This document shows, piece by piece, positions 1-64,000 of a stretch of 64,000 nucleotides of DNA; the first letter of the stretch is position 1; each line of letters starts with the position of its first letter. The notes under the pieces were generated by a model that ran no database searches, was not told the DNA's origin, and was given only the letters and a program-made list of their open reading frames with translations. The stretch covers positions 8,789,001-8,853,000 of the forward strand of contig NC_063155.1 in the NCBI RefSeq assembly GCF_020921035.1. The letters are read 5' to 3'. The stretch comes from Rhodamnia argentea (lineage: Eukaryota > Streptophyta > Magnoliopsida > Myrtales > Myrtaceae). A program made the translations under genes and the position numbers.

Positions 1-818
1 TGTCCGATTGAACCCAAGGATGATGTTTATTTGCCTTTTCAAAGATGCCCAAGATCACCTGCGCTGCAAATGAATCAGCGTCCCCCCAATTACTGGTCAT
101 TTACAGATCATGCAAGGAAGAAACTAAAGATTGACTCACCAACAGGCAGGTGGACTCGTGAAGCAATCTCAATTTCAGTATCAAGTATGGCCACAGCAAA
201 GAGCCCAGCGGTCAGTGATGATAGGTACGGATGATCGATGGGCGAGTTTCGACGGGCATGGCCCGGGATTTATGAAAATTTTAGGACGAGAGAATCGGTT
301 ATCCGGACTACGCTGCTATATTCAGCTCAAGCCTAAGTTGAAAATCGGGTTTGGCAAACCTAATTGAGCCAAGCTGGGCTCTTAAGAATGAGAGATTCGC
401 TGCACAAAGAAACTTACGCTGTGGTTAATTCACTTTTGAGAGAAAACTTGGAAAAATGCAAAGGATTTTAGCCTAAAGGGTTCTCATCAAAAGCAAATGA
501 TATCTCGTAAACTGTAATTGAAAAGTGCATTAAGAAGTAACTTTGACAAAAACACCGCTTGGTGGAAGCACATTGGAAAATGCCCAAATGAGAATCACGT
601 ATAGAGTCAAAATATTAGGAATTATTGCCTCATGGCATAGTAGGTCTTTGACTGTTCCATCGGTGCAATTCAACGGCACCAACGCATATTCGGCATGGCG
701 AATTTAAAGATCAAAGCAAAATGATACTTTCTCAAACAAAGATAGCATCAGCTAGACTTATTTTTCTCCAGCAGCAAACAAAGCGCAGGCAAGTTAAAGA
801 GACTGCAACCTTTTATTT

Positions 819-1127
819 CTAGATCCCCTGGGATAGACCATCATTCCTTCCTCCGTCGACTGCCAGATTGTGGCCGTTGATGAATTCCGCCTCTTCGGAC
901 GCGAGGAAAACCACGGCGTCGGCCACATGCTTCGCTTTCAGCACTCCTTTCAAGCGTGAGCTGGACTCGAACATCCTCTCGCCTTCCTCCTTGCTCACGC
1001 CGAGCGCTCCACGGAGCAATGGTGTGGCGATCGCTCCAGGGGAGACACAGTTCACCCGTATACCGTAGGCTCCGAGTTGCTTGCTCGCTGACCTCGCCAG
1101 ACCCAGCACGGCGTGCTTAGACATCAC
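819..1127 (-). pseudogene. 5'-truncated SDR fragment, D type, copy 1
   Basis: This is an open minus-strand stretch of 102 codons. It matches the C-terminal part of SDR gene D (21668-22459), starting at the MSKHAVLGL segment that contains the catalytic lysine and ending at the same stop. The Rossmann half with TGxxxGxG and the catalytic serine is absent, so it cannot be a working dehydrogenase. The match to gene D stops at about 1128. The same break is present in copies 2 and 3, so the truncation happened once, before the module was duplicated. Confidence 0.8.
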
Positions 1128-1667
1128 GTCGTTCCATCGGTCGAAAAGTCATATGGACAAGATTTGCCTCCACCCGTTTCCTATCCTTGGACTTTTGATT
1201 ATTGCGAGGAGGACAAAGCAAACCAATGGCATCAAAAGTCAGATGATGATGTTCATTTGTCATTTCAAAGATGCGTAAGGTCACCCGCGCTACGAATGAT
1301 TTAGCGTAACCTAATGATTACTCAGTCATTCACAGCTAATCTAAGAGATTTAGCTTTAGCTGGCCCCCGGCCACTCGCGGAGGCCTTCGCCGGCGAAGTT
1401 AAGATTTTTGTTGTTATTTTCAGAATTATGAAAATTGAATAAGGGCCAAGTTGAAAAAAAAAAACGAACTAAACACCATTTGCGTTTGTTTAAGAGGGAC
1501 TTTATACCTCCAAAGCCCCCTTGAGAGTGCTGAACTAAATATGCACATAATCATTTTTCACTTTAAGACTTGCCTTGCAAAATGGGATAATGACACACAT
1601 ATTCTTTGAACGTTAGCTCAATAGTTATTCAATGTTGTCTCTAAACTTTAGTGAACATTTAAGGTCA

Positions 1668-1780
1668 AGTTGCTTGCTCGCCGACCTCACCAAAACCCGG
1701 CACGACGTGCTTAGACATTGTGTAGTCTAAGTAATTCTCGTTTCCGGTGCTGGCCCCAATTCTCGCTGTGTCGAGATTAC
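1668..1780 (-). pseudogene. Short SDR remnant, copy 1
   Basis: The minus strand still resembles the SDR segment from just after the catalytic serine, through YTMSK, to SASKQL, but the frame is broken. The same remnant recurs at 12868-12990 and 16688-16800. It is probably what is left of another array member. The 3' flank (about 1950-2100) resembles the flank of the old SDR pseudogene at 24590. Confidence 0.6.
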
Positions 1781-2217
1781 AGAGTCTCGTTCTACGTTTT
1801 TCTAGCAAGACCATATTGCAGAAAGTAAATTACTTTCCATCTACTGATCGAACCAGACATAAAACACACGAGATCCGCACTGTACCTAAACATGTATCAT
1901 CTAAGAATGGCCTCATATCGGTGATACGGTACGGGTAATGCGTCCGTGCATCGGGTCTATACTCAAACATGTAGAATTCGAGTTGCCTCGCGACATGTTA
2001 TCGACGCAACTGAAGCAGATTTCTACCTGATGTGTTAAGAAACATCATATGGAAAATCTCCAATTGCATAGAAATGGTTCAGTAGTTGGTTAACATGAAA
2101 TTATTGCTTTAGTTTCTGTCCATTTCGATCACGAGAACATTGTCCACGTTACAGTAATATTTCTTTGTGCCAAAGCAGAAAATATAGCATCCATAGAAAC
2201 TCGGATGCAGGAGCCGG

Positions 2218-2994
2218 CTACTGCGTCTTAAACCCTCCATCGATGACGAGGTTGTGGCCGGTCACAAATTCGGAATCCTCAGAAGCAAGAAACACCACGG
2301 CATCGGCCACGTGCTTCGCTTTCAAAACCCCTTTCAAGCTCGAGGTCGGCTCTAACAGCCTCTCGATTTCCTCTTTGCTCCGGCCGAGGTAGTTGGATAC
2401 CATTGGTGTCGCGACCCCTCCTGGAGACACGCAGTTCACGCGTATGCCGTGCGCTCCGAGTTGCTTGCTCGCCGACCTCACCAAGCCCAGCACCGCATGC
2501 TTAGACATGGTGTAGTCCATGTACTCGTTGCTCCCAGTGGTCGCCACGACGCTCGCCGTGCAAATTATGCTTCCCCCTGTGTCCTTATCGACCATCGCAC
2601 GGGCCCCGTGCTTCACGCACAACGCCATGCCTTTGACGTTAACGGCAAAAAGGCGCTCGAAGGCCGACACGTCGAAATCGAGAATGTCTTGTTTGACAGA
2701 ACTGAACACTCCCGCATTGCTGAACATGATGTCCAGCTTACCATACAATTGAAGGGTCGACTGTACTAAGGACATCACCTGTTGCTCGTCCGTGACATCG
2801 CAGCGAACGTAGGTGCAGGAGTGGGAGCCGATCGATTCCACGAGGTCTCGGCCTTTCTCATCCTGGATGTCAGCAATCACGACTTTCGCACCGTGACTGG
2901 AGAAGCATCGGACGGTTTCCTCGCCCATGCCACTCGCGCCGCCGGTTACGATGGCTACTTTGCCCTCTAGCTTTTTCAAGGCAGAGCTCATCAT
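2218..2994 (-). CDS. Single-exon short-chain dehydrogenase/reductase, copy A
   Basis: The gene encodes 258 aa in one exon. It is a classical SDR of the plant SDR110C type (secoisolariciresinol dehydrogenase, momilactone A synthase and xanthoxin dehydrogenase relatives). It should oxidise a hydroxyl group of a small molecule with NAD. Seen: TGGASGMG at 17-24 (cofactor loop), Asp42 after the second strand (favours NAD over NADP), NAG at 93-95, Ser148, and Tyr161/Lys165 in YTMSK. The length is a little short for the family (about 260-280 aa). The start is the first of two Met codons, about 115 bp below a TATA-like box. It differs from copy B at about 14 residues by my count. The substrate cannot be told from sequence. 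Confidence 0.88.
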   Translation of the reverse strand: MMSSALKKLEGKVAIVTGGASGMGEETVRCFSSHGAKVVIADIQDEKGRDLVESIGSHSCTYVRCDVTDEQQVMSLVQSTLQLYGKLDIMFSNAGVFSSVKQDILDFDVSAFERLFAVNVKGMALCVKHGARAMVDKDTGGSIICTASVVATTGSNEYMDYTMSKHAVLGLVRSASKQLGAHGIRVNCVSPGGVATPMVSNYLGRSKEEIERLLEPTSSLKGVLKAKHVADAVVFLASEDSEFVTGHNLVIDGGFKTQ

Positions 2995-3106
2995 CCCTTT
3001 CCGTATGCAAAGCCGGAAATGATCACTTGCCGAATGCTGCTCTTATTCAGATGAAATTATTAATGATCGCTTTCAGATATGATGCCGAGGGAAAACAGAA
3101 CTCTAG

Positions 3107-3116
3107 TTATATAATA
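3107..3116 (-). promoter_or_regulatory. TATA-like box of SDR copy A
   Basis: The minus strand reads TATTATATAA about 115 bp upstream of the copy A start. The same box is kept at 14318-14327 and 20172-20181 in copies B and C, so the promoter was duplicated with the gene. Confidence 0.5.
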
Positions 3117-3533
3117 GGCTAGCAATGCTTGTCCAACAAGACTTTTTGTGTTTTGTCAAACTTGGGATAATTATTCAAACGTAAGAATTTTCAAGTTCAA
3201 ACGTAAGAATTATGAATTTTCAATGGCTGCTGCCTTTTATGAAGCAGCGACGTTGACTGTACACCTGACGAAACATCAGGTTTTACTTTGAGCCTCCTTC
3301 TATCAGCTTCAGTCAATGACTTCTCAGAAGATAATAATAAAAGAAGGATTAGGCTATAATGACCGGCCCACCAATTCTGACGGTGAGATGGTCAAATACT
3401 TATATCAATTCTCTTTTGGTCAAATCAGATCACTTATTGATCCGGTTTTATCATTTTGAGTGCTCATTTTTTTTTAGTCGTAAGATAAAATTAAAAGATA
3501 AAATTATAAGTCATTGACTATTAGCTGATATAC

Positions 3534-3810
3534 ATATCACGCGGATATGTGGTGCGTACATGTTAGATGCGGACTTTTAACTAACAAGCATATTATGCGG
3601 ATACGTGATACGTACATGTCGAATGTAGATTTCATATCATGAGGATATGTAGTGCGTATATATTAGACATGGACTTTAACATATCATGCGGATATGTTGT
3701 GCGTACACATCAAACATGGATTTCATATTGTGCGGATATGTGGTGCATATATATCAAACGTGGATTTTGGACCGACAAGTATATCACGCGGATATGTGGT
3801 GTGTACTAGA
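3534..3810. repeat. Minisatellite with 44-56 bp units, module 1
   Basis: About five and a half imperfect units carry the core GCGGATATGTGGTGCGTACA followed by a spacer of the type ATGTGGATTTC. Unit lengths alternate between about 44 and 56 bp. The same array lies in the same place in modules 2 and 3. The array makes chance ORFs that I do not call as genes. Confidence 0.75.
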
Positions 3811-3811
3811 T

Positions 3812-5600
3812 GTGACCACGGGCCGTGAACTGCAGGTTTTGATTTGTGGCCACGATGGAACCGCCAATTCCGGACCGGTTCGTGGCTCGATTCCGATTCC
3901 GAATTTAAAATTTAATTTTAAATAATAAATTATGAAATTAAAAAAAAAAAAAAATTATCAATTATAAATTATAGTCAAATTGTACAATATAATCAAATTT
4001 GGGGGGAAAAAAAGAGAGAATGAATGAGCTTGAACTTAATAAATTATCATTAAGCGCCTAAGTATCTTCTTGGAGATAGAAGAATCAAAGCTCATGTAGT
4101 TCTTTTACCTTTGATAACCCAAACTTATCTTGTCGTCAATTGTCGCTACACATTGTGGTACCCGTGGCGGTGGTATCTCCACTATCATCATTGAAGAATT
4201 CGCCGTCTCGATCTAGCTCTTGTTGTCGAAAGTTAGCCTTTATCCAATTATGGACACAAGCTTAAGCCTCCATCACATCTGGATTTAATCTTGAATGGCG
4301 GTCGTTCAAAATTAATCCTCCGGAGTTAAATGCTTGTTCAATTGCAACCGTTGAAGAAAGGGTTACTAACATCTGCCTTGCGATGAGAGCGAGGACTGAG
4401 AATTGGGTTGAATGAATTTTTCACCACTCTAGAATTTTGAAATCTATGCTGTGTTCGGAATCACGAAACTCAAAAGCAATAGCTAAATAATTTTCTAATT
4501 CATAAATATTACATGTTGCTCCCTTTTATCCTTTTTGTCTATTAATTAGCAGACTATACCCTCTACTAAGTCTACCACTCTCCTCCTTGTGTGAGCTACT
4601 AGGTTGAGATAATCCACTATCACCTAAACCATATCTACTGCAAAATTCATTATATAATGCTACTATAACGTTTTTAACCTCTACTTGTATAGTTTTAATA
4701 TTTACTGTTTCATTCAAATGTAAACAATCATACTAATAATCATTCAGACAATTATACAAACCATCTAATTTAGTACGTGGATCGAAAACAATAGCAATCA
4801 AATAAATAAGAGAAATGCAAGCACGGTAATGCAACAATTTTGCTTTCATTGCTATAATAGTCGGAGCTAATTGAACATCTTGCTCATATTCACAAAAAAT
4901 ACTAGTAATATTAACACACTCTATTAAAAATAAATGCGTAGTAGGACAATAAACATCAGATAAAGTATAAGTTGCATCATTAAAAACTTTCAAAAAATCT
5001 AAGGTTTTTTTGGAAACAACCCAATCTTGAGAGAGTAAAGTAATTTCGAAAATATTATTTGAAATAAACGTACATAATAAATCTTTATACGCAAAAATTT
5101 GATAAAACAACTCGTAGGTAGAATTCCAATGAGTTGGAACATCTTTTGAAAATATTTTTTATTTTTGTCCATGTGATTTATAAAATCTTCCCCATTCTTT
5201 CATAACTTGGGGACGACTCCATAAAAATTTAATTACTCTCTTTATTGGGGTGAGAGAAGCCTCAAAAGTTCGTAAACCATCTTATACACATAAATTTAAA
5301 AAATGGCAAGTACATCTAATGTGAAAAAATTATCCGTCAAAAGAGGGTTTACAAATATTTTCTAAATCGGGAATGGAAGCGGTATTTGACGTGGCATTAT
5401 CAAAACCAACTGAAAAAAACTTTATTAATCAAATTACATTCTTTTAAAATTTGTCTAATTATTATATAAATATTATTGGCAGTATGCCTTTCATCAAACA
5501 CTCGAAATGCAGGTACTCTTTTTTGAATGTTCCAATCGTTACCTATCCAATGACATGTGATTCCTATATAAGAATGAATTTACCAAGGATCACTCTAAAT
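3812..5600 (-). mobile_element. Degenerate hAT DNA transposon
   Basis: The minus strand encodes broken pieces of a hAT transposase of the plant zinc-finger/RICESLEEPER type. From about 5580 down there are ITCHWIGNDWN, FDNATSN, an FFHIRCTCH motif and a DGLRTFEA region. At 5110-4733 comes the WxxxxKTLDFLKVFNDATYTLS segment and VFDPRTKLD. The C-terminal dimerisation region (SGGLILN, SRLNPDVMEA) sits near 4400-4250. Several stops and frameshifts interrupt it. The left end (about 3815-3905) has the GGTTCCG-type sequence common at hAT ends, and it coincides with the point where SDR module 1 stops matching module 2. I found no certain right inverted repeat. Confidence 0.75.
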
Positions 5601-6729
5601 ATCGCTACATATATGTACACGTCCACAATAGTGTCGCCATCTCCACCTACTCCCCCGACCCACGGAACAAAAGAGATGTGTGGACAGACCTTCGAGTGTC
5701 GGGAATGGTGGAGATACGACGGTGATACGACGATGTGGCAGCGACGGTTCGGGCGCACGATCTCCTCTCTCTCTCTCTCTCTTACTCTCTTTAGCTCTCT
5801 ATGTGTTCTTCCCGTCAAGTGGTAGAACTGATCCCCAGCTCCCATGGCCTTCCTCCCTCTAAAACAGATTTTGTTTTCGCTTCTCCCGTAACATAAATTT
5901 TGGCGCCAGATTTTGTTTTGGGCGACAGGCCGAGCCAGCTGGCGTGCAGGAAGTTGTTTGGAAAGCTCTTGAACTCAGTCGAGCTTCACTGGTCTTCCTC
6001 TATTCGTGCGTTTATTCCCGGAGCTCCGTGGGCGTGCGCTGGAACAACCTGCAGTGCGTATCTTTGTTGACATGGTCCACTAGTTGACCGGGTCACTTTT
6101 TTTTGCATGCCTAATTCAACATTAATGTGACCCTTTTCCATGAAATTGAACCTCAAAATTAGTCTCTGGAACAAGAACATCATCTAAGAATGACAAGTTT
6201 GGGTCCGATTGGTTCAGTTTTTTGCAAAAACCCCAAATTTCAAGTTTAATCCGAATGTAAAATCTATCCAATTAGGGTACTTAATGGCTAATCTGTGCTA
6301 ATTTGACCTCACCAGTGTGTTTAGAATGCCAAAAAATTTATTGGACCAAAATGCAATTAAAAGTGTAAGAATCAAATGTCATAACCGACTCAAAGTAAGA
6401 AAAACAATAAAAAGACCTCAAATGATTTTTTTGTGATTTTTCAAGCATTTTTTCTATTTTCGAAAAATATTAAAAAAATGAAAAAAAATATGAAAAATTA
6501 TTTTTTGTTCAAAATTGGTTCCTTATTCTAGGCCAAGGTTCCCAAAGTTGATTTTTCATTTTTATGAATTTTTAAATATTTTTTAAAAGAAAAACTAATT
6601 AAAAATCAGGTATCAACACATATCCATACACCTAAAAAAGTAAATTTAAAGATTTTTCATTTTAAAAAATGATCAAAAAATGTCCACATCAGTGTTAGCC
6701 ACACCACGCAAGATGGCCAAAGTCCTCGT
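5601..6729. other. Intergenic, no gene recognised
   Basis: This stretch holds a short CT microsatellite near 5763-5788 and AT-rich DNA with runs of A and T. No ORF here has recognisable protein similarity. The overlapping frames near 5564-5862 arise from low-complexity sequence. Confidence 0.6.
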
Positions 6730-6872
6730 CGGTGATTTTTCACTTAAATTGCCTTGATGAAATAAATTGATACTATTACAAAAAGGTTTCGCACTAAATT
6801 GGTCAAATTGAAAAGTTTATGACTAAATTAATACTAATACAATAGGTATATGACTCTTTTGACATCCGAATT
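6730..6872. mobile_element. Partial copy of MITE family A (right half)
   Basis: The text of repeated 'AAATTGATACTAATACAATAGG' type phrases (here in shortened form) matches the right arm of the family A elements near 47.9 kb. No left arm is seen. Confidence 0.45.
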
Positions 6873-7566
6873 TCTAAAATAGGTAATGTGGTCAGCAAAG
6901 TAATTGTTAGAGGCAACGAAATGATCAAAAACTCATATTTTAACTCATATTTAATGTATGACAAAAAAACACTAATATTTAATGGCTACATTTAATTGAT
7001 TGGGAAGATATCCACTCCAAGCTAATGTGAAAAAGAGAGCGAGAGAGAGAAGAGAAAGAGAGGGAACTTTTCTTTCGTCTTTTACTAAAACTTTTTTTTT
7101 TACATGCTTTATGTTATTTACTAGCATCTTTTTTATTTATTGATTTACTCTTTCAATTTGACATAAAAAATTATTGAAATAACACATTCAAATGAACATG
7201 TTAAAGTTCATTAAATAGGTGGTATGAATTTTCATAAGTTAAATAAAAAAATATGAATGTGCTTTAGTAATATGAGTTGAGTCGGTCTTGATTAGATTGG
7301 GTGTGGGTTGCTAAAATTGCATTATATGAAAAAAAAAAAAAAAAAAAAAGGGGGGGGTCAATATGGGTTATATGGATCAATTTAGTATGGACCATTTTTA
7401 ATCCCACCCACATCGACCCGATCCACCGATTGGACAAGCCTACTCAGGACAAATGAACTCAATATTACGTACTTCGAAAAATTCCAGGCTTGGGATGGTG
7501 AGGTGCCAACACCTATACACGTGCCCAGAGAATACTTTCTGTTCTCTAACAAAATCTTTCCTTAGA
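6873..7566. other. Intergenic, AT-rich
   Basis: A GA-rich run lies at about 7028-7062 and a poly-A/poly-G run at about 7329-7357. No gene is seen. Confidence 0.55.
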
Positions 7567-8150
7567 GCGCACTTGTTTCTCGGAAAACATTGTGTTAAAA
7601 GGAAATTACTTTTCATGAAAATATTTTCTAGTGTTTGGATCTTATTTGGAAAATGATTTCAATACCATGATTTTATTTGAAACAAAAAAAAATTGAATTT
7701 TTAAATTTTTTCTATTTTTTATTTCATTTTATTTTCTTTCTTCCTTTCTCCTTCACTCTAACACCGCGACCGGCTGGCAGCAATCACGGGTGAGCTCGCT
7801 CGTCAAGTGGGCGAACTCGATCTCGTTAGGCGGACAAGCTCGAGGCTCGCTAGATCCCGGAGAGCTCGAGCTCCCCGTGGCCACCGGTGGCCGATTGCGG
7901 TGGAAGATAGAGGAAGAAAAAAATAAAAAAACAAATGTTAGATATAAAATATTAAAAAATTTGAGGAACAATTTTGAAAAGTGTTTTTACGTCTTTAGAT
8001 TTGTGAATTGGCTTTTCTAATTTTATGCATCAATTTTATTTTCATTGGAAAGTATTTTATGTTGATTAAGTCAATTTCAGCGGACCAAAAGGGTGAAAGA
8101 CCAAAAAATTGATTCCTGAAAAATGCTTTCACTCAAACAAACGCAGCTTT
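7567..8150. mobile_element. Candidate non-autonomous hAT-like MITE
   Basis: The left end reads AGAGCGCACTTGTTTC and the reverse complement of the right end reads AAGCTGCGTTTGTTTG, an imperfect inverted repeat of the kind seen at hAT MITE ends. The interior is AT-rich with no transposase. I could not find a clean target duplication, so the call is tentative. Confidence 0.4.
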
Positions 8151-8248
8151 AGGTTAAATTGAGAAAGACAAAAGGCTAATAAGACAAGGATTCTTCAAAC
8201 ATAAATCATGGCAACGAGGGCGTTGCGGAATTGAGTGGGGGAGAATGA

Positions 8249-8586
8249 GGGAAAAATACACTAGAAGTGCCGTAACTTTTGTACGGCGTTCACTTAAGTG
8301 CCATAACTTTCAAAAATTGTTCACTTGAGTGCCATGTTAAAGTGGACACCAGAAAAGCTGACGTGGCACGCCGGAAAGCTGACGTGGCTCGCCGAAAAGC
8401 TGACGTGGCACGCCGGAAAGCCGACGTAGCTCGCCGGAAAGTTGACGTGACGAGCCAAAAAAGTTACTGTAGTACTCAAGTGAACAATTTTGTTCCAACA
8501 TGGCACTCAAGTGAACGATTTTTGAAAGTTATGGCACTCAAGTGAACGCCGAACACAAGTTATGGCACTCATGGTGTACTTATCCC
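8249..8586. mobile_element. Mutator-type foldback MITE, 338 bp
   Basis: The ends are inverted repeats (GGGAAAAATACACTAGAAGT on the left, GGGATAAGTACACCATGAGT on the right) that continue inward for roughly 100 bp as a near-palindrome. The element is flanked by GGGAGAATGA at 8239-8248 and 8587-8596. Because of the G run the duplication is 9 or 10 bp, which fits Mutator-like transposition. The loop between the arms carries the 21-bp tandem array at 8354-8456. No ORF of the element is real. Confidence 0.85.
8354..8456. repeat. 21-bp tandem array inside the MITE loop
   Basis: There are five head-to-tail units of about 21 bp. Three contain the exact 9-mer TGACGTGGC, one has TGACGTGAC and one is diverged (CGACGTAGC). 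TGACGTGG combines the ACGT core of C-box and G-box sites that plant bZIP factors bind. Binding itself is not shown by sequence. Confidence 0.9.
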
Positions 8587-8689
8587 GGGAGAATGACATG
8601 AACCAGTTTGTGTCCCTCGTATGATGCGGGGGACCGAATAAATTGTGTCCCCGTGTCCTCCCATTCTCATATAACCTTTAAGTGACACT

Positions 8690-8825
8690 TGTTGGTGTCA
8701 ACATAGCGAGTGAGCAATGTAAAGGACAAAAAGCAATTGGGTCCGTGGAAGTGGTGTAAGGACGGTTTGTGCTAGGAGTTCTAGGATTGGATAGAATACA
8801 CCTCCTAGGAGCTCTGAAGGCGGGG
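8690..8825 (-). repeat. Inverted copy of a repeat that borders SDR modules 2 and 3
   Basis: The reverse complement of this stretch closely matches 15474-15596 and 21321-21443, the sequences that end modules 2 and 3. It therefore marks the same junction sequence in the opposite orientation, outside the array. Confidence 0.75.
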
Positions 8826-10384
8826 TAAGCCTCCATGTACAAGCTGATCGGGAGCTGATGTCGCTCTCCTATTAAGGCAAAAGCAGGCCGAAACCGGTTG
8901 TAGTACATGAAGTAGTATGCTCATCTCGCTTGATGTATTAGAAGTCCAAGCTAAGCTGGGTTTGGTATGACCAGATATGAGAAAGACATTCGCCTAACTG
9001 TTCTATGGAACGACAAAAGAAAAGAAAGACTGGCCTGGCTTGGCTAGCCAGGTGTCTCGTGAGGCTAAATTCTGCTACCGAAACTATCGGCCCGTGACAC
9101 CATGATATCATATGTAGATACATATACTCAACTCAAATTCAGAACTACATAGACCCAAATTAAAAATGCGGGTTCGGCTAATCAATCTCTAATACACCTC
9201 AATGCATCTAAACAGTATCTTGAATCAAATTCACATGGTACACAATTAGTGAGCCAAACTCGTGACAAGAAAGAAGCACCAACGACAACGAGAGACTTAT
9301 AGCCTTGTCAGATCCAGAAAATTGGTAATAGCTGTTGGAAAAGGCCCACTATTGAGACTGCATAAACCTCCCTGTAAGAAAGTCGGTTAAACCCAACATA
9401 TAGAGAACCGCACCACTCGTTTGCATTTGAAACAAATTTATTTGTCTCTTACAATTTACAAGCACAAACGCTCTTAGTCTAATGTAACAGCAAATTCCCA
9501 CGGCAACTTTAGAAGTAGAGTTGAGAAATTTACTGTGCTTCTTCTTTAGTGCAGATGGTCTCTAAAAGGGAATATTAAGCACACATATCAATCAACAATA
9601 GACAATTAAACCAACCTCATATATTTTTTGGGCCAAAGCATCCTTTTTCTTCCTCAATCCTCAATGCTAACCTACATTACAACTTTTGAAAGTCTTTTCA
9701 GATTAGAACACTTGAGTTAACGTAGAGTAAAATGATTTTAAGCATCGCTCGAAAAAGAACGAGCAAGATTATTTCTCTCTCATTTTGCAGATTTCTTGAC
9801 TTGTAAATCTGAAGCAGAAGATAAATATTTTTCATTCATTGGCCTTGACTCGACTGTAAGTCTCCTTTGGAAACCTTTGACCGAACCTGACATCACGATC
9901 CCTTAAAAGACCTTTCATATCAATCAAATTGCATGCATTGCGAATAGTTCCTAAATCCTAGGCATATGTTTTAGAGGACACTAGAGTGCTTCTAAATGGA
10001 AAGAGAAACCTTTTCAAGAAATGGTAAGAAGTCCTCTTTGACGAGCGGATTTTCAATTTGCTCTGATGGTGTGAGGGTGAGCTCTAGAGAGAGGTTTACC
10101 CGAAGCTTACCTCTTGGCCATGTGGATAATGCTCGACGTGAGTGGCTTTGATAGGATACCTAAGGACTCATTATGAGAGTACCCTAGGGAAGTTAAGATT
10201 ATAGGCATGACTCTGAGGGTATAAGTGGACCCTGAGATTGATATTGACTCTTAAGGACAGAGGCTAACCTATGAATTGGCTCATCCTTCGTCCTTTATCG
10301 AGTAATCAACAATGAATATCTTAATGTCACTTTTTAAGGCGGACAGAAGAGATAAGATTTCAAAGAAGGATTGCCTCTATTATG
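8826..10384. other. Spacer between SDR modules 1 and 2
   Basis: No gene or known element is recognised. Short ORFs here show no family signature. Confidence 0.55.
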
Positions 10385-10860
10385 GACTCACCAAAGAAAT
10401 ATTCTAATGTCGCTTTCTAAGGCTAAAGGCTGCGAACGCTTGCGGATATAGGAGATCAGAGGCATGCTAACCTACGCACACTCGTAGAAGGACTTGTTTA
10501 AGAAAAGAAATCTCTTTCAAGGCTATCGGCTGCAATCCGTTCCGGAGGGTGAAAGCTCCGAGGCTTAGCTAACCGATGTACACTCGCGAAAGAGGCAATC
10601 ACCATATCTCTAAGCCGGAAGTCGCGAGCGTTCTGGGCTCCAAACTCGACCTGTATTTTGAGACACCTTTGAGGAGGTATTGGAGGAAAGAAATCTTTTG
10701 AAGCTAAAGGTCAGCGATCCATTCCGGAGGATGATAGCTCCGCGGCTACTAAACTGTGAACACTTGCATAAATATTTATTAAAGTCATATAGCTTTGGAA
10801 GCAACAAGTTGCCAGCTGTTCGGCTTCGAACTTGAGCTGTACTCCTAGACACCTATGTGT
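10385..10860. repeat. Diverged tandem repeats of about 130-175 bp
   Basis: Three successive blocks, starting near 10385, 10515 and 10690, share the order of phrases: a GGCTGCAATCCGTTCCGGAG-like core, then GGTGAAAGCTCCGAGGC, then ACACTCGC. The last two also share a tail that ends in GAGACACCT/TAGACACCT. They are much diverged, so the array is old. Its origin is unknown. Confidence 0.5.
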
Positions 10861-11184
10861 TATATTTCTGAAAAAGAGACTGATGAAAACTTTTTCGCGA
10901 AGGTAGGAGGGGTTTGGTTTCTGAAATCACACGGTAATTGCTTAACGGGCCATTGTTTGACCGGTTCCCTCTTGGTGTTTGGCGAGTCGCACTAGCCGTT
11001 ACCTCTCCCTTGGTGTCATGGCACCATCTGGCCGAAACCATAATCACCACAGCTCCTCCGACGTCCGAGCTGCGTCCCACTCTCGTCCTCGATAGATTCG
11101 GAAGTATCATTCGAGGTAGTGTTTCTGATCCCACTAGCAGCATCAAGCCCTCTCTTAACTAATGAAATATTCCTGGAGTTTTGT
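10861..11184. other. Unassigned sequence left of module 2
   Basis: GC content is higher than its surroundings, but no protein family is recognised in any frame. It abuts the point (11185) where similarity to base 1 of the window begins. Confidence 0.45.
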
Positions 11185-12017
11185 TGTCCGATTGAACCCA
11201 AGGATGATGTTTATTTGCCTTTTCAAAGATGCCCAAGATCACTTGCGCTGCAAATGAATCAGCCTCCCCCCTATTACTGGTCATTTACAGATCATGCAAG
11301 GAAAAAACTAAAGATTGACTCACCAACAAGCAGGTGGACTCATGAAGCAATCTCAATTTCAATATCAAGTATGGCCACAGCAAAGAGCCCGACGGTCAGT
11401 GATGACAGGTACCGATGATCGATGGGTGGGTTTCGACGGGCATGGCCCGGGATTTATGAAAATTTTAGGACGAGAGAATCGGTTATCCGGACTACGCTGC
11501 TACATTCAGCTCAAGCCTAAGTTGAAAATCGGGTTTGGCAGGCCTAATTGAGCCAGGCTGGGCTCTTAAGAATGAGAGATTCGCTGCACAAAGAAACTTA
11601 CGCTGCGTTTAATTCACTTTTGAGAGAAAACTTGGAAAAATGCAAAGGATTTTAGCCTAAAGGGTTCTCATCAAAAGCAAATGCTATCTCGTAAACTGTA
11701 ATTGAAAAGTGCATTAAGAAGTAACTTTGGCAAAAACACCGCTTGGTGGAAGCACATTGGAAAATGTCCAAACGAGAATCACGGAGTCCAACGGAACATA
11801 TAGAGTCAAAATATTAGGAATTATTGCCTCATGGCATAGTAGGTCTTTGACTGTTCCATCGGTGCAATTCAACGGCACCAACATATATTCGTCATGGCGA
11901 ATTTAAAGATCAAAGCAAAATGATACTTTCTCAAACAAAGATAGCATCAGCTAGACTTATTTTTCTCCAGCAGCAAACAAAGCGCAGGCAAGTTAAAGAG
12001 ACTGCAACCATTTATTT

Positions 12018-12434
12018 CTAGATCCCCTGGGATAGACCATCATTACATCCTCCGTCGACCGCCAGATTGTGGCCGTTGATGAATTCCGCCTCTTCGGACG
12101 CGAGGAAAACCACGGCGTCGGCCACATGCTTCGCTTTCAGCACTCCTTTCAAGCATGACCTGGATTCGAACATCCTCTCGCCTTCCTCCTTGCTCACGCC
12201 GAGCGCTCCACGGAGCAATGGAGTGGCGATCGCTCCAGGGGAGACACAGTTCACCCGTATACCATAGGCTCCGAGTTGCTTGCTCGCTGACCTCGCCAGA
12301 CCCAGCACGGCGTGCTTAGACATCACGTAGTTCCATCGGTCGAAAGGTCGTATGGACAAGATTTGCCTCCACCCGTTTCCTATCCTTGGACTTTTGATTA
12401 TTGCGAGGAGAACAAAGCAAACCAATGGCATCAA
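12018..12434 (-). pseudogene. 5'-truncated SDR fragment, D type, copy 2 (chimeric ORF)
   Basis: The C-terminal 100 or so codons match SDR gene D from MSKHAVLGL to the stop. Upstream of the shared break (about 12332) the frame stays open into unrelated sequence and gives a chimeric ORF of 138 codons. That ORF has a hydrophobic first stretch (MMPLVCFVLLAII). The Rossmann fold and catalytic serine are missing, so dehydrogenase activity is not expected. I treat it as a fragment and not as a proven gene. Confidence 0.7.
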
Positions 12435-12867
12435 AAGTCAGATGATGATGTTCATTTGTCATTTCAAAGATGCGTATGGTCACCGGCGCTACGAATGATT
12501 TAGCATAACCTAATGATTACTCCGTCATTCACAGCTAATCTAAGAGATTTAGCTTTAGCTGGCCCCCGGCCACTCGCGGAGGCCTTCGCTGGCAAAGTTA
12601 AGATTTTTGTCGATATTTTCAGAATTATGAAAATTGAATAAGGGCCAAGTTGAAAAAAAAAAAAAAACGAACTAAACACCATTTGCTTTTGTTTAAGAGT
12701 GACTTTATACCTCCAAAGCCCCTTGAGAATGTTGAACTAAATACGCACATAATTATTTTTCACTTTAAGACTCGCCTTACAAAATGGGATAATGACACAC
12801 ATATTCTTTGAACATTAGCTCAATAGTTATTCAATGTTGTCTATAAACTTTAGTGAACTTTTAAGGT

Positions 12868-12990
12868 CAAGTTGCTTGCTCGCCGACCTCACCAAAACCC
12901 GGCATGGCATGCTTAGACATTGTGTAGTCAAAGTAATTCTCGTTTCCGATGCTGGCCCCGATTCTCGCCGTGCTGAGATTACAGAGTCTC
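12868..12990 (-). pseudogene. Short SDR remnant, copy 2
   Basis: It is the equivalent of 1668-1780, with the same broken minus-strand similarity around the YTMSK region and SASKQL. It carries its own point differences. Confidence 0.6.
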
Positions 12991-13428
12991 GTTCTACGTT
13001 TTTCTAACAAGACTATATTGCAGAAAGTAAATTGCTCGTTCATCTACTGATCGAACCGGACATAAAACACACGAGATCTGCAGTTCTGCACCATACCTAA
13101 ACTTGTATCGTCTAAGAACGACCTCATATCGATGATACGGCACGGGTAATGCGTGCGTGCATCGGGTCTGTACTCAAACATGTAGAATTCGAGTTGTCTC
13201 GCGACATGTTATCGATGTACCTGAAGCAGATATCTACCTGATGTTTTAAGAAACATCATATGGAAAATCTCCAATTGCATAGAAATGGTGCAGTAGTTGG
13301 TTAACATGAACTTATTGCTTTAGTTTCTGTCTATTTCGATCACGAGAACATTGTCCACGTTACAGTAATATTTCTCTGTGCCAAAGCAGAAAATATAGCA
13401 TCCATAGAAACTCGGATGCAGGAGCCGG

Positions 13429-14205
13429 CTACTGCGTGTTAGGCCCTCCGTCGATGATGAGGTTGTGGCCGGTCACGAATTCGGAATCCTCAGAAGCAAG
13501 AAACACCACGGCATCGGCCACGTGCTTCGCCTTCAAAACCCCTTTCAAGCTCGAGGTCGGCTCGAACAGCCTCTCGATTTCCTCTTTGCTCCGGCCGAGG
13601 TAGTTGGATACCATTGGTGTCGCGACCCATCCCGGAGACACGCAGTTCACGCGTATGCCGTGCGCTCCGAGTTGCTTGCTCGCCGACCTCACCAAGCCCA
13701 GCACCGCATGCTTAGACATGGTGTAGTCCATGTACTCCTCGCTCCCGGTGGTCGCCCAGATGCTCGCCGTGCAAATTATGCTTCCCCCTGTGTCCTTATC
13801 GACCATCGCACGGGCCCCGTGCTTCACGCACAATGCCATGCCTTTGACGTTAACGGCAAAAAGGCGCTCGAAGGCCGACACGTCGAAATCGAGAATGTCT
13901 TGTTTGACAGAACTGCACACTCCCGCATTGCTGAACATGATGTCCAGCTTACCATACAATTGAAGGGTCGACTGTACTAAGGACATCACCTGTTGCTCGT
14001 CCGCGACATCGCAGCGAACGTAGGTGCAGGAGTGGGAGCCGATCGATTCCACGAGGTCTCGGCCTTTCTCATCCTGGATGTCAGCAATCACGACTTTCGC
14101 ACCGTGACTGGAGAAGCATCGGGCGGTTTCCTCGCCGATGCCACTCGCGCCGCCGGTTACTATGGCTACTTTGCCCTGTAGCCTTTTCAAGGCAGAGCTC
14201 ATCAT
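13429..14205 (-). CDS. Single-exon short-chain dehydrogenase/reductase, copy B
   Basis: The gene encodes 258 aa with no intron and is about 95% identical in protein to copy A by eye. All expected SDR elements are present: TGGASGIG at 17-24, Asp42, NAG at 93-95, Ser148 and YTMSK with Tyr161 and Lys165. The differences from copy A include Val149-Val150 to Ile-Trp, just after the catalytic serine, and Gly193 to Trp in the loop after the PG motif. Those loops line the substrate pocket in this family, so the two copies may differ in substrate. The role is NAD-dependent oxidation of a small alcohol. The true substrate is unknown. The upstream TATA-like box is kept at 14318-14327. Confidence 0.88.
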   Translation of the reverse strand: MMSSALKRLQGKVAIVTGGASGIGEETARCFSSHGAKVVIADIQDEKGRDLVESIGSHSCTYVRCDVADEQQVMSLVQSTLQLYGKLDIMFSNAGVCSSVKQDILDFDVSAFERLFAVNVKGMALCVKHGARAMVDKDTGGSIICTASIWATTGSEEYMDYTMSKHAVLGLVRSASKQLGAHGIRVNCVSPGWVATPMVSNYLGRSKEEIERLFEPTSSLKGVLKAKHVADAVVFLASEDSEFVTGHNLIIDGGPNTQ

Positions 14206-14317
14206 CCCTTTCCGTATGCAACGTCGGAAATGATCACTTGCCGAATGCTGCTCTTATTCAGATGAAATTATTAATGATCACTTTCAGATATGATGCCGAG
14301 GGAAAACAGAACTCCAG

Positions 14318-14327
14318 TTATATAATA
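14318..14327 (-). promoter_or_regulatory. TATA-like box of SDR copy B
   Basis: The minus strand carries the same TATTATATAA box as copy A, about 115 bp upstream of the start codon. Confidence 0.5.
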
Positions 14328-14749
14328 GGCTAGCAATGCTTGTCCAACGAGATTTTTTGTGTTTTGTCAAACTTGGGATAGTTATTCAAACGTAAGAATT
14401 TTCAAGTTCAAACGTAAGAATTATGAATTTTCAATGGTTGCTTCCTTACCTTTTATGAAGCATCGATGTTGACTGTACACCTGACGAAACATGAGGTTTT
14501 ACTTTTGAGCCTCCTTCTATCAACTTCGGTCAATGACTTCTCAGAAGATAATAATAAAAGAAGGATTAGGCTATAATGACCGGCCCACCAATTCTGACGG
14601 TGGGACGGTCAAATACTTATATCAATTCTCTTTTGGTCAAATCGGATCACTTATTGATCTGGTTTTATCATTTTGACTGCTCATTTTTTTTAGTCATAAG
14701 ATAAAATTAAAAGATAAAATTATAAGTCATTGACTTTTGGCTGATAAAT

Positions 14750-15080
14750 ATATCACGCGGACATGTGATGCATACATGTTAGGCATAGACTTTTAACTAA
14801 CAAGCATATTATGTGGATACGTGATATGTACATGTCAAACGTGGATTTCATATCATGAGGATATGTAGTGCGTACATGTTAAACGTGGATTTTAGCATAT
14901 CATGCGGATATGTGGTGCGTACACATCAAACGTGGATTTCATATTGTGCAGATATATGGTGTATACATATCTGACGTGGATTTTGGACCGACAAGTATAT
15001 CACGTGGATATATGGTGTGTACATATTAGATGTGGACTTTTAGGCGACAAGCATATTACGCGGATATATGATGTGCGTGC
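14750..15080. repeat. Minisatellite with 44-56 bp units, module 2
   Basis: It is the same array as in module 1, with about one unit more at the right end before unique sequence resumes (the GTGCGTGCTTCC region). Confidence 0.75.
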
Positions 15081-15792
15081 TTCCATCACTTTTGTCTTTA
15101 ATTGTGTGGGCCCTCTTATAATTTTATCCTCTAATTCTAGCTTACAATTAGAAAAAAGAAATTGGGCAATGAAAATAATGAAATGAGATCAACAAGTGAT
15201 CCGATTTCACCAAAAAAGAATTGTGGTCAATATTAGACCGAGTCACCGTTAGAATTGGTGGGACGATCAGCATAGCCTTTTCCAAAAAAAAAAAAAGAGG
15301 AAAAAGGACTCCCGACTTTTTTTCTTCGTATTGGCTTATTTAGTCCATCATGCCGAGAAGATCTGCACAAACTTGGGTTTTTTCTAATTTAAATTTCAAA
15401 AAAAAATATTTATGAAATTATTTTTAAAAAAAGTATTTATGGATTTGGGCCTCGCTCGGTATTGAATTGCCTTCAGAGCTCTTCGGAGGTGTATTCTATC
15501 CAATCCTAGAACTCCTAGCATAAACTGTTCTTACACCACTTCCACGGACCTAATTACTTTTTGTCCTTTATATTGCTCACTCACTATGTTGACGGAACAT
15601 ATAGAGCAAAATATTGGGAATTATTGCCTCATGGCATAGTAGGTCTTTGACTGTTCCACCGGTGCAATTCAACGGCACCAACGCATATTCGTCGTAGCGA
15701 ATTTAAAGATCAAAGCAAAATGATACTTTCTCAAACAAAGATAGCATCAGCTAGACTTATTTTTCTCCGGCAGCAAACAAAGCACAGGCAAG

Positions 15793-16131
15793 TTAAAGAG
15801 ACTGCAACTTTTTATTTCTAGATCCCCTGGGATAGACCATCATTCCATCCTCCGTCGACCGCCAGATTGTGGCCGTTGATGAATTCCGCCTCTTCGGACG
15901 CGAGGAAACGACGGCGTCAGCCACATGCTTCGCTTTCAGCACTCCTTTCAAGCATGAGCTGGACTCGAACATCCTCTCGCCTTCCTCCTTGCTCACGCCG
16001 AACGCTCGACGGAGCAATGGCGTGGCGATCCCTCCAGGGGAGACACAGTTCACCCGTATACCGTAGGCTCCGAGTTGCTTGCTCGCTGACCTCGCCAGAC
16101 CCAGCACGGCGTGCTTAGACATCACGTAGTT
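15793..16131 (-). pseudogene. 5'-truncated SDR fragment, D type, copy 3
   Basis: It matches gene D from MSKHAVLGL onward. A small length change near 15905 shifts the frame after AKHVADAVV, so the C-terminus is lost. The upstream junction is the same as in copies 1 and 2, followed by a local duplication of the GGTCGAAAGG phrase at about 16137-16170 that the other copies lack. Confidence 0.75.
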
Positions 16132-16687
16132 ACATCGGTCGAAAGGTGGGCTTTTGGAGGGGTCGAAAGGTCGTATGGACAAGATTTGCCTCCACCCGTT
16201 TTCTATCCTTGGACTTTTGATTATTGCGAGGAGGACAAAGCAAACCAATGGCATCAAAAGTCAGATGATGATGTTCATTTGTCATTTCAAAGAGGCGTAA
16301 GGTCACCGGCGCTACGAATGATTTTGCGTAACCTAATGATTACTCAGTCATTCACAGCTAATCTAAGAGATTTAGCCTTAGCTGGCCCCTGGCCACTCGC
16401 GGAGGCCTTCGCCGGCGAAGTTAAGATTTTTGTCGATATTTTCAGAATTATGAAAATTGAATAAGGGCCAAGTTGAAAAAAAAAAACGAACTAAACACCA
16501 TTTGCGTTTGTTTAAGAGGGACTTTATACCTCCAAAGCCCCCTTGAGAGTGCTGAACTAAATATGCACATAATCATTTTTCACTTTAAGACTTGCCTTGC
16601 AAAATGGGATAATGACACACATATTCTTTGAACGTTAGCTCAATAGTTATTCAATATTGTCTCTAAACTTTAGTGAACATTTAAGGT

Positions 16688-16800
16688 CAAGTTGCTTGCT
16701 CGCCGACCTCACCAAAACCCGGCACGACATGCTTAGACATTGTATACTCTAAGTAATTCTCGTTTCCGGTGCTGGCCCCGATTCTCGCTGTGTCGAGATT
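16688..16800 (-). pseudogene. Short SDR remnant, copy 3
   Basis: It is the equivalent of 1668-1780, closest to copy 1 in its single-base differences. Confidence 0.6.
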
Positions 16801-17379
16801 ACAGAGTCTCGTTCTACATTTTTCTAGCAAGACCATATTGCAGAAAGTAAATTACTTGTCCATCTACTGATCGAACCAGACATAAAACACACGAGATCCG
16901 CACTGTACCTAAACATGTATCATCTAAGAATGGCCTCATATCGGTGATACGGTACGGGTAATGCGTGCGTGCATCGGGTCTATACTCAAACATGTAGAAT
17001 TCGAGTTGTCTCGCGACATGATATCGACGCAACTGAAGCAGATTTCTACCTGATGTGTTAAGAAACACCATATGGAAAATCTCAAATTGCATAGAAATGG
17101 TGCAGTAGTTGGTTAACATGAACTTATTGCTTTAGTTTCTGTCTATTTCGATCACGAGAACATTGTCCACGTTACAGCAATATTTCTTTGTGCCAAAGCA
17201 GAAAATATAGCATCCATAGAAACTCGGATGCAGGAGCCGGCTACTGCGTCTTAAGCCCTCCGTCGATGACAAGGTTGTGGCCGGTCACGAATTTGGAATC
17301 CTCAAAAGCAAGAAACACCACGGCATCGGCCACGTGCTTCGCCTTCAAAACCCCTTTCAAGCTCGAGGTCGGCTCGAAC

Positions 17380-17748
17380 TGATGGGAGAAATCGACTGTG
17401 GGGCACTCAACAAGCACTCATAAAGGAACTTTGTTCACACAAGGAAGAGGAGACGAAAGGTGACTTTTCAATATACTGTATTCACAATCGATTCACCCAC
17501 ACTGAAATGGTTACAAGACAAGCCTTTATATAGGCATAATACAATGACTCTTCAATTACACAACTCATAAATAAAGAACAACTAAATGCATTAATCAAAA
17601 CATTGTAACTCTAAAAGACACTTGGAAAGACTACAAAGCATTAAAGGAAATTCTTGATTCATGCACTAGCGCGTGCATGCGCCTTGGGAGTCTAATGGAC
17701 TCATCGAAACCTTGGCAATACTTAATGAATTTGGTTTAATTTCCAACA
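17380..17748 (-). repeat. LTR of the Copia fossil (single, 369 bp)
   Basis: On the minus strand the LTR opens with TGTTGGAAATTAAACC directly after the purine tract and closes with a CA dinucleotide at the CGAAC duplication. No second LTR is found at the other end of the insert. Confidence 0.8.
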
Positions 17749-19416
17749 AAACTCCCCCTTAAACCAAGTTCTCTTCCGTCGATCATTCCAAGTAAACTTC
17801 TGAATTTCCGAAACACTTCGATCTTGAGAGGTTTCGTAAAAATATCTGCGACTTGATCACCGGTCTTCACATGCACAACTTCGATTTGTTTGTCGCTGAC
17901 TTGTTCTCGAATAAAATGATATCGAACATCAATATGCTTGCTCCTCTCATGAAAAACTGGATTCTTTGCCAAAGCAATGGCAGAAACATTATCAACAAAA
18001 ATTTTCGTTGCATCCTTTTGCTCCATATGGATTTCTTTTAGCAACTTTCTCAACCATATCGCATGACATACACACGATGATGCAGCAACATACTCCGCTT
18101 CACATGTCGACAGAGTAACACTGGATTGCTTCTTTGATGACCATGTAAAAGCGGTTTCACCCAGATAAAATACAAAACCCGTAGTGCTCTTTCGGTCATC
18201 GACATCTCCCCCATAGTCACTATCTGAATAACCTCCGAGTTGAAATAGTTCAGACTGATAATAATACAAGCCAAGAGAGATAGTACCTTTGATGTACCGA
18301 AGTATCCTCTTCGCTGCTTTAAGATGAGATGTCTTCGGATTCTCCATATATCGACTCACAATTCCGACACTTGTACATGATATCCGGTGCGGTACGGGTC
18401 AAATACCTCAAGCTTCCAATCAAGCTTCTATAATATGTCGAATCAACATCGATACCTTCATCGAACTTCGACGGTTTTGCACCACAATCCATAGGAGTAT
18501 TAACCTAAGTGCAATTTTTCATGTTGAATTTCTCAAGGATATTTTCAGCATATCCTTTACGGGAAATAAAAATCCCATCTGCATTTTGCTTTACTTCGAT
18601 ACCCAGAAAATAATTCATGAGACCATTATCCGGCATCTCAAACTCTTTCACCATCAACGCTTTAAAAGTGTCGATCAATCCAAAAGTATTTCCTGTGAAG
18701 ACAAGATCATCAACGTATAAACATGCCAATAAAACATCACCTTTCTCGTGCTTCAAGTAGAGAGCATGTTCGTACGGACATTGTTCGAAGCCATTCGCCT
18801 TGAAATAAGTATCGATTCTGAAGCTCCAAGCTCTTGGAGTTTGCTTAAGCCCATACAAGGCTTTCTTTAATCTCAGCACTTTGTCTTCATGACCTTTCAC
18901 AACAAACCCAAGTGGTTGTTTGACATAAATTTCTTCTTCAAGAACACCATTCGGGAATGCCGATTTGACATCCATTTGATATATGGACCATTGATTTTGA
19001 GCTGCAATGGAAATCATTAGTCGGATGGTTTCCATTCGGATGACAGGTGCAAACACCTCGTCATAGTCAATCCCGGCTTTACGCTTGTAGCCCTTTGCGA
19101 CTAGTCCGGCCTTATAACGAGTGACTTCTCCTTTCTCGTTCTTCTTGGCCTTATACACCCATTTGACATCGATCGCCTTTTTGTCCTTCGGAAGGTCTAT
19201 GAGTTCCCGTGTTTGATTCTTTTCGATGGCTTCTATTTCTTCATCCATGGCTTTTCTCCATTTTTCTTCTTTAGCAGCTTCATCGAAAATAAGTGGTTCA
19301 CAGTCTGCGAGAAGACATACAAGATGGAGTTCTTCGGTGGTTTCATAAAGTTCAGATAATCTTCTCGATCTTGGTGCTATTGGTTCATCAACACCATTTG
19401 AAGAAGTTGGCGATAA
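17380..19416 (-). mobile_element. Partial Copia LTR retrotransposon inserted in SDR copy C
   Basis: This is a fossil of the Ty1/Copia family in minus orientation. The parts present are reverse transcriptase, RNase H, a polypurine tract near 17750 and one LTR at the left. Only the 3' portion of an element is here. It is broken, with few breaks in what remains. The insert is flanked on both sides by CGAAC (17375-17379 and 19417-19421), which occurs once at the empty site in copy B. This indicates a 5-bp target duplication. It is young compared with the array, since the host halves are still open. Confidence 0.9.
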
Positions 19417-20171
19417 CGAACAGCCTCTCGATTTCCTCTTTGCTCCGGCCGAGGTGGTTGGATACCATTGGCGTCGCGACCCATCCCGGAGACACGCAGT
19501 TCACGCGTATGCCGTGCGCTCCGAGTTGCTTGCTCACCGACCTCACCAAGCCCAGCACCGCATGCTTAGACATGGTGTAGTCCATGTACTCCTCGCTCCC
19601 GGTGGTCGCCCGGATGCTCGCCGTGCAAATTATGCTTCCCCCTGTGTCCTTATCGACCATCGCACGGGCCCCGTGCTTCACGCACAACGCCATGCCTTTG
19701 ACGTTAACGGCAAAAAGGCGCTCGAAGGCCGACACGTCGAAATCGAGAATGTCTTGTTTGACAGAACTGCACACTCCCGCATTGCTGAACATGATGTCCA
19801 GCTTACCATACAATTGAAGGGTCGACTGTACTAAGGACATCACCTGTTGCTCGTCCGCGACATCGCAGCGAACGTAGGTGCAGGAGTGGGAGCCGATCGA
19901 TTCCACGAGGTCTCGGCCTTTCTCATCCTGGATGTCAGCAATCATGACTTTCGCACCGTGACTGGAGAAGCATCGGGCGGTTTCCTCACCCATGCCACTC
20001 GCGCCGCCGGTTACTATGGCTACTTTGCCCTGTAGCCTTTTCAAGGCAGAGCTCATCATCCCTTTCTGTATGCAACGTCGGAAATGATCTCTTGCCGAAT
20101 GCTGCTCTTATTCAGATGAAATTATTAATGATCACTTTCAGATATGATGCCGAGGGAAAACAGAACTCTAG

Positions 20172-20181
20172 TTATATAATA
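20172..20181 (-). promoter_or_regulatory. TATA-like box of SDR copy C
   Basis: It is identical to the boxes of copies A and B and sits about 115 bp upstream of the copy C start codon. Confidence 0.45.
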
Positions 20182-20589
20182 GGCCAGCAATGCTTGTCCA
20201 ACGAGATTTTTTGTGTTTTGTCAAACTTGGGATAATTATTCAAACGTAAGAATTTTCAAGTTCAAACGTAAGAATTATGAATTTTCAATGGTTGCTTCCT
20301 CACCTTTTATGAAGCATCGATGTTGACTGTACACCTGACGAAACAGGAGGTTTTACTTTTGAGCCTCCTTCTATCAGCTTCGGTCAATGACTTCTCAGAA
20401 GATAATAATAAAAGAAGGATTAGGCTATAATGACCGGCCCACCAATTCTGCCGCTGGGACGGTCAAATACTTATATCAATTCTCTTTTGGTCAAATCGGA
20501 TCACTTATTGATCTAGCTTTATCATTTTGACTGCTCATTTTTTTTAGTCGTAAGATAAAATTATAAGTTATTGACTATTGGCTGATAAG

Positions 20590-20915
20590 TATATCACGCG
20601 GACATGTGATACATACATGTTAGGCATAGACTTTTAACTAACAAGCATATTATGCGGATACGTGATATGTACATATCAAACGTGGATTTCATATCATGAG
20701 GATATGTAGTGCGTACATGTTAAACGTGGATTTTAGCATATCATGCGGATATGTGGTGCGTACACATCAAACGTGGATTTCATATCGTGCGGATATATGG
20801 TGTATACATATCCGACATGGATTTTGGACTGACAAGTATACCACGTGGATATATGGTGTGTAAATATTAGATGTGGACTTTTAGGCGACAAGCATATTAC
20901 GCGGATATATGATGT
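20590..20915. repeat. Minisatellite with 44-56 bp units, module 3
   Basis: It is the same array as in modules 1 and 2 and is closest to module 2 in unit number and order. Confidence 0.75.
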
Positions 20916-21440
20916 GCGTGCTTCCGTCACTTTTGTCTTTAATTGTGTGGGCCTTCTTATAATTTTATCCTCTAATTCTAGCTTAAAATTAGAAAAAAGA
21001 AATTGGGCAATGAAAATAATGAAATGAGATCAACAAGTGATCCGATTTCACCAAAAAAGAATTGTGGTCAATATTGGACCGAGTCACTGTTAGAATTGGT
21101 GGGACGATCAGCATAGCCTTTTCCACAAAAAAAAAAAAAAAAAAGAGGAAAAAGGACTCCCGACTTTTTTTCGTCGTATTGGCTTATTTAGTCCATCATG
21201 CCGAGAAGATCTGCACAAACTTGGGTTTTTTTCTAATTTAAATTTCCAAAAAAATATTTATGAAATTATTTTTAAAAAAAGTATTTATGGATTTGGACCT
21301 TGCTCGGTATTGGAATTGCCTTCAGAGCTCTTCGGAGGTGTATTCTATCCAATCCTAGAACTCCTAGCATAAAATGTCCTTACACCACTTCCACGGACCC
21401 AATTACTTTTTGTCCTTTACATTGCTCACTCACTATGTTG

Positions 21441-22520
21441 ACGGAACATATAGAGTCAAAATATTGGGAATTATTGCCTCATGGCATAGTAGGTCTTTGA
21501 CTGTTCCATCGGTGCAATTCAACGGCACCAACGCATACTCGTCATAGCGAATTTAAAGATCAAAGCAAAATGATACTTTCTCAAACAAAGATAGCGTCAG
21601 CTAGACTTATTTTTCTCCGGCAGCAAACAAAGCACAGGCAAGTTAAAGAGACTGCAACTTTTTATTTCTAGATCCCCTGGGATAGACCATCATTCCATCC
21701 TCCGTCGACCGCCAGATTGTGGCCGTTGATGAATTCCGCCTCTTCGGACGCGAGGAAAACCACGGCGTCGGCCACATGCTTCGCTTTCAGCACTCCTTTC
21801 AAGCATGAGCTGGACTCGAACATCCTCTCGCCTTCCTCCTTGCTCACGCCGAGCGCTCCACGGAGCAATGGCGTGGCGATCGTTCCAGGGGAGACACAGT
21901 TCACCCGTATACCGTAGGCTCCGAGTTGCTTGCTCGCTGACCTCGCCAGACCCAGCACGGCGTGCTTAGACATCACGTAGTCCACGTGCTTCTCGCTACC
22001 GATGCTGGCTGCGAGGCTCGCCGTGCAAATTATGCTTCCCTTCACGCCCCCCGCCACCATGGCGCCCGCCGCGTGCTTGACGCAGGCGGCCATTCCCCGA
22101 ACATTGACGGCGAACAGGCTTTCGAAAGCAGGTATGTCGAACTCGAGAATGTCTTGCTCGATGTTGTTCGCTACGCCCGCATTGCTGAACAAGATGTCCA
22201 GGTGACCGCTTGACCGGAGAGTCGATTCCACCAAGGACTTCACCTGACGCTCATCCGTGACGTCGCAATGGACGTAGGTGCACCGGTGGGATCCGATGGA
22301 CGCCACGAGGTCTCGGCCTTTTTCGTCCTGGATGTCGGCGATCACGACATACGCACCGTGGCTCGCCAGCCGATGGGCCGTCTCCTCGCCTATGCCGCTT
22401 GCGCCGCCGGTGACGATGGCTACTTTGCCGTCGAGCTTGTTTGAGGCGTGGCTCGTCATTTCTGCCGGCAGAGGATGGAAAGCTGATCACAAGATTGTCC
22501 TGTGAAGCTGTGCTGAGGAG
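21441..22520. repeat. SDR array module 4 (partial, carries the complete D gene)
   Basis: It begins with the same phrase as module 3 and matches the truncated-copy part of the other modules. Here the similarity continues into a complete SDR gene where the others break off. The rest of the module (remnant, A-type gene, minisatellite) does not follow. Confidence 0.8.
21668..22459 (-). CDS. Single-exon short-chain dehydrogenase/reductase, copy D
   Basis: The gene encodes 263 aa in one exon and is the complete version of the truncated copies in modules 1-3. It is a classical NAD-type SDR: TGGASGIG at 17-24, Asp42, NAG at 93-95, Ser148, and Tyr161/Lys165 in YVMSK. Compared with A and B it differs over much of the middle of the protein and has a longer tail (GGWNDGLSQGI). 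It therefore represents a second SDR type in the array. The first ATG is used. A TATA-like box lies about 80 bp upstream. Family members act on terpenoid, lignan or abscisic acid precursors. Which of these applies here is unknown. Confidence 0.88.
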   Translation of the reverse strand: MTSHASNKLDGKVAIVTGGASGIGEETAHRLASHGAYVVIADIQDEKGRDLVASIGSHRCTYVHCDVTDERQVKSLVESTLRSSGHLDILFSNAGVANNIEQDILEFDIPAFESLFAVNVRGMAACVKHAAGAMVAGGVKGSIICTASLAASIGSEKHVDYVMSKHAVLGLARSASKQLGAYGIRVNCVSPGTIATPLLRGALGVSKEEGERMFESSSCLKGVLKAKHVADAVVFLASEEAEFINGHNLAVDGGWNDGLSQGI

Positions 22521-22535
22521 GATGCAGAGTCACTT

Positions 22536-22543
22536 CATAAATA
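22536..22543 (-). promoter_or_regulatory. TATA-like box of SDR copy D
   Basis: The minus strand reads TATTTATG about 80 bp upstream of the copy D start. It differs from the box of copies A-C, which fits a separate promoter. Confidence 0.4.
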
Positions 22544-23523
22544 GAACTTGAGAGTGGACGAGTTTGTCGTAAGTCGTAACCAACCAAGTGACGTTGAAAT
22601 TTAGGTGTTGACTTTCTGTTGAAACAAATTTGGGCTCGTTTTTGGATTATGGCTTGTTATAAAGTGTTTTTTTTTTTTTCAAATTTTCTCCATGGATACC
22701 AATATTTGGAAAGAAGCTGCCAGCCTAATAGTCCGACACAACACCGTCAATTATTTATGGTCACACGATATCCTAATCAACGAGTGCTTTATACAAAACA
22801 TGCGATGATTATGTGTGAATCTACTGGTGAGATTGTACCGTTCTTGACAGTACTGCCAGGAAAACTTTTCTCTATTTGAAATGGATCTTTATTCCTTCTT
22901 TCTCTCATATATTAATCGTGAAAATTTTCAATTCTTTTTCTTGCAAGTGAGGCAGATAAATTCTAATATGGACTAGGATTTGGACTATACCTTTACTCAA
23001 AAGGTTAAAGCACACCGCAGTAGAAGCATGATAACTTCACCAAAGAGATCGCCAAAATGAAGCTCAAATCCGAGCCCGTCAATAGCCACCTTCACGCAAA
23101 GGCTTAAAATAGCAAGTCATGGATCAACTATGATATATTAACTGCTCTACACTACACAAGTTCTTTGATGTGAGATTTTTTTTTAACACAACTCACTCAC
23201 ATCATCATCCTAACATTTATAACTATGTTCGCGCCTTAGATCTTCAGATGACAAACTGGGTAAAGTATTAGTTCAAGGCCACGGGGATCTTTCGGTAGGT
23301 GTGCAAATTTCAGTCTTGTTCATTATTACCTGCACATTTTGACGAAAGATCATCAGATCCGTGTAAATTAGTTTCTTTGTAGTCGTGCCCAGAAGATTAA
23401 GTACTAACTTTTAGTAGGGACTCAGCCATGCAACCCCATGCACATGCACATGCACATGCACATGTGCACGTGCATTTGTTAGCCTCGAATCACGTACTTT
23501 CACAACTTTCTCGGTGGGTTCGT
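22544..23523. other. Intergenic right of the SDR array
   Basis: No gene is recognised. A (CACATG)n microsatellite lies at 23438-23464. Confidence 0.6.
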
Positions 23524-24223
23524 GAGAAAATTACTTACAAGAAGTCCAAAAATTACAGTAATTTTGTCAATTTAATCGTAAACCTTTTAATTATGTCAAT
23601 TTTATCTTAAGCTCATTAATGATTTATCAATTTAGTCCTAAATCTCTTTATGGTTTATCAATTTAGTCTTAAACATCTTGGTGATATGTCAATTTAGTCA
23701 TTCCGATCAATTTTGACTGAAAATCGTTGACATTGATAATTTTTTAATTTTTTTAATTCTTTCAAAAAAATTTGTTATTATTTATTGTTTTCTTTTTATT
23801 TCCTTGTTTTCCTAGCCCTAGGTTGGGGAGGTCGCGGACCAACCCTCGCTTGGTCCGAGTAAGGGCGTTGTGGCCCTCGTCGATCACAGATGAGGGTGTT
23901 AACCCTTGCTTAGGTCCAAGATGCCCTCGCCCATTTGCCTACTAGGGCCACGACACCCTCGTCGGATCCAAGCGAGGGCATCAGAAGCAATTCAAAATTC
24001 TAAAAGAATTGAAAAAAAGATATTATCAATGTCGGCGCCAGCCAAGTCACGTAGAACAACAAGATTTGACTAAATCGTCACGTCATTAATTTGCAGTCAA
24101 AATATTTCGGTAGGACTAAATTGATAAATCCTCAAAATGTTTAGGATTAAATTAACAAAATTGGAATATTCAAAACTAAATTGACATAATTGAAAAGTTT
24201 ATCACTTTTTTGGTAATTTTTTC
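23524..24223. mobile_element. MITE family A copy 1
   Basis: The arms carry repeated phrases of the type 'AATTTAGTCCTAAA' on the left and their inverse on the right, with GAGAAAATTAC and GGTAATTTTTTC at the ends. The core (about 23815-23990) is GC-rich with repeated GCCCTCG words, as in other copies. I found no clear target duplication for this copy. Confidence 0.6.
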
Positions 24224-24589
24224 GTGGACCGAAGAAGTATACACATGTCTAGAAATCAAATGGACCATTGGACCCGAAAATGAAGTCGGATCGACCCAAT
24301 AGCCCTCCCCTCCTTCCCCGTCTGCTGAAATCGGGGCTTTCTGTTTTTTGAGTCTGTCATCGACGAAAGATTCCTTGGACCGCCAAGACTTTGACTTTGT
24401 ATTCAAACATGTAAAATTTGAGTCATCTCGAGACGTGTTAATGGTCATATCTAGAGCGATTTTGGCTTGTGTCGATCTATCTGACGTTGCTCTTTTGTGC
24501 CCAGAAATGGTGCAGGAGATGGCTGATATGAACTTTCAAGCTTTGGTTTCGCGATCAATGAAGAGCAATTTATGTCCAATTTTTTGTAG

Positions 24590-25002
24590 AGTCATGACCC
24601 TTTTGCAGTTCATGTGTATGCCGCAATGCTTAGACATGATGAGACGCTGGCTGCGCAAATTATGCTTCCCTTGAGCCCCCATTAACCATGGCACGGGCCC
24701 ATGCCTGACGCAAGTGGCCAATCCTCGGACATTGGCGGGGAAAAGTTGCTTGAAAGTCAGTATGTCGAATTCGAAAATGTCCTGCTTGATGGAGTTTGCA
24801 GACTCCTGCATTGCTGGACATGAATTCTAGGTGATCGTGCGATTGAACGGACGACTGTTCTAAGGGCTTCACCTGTTCTTCATCCTGAGACATCGCAATG
24901 AATGTTGGTGCAAATGGGGACTCCTCCCGCCACGGATGTCAGTGATCCGGACACATTTGTGGCTACTTTGCCACTGCCCTTTTTCAATGTATGGTCTGTC
25001 AT
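24590..25002 (-). pseudogene. Old SDR pseudogene
   Basis: The minus strand starts MTDHTLKKGSGKVA. It then lacks most of the cofactor loop region, resumes with SSNAGV, the IKQDIFEFDI block and ANVRGLATCVRHG, and ends with a short MSKH piece. Several frame changes and gaps break it, so it is dead. Its 3' flank (about 24340-24560) resembles the flank of the module remnants (for example 1950-2100), so it belongs to the same ancestral array. Confidence 0.8.
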
Positions 25003-25348
25003 CCTCTCCCTCAGGTTGAGATAAAGGATGGAAATGGTTTTTTGAGTTATGTCAGGGAGATGAAGATACCCTTCATACAAGAAACTAGAGAAGATTCAGA
25101 TGGAGGCTGGTTTGGTCTTTTCACTGATTGAGATGTTTGGAAAAAAAAACAAAATGAGTTTCTAGTGTTAGATTAGCAATGCCAGCTCAATTAGAAAGTT
25201 TTTCAAACCCCGGATGTATCTCAGTTGACTTTCACATGACCAGATCTTCTGCAGATGAGATTTTTACAAACCATCTTTCATCACCTTATTAGTGAGAGGT
25301 CACCAGCCATCTTATGTTTCTCATTTTCGGAAGAAGCTTTCCATGTTA

Positions 25349-26764
25349 GGGTCTGTTTGGCGGTGATTCTGTTCCAAAAAAATGATACTGATCAAAATCA
25401 CTTTTTTTGATTCCGTTCCCTGGATGATTTTTTGAGAATCAAAATGCGTTTGGTAAATGTTTAAAATTTTTGTTCCTAGAATAGAAACGCGTTTGGTAGC
25501 TGCACAAAATTTCCGTTCCTAATTTTTCATTTAAATCAAATAATTATATAATCACATTTGATGGCAAAGAGGGAAAATAATCAAATAGTGATTATGGAGC
25601 AAAAAAGAAGAAAAGAAAAAGTAACAAAATTTCCGTTCCCAATTTGTTTGTCGATTTTTCATGAGTATGTAGTCGTTTATATTGTTTGAAAAGTAATTCA
25701 TATTACATTTACATAATTTGTCTAAATCATTTGTTTGTTATTATTTCTCGTGACTATTAGATTAATTACCCAAATAAAAAATGAAAGAAAAGCTCCTCAT
25801 TGTGCAACCGCCTATAGTTTTACACTCTTGTAATTACACATCGTGCAAGCTTACAAGACACGCAACTCAACTACATTGATTTTTGCTTCACCCGACTTGA
25901 CAAAATTTTTGTGCGGCTCAAAAAATGGAGAAAAAATGGAAATTTAGTTGACGACGCGGAGGGTTGGGTCCAATCTTTAGTAAAAAAAAAAAAAGATAAA
26001 AGTTGAAAAAACATAATAGGAAATAAAAAATAAAACTTAATTAGAATTAAAAATAAAATAGCTAAAAATTCAAAAAAAAAATGCGTATTAGAGGTCCCTT
26101 AATATAAAAAATAAATTAGATTTAAAAATTTTCTAAAAACTAATTTTTTAAATATAAATATAAATTTAACTTGAATTTAAAAATAGGCTTAAAATTTTAC
26201 AAAAAAACTAATTTTTTAAGAAAAAAAGGGGGAGGGGGAGGGGAAGAATCTGGTGACGAGAATTTTTTTTTAAAATTTTAGCTATTTTCAATCTAAATTT
26301 TTTAATTATTTTTTAATTATTAAATTAAAAATCTAAATATTTTTTATTTCCCCCATTTCTTAAATTTTTAAATTTTTTTATTAAATTTTCCTTAAATAAA
26401 ATTTTTAATTTAAGAAAATTAGTTTTTAGCAATTTTTAAAATTAAATTTTAATTTATTTTAATTTATTTTAATTTATGTAAAGTTGAAAATCCACGTGGA
26501 CTTTTTTTAAAATAATACCATTTTATATTAAAATTTTAATTATAAGTATGAGGAATAAGTCATAAGTATATTGTGTAAAAAAGTGATCCCCAAAAGTGTT
26601 CCAAAACACCGGAATCATCTTTTTTTTGCTTCTCAAAAGTGGTCCAAAAGTGTTCCCGGGACCAGAATCAAAATCATTTTTTTTGCCATTACCAAACATG
26701 CTTCTGATCTTTTTTTGTTTCTAGGAACAGAAACAGAGAATCGGAATCACCGCCAAACAGACCC
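25349..26764. mobile_element. PIF/Harbinger-type non-autonomous element, 1416 bp
   Basis: The terminal inverted repeats begin GGGTCTGTTTGGCGGTGATT at both ends. Both ends are flanked by TTA (25346-25348 and 26765-26767), the target duplication typical of PIF/Harbinger. Subterminal sequence is also inverted for over 150 bp on each side. The interior (about 25650-26560) is very AT-rich with no transposase, so the element needed help to move. Confidence 0.85.
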
Positions 26765-26767
26765 TTA

Positions 26768-27270
26768 GTCTCTGTTGTGCGTCGTTCGGACACCGGAGTA
26801 TAAAACTTCGTGCTGCTGCCACTGAGAAACTGGATAGGCTGGAAATGTCACTCTCCCTCAGCAATGGCATAGAGAAAGAAACATTGCTTTTGTTTGGTGC
26901 TGCTCAAGTGATATAATAGCAAGATCTTGGGTCAGAGGTTGTAGAATGTAGAGCATATTAACGTTGATATCTTTTCCACTGCTTCAAATAACTCTACAAT
27001 CCAACTCTGCAAGTCAACCTTCAAAAATTGATGGAGGAATCATGCTACCCTCAGAAAGGTAGCAATCCTTCGGCTTGACAGGCTTTCCATATTGTTCCCA
27101 TATCCTTAGGAAACAAAGAGAAATTGAACATCCAGCCTACCTTTGCAAGGAATCATACACTAGACTGCATTCAAGAACATAATTTACAGGCCCCAAAGAG
27201 AGGGGAAAATTGACAGCACAACAAAGCATCCAAGCAAGTTGCCAGAAGTGACAATCATCTAACTTGCCAT
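26768..27270. other. 3' flank of the FEI-like gene
   Basis: It probably contains the 3' untranslated region of the gene on the minus strand. No other gene is seen. Confidence 0.5.
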
Positions 27271-30200
27271 TCAGCAGTAATCAGAATGTGACTCGTAGAA
27301 GTCGCTGGGGCAAGGTGACATAACCTCTTGCTCAAGCAACTGCAACACCTGGTTCATTGATGGCCGTTCATCTGGGACTGCATCGGTGCACCTGGTAGCT
27401 ATATCAAGAATTGCTTCTACAGTTTCAGCATCGGCACCGGGGCATCTCTTATCCAAGACATCTTCCAGCCTGTTCTCTCTCAATAGGGTGTTCATCTGCA
27501 AATGAAACACATTACTTATCTACACGCATTAAATGCAATTAAGAACACAGTAGTAAGTAGTAATCTTTTCTCGAGTTTTTGGACAAAGAAGGTATCAAGA
27601 AAGCTCACCCATCCAACAACATTCAAGCCTTTCTTCACAAAACATGGATCAGTTGGTCTCTTTCCAGTTACAATCTCCAACAACAGAACTCCAAAGCTGT
27701 ACACATCTGACTTCTCAGTAGCTATTCCACTTTGAAGATACTCTGATTGCCAAATAGTCACAACCTAACCGGTGAGAGTTTGTCAAAAGAAGTGCTAGGT
27801 ATATATATATTGCACTAACTAGAAAGCCTTGATCGCAAAATTATCACATAACTTGTAGTTTAATATGTACTATAAGATTCTGATTTCCAACTGATAGTTA
27901 CAGAGCCTAATTTCAGAAAGCAAAATGAAGCTAAGCAAGCAATAGAGCAAACAAGACATGACAATATGCAGGATTCTGCTGCTAATTAGGAACCAAAAGT
28001 CACGGGACTAAATAAGCAGGAACTTGCCACGATGCATTTTCATTGGGCATCAGTTCGTCCCATGCTATCTCAACGTGAGCATTAATTACTAGAAGATTCA
28101 GATACTTGCTCATCCCATGTCCGTAGTATGAGAACTAACTCAGCATGGTGTGCTCAGAAGATGTTGTAAGCATTCCAATTAAAATATTTAAGGAGAATTA
28201 GTTGACAACTAAAGGCAATCATCGAACTACCAGAATAATTAGGTGCACCATCATTTGTTATCAAAAAGTTATTAGTGGACAAACTACAGTTTAGGCTAAC
28301 TTGGCAGAAAACCAGTGAAACATACGACAAAATATTCAGAAGACATATACATTTCATGATATAACCATAAAAATAATGCTGTTTAGACGATGCAAATTTC
28401 CAGAGTCATGCATTTCATGCCTGATATCTACGTGCAAAACACGCATGATAAAATATGTACTAAAGCACCTATCATCCGCACTATAAATAAAAGGGCCGGA
28501 CTAATAAGTTCTTTTGCTTTATGAATGGAGTAACAAGGAGAGATACTAACCAGGTGCAAGATAACCAAAAGTGCCAGCAACTACAGTTGTAACGTGTGCT
28601 TCTTCATCTACCAGAAGCTTGGCAAGTCCAAAATCAGAGACGTGGGGCTCCAAGTTTTCATCTAAAAGAATGTTGCTGGACTTTATATCTCGATGCACGA
28701 TCTTAGGACAGCAGTCATGGTGCAAATATGCAAGCCCTCGAGCTGAACCTAAAGCAATTTTCAGTCGAGAAGTCCATTCCAAGGGTTGTGCTTCCCCGTG
28801 TACTGGGACAGAAAAAATCAGAGGGATGGAGATGAGACAAATGAAATGACAAAAGAGATGACCCACATAAATCCTGAAGAATAGCCAAAAATGCACCCTT
28901 TGCAGCCTAATCAGTTCTGAATATGGCTTGGAGAAGAGATGATTAAGTTTTGAGGTCTAGCAAATGTCACATACCATGCAAGAGATCATCTAAGCTTCCC
29001 ATGGCTAAGTAATCATAGATAAGAAGCTTTGTTGCAGGGAGCCTGCAGTATCCACGCAGGTTCACCAAATTTATGTGCTTGATGCTGCCCAGTATCTCTA
29101 ACTCCCTTTCAAATACTTGATCGGATCCTTCACGACTTCTGTCAATCCTTTTAACAGCAAATGTCCCACAATCATTCATTACCATTCTGTATACAGTGCC
29201 AAATCCTCCAGATCCCACCACATCCTCTTCATCAAGAGACTCGAGCTTCTCTATTATTTCGCACGAGGGATAAGGAAGATCTCCATGGAAAGTAATAAGC
29301 TTCGTGCCTGTAGAAGAATGAGGTTTCAGTACAGCAAGAAGTTACATAGAAATGGCATACATTGAATTTCAAGAGATTGAATTTTACTTGCTTCTGGTTC
29401 GACTTGTTTTTTAACTTCTTTATATCTCTTTGCTGCCCTTTCCTTCTTTGTTAGCAAACAAACCCATAGGAAAGCCAAAAGCATGACAAGTGCAAGACCC
29501 ATCATGGACATGGCACCAATCAAAACTCCTTTCATGTAATGTGAAGATCGCTTAGCAGGGACTGCAATTAAACCAAGTATGTTATTCATGAATACCTTGC
29601 AGCATTAACATATTCTTATCGAAATAACATCTCTCTTCCTCCTAAAGAGCTATTAATCACACTATGAGTGTTACCGGATGCCTCGTCACTCTCAGCATGT
29701 GGCAGCACTGCAGGAAATCCCATCGAGGTTCGACATGGCTTCTGCACTTGTTGGCCACAAAGATCTAAATTTCCAGTAAATCTGCAAAAGATAACGCACA
29801 GTTTGAGAACCATGTTTCAATGGACAGAGTCTAAAGCATATAAATGGCTGACCAAGGTCAACCCGGCCAGAGGACTGAGTATCATGTGGCATATATCTGC
29901 ATTTGTACGTATAATTTTCAAGTCCACCATATTTAGTGGTGGTAACTATGAGAGGTGAAACCACATTGAAAATCCGCAGCTAACACATTTTTTATTGCTT
30001 GGATAGTGCAGAAAAGCATCTCCATTACCATGCATAATAGAAATCTTTCAACCTCGGTGAGCGGCAGAACACTCCTCCACTTCATAGAAATTACCCTGAA
30101 TTATCTAAGTCACACAATGCTCATTGCTGCTAATTTCAAGTACATTTTTGCCCCCCTCATTCATTTCTTTTATTGCATACATGAAAGACACTTGACTCAT

Positions 30201-31761
30201 TGTTGCAGGAGACGAGATCATTTAACTTGGTAACTGCATGTGCTTGCATATCAAACACAATACTTCTTAAATGAACTATTAGCATGTCAGAGACTTTAGT
30301 CTAGTTACTTACGAACTGTGTCCAAAAGTGCTGAGAACTCCAACATCAGGGATTTCACCTGAGAAGAAGTTGGTTGACAAGTTCCTGAAAATCGATTGGT
30401 GTTAAGCACCAGTTAGAATTACCAATGAGAGAGTTGCAATATGAAACTCTAGGAAGTTCTACAGTCATAATGAATGAACGTACAAGCTATGAAGTCGCGT
30501 AAGACGGCCAAGAGATGCAGGTATGGCTCCCTTAAGTGAATTGCTTGATAAATCCCTACATCCAATTCTTATGCTCAGGAGGATATTTGGACATTAGTGT
30601 ATTTAGCATGTACGTGGTTGAGGAGCAAACCAAACTTGTGATGCCTCCACAAGAAAGGCAGAATAAGAGCAAAATAGAATAACCAACAATAGACAGTAAG
30701 TTTACAGGATGTTGAGAGACGAGAGGTTCCCAATGGCCGACGGAATGCCTCCTTGAAGATAATTAGCTCGCAAGTACCTAAATAAAAAATTGACAGAGCT
30801 TAGAAGCATTAATCATAGCAGATGAAGAATGCAAGAAACCGTGAAACTTCACAACTCAGAAAAACACATTTCGCGCTTACAATGCTCTAAGTTCTTCACA
30901 GTTGGCAATCTCACTTGGAATGGTACCGTGCAGGCTATTCGAGTGAAGTGCTCTATCACAAAATAACATCTTTCAGTTGTTTGAATTACTACTGTTTCTA
31001 CAGTTCTCTAGAGACAATGGGCTTTATTTAACTCACAGTCTTTGCAATCTGCTAAGCTTGCCAATGCTGGGAGATATAATCCCCCCTAATTGCTGGTAAG
31101 GAAGATTTCTGAAATGCCCAGATTCGGAAACATAAATTAGACTTAGAAAGAGAGAATTCAAGAACTTGGATTCAACCGCACAGTAAATAAGACAAACTGA
31201 TGCGAGTACATGGTGCGGACTCTCTCATCCGGATGACAAGATATGCCGGTCCATTTACAGGGAGATTGGTCGGTAGCTCGCCAGTTGCTGAGCAAGTTCT
31301 TGGTGTCATTCAGAGTGGCCCTCAATTCCAACAACGTAACACCTGAAATCGAAAAGATCTTAAACGTGTTCCCGCACCTAATTCGTTGCATAAAAGTGCC
31401 AAAAGCACCCACAAGCCAATGTCTTGGCGGCTCAAGATTCACGGCGAAAGTCGACCCGAAACACCCCAACAACGAATGCCGCAAAATGTAAGGTGAAAAT
31501 GCAAAAAGAAAGAATCTTGAATATTCCACTTCAAACAGACCCGCAAAAGGAACCCGAAATCTCAAGCTTCTCTTCTTTATCTTCCCCTTTTACTCAGCTC
31601 AAAGGAAACCAAGGGAAACAAACAAGAAGACCAGCAGAAGCCCAAGAACAGAAGCTCAGAAAGCAAATGGGTGTCATACCATCCTGAGTCAAAGCAAGAG
31701 ACCCGTCGCTAACGAGAGCTCCTACAAATGTCGCAGAGAAAAGCCAAATAAGAAACCCCAT
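27271..31761 (-). CDS. LRR receptor-like kinase, FEI3 (At5g62710) type
   Basis: Exons (minus): 31761-31680, 31342-31210, 31108-31037, 30952-30881, 30777-30706, 30555-30484, 30384-30313, 29781-29675, 29561-29388, 29307-28975, 28802-28551, 27742-27609, 27495-27271. All join in phase with GT-AG sites and give 599 aa; Arabidopsis relatives are about 600. The domains are a signal peptide (about 1-24), an LRR N-cap with CKWTGISC, five LRRs each on its own 72-nt exon, a membrane span at about 239-263 and a kinase. In the kinase GSGGFG is at 317-322, the lysine is Lys338, HRD is at 433-435, DFG at 453-455 and APE at 479-481. It is thus an RD-type kinase with all key residues. FEI kinases act at the plasma membrane in cell-wall and growth signalling. 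The tail SHSDYC matches the FEI3 branch. Confidence 0.92.
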
Positions 31762-31989
31762 CTGCGTTTCTTGATCGAAAATGCGAAGGATTCCTCTTAT
31801 CCGAGAAGCCTTGGCCCCTGTTGCAGAGTGTTGGAAAAGAGTCCGCTTTTTTCCCCTTTCCTTTCTCTTTCTAGAGAGAGAAAGAGGGAGATTTCAAACT
31901 GCTATGATAGAAGGAGGAGGTGGGTGGGAGTTGCGATGATGATGGAGGATTACAATGTAAAAACTTTAATAATTGAAATCTGAAGCACG

Positions 31990-32012
31990 AAGAGAGAGAG
32001 AGAGAGAGAGAG
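31990..32012. repeat. GA microsatellite in the 5' region of the FEI-like gene
   Basis: A run of about eleven GA units lies roughly 230 bp upstream of the start codon, in the probable leader or promoter. Confidence 0.7.
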
Positions 32013-32142
32013 TCTGCTTTTCCCTTTCCCTCCTCTTTTTGTGAGCACTGGCCACGCACGGCCAGGGAGGGACAGAAAATATTTGAAAGTAAGCATCGAT
32101 AGTCGCGCAGACGCGAGTAGCCGTTGCCCTGCGACAAATTAA

Positions 32143-32725
32143 GAGAAAATTCCAAAAAAAGTTTTTTTTTTTTTTGCTCCACTCTAATAAGGGTTGAAAT
32201 GTCATATTTTTCGGATAAAGGCATGAAATAAATCTTGTTTCAATCAATAAGCTTGAAATACCTCTATTATTTTAAAAATAGCCTAATAAGAGGCATTCGT
32301 CATTTAATTCTTTTGCATTTTTTCTTTTTTCTTTTCATTTTTCCCTTCTTCTTTTTTTTGTGTTTCTATCAATGAGGTTCGCCTCGACCGGGCCCTCACC
32401 GGCCGCGTGCTAGGCGACCCTCGCCCATGACTAGGGAGGTCGGCCCTCACAAGATCGGGTGAGGGATTGCCTCGCCCAACCCTCGCAAGTGCTCGGCCAT
32501 CACCGGAGACCAATAACCGGCGAAAAGGAAGGAAAAAAAAAAGGGGAAAAAGAAAGGAAAAATAAAAAATGAGAAGAATTTCAAAGAATGAAAATTACGA
32601 AAATACAATTAGTTAGACATTTTTGAAAAAGCAGGACATTTTAAGTCATTATTTGAAACAAGCTCTACTCCAGATTCTTATTTAACAAAATAATGACATT
32701 TCAAGCTCTTATGTGAAAATTTCTC
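32143..32725. mobile_element. Mutator-type MITE family B, copy 1
   Basis: The ends are GAGAAAATTCC on the left and the inverse of GAGAAATTTTC on the right. The arms repeat AATAAGGG-like words. The flanks ACAAATTAA (32134-32142) and ACAATTTAA (32726-32734) match at 8 of 9 bases, a Mutator-type 9-bp duplication. The core is GC-rich and low in complexity. No gene piece is recognised in it. Confidence 0.8.
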
Positions 32726-33248
32726 ACAATTTAAAAAAATAAAATTAGTCTTTTAACGCTTTTCTATCATGCCATTAAGTACTAAGGAAAAAGCCTATGT
32801 GGTGGGTTCGACTCTCTGCCTTGGGTCTCCTCACCCGGAAAAGGACGACCACGGTCCTGTCCTTACCAAAATAGGCCAAGGCCGGTGGGCAAGGTGGTTT
32901 AAGTAATAATAAGAAAATATGAATTTTTATATCATAAAAGATCATGTAATTTCGAGTCTCGATATGATTTCTATTCCCCCTAATGCAAGATAGAGAAGGT
33001 CTAGCACACAGTGACAAGGGCATACCACTACTTACATCCGACCAAAAAAAAAAAAAAACAAAAGTACCAACGGAAAATGGTCTATTGACAAGAATGCTTA
33101 GAAAATTACCAAATAAATAACTAAGAAGACCGTGCCATTTTTAACACGTTACCACTTCCTCACGCTATGCTTAATCAATATTTGGCCAAATTAAACATTT
33201 TATCTTAATTAAGTTTGATCTTTATCCGTAGTATTGGTAAACATAATA
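32726..33248. other. Intergenic between two family B elements
   Basis: It holds a poly-A run at about 33044-33058 and no gene. See the rejected list for a possible SINE. Confidence 0.5.
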
Positions 33249-34395
33249 GGAAAAATTTAAAATAAGGACCTGAAATGCTTTCATTTTCTCAAATAAGGGC
33301 TCGAAGTGAATCTTATTTCAAATAAGGGCTTGAAGTGCCTTTTTTTTTTCCTCAAATGAGGGTCCGAAGTGAATATCATTTCAAATAAGGGTCTGAAGTA
33401 CTTTTTTTTCCCTCAAATAAGGGTCCGAAGTGAACTTTGTGTCGAATAAGAGCCTAACGTGGCAATGAAGTCTAAAAAAAAGACCCGATCTCAAGGATAT
33501 TTTTGTCATTTTTTTCTTTTTTTCCTTGTCTTTTCCTTTTCCTTTATATATATATAAAAAGAGAGAGAGAGACAAAAGCGCTGCCGCTCCATCACCAGTG
33601 GGGGTATCGGCGAAGGCCGGCGGGGTCGCTCCCGTAGTTCTTCCGGCGACCCTCTTTCCTATCCTGAGATCGTCGTCTTGCTGCTCCATTTGTCTTCATT
33701 GCACACTAACAATTTCATCGGCCTAGGAAAGAACCGATGGTTCGAGGGATGTTCCTATTTGGCCAAATCACCATGTTCGGGTTCTTCATTGGAATGTAAA
33801 TGATGGAGAAGGATTTTGAGGATTCCGCGAACTTGTTTTTTTGCATGTTATCATTAAAAGAGCATCTAGTTCGAAAGAAGACCAGAATGAAAAGACTTCG
33901 TTGTAATTCTAACCGGAGGGAGTTTCTTATAAAAGCGTCCCTCAGCTCTGAAAGCTGTGCGTTCCTTGCTCAACCCCAGGACCGCGTACAAATCCTTCGT
34001 CTTCCTCTTCTTCTCTTCTCCACTCGCCATTGATTCTCTTAACTTCAATCAATGCCTTGGCTTCTTCTTCCTCCGTTTGATCCGGACCCGTCCGACGGTG
34101 GGGCGGCGGCCCGCCTGTGTTTGTTCCTTTTTTTTATTTTCAATTTTTTAATTTCTTTTTTAACTAAAAAAAGAAAAAAAGGGAAAAAAAAAACAAAGAA
34201 AAAGGTTAAAAAAATCAAAAAGGTGAAATGACGAAAATATCCTTTAGGTTAGGCCCTTTTTTGAGACTCTGTGGCCATTTCGGGCCCTTATTTGAATCTA
34301 TCACGCTACTTCGGGCCATCATTTAAAACAAAGTTCACTTTAAGCCCTTATTTGATAAAATAATAACACTTTGAACCCTTGTTTGGAATTTTTCC
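33249..34395. mobile_element. Mutator-type element family B, copy 2, carrying a DnaJ gene piece
   Basis: The terminal repeats are GGAAAAATTTAAAATAAGG on the left and GGAAAAATTCCAAACAAGG (inverse) on the right. The target duplication is AACATAATA (33240-33248) and AACATAATG (34396-34404), 8 of 9 bases. The arms match the other family B copies. The interior contains host-derived sequence including the start of a J-domain protein gene on the minus strand, so it is a Pack-MULE by structure. Confidence 0.85.
33920..34030 (-). pseudogene. Captured DnaJ (J-domain) gene fragment
   Basis: From an ATG at 34030 the minus strand reads MASGEEKKRKTKDLYAVLGL, then SKE. This is the typical start of a plant nuclear/cytosolic J-domain protein up to helix I. 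The following bases still spell CTASELRDAYKKL if one or two small length changes are allowed, so helix II was captured and has since shifted frame. The HPD motif and the rest of the protein are not found. The fragment lies inside the Mutator-type element at 33249-34395. Confidence 0.75.
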
Positions 34396-34719
34396 AACAT
34401 AATGTTACTCTATCAATAAATAATAAAATCTTCGGAAGCGCAAACTTTTTCGATTTCTTGATAAGCCTTTTTTGGCCTTTTCTAAATTCTTTCTAGCACA
34501 TTTGTGCCTTTCCCAAAATGCTATTGTATTTATACCAATTCAATTCTAAATATTTTTCAATTATACTAATTGAGTGATAAACCTTTTGAGGATTGGTCAA
34601 TTTTAGCCAAAAATTGCTGATATGGATGTCGGACGTCCGACATGCGAAAAAATAATATTAAAGAGAAAGTTCAAGGACGTGAATTCAATTGAGATCTCGG
34701 TGTCACTTTTCGCTTTGTG

Positions 34720-34941
34720 AATTGATTATATCATCGGATCGACCGAGGATCTTGAAATACCAAAGGAGAAAGGTCGCAATCCCATATTAGCCGAAGGAAG
34801 CTTGTTATTGCTCTTCCTAATCCAAGCTTCAACGGGCCCGACAGATCGCAGCTCGTCCCACCACCAAATCGGCCATGCCGCCGCCGTCGGGAGGACCGCC
34901 ATCGACCCGGTCAACCACCACGCAAAGTCTATTTCCTTCAC
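34720..34941 (-). pseudogene. P450 first-exon fragment, CYP85 clan
   Basis: The minus strand reads a membrane anchor and hinge (WWLTGSMAVLP, WWWDELRSVGPVEAWIRK) that aligns with exon 1 of the two P450 pseudogenes at 44263 and 48320. The frame shifts after MGLR. No later exon follows. About 35000-35470 also resembles the upstream flank of the 44 kb copy, so a P450 locus was once here. Confidence 0.8.
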
Positions 34942-35576
34942 GGTCGAAGTGTTCTAGGAGTTCACGTACGCATGTGTCTACATGTAGCTAAATCCATTGG
35001 ATTGGCTTAGTACATAGAGGCATGGGGTGCAATATAATGAGGACAAAGGAAATCATGAGACTTTGTCTCTTAACTTTTAAGATTTGAAGATTTGATTCTC
35101 AATGGTGGGGAAGCATATGTTAGCGTGAGAGATCCCACACAGAGGAAGTACGTAGGTCTCTGTCTTAAAGAATAAATCTAAGTATTCATATTTTGATAAA
35201 TGCTTTGTAAGCATAATGTTGTCTGGGTGACCATGAGAATATTAATATAATGTGAGCCGCAGATTCTTGAAGTGGATACAATAATTATTAATTATTTATT
35301 TTGTGTGGTACAAAACAGTCTGTTTTTTTTACTCATCCAAATATTATTACATAATCATATTTCTCTTTTGATAATTGACATAATTCTCGATACTTATTTC
35401 ATGTCTCATTGTGGATTGGTTAGGGCTTTTTCCCTATATATCAAAGGTAAATCGGATACTTTTTTTTTTTTGTACGTATGTTCAATCAAACCTGACGTGT
35501 GGTGGAACAAAATAAAATAGTTGTTTGGAAATACAAAACAAACTTAACCCCCACCATATCAATCATTCAATTGGAT
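34942..35576. other. Former P450 upstream region
   Basis: 34990-35030 resembles 44303-44340, and 35395-35450 resembles 45685-45745. No gene is seen. Confidence 0.5.
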
Positions 35577-37230
35577 TCATTCGGCCCTCGAAATATCACC
35601 GATGAATTCTTCCAAGTTCCGATCCGATGACCCGCCTCTCGCCGCGGCCCGCCTGCATGACTCTCGCATCTCTCTTGCTCTCTTCCTCATATCTCGCCCC
35701 TCGCTGCTCTCCACATCCATGAGCTTTCTCACCAGCCGTGCAATTTCTTGCCGCGTGACCATATTCTCAACACCACCGTCGTGGCTGCCGCCGCCGCATT
35801 CCTTCTTGAACCTCAACCCGATCTTCCAGTCCTCCACGATCTGCTTGCCGTTGGGAACTTGGTCCATCAATATAGGACACGTCAGCATGGGGACCCCAGC
35901 GTAGATGGCTTCCAGCGTGGAATTCCACCCGCAGTGGGTCCAGAACCCGCCCACCGAAGGGTGGCACAAGACCTTTAGCTGCTCGCACCAGGGCACCACC
36001 AGGCCAATGTCCTCTGCGCATGCGCTTCCGATCAGCGACGTCTCCCCACGCGCCACCCACAGGAACCGCACCCCGCTGTCCCGCACCCCGGCCACCATCT
36101 CCTCCATCTGAGCCTTGGACACCGAGAGGAAGCTCCCGAAAGAGACGTACAGGACCGACCCTCCACGCTGAGAGTCGAGCCACCGGAGATAAGCCACGTC
36201 GCCGGCTCCCTCGCCGTCCAAGAAGGGGATGGTGGGGCCGACGCAATAGGCGGGCGCTGGGAGTCGAGATTGGAGGGCGTCCATTACAGGGGATTCGAGC
36301 TCGTAGAAGGAGGTGGAGAGGAAGTAGTCGGCCTTGGAGGCCCAGGCGACGGACTCCAGGACTCCGTCCAATACCCGGCGCCCATTTTCGTTCAAGATCG
36401 CAGGAAGATCTGCGAGGCGGATCTTAGCGACTCCTGGAATGTAGTCAACTTCCTCGTCTCCCCTCTCTGCCAACACACAAACAAAGAAAAAGATAGAAAA
36501 ACAGGCGAATCCGATCACTGGTTTCCCATTCAAGAATCAAGAAAACATAACCAGTCGCAGGAGCCCAGCCCAACGTCAAATTTAGAAGACGACCCATGTG
36601 CACAGATCCGATCTCGGTATGATCAAGCCACTTGCCGCCGCATTGAAAGGCGGTCCTTCTCGAATTACGATGGCCTCGCCTCGGAGATCAAGGACATGCG
36701 AAACAGTGTATTGCTTTCAACTTTAATGGTGAATTTTTAAGCGCACCTGACAAGTCGACCGGAAAATGGCCCTTCTGCTGAAGCATCTCGAAATGATGGA
36801 AAACTGCAAACACCGACGCCGACATCGTCCACAGCGTGGCCACCGGGATGTTCCTCCGCTTGCCGGCCCCAACGGCCCACGCCATGTACGTGTCCGCTAC
36901 AATGGCCGACACCGGCAGCTCCAGCCTGTCCAGCAGCTGCTCCACCGGAGCCTCCAGCTTCGTGAGGACAGCTTCGAAGAAGGCGATGAAGTTCTCGGCT
37001 CGGTGGAGCTCCGACGGTACGACATTGGGGACAGTGGCGAAGCGGACGTTGGCCGGCTTCAGCTCAGGGCCGAGGAAGCCGAGCCACTCCTCCGTGACGA
37101 CGAAGGTGACGAGGATGTCGGGCTTCTTGGAGACGAGGAGCTTGCAGAGGTTCATCATGGGGTTGATGTGGCCTCGGCCGGGGTAAGGCAAGGCCACCAC
37201 GTGGCAGACCGAGGTCGTCTCCGATTCCAT
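35577..37230 (-). CDS. UDP-glycosyltransferase, UGT87A type
   Basis: Two exons, 37230-36747 and 36466-35577, join in phase 1 with GT-AG sites to give 457 aa, the normal length. The join restores the DLSERG-DEEVDYIPG segment that is conserved in the family. The enzyme moves a sugar from UDP-sugar to a small acceptor in the cytosol. His21 in PYPGRGH is the catalytic base. The 44-residue PSPG donor box spans 321-364 and contains THCGWNS, and it ends in DQ, which often goes with UDP-glucose. The C-terminal helix region is complete. Known UGT87A members affect flowering and stress responses, but their acceptors are poorly defined. The gene sits between P450 relics on both sides. Confidence 0.92.
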
Positions 37231-38389
37231 GTCAATCGGATTCTGGTCGAAGAGAAGTTTGCTCTCGCGTACCTATGGTGGTAGGAAGAAGGATATAACT
37301 CCATGTCATTAAGGTAATGGCCATAGCTCCAAATTACGGATATGCCCTCTGCGCGGGGAGAAAATTGCAGAGAGTCTGTTTCATATGCCCCCCACATTTC
37401 TGCGTACATTGTAAAGATGAATTGACCGTTGGCGATGGCTATGCTCACCTTTCATCGTACGGGATATTTTGGTACAACGACAACGACGATCCATGTAAAC
37501 TTGCCCGAAAATGAAAAAGCATCCCTCCATTATTGTACATCTTTATAAAAGTCTGAGGTAAGCCCTTCAATTAAATTTGACCGTTTGAGCACTGATTTTT
37601 TTTTTTGGGGTCGTAGAGCACTGAGTTGGCTCGTGTGGAAACACATATCACATTTTGAATTGCATGTATGATGTAGATCTCGCTTCTGTGATGTCAAGTA
37701 CGAACCACGCCGCGAACTAAAAACAAAAGGAAATAAATATAGAGAGAGTTTGCGCAAGGCATGGTGATCGCCGTGTCTCATGGACCCAAGACCACCTTCC
37801 GGTGGTTGATTGAGGAGGGCGACCGGCACGAGCGGGAGTCTCGCGGCTCTCATATCCAAATTCGAGAGTCACGACTGGGGCGCTTGCGTGAGAGCATGAG
37901 CGCGAGATCACGAGGCGAGGACAGCCCACGGCACGGTGGTTGCCACTTCTTGGGTCTCTAGACCGTCCGGCATTCCCAAATTTTGCCGCCCTTGAACGTT
38001 TGAGGGACGAGTGACGAACCATTATAAAGAATACATGAACAATTTTGGATAAAAAAAAAAATAGTCCATTTTACTTTTCAGGGATCACTGTGTGTTCTAG
38101 CACCGGCTAGAAATGCTTGGCTTCTCACTTGTGGTCTTGTTTCTTTGTCGAGAAATGGAGAGAGACCATTCTTAAATATGGCTTTACTAGCATAATAATT
38201 TTTGGTAATGAAAATAACAATACGTTGTGAGTTACAAATTTTTAAAAAATTGGATTCCATAATTTATTTTTTTGTGGCCTAAAATAGACTGTTAGTCTTA
38301 AGTCTCCCAAAGACTGTTACATAATCTATCCTCTATTAAATATTGCAGAAAACTCAACTGTATACCGTTGCCCATGCCACGCTCAATAG
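37231..38389. other. Upstream region of the UGT gene
   Basis: A weak TTATATCC box lies about 55 bp above the UGT start, on the minus strand. A GC-rich block at about 37760-37990 has open frames on both strands but no recognisable family. Confidence 0.5.
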
Positions 38390-38690
38390 AAAGAGGAAAA
38401 GCTAGGTTTTCGAATAGTCATTAATCATACCCACGAGTCTTGTGGAAATTTTTAGGTGCTCTCAAAGCACGATATTTCGGCTGCGATGAGTCGTCTTATT
38501 TATCTCGAAAAGCTATCTAACGTTTTTCAAAGGAATTGATGCGATTTATTAGCTCAAACGTCATATAAGTTGCATGACCAAAGAGCATACACATTTTATG
38601 TCGGAATGTCAAAAAGGGGTAAAGTACTGTTCCGAAGAGTTTTATCGGAAAAAAAAAAAAATACTCTAGCTTTTAGCATGACTAAAGAGC
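38390..38690 (+). repeat. Segment shared with 45.78-46.75 kb (paralogous copy)
   Basis: Phrases such as TGCTCTCAAAGCACGATA and CACATTTTATGTCGGAATGT recur in the same order near 45810 and 46615. There they are separated by a family A MITE. This copy lacks the MITE. Confidence 0.75.
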
Positions 38691-39610
38691 ATACCATAGT
38701 TTACGAGGAAGCAGATGCTCTATATAAAGACCAAGGTAATTCTGACATTCTTGTTGTCTCTCTGTATGTAGAAGATCTCATATGTATAGGAAACAATGAG
38801 AAGATGATTCAAGAATTCAAAGAAGAAATGAGGAAGACATTCAAGATGATAGGCTTGGGCTCGATGCACTACCTCCTCAACATCAAATTCGTCCAAATTG
38901 AAGGATTTTCATCTCACAGAAGAAATATGTCAAGAACCTCCTGAAGATTTTCAAGATGGATGATTGCAAAATTGTCGCTCCATTGTTCGTGGCAAATGAA
39001 AAATTACTAAAGGAAGATGAAGTAGAAAAACGTTATGCTTGTCTCTATAGAAAATTATTTGGCAGTCTACTATATATCACTACTACACGATGAGGCATCA
39101 TGCACGCGATAAGTCTACTATCATGGTTCATGCAGAGTCCGAGTCAAATTCACTTTGGAGCTGCCGAGAGAATTCTAAGATACTTACGAGAAACTTCATA
39201 TTATGGAATTTGATATCGCCCAAATGCAACTACCAAGCTCTTTGGCTATACCAACAATGATTGGGTAGGTCCAGTCAACAACAAGAAGAATACTACCGGC
39301 TATGCATTCGCTATGAGTTCTAGAATAGTCTCTTAGGCGTAAAAAAAAAACACTCAGAGGAATAATCGACAGTCGAAGCTGAATATGTCGTAGTCAATAT
39401 GACCACTAATAAAGCACTATGCCTCAATACTAGAAGAAATTGGAGAAGCACATAGGAAACCGACTCCGATATTTTGCGATAACAAGTCCGCAATCGCTAT
39501 GGAAGAGCCAAACGTATATTTATCAAATATCACTTCATACGAGGAGTGCAAAGCAGCAGGAAATATCAAACTGCAGACATATTTACGAAAGCTTCTTTAT
39601 TCTTTGTTTC
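38665..39610 (+). mobile_element. Degenerate Copia retrotransposon fossil
   Basis: This is a plus-strand relic of the reverse transcriptase C-terminal part and RNase H region of a Ty1/Copia element. No LTRs are recognised. It is broken by many changes and is clearly much older than the insertion at 17380-19416. Confidence 0.75.
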
Positions 39611-39667
39611 CTTGTGTTCCCTTGCCATTAAAGTCCACTTTCATATACATATCCTTCTTGTTCCCTT

Positions 39668-40085
39668 CCTATAGGAAGCACTGACACTCTCTCGGGGCTT
39701 CCGTGTCGTGTCCGACACTCTGACACTTTCCCGACACTCTCTAACATGTGATCGACGTATGGTCGGTACTCCGCACACACTAGCGACACTCGAGTATAGT
39801 AGTCCAATACACTATTTCAACACACACATGGTTAATTTTAAGCATTTTCATTAAATTAAGGGCCAAAACATAAATTTATTTAAGTCATATACTCAGCCAC
39901 CCCTACCATTAATATACACAGCTAGTCCAAAAAAGCCCAATCATGAATACAATGAGAAGAAACTCACCATTGATATTTTTATAGGTGCATGATAATACAA
40001 CGTATCGGGAATTCTCTATTTTTGAGAAGTAACGTGTTGGTGTGTCGTGTCACGTGTCGATATCGGTGCCACTTAGCCATTGTCT
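39668..40085. mobile_element. Repeat family C, copy 1
   Basis: The left end is rich in GTGTCG and GACACTC words and the right end reads GTGTCGTGTCACGTGTCGAT. The middle (ATTTTAAGCATTTTCATTAAA) matches 47220-47250. It is a non-coding element, perhaps a hAT-type MITE. No clean target duplication is seen here. Confidence 0.45.
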
Positions 40086-40430
40086 AGATAAAAATTTTAT
40101 ACACTCACCTAAAATTATCGCTATTAGCTTCAACAATCTAACGAACTTTGCTAGTATAACGGTCTTTGAGCTACTGTGAGAATAACATCATATTATAAGT
40201 CACAAATACTTAAGAGAATGGATCCCATAATAATTTTTAATTATTTGCTATTTATTTTTTATGACCCAAAATAGACTGCTATTTTTAAAGTAGATTTATT
40301 TAAAGACAAGTACTTAAGTATTTCTCTTTTTTATATGTACTCTAAAACATGTCTTACTTAAGGACACTTATTTAAATGGCTCAGTTTACTTTGGTATTGC
40401 AACCTTTTAATAAACCACACGCAAAGATAT

Positions 40431-41409
40431 GTGAAATTTTCAAATAAGGACTCGAAGTGCTTTTATTTTCTCAAACAAGGGCATGGTTTAAATATTATTT
40501 AAATAAAAACCTGAAGTGATCATGTAGTCTCAAAAAAGAGCCTGGCCTAAAGTGCGTTTTCGTCATTTCCCTTTTATTTTTGCGCAAAGTCGCCTACGGA
40601 GCTGCTACTCTCTGTCTTCTGTGTCCGCTCTTCTCTCTCTCTCTCTTTGCCCCACACTGCGTAAGAACCTCAAACCTCTGCTTCACAAGGTGGAAGCCTC
40701 CACTCTCAAACCAATCCCTGTCCCCATGGTTCTCCGCCACCCCCCACCTCCACCCTCATCAAGAGCTTCAACGCCCTCTACGACTCCATCCTCCACCCCT
40801 CATTCTCTTCCTCCCCTCCTCAACCTCCACCACCGCCGACCTCGACCTCGCCACCATCTTCGCCTTCGCCTCGTGGTTCTTCTTCTCCTCCTCGGGCCAC
40901 TCCAAATCCATCATTGACTACACGGCTTTCATCCCCATCGCTACCCCCTTCGGCGCTGCTCGTCGACAATAGTGTCGCCATCCCCACCTACGTGGACTTC
41001 TGGCTGTCCATGCAAGAAATGGTGGAGGCCCGCCAGTTGTTAGACGTAAAGTCTGATTTGGACTCAGGCAAGGGTCGCAGGCCCTCGTGGAGGCACCGGC
41101 GACCCCCCACTAGTGGTGGGGTGACGGCCCTCTATGTGTTTTTCTTATTTTTTTTAATTTTAAAAAAACTAGAAAAAGGAAAAAAAAACAAAGAAGAAAA
41201 TCAAATAAAGGGAAATGACGAAAATGCCCTTGAGCCTAGGCCTTTTTTTGAGACTTTATGCCACTTTACGCCCTTATTTGACATAAGGTTCACTTTAGGC
41301 CTTTTTTGATAAAATGAGGACACTTTAGGCCCTTATTTAAAATAATGTTCACTTCATACTTTTATTTGAGAAAACGAAAGTACTTTAGGCTTTTATTTAA
41401 AATTTTCCC
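40431..41409. mobile_element. Mutator-type element family B, copy 3, carrying an OVATE-family gene piece
   Basis: The ends are GTGAAATTTTCAAATAAGG on the left and GGGAAAATTTTAAATAAAAG (inverse) on the right. The flanks CAAAGATAT (40422-40430) and TAAAGATAA (41410-41418) match at 7 of 9 bases. The arms match copies 1 and 2. The interior at about 40585-41075 is GC-rich and gene-like, see the next entry. Confidence 0.8.
40585..41075 (+). pseudogene. Captured OVATE family protein (OFP) gene piece
   Basis: Recognisable OFP segments appear in order across the plus-strand frames: KSFNALYDSILHPSFSSS near 40761, DLDLATIFA then FFFSSSGHSKSIID near 40850-40915, and the start of the OVATE domain (SVAIPTY, FWLSMQEMVEARQLLDVKSD) at 40967-41050. 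The rest of the OVATE domain is replaced by low-complexity element core. OFPs are transcriptional repressors that shape organ growth. The pieces lie in more than one frame, so the copy is not a working gene. It has no intron, as in most OFP genes. Confidence 0.75.
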
Positions 41410-42233
41410 TAAAGATAAGGTCACATTCGAAGACTTACGACATAAGCAAGCCAATTGAAAAGCGTGCAAAATAAGCAAGAGTCTGACTACATTCTGCCGA
41501 GTACAATCTTCAGGCCATCCGAGGGCCTTGGATGTGGTAGATGAAGTAGTTTTTACATCTGGATTTTTCAGTGCCCACCTACAAAATTTACAGATAACCA
41601 TAAGAACACGTCCGATTAAATGCAGCAGCATGCAAGAAAATTCATCAAGTTAACAAAGTATCCAAACTTCTTTTTGCCCGGATGAAGTGAAAGCATGAGG
41701 TAATTTACTTGTATCCTACGCATAAATGACGCAGAAAAAGATCGATTTGCATCCTGGCGAGCATGTTCGCGGTGCATATTCTTGATCCCCCGCCGAAAAC
41801 TTGGAAGGATCCTGGTTTTGCCGGTTTCTGTAGACATAAACGGTAAGCTGTTAAGACAAACAATGCGATGAATTATTCAGAAAATTCGGCAGATGGGTGA
41901 GACAATATCAACGTACATTCCATCGATCCAGGTTGAAGAATAATGGATCTTCGAAATTTCTTGAATGTGTAGGACCGGATCGAAACCACACGATAACTTT
42001 CCATCCATTAGGAAACACATAACCTGAAAGTCTTTGTTATCATCAGAACATGATTACAAAAGAACGAACTTCCAACATCTACAAAACTCACCCGTCGAAC
42101 TTCTTTTACGTACCTTGATATTCGACTTCTCGATCGCCATATCGAAACACAAAACCCAACACATCCGCCATCCTAAGTATTTCTTCCATCACCTTAAGAA
42201 AATAGATGAATTAATTCAAGTTCGACATTTTTT

Positions 42234-42793
42234 GGGAGAATTACCAAAAAATTCTTAAACCTATTGTAATTGTGTCAATTCAGTCATAAACCTTTTGCAT
42301 TTGTGCTAAGTCGGTCTTAAACCTTTTGTATTTGTACCAATTCAGTCTATCCGACCAATTTTGGCTAGCCAACGCTGACATGAACTTTTTAAATAATATT
42401 CGAATTTTTTTATAATTTTTTTTCTTGTTTTCTTAGAGTTAGGGTCACCGAGGGTTGAGATGCCCTTCCTGCGCTGGTCCAGATCAAGCGAGGCCATTAT
42501 TGCCCTCGCCCTGACCAAGGAAGGGTCATGGCTTCCTCGTCTGGTCAAATCTGGGGAGGGCATCCCGGCCCTAAGTGGGGAAAAAAACTAAATGAAAGAA
42601 AAGAAAACAATTAAAAAAATTAAAATTATGATCTTACTATTTAAAAAAAGTCTACGGTAGCGTGGGCTGGCCAAAATTGGCCGGATAAATTGAATTGATA
42701 TAAATGTAAAAGGTTTAGGACTGACTTGGTACAAATGCAAAAAGTTTAAGACTGAACCGACACAATTACAATAGGTTCCGGACTTCTGGTGAT
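42234..42793. mobile_element. MITE family A copy 2, in a P450 pseudogene intron
   Basis: The left arm reads CCTATTGTAATTGTGTCAAT and the right arm carries its inverse near 42755-42776. The GC-rich core with CCTCG words lies between. The ends are uncertain by several bases and I saw no clean target duplication. Confidence 0.7.
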
Positions 42794-43279
42794 CATGCAG
42801 GATTAAAAAAGGGGCAATGAAGGGATCTTGCTCGTGTACTTCATCTTCGCAACATCTTCACTTGTAATGGGCTCTCCAACCTCATTCTTGCTACAAGCCT
42901 CGTTTTCCTCCTGCAAGAATCCCTCGTATAGCCATGTTATGCATGTTCAATTTCAGATCTTTCAAGCCCCAAAATGAATAGTTTCTACCCTGAGCTTATG
43001 AAGAACATCTGGGTACGAGGCAAGATAGTAAAAGGCCCAAGCGCAGGCTCTTGAGATGGATTCATAGCCTCCAATGACGAGGCTCACAATGTTATCCACC
43101 ACCTCATCATCGTTCAACTTGTTCCCATCCTCATCTTCGATCTGCATGAGTTCGCCCATCAGATCGATTCACTTGTTCTAGTTTCGCTTCCTCCTCTCTA
43201 GCTCCGCCCTGAATATCTCCACCAGCTTCTTCCTACACCGTGCGATCCAATGGTTGCCATTTGAACCAAGGAAAGAATT

Positions 43280-43345
43280 TAAAACAACGGCACATTTGGC
43301 TCTTATTTGAGAAACTGAGGACATTTCAGGCCTGTATTGGGAATT
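43280..43345. mobile_element. Family B arm fragment
   Basis: About 65 bp match the right arm of family B (CTCTTATTTGAGAAACTGAG, GGGAATTTTTCC). It lies in intron 3 of the P450 pseudogene. Confidence 0.55.
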
Positions 43346-44332
43346 TTTCCTGAACTCTTTATATGTTTGTGACAATTGCGTACCTGAAGGGCATAGGGGT
43401 ATGCAGTCCCAGGAAGGCTAAAGGGTTGGTCTCCGAAACCAAGCATGAGACCATCGAACAGGGAAGAGACCTCATCCAAAAGTGGCCCTGGCTCAACGCT
43501 GGCAAACAGCTTCCCAATGTACTGGAATGTCATCTGCGGAGCGCTTCACATGAGTTTTCCAATACAAAAACCAGTACATCTCACTGCGGCCAGGAAGAAT
43601 CAGGGTATTAGTTTAGTTCGTTTTACCTGCTTGACTTCATCGACTGCCGTTATGTCCTTGCGGTCAGACCATGACCGGAGGGAGGTGATGATGCGGGGCT
43701 GAATGAGGAGAGCAATCTTGTAGAGAGCTCTCGGGTGATCGCGGTGGTGATGAATTTCTTGAGCTTGTGTGTGTTCATGGGGCGGGGCTGATATGATGGA
43801 TTTCGGTCCTACGTGGTCGTTTGGAGGCCATCTATACGGGAAAGCGACGTCGGATTGGAAAATGAACTTATTGGTGGCCAGTGTGTGCGTAATTATCGAC
43901 GGAATCCCGAACAAATACGTCCTGTACAACAAAAGCTAGGTGGACATGTATTTGCAGGCGAACGGAAAATTAAACAATGAAAGACAGTTAAAGGGCATGA
44001 ATCTAATAGAGATCTCGACGTCACCTCTGGCGCTTTGAATTGATGCAATCATCAGCTCGGCGAAGGGCCTTGAAGTACCAAAGGAAGGTCAACAGCTTTC
44101 CCAAAATGGGCAGTCCCATATTCCCTGGAGGATGCTTCTTACTGCTCTTCCTAATCCGAGCTTCGACGGGCATGACGTATCGCAGCTCATTCCACCACCA
44201 AATCAGCCATGCCGCCGCCGGAAGAACCACCATCGACCATGTCAACCATCACACAAACTCCATTTCCTTTATGCGCGTTCATGTGTATGTGTGCGTGGGG
44301 CTACGTCCATTGGATTTGCTTAACATATAGAG

Positions 44333-44356
44333 GTGAGTGAGTGAGTGAGTGAGTGG
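44333..44356. repeat. (GTGA)n microsatellite
   Basis: Six uninterrupted GTGA units lie just upstream of the minus-strand P450 pseudogene. Confidence 0.85.
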
Positions 44357-44771
44357 GAGAGATGCCATTTGTCTTTCATATCACATTTGGCGATGCCTTT
44401 CCCAAAAGGCGATAGTCCCCTAACCACCTTCAATCTCAAATTTAGATTTTATTTTATAGGCTAGGTAGTTTAATAAAGGAAAATTCTTCCCTGATTGTCT
44501 GACAATACTATCAGTTATTTCTAACCGTAGATTCATATACCATCACCACATGTTTTACATAAAACACTCATTAATTGAAAAATCGTGGGGTCGGAAATAA
44601 TGACAATATTGTGATACTATCATGCTAGTGGGAACCTTTAATAAAATAGTCATAATTTCGTTACTAAAGATGAAATTTGATAATGAAAGTTTATCTCCGA
44701 GAAAGATATATCTAGGTGTGTGTATTTGTATGTTTACTTATAAAATGCCTACATAAAACAGAGATATACAT

Positions 44772-45510
44772 GGAAAATTACCAAAAATGATTATTTACCT
44801 ATTATAATTGTGTCGATTCAATCTTAAACATTTTATTTTGCCAATTAAGTTCTAAAAATTTTATATTTGTGTCAATTCAATCTATTTGGCTGGTCAGCGC
44901 AAATATAAATAATTTTAATAGTATTTTAATACTTTTTATTTTTTTATTTTTATTTTTTTCCTTCCTATTGGCCGACGAGCTATGGCTAGTGAGGGCTGTT
45001 GGAGCTCGCCGTCCACCGGACAAGGGCTTTGTGGCCCTCACTCGGCCTCCGCCGGACATGGCTAGGCCATCGCAACCGTAGGCGAGGTGGCCTTTCCCGG
45101 ATCTAGGTGAGGCCATGGCCGCCTTCGCCGGCCCCCGACGAGAGCGCCTCGTTCATGGCTGCTCCTCGCGAACCCGCACCATTGCGAACTGCAACCATGG
45201 GCAAGGCTGCCCAACCCGGATCTAGGCGAGGTCAACATCGCCGGTTGCGAGCATAGGCGGGCGTGACCTCGCCAGCCGTGGGTGAGCTCTTGGGACTCTC
45301 ACTAGCCAATGAGCTGTGGCTAGTGGGAAGAAAAAAGAAGAATGAAGAAAAATAAAAAAAAAAAAAATTGAAAAATTAAAGAACTTTAGATAATTTCACT
45401 CCCGATATACATAAATACAAAAGGTTTAGAAGTCAATTGGTCAAAAAAAAATAAAGAACTAAATTGATATGGTTTCGATAAATTTAGAACTTTTTTGATA
45501 ACTTTTTCCC
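44772..45510. mobile_element. Mutator-type MITE family A copy 3
   Basis: It begins GGAAAATTACC and ends with the inverse of GGGAAAAAGTTATC. The flanks are GATATACAT (44763-44771) and GATATACAC (45511-45519), 8 of 9 bases. The core (about 44975-45330) is strongly GC-rich and partly palindromic (ATGGCTAGTGAGG / CACTAGCCA). Confidence 0.8.
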
Positions 45511-45779
45511 GATATACACATTGCGTCGGACAAAAACTCCATTGTCACGCAGAAAGAAGCTAATTGAGCACATTGTCGTCTCTCTATGTGCTGAACTCGA
45601 TTAGAATAAAGAGAAGCTGTTGCTGCTTCAGAACAGAAGATGTCTTATCTTGGTTCAGCCTTCCCCGCTTGTGGTTGTGGACAATTCATGTCTCATCGGG
45701 GATTGGGTTAAGGGCTTCATTTCCCTATTAATTTAAGGTATTTTTGTGATACTGTTTCTAATATTCAATCTTTTCTTGT

Positions 45780-46750
45780 ATTCACGAGTGTGACGGAAAA
45801 TTTTTAGTTGCTCTCGAAGCACGATACTTCGGCGGTCGTGAGGGTAGTCGATTTTTTTTGTTATTTTCTCTCGAGAAGTTGTCAACGTATCGCCAGAGGT
45901 GTTGTTATGACGGAGTGTAATATGACACGACTGAAGAGGGAAAATACCAAAAAGTAAAAGTATTGCAATTGAGATAATTCAATTTTAAATATTTTTTTTC
46001 CAATTCAATCCTAAATATTTTGCATCCATGCCGATTCATTCCTTCCTATCAATTTTAGCCGAAAATCGTTGATGTGATACGATTGACCCAAACATGACCA
46101 TCTTAAATAATATTTCAATATTTTTTGAATTATTTTATTTTTATTAATGTTTTGTTTTCTTTTCCTTTTTTTTCTTTTCTTTCTCTTTTATTTTTTTTCT
46201 TCTTCTAGCCGGCCGCCGAGCTCGGCGACCGGGCCAAAGGTGAGGGCCGATGAAGCTCGCCCGCCACTAGCAAGGTCGAGTCTTGCCTAGATTTGGCGAG
46301 GCGCGACCTCTTCTCTAGTTGGTCGCTGCACTCGACGGCCGATTGGAGGAAGAAGAAGAAAAAAAATAAAAAAATAAAAAGAAAAAATTAAAATTAAAAT
46401 ACAAAATAAAATTAAAAAAATTGAAAATTATTAAAATATGTCACATCATGTTAGTGATTTTTTATCAAAATTACTCGAAAGGATTGAATTGACACGACTA
46501 CAAAAGGTTTAGGATTGAATTGATTAAAAAAAAAAAAAGCTTATGACTAAATTGTCATACTTATAATATGTTTAGAATTTTTTTGATAATTTTTTCCACT
46601 GAAGACCATACCTCATTTTATGTTGGAATGTAAAAAGGTGCAAATTCCAGTACCATTCGGAAAGGGTTTCTTGGAAACTTTAGCTTTTACGACGATTCTA
46701 CTGTTTCTTTCTAAAGGGATTGGTTTTTTTGGGCATTGTGTAATTTGATA
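45780..46750 (+). repeat. Segment shared with 38.39-38.69 kb, carrying a MITE
   Basis: The flanks of the MITE at 45939-46597 match a continuous stretch near 38440-38690. This copy is therefore the filled site and the 38 kb copy is the empty site. Confidence 0.75.
45939..46597. mobile_element. Mutator-type MITE family A copy 4
   Basis: It begins GGAAAATACC and ends GATAATTTTTTCC. The flanks are ACTGAAGAG (45930-45938) and ACTGAAGAC (46598-46606), 8 of 9 bases. The core is GC-rich with GCGACC and GGCGAG words. Confidence 0.85.
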
Positions 46751-47041
46751 AGTGCCAAATAACTGTTGGTACAAAAAAATTCACTGATCAACTGATTTTC
46801 GGATAATTTTTTAATTTATTACAAACTTTTCTTACCTTTTACCTATTTTGTTTTGTATTTGTTTTTTTTTTTTTGGGTCGAAGTTTGTCTTTCTTGTCAT
46901 CAACTTAAATTTATCAAATTCATATGAATATACTGATCTTTATTTGAGTGTCTTATCAATTAACATGCCCACTAGATTTTGATTAGTAACAATCATTTGA
47001 GTTACCTAATCACATTTATTAGGTGTCAATTTAGTCATAAA
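46751..47041. other. Intergenic, AT-rich
   Basis: No gene is seen. The right end includes a short family A-like phrase (TGTCAATTTAGTCATAAA). Confidence 0.5.
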
Positions 47042-47503
47042 CTAGAAAGCATGGACACTCTTCACATGCCTCCATATCATGTCGGACGTGTGACGGATAC
47101 CGACAATTGTCGGACATGCGATCAACATGTGGTCAACAAATGTCAGAATCCGACACGTGGTCAGCACTCCTAACACAATAGTGACACGCAAATCCAGCAT
47201 CTCGACATACGCGGGTCAATTTTAAACATTTTCAATAAATTATGGGTTAAAATGTAAATCTATAAAAATATATATACACTTAAGTCATATACCCAGCTTG
47301 ACCAAAAGAAAAATTCATATATCATACCAACTCCAAAAACATCAAATCGTGAATCCCTAATAGAAGAAGAAAAAGAAACTTACCACCGATATACAATTAA
47401 TATACAACGTGTCCTAAATTTTCGAAATTCTCTATTTTTTTTTTTATAGAAATGACGTGTCGTGTCGTATCACATGTCTCATGTCAATATCGGTGTTATT
47501 TAG
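47042..47503. mobile_element. Repeat family C, copy 2
   Basis: It begins CTAGAAAGCATGGACAC and ends with the inverse of CTAAATAACACC. The flanks GTCATAAA (47034-47041) and GTCCTAAA (47504-47511) match at 7 of 8 bases, which would fit hAT. It appears to sit in family A-like sequence. Confidence 0.45.
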
Positions 47504-47548
47504 GTCCTAAACCTAATACACTTGGCAAAGTGTCAAAACATGTATTAG

Positions 47549-47959
47549 GTATAGAAGTGTCAGAAAAGTCCTAAACCTATTGCATTTGTACCAATATAGG
47601 CATAAATCTTTTGACCTAGAGCCAATTCAGTCCTTCGGGCTCATTTTAGTCGGATATTGCTAAGTAGACACTGGACAGCCTACGTGGCACAATCGGCATT
47701 GACATGGTGAATAATATTTTAAATATTTTCGATTTTTTTATTTTTTCTACCTCTTTTTCGAGTTTCCTCCGGTGGCCGATTGTGGCCGACAAGGGCAAAC
47801 GTGGATGTCTTTCATATCAGTTATATCAAGCTAAAATTAGCCGGAAGGATTGAATTGGCCCTAGGTCAAAAGATTTGGGATTAAATTGGCACAAATAAAA
47901 TATTTAAGACTAAATTGATACTAATACAATATTTTTAGGACTTTTCCGACACTTTTCCC
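47549..47959. mobile_element. MITE family A-related copy 5
   Basis: AAAGTCCTAAACCTATTGCA near the left end is mirrored by AATATTTTTAGGACTTTTCC at the right, and AGTGTCAGAAAAG by CTTTTCCGACACT. The core is shorter than in the other copies. No clear target duplication is seen. Confidence 0.6.
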
Positions 47960-48319
47960 TTGTGGAAAGAGGTTTCATAATATTCCTTGAAATAATGGAG
48001 AGTTTGCAATCAATTTATCCTTCCCCAATATGATAAATGACAAACTAGGCATCTTCTGTAGGTGGCGACAGCTTCTCTCAGCTCTAATCAACTGTCAGCA
48101 GATGGAGAGACGATAACGTGCTCCCTGGCTTCGTTCGATGTGACAACGAAGTTTTTGTGAGACTCAATCTGAATGTGGTTAGGGAATGTCCCCATTCGGG
48201 ACAGGCATCGCCAAATGAGAGATGAAAGACAAAGGGTATCTCTAATGATTTCCTGTGTCCTAATGATAGAGCTCATGCTTCCATATATTAAGCATATCCA
48301 CACTTAGACCGTGAAGGAA

Positions 48320-51135
48320 ATGGAGTTTCTGTGGTGGTTGACGTGGTCGGTGGTGGTTCTCCCGGCTGCGGCGTGGCTGATTTGGCGGTGGAACGAGCTA
48401 CGATACGTCAGGCCTGTCGAAGCTCAGATTAGGAAGAGAAGCTTCCTCCGGGGAATATGGGACTGCCCTTTCTGGGAGAGTTGTTGACCTTCCTTTGGTA
48501 TTTCAAGGTCCTCCGTCGACCCGATGATTTCATCAGTTCAAAGCGCCGAAGGTGACGCTGAGTTTTCGACTAAATTCATGTCCTTTCATTTTTCGCTTGC
48601 CTGCAAATGGATGCCCGCCTGGCTTTTGTTCTTCTTATTAGACGGAAAGTCGACTCGGGAGGGTTGAAAATTCGAATTTGCAAGATGTTTTCAGGTACGG
48701 CGACGGAGTGGGGATGCACAGGATGCATTTGTTCGGGATTCCATCAATAGTTACGTGCACTCTAGCCGCTAACAAGTTCATTTTCCAATCCGACGAAGCT
48801 TTCCTGTATATATGGCCTACAAATGACCTCGTAGGACTGAAATCCATCATATCAGCCCCGCCCCATGAACACGCCAAGCTCAAGAAATTCATCACTGCCG
48901 AGAGCTCCACAAGATCGCTCTTCTCATCCAGCCTCGCATCATCGCTGCCCTCCACTCATGGGCCGATCGCAAGGACGTGACAGCAGTCGATGAAGTCAAG
49001 CAGGTAAAACGAGCTAAACGAGTACCCTGATTCTCCCGGGCCACTGATTCTCCCGGGCCACAATGTGATGCACTGGCTTGTATTGGAAAACTCATGTGAA
49101 ATGTTGACAGATGACATTTCAATACAATGGGAAGCTGTTTGCCAGCATTGAGCCAGGGCCTATTTTGGATGAGGTCTCTTCCCTATTCAATGGTCTCATG
49201 CTTGGTTTCGGAGCCCAACCCTTTAACATTCCTGGGACTGCATACCACCATGCCCTTCAGGTATGCAATTATCACAAATTTATAAAGAGTTCATTTCTCA
49301 CTTAAATTGCTCATATTTACAAGTGTTTGAAAGATTTTATGGGTCCACGGCCAACTGTTCTAAAAGCTTACGCTGATAGAAGTAAACGTGATTTAACATT
49401 TATATATTCCAGCAGTATTAACTTTGCCGACTACGAAAATATTCTCTCTTTTTTTCCCATTTTACATGCTTTTCTGGTTTTTTTTGGTCAAATTTTTCTG
49501 AGTTGAAAATGGCAAACATTTGATGTTGTGTGCGATGGATGCAGTGTAGGAAGAAGCTGGTGGAGATATTTGGGCAGAGCTGGAGAGGAGGAAGAGCAAA
49601 CAGAATGAGTGGAGTGATGATCTGATGGAGGAACTCATGCAAATGGAAGATGAGGATGGGAACAAGTTGAGTGATGATGAGGTGGTTGATAACATTGTGA
49701 GCCTCATTAGTGGAGGCTTTGAACCCATCACAACTGCATGCATTTGGGCCTTTTACTACCTTGCCTTGCACCCACATGTTCTTCACAAACTCAGGGTAAT
49801 TGATCCATGAATTAATTAGGTTTCTTTTATTATTGTTTTCGGTGCTTAATGCAACGTCTCTAGATTAACTCACTCGAGGTACTGTCTGCTTTGGCCGTCC
49901 CGTACCGAGCCTTACGATGTTGTCCTTTGACGTACGGGTAGGCAATTTCCCATGAGGTCACTCATCTTGGTAGTGCTCTAGCCTGAGCATGCTTAATTTT
50001 GGAATTCCAAAGCAAAGCTTGTCTTTACATCAAAAAGCGGCTTCATAAGTTAATTCTAGCTATCACGTACATATACCCCAAGCACGTCTCTCCTGTTCAG
50101 TGTGCAATTCAGCCCTTCGCCATCCTAGAAGTCTAACGGGAGCCGCTCCTTGTCCGAGTCCTCTGACCCCGCGACTACTCCCCGTCCCCTCCAAACAGGG
50201 TCATTAAACTTAGATCTGAAAATTTACCATGCATAACATGGCCGTTTCATTTGTCATGTGAACTTTTGTAGGAGGAAAACATGGCTATTAGCAAGAACAA
50301 GACTGGAGAGCTCATCACAAGTGAAGATGTTACAAAGATGAAGTACACCAGCAAGGTTCATATTTTTGCCCCCTCTGTCATATCCTGCATGATCACCTCA
50401 AGATTCCCGTCTCACAATCCCCGTCTGTTTTTTCTTTTTCTTTTTTTATTAAGGTGGTCGAAGAGATACTCAGAATAGCCAATGTGGCAGCTTTCGTGTT
50501 TCGATCTGACGATCGAGACGTTGAATACCAAGGTAAATGAAAAGCAAACTTCACGGCGAGATTCGTAGATAGTCATGTTCTAATGATAAGAAAGGCTTCT
50601 AGGTTTTGTCATCCCCAAAGGATGGAAAGTTACAGTGTGGCTCCATTACTACCGATCCGAGCAATTTCGAAGATCCAGCATGCTTTGATCCGGATAGATG
50701 GAATGTATGTCAATATCGACCCACCCATCTACTGTATGTCTGAATCTTTCATTGCATTGTTAATGTTATTTACTTGCCGTTTACAACTACAGAACGGCAA
50801 AACCGGGATCCATCCAAGTTTTCGGCGGGGGATCAAGGATATGCGCCGCGGATATGCTCGCCAGGATGCAAAGTGCAATTTTTCTGCATCATTTGTGCAT
50901 AGGATATAAGTAATTCTGCAATCCTTTGGGTTCATCCAGGACAAAAAAAAAATACTTTGGATCCTTTGTTAATTGAAATGAGATTTCTTGCTTTCTTTTG
51001 AATTTGATCTCATGTGTTCTTATGGTTGTGTGAAAATTTTGCAGGTGGGAGCTGAAAAATCGAGAGGTAAAAACTACTTATCTACCACATACAAGGCCCT
51101 CGGACGGAATGAAGATGGTCCTCAGCAGAATGTAG
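48320..51135 (+). pseudogene. Cytochrome P450 pseudogene, CYP85 clan (CYP722-like), plus copy
   Basis: The same nine-block gene as the minus copy lies in opposite orientation: exon 1 from 48320 (MEFLWWLTWSVVVLPAAAW), exon 2 from about 48695, exon 3 at 49111-49260, exon 4 at about 49545-49795 (I-helix DDEVVDNIVSLISGG), exon 5 at about 50275-50355, exon 6 at about 50452-50534 (EEILR), exon 7 at about 50602-50705 (IPKGWKVTVW), exon 8 at about 50793-50910 (haem region) and exon 9 to the stop at 51133-51135 (YLPHTRPSDGMKMVLSRM). Frame changes in exons 1, 2, 4, 7 and 8 kill it, although exons 3, 5, 6 and 9 read cleanly. In the haem exon the bases still spell FGGGSRICAAD in a shifted frame. Confidence 0.85.
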
Positions 51136-52059
51136 TCAGCCTCTGGTTTATTTTGCACGCTTCTAAATCGGCTTTGCTTAGATTGGTAATCTTCCAATGT
51201 GACCTTATATCGGCCGCCGGCCGTATAGATTTTGGACTTTTTGCATGATTTACCCTTGTTAAAATATTCCACGTCCGCTTCACTACGATTTGTATGCCGG
51301 AAATTTTCCAGCATAATCGATTGTAATAGATATTGTAACGTGTTATCTTGGGTCATTTTGTAAAGTCATAATACTCTTCTGTATGAAATGTACACGAACA
51401 TTATGCAATTCTCCTCCTCATATTCTTATCACGGTATCGGAACCGCCTTCTGCCTAAATTTTTTGCATGTGCGGTCCTTGTTTGTCAAATTCCGCGCGTC
51501 ATTCCTAAGCCAACTACCACGTGAGACGGGAGTTAAATGATCCGACATCGCTTATTTACGAGGTTCATATGCTCTTTATTTATAAATATATCTAAAAAGT
51601 TCGGGCCCGATATTACACTGCTCGACCCGCTACAGTCGCAGCATCACATGTGCACGACGATGCTGTGACCAGAGAATCGTTTTCACAATGCCGGGTGCGA
51701 AGAAAGTGGAGGCGCAGGCAACATGTTAAGGCTAAGACAAATGCACACGCAACGCAAGTTTAGGATCACAAGTGAGTCCCTAACAAAAACCCACAAGAAA
51801 CCAGCTGAAATCCTAACAATCCTAGAAAACGTGGGACTAAGAAACTCGGGACCAGATTCATATGTCGCCCGGAATGTACCAAGGAACGCCTTTCGTTTCC
51901 CCATCTGAGCTTCTTTACCAACATGTTTCTGTAGTTTAATCAATCAGCTGGTAATCGCTCGGTGGGTCGCTTGGGAGAGTTTTCTCTCGAAACTCTTGAA
52001 AACTTTTATACCTGGAACACGTCGAGAAAGGAAGAAAAGCCACCTCGGCGCACGGTGAT
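51136..52059. other. Spacer and presumed promoter of the first NPF gene
   Basis: No gene is recognised. A TTTATAAATATAT stretch at about 51579-51591 is too far from the start codon to call as its TATA box unless there is a leader intron. Confidence 0.45.
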
Positions 52060-54014
52060 ATGAACAGCACAGAGGACGCGATTGGTTCGGCTAACTCGGT
52101 AAATGAGGAGAACCCTTCACACTCTGCTGCAGATGGTAAGAAAGCAGGAGGATGGAGAGCCATTAAGTACATTCTAGGTAATTCGATATTCAATTTACGC
52201 ACCTCACTTCAGTTTCACATTGTCTAGGGATCTATCATTTGATGCTGAATGTCAGATTTTCTTGTTTTGATTTTGAAAGGGAATGAATCGTTCGAGAAAC
52301 TAGCTTCGATGAGCTTGGTGTCCAACATATCGGTGTATCTGCGTACCGAGTACAACATGGGCGGCATCCTTTTGGTTAATGTGGTGAACATCTGGTCCGG
52401 TTCCTCGAACGTCGCATCCCTAGCTGGCGCTTTCGTTTCTGATACGTACCTGGGCAAGTTCCGAACTCTCCTTTTTGGTTCGTTGGCATCTCTCTTGGTA
52501 AGCTCCCTATTCGTGGTCGTCGTCAATAAATTTCCAGGTGTCTGGTCTTGATTTCGATAATCAGCGGAAGTTTTCGTTTATAGGGCATGGGGACCATGAC
52601 TCTAACCGCGGGTATACCACAATTACACCCGTCCAAGTGTACCGGTGAATCGAATTGCCCCCAGCCTAGGAGTTGGCAGCTTGGTTTTCTCTTTGCTGGA
52701 CTTGCCCTCTTGGCCATCGGAGCAGGCGGCATTAGGCCTTGCAATATCGCGTTTGGGGCCGATCAGTTCGATACCAGAACAGAAAAGGGAAGAGCACAAT
52801 TGGAGAGCTTCTTCAACTGGTGGTACTTCTCCTTCACCGCCGCACTCCTCGTAGCTCTCACTGCTGTAGTCTATGTTCAGACCGATGTTAGCTGGGTTCT
52901 CGGCTTCGCCATTCCGACCGCTTGCCTTGGACTGTCCATATCCATTTTCTTGCTCGGTCGTAAGACTTATATCTGCAAGAAGCCTCAAGGAAGCATTTTC
53001 GTGGATATGGCTAAGGTGCTCGCAGCCGCATGTCGGAAGCATCGCCAAACTCTTGGACCCGATCAGGAGCAACCATCCTATGATCCTTCGCCAGAGGAAT
53101 CAGACCCGGGGGTGGTCAAGCTAATTCATACGCATAGATTCCGGTTTCTGGATAAGGCAGCTCTTATTGTCGATCCGAACGAATTGGATGGTCGAGGAAT
53201 GTCGAAGAACGGCTGGAGGCTGTGCAGTGTTCAGCAGGTGGAGCAATTCAAATGCTTGTTAGGAATCTTGCCAGTTTGGATAACAGGAATCGCCTGTTTC
53301 ATAGCCATGGACCAGCAGACCACGTTCGGGATGCTTCAGGCTATTCAGATGAACAAATCGATGGGACACCACTTCGAGATCCCGCCAGGTTGGATGACCC
53401 TCTTCTCCATGATAGCGCTCTCGACATGGATCTTCATCTACGAGCGCGTTTACATTCCCCAGGTGCGGAAAACCACTAAGAAGGACAAAAGATTGACAAT
53501 GCAGCAGAGGATCAGCACAGGGATAATCATGTCGATTCTGTGCATGTTGGTCGCCGGAATCGTAGAGAGGAAGCGTCGAGAGTCGGCCTTAAGCCGGGGT
53601 TCGTACGAATCTCCAGTTACCGTCGCATTACTCCTGCCGCAATTCGTCCTATCAGGAATGGTCGAAGCATTTGCAGCAGTGGCAATTTTGGAGTTCCTCA
53701 CCACACAAATGCCAGAGAGCATGAGAACCGTCGCTGGCGCAATCTTCTTCCTCAGCTTGTCTATAGCAAGCTACATAGGCTCCTTTCTTGTCAATATGAT
53801 CCATCTGATCACTCGCAAGAACGGGAAATCGCCATGGTTGGGAGGTCATGATCTTAACAAGAACAGGCTCGAGAACTACTACTACATCATTGCCGCTGTC
53901 GGCGCGGCAAACTTTGTATACTTCAATTTCTTCGCCTGTCGTCATGTTAAAAACGTCGAACTTTGTGTAGACGGGAGAGAGATCCAGTTGGAGATTTCCG
54001 CTTCTCGCCATTGA
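52060..54014 (+). CDS. NPF2-type transporter (NRT1/PTR family), NPF2.13-like
   Basis: Three exons, 52060-52177, 52280-52497 and 52584-54014, join in phase with GT-AG sites to give 588 aa. It is a 12-span proton-coupled carrier of the NPF family. The ESFEK motif in the first span (NESFEKLASM) matches the ExxE[K/R] proton-coupling site. The conserved DTYLGKFRT, FGADQFD and FFNWWYFSF blocks are present. Arabidopsis NPF2.12/2.13 move nitrate, and other NPF2 members move glucosinolates or other natural products. The substrate here is open. The last intron seen in the neighbour gene (after ..FR) is absent. The start is the first in-frame ATG and gives a hydrophilic N-terminus of normal length. Confidence 0.92.
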
Positions 54015-54379
54015 GGAGATCTATCCGTATGTAAAGTGTGACGACAGATATTGAACATACCGGCGAAATACAGCACAGAAATGTATCTAAAACCACGCTA
54101 TTCGCACATTTTCAAAGACCTGATCCAAAGTTCTACTTGATCTGGGCACACAAGATCAATAGCAGCATAATTACCTAACTGCGAAAGATGTTCATGGACA
54201 ATATTAGCATGAATTATTCAGTCTACCGCAATTAACGGTGAATAAGAGCAAGCCTTTTCCTCGAATGAACAGTAGGGAATATTCACAGGCTGGGAATTAC
54301 ATTCTTTCACCAAGCCTGATTGCCATTTTTCAACCTATGAGGGCAGTTCATGGGCCATAGTTGGTCATAACTCCATGCT

Positions 54380-54930
54380 AGAAGAGGTTAGCGGTTTTAG
54401 GTTTCATACGGGTTTCACTTAAAATCTACCCGTTGGAATTGGTTTGTCAATTTGGAACATGAAACCTACTGAACATATCTGAGAACCTACTTTGTCACAG
54501 GTTTTCAAGTCGGTTCCAGGATCTACCTAGTCATAATTGAACGATTGCGGTGAATCATAATCTTTAGTGACCACCACTTGAGTGCTATAATCCACTGACA
54601 ACAACTCATATTTTGAAATATGAATAAATATAAAACGTTGACAAAGTAAAAATCTTAGTCATAAATATCGTTAGAAATAGAAGCTTAGGCTAGTGGTCCT
54701 AGATTTCACACTCATCATTGGACGCCATGGAATACCGTAGAATCGTGCGAACACATATGCAAAAAAAAATAAGTAACACGGAAATTTATTCCAGATTGAG
54801 GTTATGTTCCACCTGCTTGGAACCTATTTGTCGGGACCGGTTCCGTAATTTTTGAAACCCGAAACCTACCCTGCAAATCCTGAATCCCGAAAACAGGCCC
54901 ATTCCGAACCAGTCAGATTTTAAGTTTTAC
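54380..54930. repeat. Possible non-autonomous hAT-like element
   Basis: GGTTCCAGG/GGAACCTA-type words recur in both orientations (for example AAGTCGGTTCCAGGATC near 54510, GGGACCGGTTCCG near 54834), like the ends of some plant hAT elements. Exact ends were not found. Confidence 0.3.
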
Positions 54931-55264
54931 GTTCTACACGATGCTTCCCCTCACTCCTTGCGCTTTTCCTAACTTCTATATAGAACCTCATTACACATAG
55001 CAGAACGGCTTACAAGAGGTCTCGATTCCTTTTACAAAGGCCATGAGATGTGTCAACCTCTTTTGCTTGGACCACAAAGATCACACGAATTTATGCAGTT
55101 CTTTTTTTTTTTTGCTTTCTTATTCAAATGATTAATCAACCTCTTTGCTTGGACCACAGAAACGTGGTTAGCATGTCTGGGCTGATTCAATATTTTTCAA
55201 TTCCCTCGTATCCCAAAAAGAATATATATGCGGATATCGATAAAAAAAAATGTTGAAATTCTCG

Positions 55265-55650
55265 TCATTTAGGTCTAATCCCAAATCTACCTCTAACTTA
55301 TTTTTCCTTAAAGAAAAATTATCAGTTTTTGCTCTAATTTCAAATCTACCCCTATTAGCCTTTTGTAAAAAAAATTGCTTTGTCCCTAATTTTGATATCC
55401 TAGAGCAAGTTCATTTTGGAGAATTTCAACAATTATTTTAGAGGTGTATTTGTCATTGATGTGGAAATGTCACGTCAATCCATATCTATCACCCAATTAC
55501 TTTGTTGCAGTGGATTTATTATCAACATGGAAATTAGCCGTCAAGCCGGGACTTGATCACATGGGTAGATTTGAGAATAAATTAAAAGTCGGTGATTTTA
55601 TTTTAGACAAAAAAAAGTTTGGAATAGATTTGGGAATGGACCTAAAGTAA
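55265..55650. mobile_element. Foldback MITE candidate
   Basis: The left arm AATCCCAAATCTACC is mirrored by ATAGATTTGGGAATGG on the right, and CTCTAATTTCAAATCTACCC by GGTAGATTTGAGAATAAA. A partial third arm follows to about 55725. The ends are unclear. Other stretches of 54015-56759 hold a GA microsatellite at about 55979-56003 and no gene. Confidence 0.45.
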
Positions 55651-56759
55651 AAGGTTTTTTCCATAGACAAAAAAAAAAAAAAAAGGTTCGAGATAGATTG
55701 AGACTAAATCTAAAGTTTAAGGTTTTTATGGGAAACAGGCTCCTAGGTTAAAGTAAACTGTGTTCCTAAATTGTCTCTAGGTGGCAATCTTATTAACCAA
55801 AAGGGGAATGGGAAAAAAAATTGGGTCTCTCTTATCCTGATAGAAGTGAGTGCGAGTTGCTTTACATCCCCTTTGCCCACTTTATATGAGTTGGCCTGAA
55901 TTTTGGTGGTGGGAAAGTAGTCATCTCTGTCATCACCTGCAAGTTATGATTTTTACTGAAATGGCCACTACTTAGTGGGCAGAGAGAGAGAGAGAGAGAG
56001 AAGATTTATCAGTACTGCTGCAGTTTTCTCTAGTTCATTTGAGGCTTTGGTTTGACCAGTGGTTGCAAGTTGCATCACATCTTGAGATGTTCAAATTTTA
56101 TGCATAAAACACTACCAAGTTGTGGCTTTTTATACAACGACAATGCAGTGTTCCCTAAGCTCCTTTGTCTGATTTTGGACATGTCTTAACAATCCAGATA
56201 CAACCAGGAATCTTTTCTATCATAAGATCCCGTTTTCGCGCTTCCGTTTAGCGTTAATGTCCGTACTCGGTTAACCTCGTTAAGAGGTTTCGTGCCATAA
56301 TAGATAATAGACTACAGAGACAGCAGGCCAACTTGCACTTTAGGGGACTTAATTCGTCAGTTATGACAGGCGCGGTCCACCATTGACTCACATGCCCTCA
56401 GACAGCTTCACACTCTAGGAAAGATTAATCTATCTGATAAGAGAGATTGACATATGACTAAGTACCCTCAAAAAGCAAAACTCCTATTGTCCATGTTGTG
56501 CTTATTTTAGCTGCCCCGTCCCTCCACAGTTACGGTGTAACGGATTCCTGGTCCACATTCGATCTGGGTTGTACGGTGCTGGTGTAGCATTGACTGTACA
56601 AGAAGTGTCATACACGGAGCCTGGGAGTGGTGGGTATATCTGAGACGAAAATACACAGGAGGGTTTGAGAAATTGGCAGGTGGGGCTTAGGAAGGGCATG
56701 GAAATTCCGTTTCTGGTTATGACTCAATTCTGCACTGACCTGTTGCCCCCACAGGCCCC

Positions 56760-56766
56760 TATAAAG
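56760..56766 (+). promoter_or_regulatory. TATA box of the second NPF gene
   Basis: TATAAAG lies 45 bp upstream of the start codon at 56811, in a GC-rich surround (GGCCCC before, GCCCAG after). This implies a leader of only about 15-20 nt if it is used. Confidence 0.55.
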
Positions 56767-56810
56767 CCCAGACAAACAGGCAGATAAGGCTGTAGGCGAA
56801 AGAGAAGCTG

Positions 56811-59043
56811 ATGGACAAGAACGAAGGAGAAAGAATGGAGAAAAATGAGGAAGAAATGACGGACGAGGACGAGAGAGCTGCCGTGACCGGTGAGCTGAAG
56901 ATCAACTACAGAGGATGGAAAGCCATGCCCTTCATTATAGGTGAGGCTGAGAGCTCATTGGGTATTCATGTTCTGCTCTTTTTTGTCTAGGAACCATTTC
57001 CTGAACTTCCCATTTGGTATGGAATTCTTCCAGGGAATGAGACTTTTGAGAAGCTTGGAGCCATTGGAACCTTGGCCAACCTGTTGATCTATCTGACCAA
57101 GGTATTCAACATGAAGACCATCACGGCCGCGAATATCATCAACATCTTCAATGGCACTGCGAATTTCTCTACCTTGCTGGGAGCCTTCTGCTCCGATACC
57201 TACTTCGGTCGCTACAAGACCCTGGCGTTCTGCACTCTTGCCTCTTACATGGTGCCCACTGCCTAATACTTTCTGCATCGTCTATTGAATTCAGTGCGTA
57301 GATTTTCAATCTAGCAGATGAATAACTGATATGCCACTCAAATCCGACCATGAAATGACTAACAGATAGAAGTAGATGAAATGCGATTCGCAAAATGCAT
57401 TTTACTTAAATTAGGTGACTCAGGGATGAAATTGAAGCTAATTGTCTGCCTAATATCGTTACCATTTCTCTGTGAAGGGGCTTCAAGTGATACAACTAAC
57501 GGCGGCCATCAGGGACCTGCACCCTCCGCACTGCGGCAGCCGGAAGTTCTGCACCGGACCCACTGGAGGGCAAATGGCGTTTCTCATATTGGGGTTCGCG
57601 CTGCTAATCACAGGAGCCGCAGGTATCAGGCCGTGCAACTTAGCTTTCGGAGCTGACCAATTTGATCCGAAAACCGAATCTGGAAAGAGAGGGATAAACA
57701 GCTTCTTTAACTGGTATTTCTTCACCTTCACTTTTGCCCAGATGGTTTCCTTGACGCTCATAGTCTACGTGCAATCGAACGTGAGCTGGGCTATTGGTTT
57801 AGCGATTCCCGCAGTCTTGATGCTCATATCTTGTGCAATCTTCTTCACGGGTTCTAAGATATATGTGAAAGTGAAAGCCACGGGAAGTCCAATCACTAGC
57901 GTGGTACAGGTCCTAGTAGCTGCCATTAAAAAGAGCAGTTTGAAGCAACCAGAGCAGCCATGGCTTTCTCTTTACTCATACACACCAGTGAAGTCTATAA
58001 ACTCTAAGCTTCCATATACAGATCAATTCAGGTATCCAGCCTACACCAACATTCCGATATAGAATTCTACCAAGTGAACAGAAGCTCCAATTGGCAACTT
58101 CAACAAACCAACAACTCTCTGTTGAATCCTCTGTTTTCTTGACAGGTTCCTAGATAAAGCAGCAATCAAGACATCCCAAGACCAATTAAATCCAGATGGG
58201 TCGCCAGCCAATCCGTGGAGACTCTGTAGTATGCAGCAAGTGGAAGAAGTGAAGTGCTTGACGAGGGTCATTCCTATATGGGCTGCCGCGGCAATATATT
58301 TTGTTGCAATAGTCCAGCAACATACTTATGCAATTTTTCAGGCCACTCAAGCCAATCGACGCCTTGGAAACAGCAACTTCAATATCCCGGCAGCTTCCTT
58401 CGCCGTGTTCTTGATGCTGAGCCTCACCATCTTTATACCTATCTATGATCGGATCATTGTCCCTGTTTTGACGAGGCTCACGGGCAAAGAAGGCGGTGTG
58501 ACAGTCCTTCAAAGAATTGGCATCGGCATCTTCATCTCCATTATCTCCATGCTGGTATCAGCCCTAGTCGAAAAACAACGGAGGACGATAGCTTTAACTA
58601 GGCCAACTTTGGGTAATGAACCAAGAAGAGGAGCCATTTCGTCTATGTCGGCTTTATGGCTGGTTCCTCAGTTCGCGCTGGCTGGCCTAGCCGAAGCCTT
58701 TGCTTCCATTGGACAAGTCGAGTTTTATTACAAGCAATTCCCTGAAAACATGAGAAGTGTTGCTGGGTCTCTATTCTATTGCAGCATTGCAGGTGCAAAC
58801 TACTTGAGTAGCCTCCTGATATCAATTGTCCACAGAGCGACTGCCGGAGCAGAAGGCGGAAATTGGCTTCCAGAAGATCTAAACAAAGGGAGGTTAGACT
58901 ACTTCTACTACCTTATTGCTGTCTTGGGTCTTCTAAACTTGGGTTACTTCTTACTATGTGCTCGGTGGTACAAGTATAAAGGAACTCCCAACGCGATCCT
59001 TGACTCAGAATCAGAGAAGAAAACCAAAAAGCCTATCATATGA
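56811..59043 (+). CDS. NPF2-type transporter (NRT1/PTR family), NPF2.10/2.11-like
   Basis: Four exons, 56811-56940, 57034-57251, 57478-58031 and 58146-59043, join in phase with GT-AG sites to give 599 aa. Exon 2 has the same length (218 nt) and phase as in the neighbour NPF gene. The family features are NETFEKLG with the ExxEK motif in span 1, [18 protein letters not shown] and [13 protein letters not shown]. Its closest Arabidopsis relatives by sequence are the NPF2.9-2.11 branch, which includes the glucosinolate carriers GTR1/2 and nitrate carriers. It is a tandem neighbour of the first NPF gene on the same strand, but of a different branch, so the pair is not a recent duplicate. Confidence 0.92.
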
Positions 59044-59657
59044 TGTATTTGTGTAGAACACGTACCAGGTATCTGCCTCTTGTAGATGACTGTAGCAGTA
59101 TGCAGCAAATAACTATTGCAGACCCATAGTGAGTGAAAGCGCTGAGACATAGTATCTCCAATGTCATGTATTCGTTTGTAAACTGCATAAAATGTGAGCA
59201 GAATTAGTCTTGCATGGTCAGATTACCTAATCAAGGAAAAGCGACAAAAATTCACTTGTTCTACCACAGAGGTCCCAACCTTACGACCACATCATTTGAT
59301 CGCAACCATGTTTTTGTGATCCAGACAGTGGTTTATTCACCGAAGATTCAGAAAAGATGCCAGAGCATCATGTTTTGTAGCCGTAAGTTAATAGATAAAT
59401 AATGGGACAAAGTTGAAAGATATAGAACTTGCCGGCATCATATATCAACTAAACCAACATTGTAAAGGCGCTTTTCAGCCCAGTATTTGAGCTAAGTAAA
59501 GTGATAAATACTAAACCATTAACAACAGCTCATCAGTGCCTTGAGGACGGAAAATAGGAAATACTAGAAGTACGGCCTAAGCCTCATGATATTCTAATTA
59601 CATCATCACTCTGAGCTGCACAGAATGTGTAAAGCTATGACAGCACTGGGATCTTCT
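59044..59657. other. Convergent 3' flanks of the NPF and ATPase genes
   Basis: The NPF gene ends at 59043 (plus) and the ATPase at 59658 (minus). The 614 bp between should hold both 3' untranslated regions. Nothing else is seen. Confidence 0.6.
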
Positions 59658-62600
59658 TCAAACAGTGTAGCCTTGCTGTATCCCGTCTATGTCCAGCCCC
59701 TTCTGTCGGAAAACTGATTCAACATGACCTTTGAATGTGCGAAGTTCTCTCAATCTAAAAGAACAAATGAAAAAGAAATCAACCACCAAGATGGAAAAAA
59801 AAGAACAGAGGAGTTCAACAGACAAAAGACAACGCAATTTGGTAAATCCAGATATCAGCAAGCAAAGCTGATCAGACATGCTTGTACATTTTAGATATGT
59901 TGGTACAGTACGCTATTTGAAAGTGAAAAAAAGGAGATAAGTTTTTTAATATCAACTTACTCCGAAAGCTAAAAGGTAGATTATCACTTCAATCCCATTG
60001 ATGATTTATCTTGTTCAAAGTACTGTCTATACTTAATAAAATATGGAATGAACTGAACTTCTGATCTCCATCTGTTGATAAGCTATTATAATTTTAGCCA
60101 TAATCATATGATAACGTATTTCCCTAAATTCAACTTCCAATGTTCAACATCCTCATCATAAATTCTTCGTGTTTCACATGGAATATAGTGCATGGATGAT
60201 GTACTGGTTTACCATCTCAAAGCAAAATACTGTAATCCTAACATTACCACCTACCTAGCAATTTCAGCCCTTCTCTTAGCTTCCTCAGCCATTTGATTCA
60301 ACTCCGTGACATGAGTCCGCTGACTGAACTTTGCGTCAGGAGCTTGCAAGCCATGTAGCGTTCTTTGTGCATGTGCCCACTGAAGTTTTTGATGTTCCTT
60401 ACCAAAATCTTTCTGCCTCGTAAAGGCGGTCTGCATTAAAAGCAAATGCATCAGAACACACTCCCTGGTGAACTATAAGCAGTAAACAAGAGTTACATCC
60501 ATACCTTTTTCTCAAGGATGTGGTACCAAGCTCTCCCGCTCAGTGCATAGCGAATGAGGAACTTGATAAAATCAAGCGGGATATAGCAGATGATATTGTA
60601 AAGCCAGATCACACCGGCCCAGCCCCAACCAATGCCTTCGATAGCAGCAAATCCCCAGTTTGCATAGACAGCAATTAGAGTGGCAATCTGTTCAGAATGT
60701 ACAAAGGATTAATCACTCTTGCACAAATCTAAACAAAATCAAAGAACGAGGAAGCAGGTGGTTAACAAATTACCAGCTGAGCAATCACAAAGGCCACTAC
60801 TAGCAGTAATCCAGGACGCTCAACGTAAGACCAACTCCGGGACCGTGTCACAAATATTAGAGCCTGACTTATAGTGCTGACTTGCAGATATATTGCTGAG
60901 GCGAGCTTCCGAAAGTCATGATGAGCTGTTTTCTCCAGAGTGGGCACGGCAAATACCCGCTGGAAAATTCCAGGTGACAGTATCTCCATGAGTGGAACTC
61001 GTTCGAAGTTCGCAGAAATAAATTAATGTGAAGTACAATGAAGATGACAATTTGCATTTTCACACCAGAAAACAGAGTAAGCAAATTATTTACTTAAGGC
61101 CATCCTGAGAAGATGAAAACAGTGCCATGGATTTAGTGAATCCATCACTTTCAGATGCTACTAACAACATATGCAACATGAATGAAACACAAACATACCA
61201 TGTTTCATTCATGCTCTAGTGAGAACCAGATGACCATACATAATCTAGGAGTGACAGTAAAACCTACAGCAACACCAATAATCTGAACTATGCAACAATT
61301 CACTAACCGGGAAAAAGTTCGTTTTGTATGCTGCCCAAAAGAATATGACTGTCATCATTGCCAAGTAACTGCCAAGGACAATGCCAGTAGTAAAAATCTC
61401 TGCCAGTTTCCAACTATCTGGAAGAGGAGACGGTTTAACTCTATCCTTTGATATTGTCATGATAGTCCCTGAAATTTCAGCAAGTAGTTAGTAGAAGCAC
61501 AGACCTATCGAAACCGTCACCCCAGCCAGAATTACTTAGGCAATTAGCTGCTGTTGGGGATCAAATGGGAGGAGTGACTAACCATCATTGAGGATTGCTA
61601 TGATCAGGACCATAAAAGGTGGAAAGTCAAACTTCCATATGAGGGCCAGCAGCATGAAACCAAGCTGCCACCATTGAGAAGGGAAAATATATTATGTTGG
61701 AAAAAACACGAGGTCATGATTCTGAGTCATGTGATTTTGGGTGCAGATAAAACAGATTATTTGGCTAGAGATCAGGAAAATGCTGACAGTATGATATGTA
61801 AAAGAAAAAGGTCACCAACTCACCACAATACGGATTGTAATGGAAACAGCGTAGATCTGACAAAGGAGACAAATACATAGGAAAAATGGGTTAAATTGGA
61901 AATCCATTAGTGAAGAAATAATGAACATACTCCAATCAAGATAATACGGCAAATTATCTTATCAAGCTTTGTGTAAGAAATTGATAGAGGACTAAAATGA
62001 GGCCCAATACATACAGTGTAGTTTTTCATCCTTTGGAATATCGCACGGCTGGTCAGAACAGCGCTAATAATCACACTAAGGCCAGGTTCTGTGAGGACAA
62101 TGTCAGAAGCACTACGAGCTGCATCAGTTGCATCAGCAACAGCTATCCCAATGTCAGCTTTCTTGAGAGCAGGAGCATCATTCACTCCATCTCCAGTCAT
62201 TCCACAGATGTGCTTCCTCGCTTGCAGTCGTTTCACAATTTCAAATTTGTGCTCTATACCCAAAACATTGCAATGAAATTAACAACAACGATCAAGTATT
62301 AGTTACCAAAGACTAGCCGCCTCGCCATCCCGATCAGAGAGAGTATGGACATGAATAAAGAACACAGAAAAGGGTTGAAGAAACATGAAGAATACAGAAT
62401 AGGCGCTCGCTTGTGGGTAGTTTTTTGTATCCATAAGCAGATGAGTGCCATACCAGGGAAAACTCCAGCAAAGCCATCAGCCTTTTCTATCAGCTCATCA
62501 GTTTCTAATGCCATACTGGACACATCCTTGTTTTGCCCCAGCAAAGCAGATGAAGGATACATGTTAGTCCCCATTCCCAAGCGACGACCGGTTTCTTTTC

Positions 62601-64000
62601 CAATGGCCAGTTGATCACCTAATAAAGGTCACAGTGCTCAGTCAGTGCTCAACACGATCAAAAAACTGAAGAGCAATATCTATTTTTTCATCATAATGAG
62701 ATCTTTACTGAAGAGCTAGAATATCATTCTACTCACAACTTTGCACGAGAAATGAAGCATGATTTTATGTCATCCCAAGACTAACCATGTCAAGAAATGC
62801 AAACAGAATGTGTGTCCAAATGGGATGATAAAATGTTAAGCATCTTATTATGTCTACTTTATTCTCCATAGTATTTGTCAGAAAAGTTCCCCTCACTGCC
62901 CTCTAGAACAGACATGAAAAGAGGAAAATAACCAATGAAAGCTTTTGAACATTAATGCTGACTTAACTAAATAACAAGAAAAAGGACATAATCAATATGG
63001 TATATTAGGACTTTGAATTTGAGGACGTAAACATTACATGCAAATGCTGCAGTATGAAAAAAACTCCCAAAATGTTTGCCACACTGCAAAGGTACCTGTT
63101 CATACTTAACAAGATCCGATGGAGCACCAAAGGAATTTTTTTCAAGCGCACATCACCAGAAAAGAGCCGAACCATAGCGTCACATATAGTGAGCACTCAG
63201 TTCTTCAGACTTACCATTCATGAAGCAAAAAGAAAAGATAAATGATGAATACAGATGCAAAAAGTCCAATTCATGACAACTACTACGCTGATTTATGCAC
63301 GAGGACGGGCAACACAACCGAGCAAATATATGTTTACTTCTGGATCACCAAAACTAGACCCATTCTTGCTCAGGCCAATCATATTTGGATATGAGGATAA
63401 ATAGAGACCAACCAGTAATCATCTTAACATTCACTCCAAGATTGAGAGCCCTTCTTATGGTCTCTGCACTGTCATGCCTGGGTGGGTCAAAAAGAGGCAT
63501 GACACCGATGAACTGCCATGGGCCTCCAGCACTCTCCTTCTGTCCTTCAGGAACCTCCTGGATGTACAAACCGTAGCATGAAGTCAATTCCGAACAGAAA
63601 GGTCAAAAAAACTAATGTGAGATCTAGGTAAACAGAACTTAAAGAACGTGTTCAATCACCTGATATGCCACAGCAAGAGAGCGTAAACCACGCTCTGCAA
63701 ACTTATCAATCACACCATGAACTTTGCGCTCAATTTCTGACTTATTGTGTGCAAGGTTTAGGATCTGAGAACCACATGAAAGGAGGAAGCGCTGTCAAAT
63801 TAATCCAAACATGAGAAAATTGAAGCACTGTTAAAGAGGCATAAAATTTCAATTTACCTGCTCCGGGGCACCTTTGCTCACTCTGTGCATTTTACCTTCA
63901 CGATCAATGTAAGTCAAAGCAGTTCGCTTGTCAGTGGGATTGAAAGGAAGAAAATGTACTTCTCGAATGCCAGCCCGAGCCTTTGCATTGCCAAGAAAGA
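59658..64000 (-). CDS. P3A proton-pumping ATPase, AHA10/PH5 type (3' part, runs off the window)
   Basis: Exons seen (minus): beyond 64000 to about 63860, 63764-63660, 63557-63413, 62618-62454, 62253-62015, 61856-61824, 61664-61583, 61468-61308, 60959-60774, 60687-60505, 60430-60255 and 59754-59658. All join in phase with GT-AG sites. They cover the nucleotide domain (KGAPEQ), GDGVND of the hinge, spans M5-M10 and the regulatory tail. The phosphorylated DKTG lies outside. The tail ends GYTV, a 14-3-3 binding end with the penultimate Thr. Phrases such as [22 protein letters not shown] and [18 protein letters not shown] match the AHA10 branch. Members of that branch (TT13, PH5) act at the vacuole in pigment and tannin storage. 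The 33-nt exon 61856-61824 is notable. Confidence 0.92.

Follow-up and report, generated by a model that had tools for sequence, protein, structure and literature searches.

A single-copy Mutator-like element holding a decayed 5' fragment of an OVATE family gene, very probably captured from the ancestor of a gene that is intact on another chromosome

A 9-bp target-site duplication is the mark of Mutator transposons. Duplications of 9–11 bp are used as a criterion for Mutator-like elements (MULEs) in the available text of PMC3310237, which also describes a strong preference of the Pack-MULEs of rice and maize for GC-rich sequence and notes that GC content is less variable in dicot genomes. According to the available part of PMC4858842, MULE-derived genes come mainly from GC-rich parental sequences; single-copy animal Pack-TIRs are described without a GC preference in the accessible portion of PMC8277862. 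The same portion gives gap filling as the mechanism proposed for Pack-MULEs and template switching as that proposed for related elements, the mechanism in plants being unsettled. A search of the openly licensed literature returned no report of the capture of an OVATE gene by a transposon (prior publication outside it is possible); a tomato flowering review was the one paper listed for OFP genes together with Mutator elements. Pack-MULEs are named in none of the 15 papers listed of 528 for Myrtaceae, and four papers listed for Eucalyptus contain the name Pack-MULE and that of the genus once each.

The window analysed was a stretch of 64,000 nucleotides (C6:8789001-8853000), and the genome searched comprised 346.7 Mb in 74 contigs. 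The element at 40431-41409 is very probably a single-copy Pack-MULE that captured the 5' end of an OVATE family (OFP) gene from the probable ancestor of a gene now on contig C7 (the donor), and the captured piece is now a pseudogene, presumably silenced. The interior comes from a host gene that persists elsewhere without element arms, as defines a Pack-MULE. The features are as follows.

40422-40430, no strand: left target-site duplication, CAAAGATAT, matching 41410-41418 at 7/9 positions, or at 8/9 if shifted by one base
40431-41409: Mutator-type element, 979 bp
40431-40581, + strand: left terminal inverted arm (inverted repeats), inner end set by alignment with family members
40584-41064, sense on the + strand: captured OFP segment, degraded, consisting of 45 nt from the 5' leader of the donor followed by its CDS nt 1-472
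41065-41140, no strand: GC-rich interior of the element family, matched over short stretches in other members
41141-41409, + strand: right terminal inverted arm (inverted repeats), holding tandem sub-repeats of 59-60 bp
41410-41418, no strand: right target-site duplication, TAAAGATAA, paired with 40422-40430
33248-34394 (ends approximate), no strand: a further complete element of this arm family, with inverted arm matches and flanks AAACATAAT/CAACATAAT agreeing at 8/9 positions
L009:1733-2184 (C7, about 26969733-26970184): element near the donor gene belonging to this arm family, complete, about 450 bp long and flanked by the perfect 9-bp duplication TAAGATAAA

The element has long terminal inverted repeats, with arms of about 150 bp (left) and about 270 bp (right); the inverted pair 40433-40503/41337-41407 is 70% complementary and the pair 40521-40574/41207-41260 is 83% complementary. 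A preliminary description of this DNA had recognized a Mutator-type element within terminal inverted repeats and a 7/9 target duplication. Both points were borne out, the former by the arms together with the 9-bp duplications of the family and the latter by the flanks themselves. The duplication of this element is imperfect and decayed, and its 8/9 match is weak when taken alone, as 3.2% of mismatched flank pairs reach at least 8/9 with shifts of up to 3 bases; the proof lies in the perfect 9-bp duplications carried by family members, because of which the element is called Mutator-type. Its longest open frame gave no transposase match in Pfam, and the element is non-autonomous. The genome is rich in MULE transposase domains (PF10551; 150 matches scored of 474 candidates), among which a transposase-bearing partner with these arms may lie, although none was identified.

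Similar arms are widespread, the genome search yielding at least 44 matches to the right arm (40 scored among 1,796 first-look candidates). 30 distinct members were fetched, the target included, and the 22 with both ends placeable were measured, eight being dropped for want of a clear single mate (L034, L036, L037, L040, L041, L042, L047 and L054). Flank duplications were scored with shifts of up to 3 bases per end, and mismatched flank pairs served as the null. Perfect 9-bp duplications were present in 7/22 members versus a fraction of 0.000 of the mismatched pairs, and 9-bp duplications with at most one mismatch in 12/22 versus 0.032, the 22 members not being wholly independent (L043 and L045 resemble copies of each other). 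One of the 22 had a perfect 10-bp duplication and none had a perfect duplication of 11 or 12 bp. The measured members were 560-1204 bp in length.

In the window, the arms had been said to match two other elements; the arm matches were found, and they are better described as one complete element (about 33248-34394) than as two, with arm-like stretches beside it near 32536-32718 and 43291-43338. L043 and L045, at C3:25.79-25.87 Mb, were also seen to belong to this arm family. The interior of L043 has matches of 380-511 bp at 79-86% in five places outside its C3 cluster, besides which five short pieces were matched, and the L043/L045 interior may on this pattern be another captured segment, with its donor unnamed. 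At least 47 matches were obtained for the interior of L053 (40 scored of 74 candidates), which looks like amplified family sequence. Three interior frames of family members gave no Pfam match. The check for captures among other members covered a few of the 21 other interiors.

A search of the genome with 40580-41075 returned, besides the query itself, one substantial locus in two matches: C7:26972485-26972949 (318 bits, E 3e-85) and, in the donor leader, C7:26972971-26973001 (31 nt, 28/31 identical), the stretch spanning both being C7:26972485-26973001 on the - strand. The only other substantial genome match being the donor itself, the OFP-carrying element is single-copy; this search passes over short matches, and a 31-bp match at 5620-5650 (see below) was seen by local BLAST only. 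The coding part of the copy corresponds to 472 of the 660 nt of the donor CDS; it breaks off near codon 157, having covered about 29 residues of the OVATE domain. OFP segments had been reported to lie here in the right order up to the start of the OVATE domain; the order was confirmed, but the stopping point was misplaced, as the copy reaches into the domain.

The donor locus (C7:26972297-26972956) holds an unbroken reading frame of 219 amino acids in which Pfam places an Ovate domain at residues 129-189 (E 3e-24), and in the 9 kb around it the gene sits outside element arms. Its protein gave 20 matches in the genome; the donor itself is among them, and two belong to the copy, which was found in two frames (E 6e-12 and 6e-8). 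The closest paralogue of the donor, at C1:23662140, shares 60% identity with it over residues 84-196. At the DNA level the donor scored 318 bits, and none of the 17 other OFP-search loci compared exceeded 43.7 bits (L012, L016 and L018 were set aside, and the final three of the 17 match weakly). The genome search proposed in the preliminary description was therefore informative in the way it had foreseen: one intact OFP locus stands far above the other OFPs and lies outside arms, and neither a failure of every OFP gene to exceed background nor a scatter of unrelated armless copies was encountered.

That the source was some other OFP gene, or a paralogue since lost, and not the direct ancestor of the C7 gene, is quite unlikely. 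The identity of just 82% between copy and donor at aligned sites leaves room for an extinct close paralogue, but no other OFP locus found comes close (the next is at 43.7 bits) and the leader, too, matches C7 (28/31). The L009 element is located on the 3' side of the donor, about 2.1 kb from its stop codon, and holds all substantial arm matches in the 9 kb, the remaining ones being short (33 bp or less). Proximity of the donor to the element family was considered as evidence and given no weight, because 1/17 of the other OFP-search loci (L022) likewise carries an arm match in the 1.5 kb flanking it on each side.

The OFP homology starts at 40584, about 3 bases inside the inner edge of the left arm, and stops at 41064, adjoining interior sequence of the family; the short matches of 41065-41140 to other interiors (for example those of L046, L006, L055, L057 and L050) are of about 31-58 bp at 74-90%. 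This fit to arm edge and family interior argues against an OFP pseudogene that arose by retroposition or segmental duplication and came to lie between two element arms by chance, as does the bracketing of the OFP piece by arms and flanks at the usual size for the family (979 bp versus 560-1204 bp). Such an origin would account for a piece beginning 45 nt before the donor ATG, and introns do not separate an RNA-derived from a DNA-derived copy when the donor frame has none; it is nevertheless highly improbable, as the copy ends within the coding sequence and only one OFP copy was found in the genome.

For the preferred reading, capture by a Pack-MULE, the following course is proposed. A non-autonomous Mutator-like element would have taken into its interior a copy of the 5' end of an OFP gene with a single unbroken reading frame, most probably the forerunner of the gene at C7:26972297-26972956. 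Template switching while a break in the element was being repaired is the probable route; this step is inferred, and the junctions, inspected by eye, display no clear microhomology. Presumably after the capture, the element would have transposed to its present place on C6, leaving a 9-bp duplication. It would since have been silenced and methylated while the insert drifted as a pseudogene.

Copy and donor are identical at 378/461 aligned sites (82.0%), with 78 additional gap columns in eight gaps; for the coding part, local BLAST gave 349 identities in 470 columns with 62 gap columns. An old insertion is suggested by this identity and by an arm divergence of 17-30%. The copy has lost its start codon and contains frameshifts, so that it differs from a functional OFP in its start, in its broken frame and in an OVATE domain cut at about the middle. 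Mismatches at the three donor codon positions number 29/139, 16/138 and 24/138, with no third-position excess in the copy. The copy is dead as a gene and is under no coding constraint. The longest frame of the element, a stop-free frame of 214 codons covering part of the insert, gave no Ovate match in Pfam. A chimeric protein encoded by this frame was considered and rejected, the only Pfam match being below threshold (SOBP, E 0.19).

C>T or G>A changes from donor to copy make up 43 of the 83 mismatches, and the reverse transitions number 12. By context, this decay affected 24/94 CG, 11/53 CHG and 8/151 CHH sites (Fisher p 4.8e-6 for CG and CHG versus CHH, p 0.002 for CHG versus CHH), and transitions were present at 11/156 A or T sites. 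In plants, CHG methylation marks silenced transposons, and the CG/CHG decay of the copy suggests that it was methylated in the past as part of a transposon. The mirror count from copy to donor gave 5/46 CG, 3/30 CHG and 3/184 CHH sites, all small counts; because a CG/CHG excess is present in this direction also, part of the context effect may be the ordinary mutability of CG and CHG sites and not methylation specific to the copy. It is scarcely probable that the element is a regulatory Pack-MULE, with transcripts or small RNAs acting on the parent OFP, or a new chimeric gene: antisense or small-RNA control of the parent would be possible in principle, with 8/464 of the 21-mers of the copy matching the donor exactly and 115/464 with at most two mismatches, and the stop-free 214-codon frame could be read as a chimeric gene, but the start codon is lost, frameshifts are present, codon constraint is absent, divergence from the donor is about 18% at aligned sites and the frame matches no Pfam family above the cut-off.

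A second OFP-derived piece, a 41-bp snippet at 5621-5661 that the preliminary description does not mention, was observed at a break in a repeat that is possibly hAT-like. It matches the donor at 35/41 positions, and 5620-5650 matches the Pack-MULE copy at 29/31. The repeat broken at the snippet was matched in 20 other places in the genome; three copies in the same orientation continue differently, and one copy has a weak hAT-like match (E 0.011) that does not reach the cut-off. The translation of the snippet aligns with the donor past the end of the DNA match (score 57, with no more than 42 in any of 1,000 shuffles); taken alone, the portion outside the DNA match is marginal (reached by 4.4% of 5,000 shuffles). 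Pfam found nothing in this translation. A genome search with the snippet returned only itself and its duplicate, the snippet and its surroundings being duplicated at C6:8775867-8776129 (99%).

Snippet and copy agree against the donor at four bases, which are all of the copy-donor differences in that stretch. Because the four bases all lie at donor CG or CHG sites (read by eye), common descent of snippet and copy is indistinguishable from parallel decay. That OFP sequence entered two unrelated transposons within 64 kb, the two pieces sharing an intermediate ancestor, is unlikely; if the common descent were true, a captured fragment would have passed between transposon families.

Elsewhere in the window, frames for a Copia-type reverse transcriptase and RNase H (named by eye) were noted at 17736-20107 on the - strand, running into the 3' part of a short-chain dehydrogenase-like frame (19388-20107). 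This frame belongs to a set of similar ones in the window, at 2218-3042, 13429-14253, 19388-20107 and 21668-22486. It looks as though a retroelement was inserted into one copy of a tandem short-chain dehydrogenase-like array.

The capture had been called unusual on the grounds that OFP genes are GC-rich and intronless. This view was not upheld: MULEs prefer GC-rich donors according to the available text of PMC4858842 and PMC3310237, and 18/22 family members, the target included, contain a stretch of 200 bp with a GC content of 60% or more. The case shows that a Pack-MULE can draw on a GC-rich developmental regulator whose frame lacks introns, as the reported GC preference of these elements would lead one to expect. 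The locus is a clean example of gene capture in which donor, junctions and decay are all readable from the DNA alone, and its CG/CHG decay suggests that the past silencing of captured fragments could be read without methylation data.

Among known systems, the multiple or tandem long-TIR MULEs described in the available text of PMC3310237 are alike in having arm sequence repeated within an arm, here in units of 59-60 bp, and differ in that neither end here shows a second complete arm. The animal Pack-TIRs, as presented in the accessible portion of PMC8277862, are alike in being single-copy with a foreign segment filled in, which is mostly explained there by gap filling, and unlike in their hosts and transposon families. 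The closest likeness is to the Pack-MULEs of rice, maize and tomato, with which the element shares long inverted arms, 9-bp duplications, the lack of a transposase and a 5' fragment of a GC-rich gene from another chromosome whose donor is still intact. There is no difference of kind, the fragment here being an old one, at 82% identity, whose source is an OFP gene. Pack-MULE capture is a well-known kind of event, met here with a clear source.
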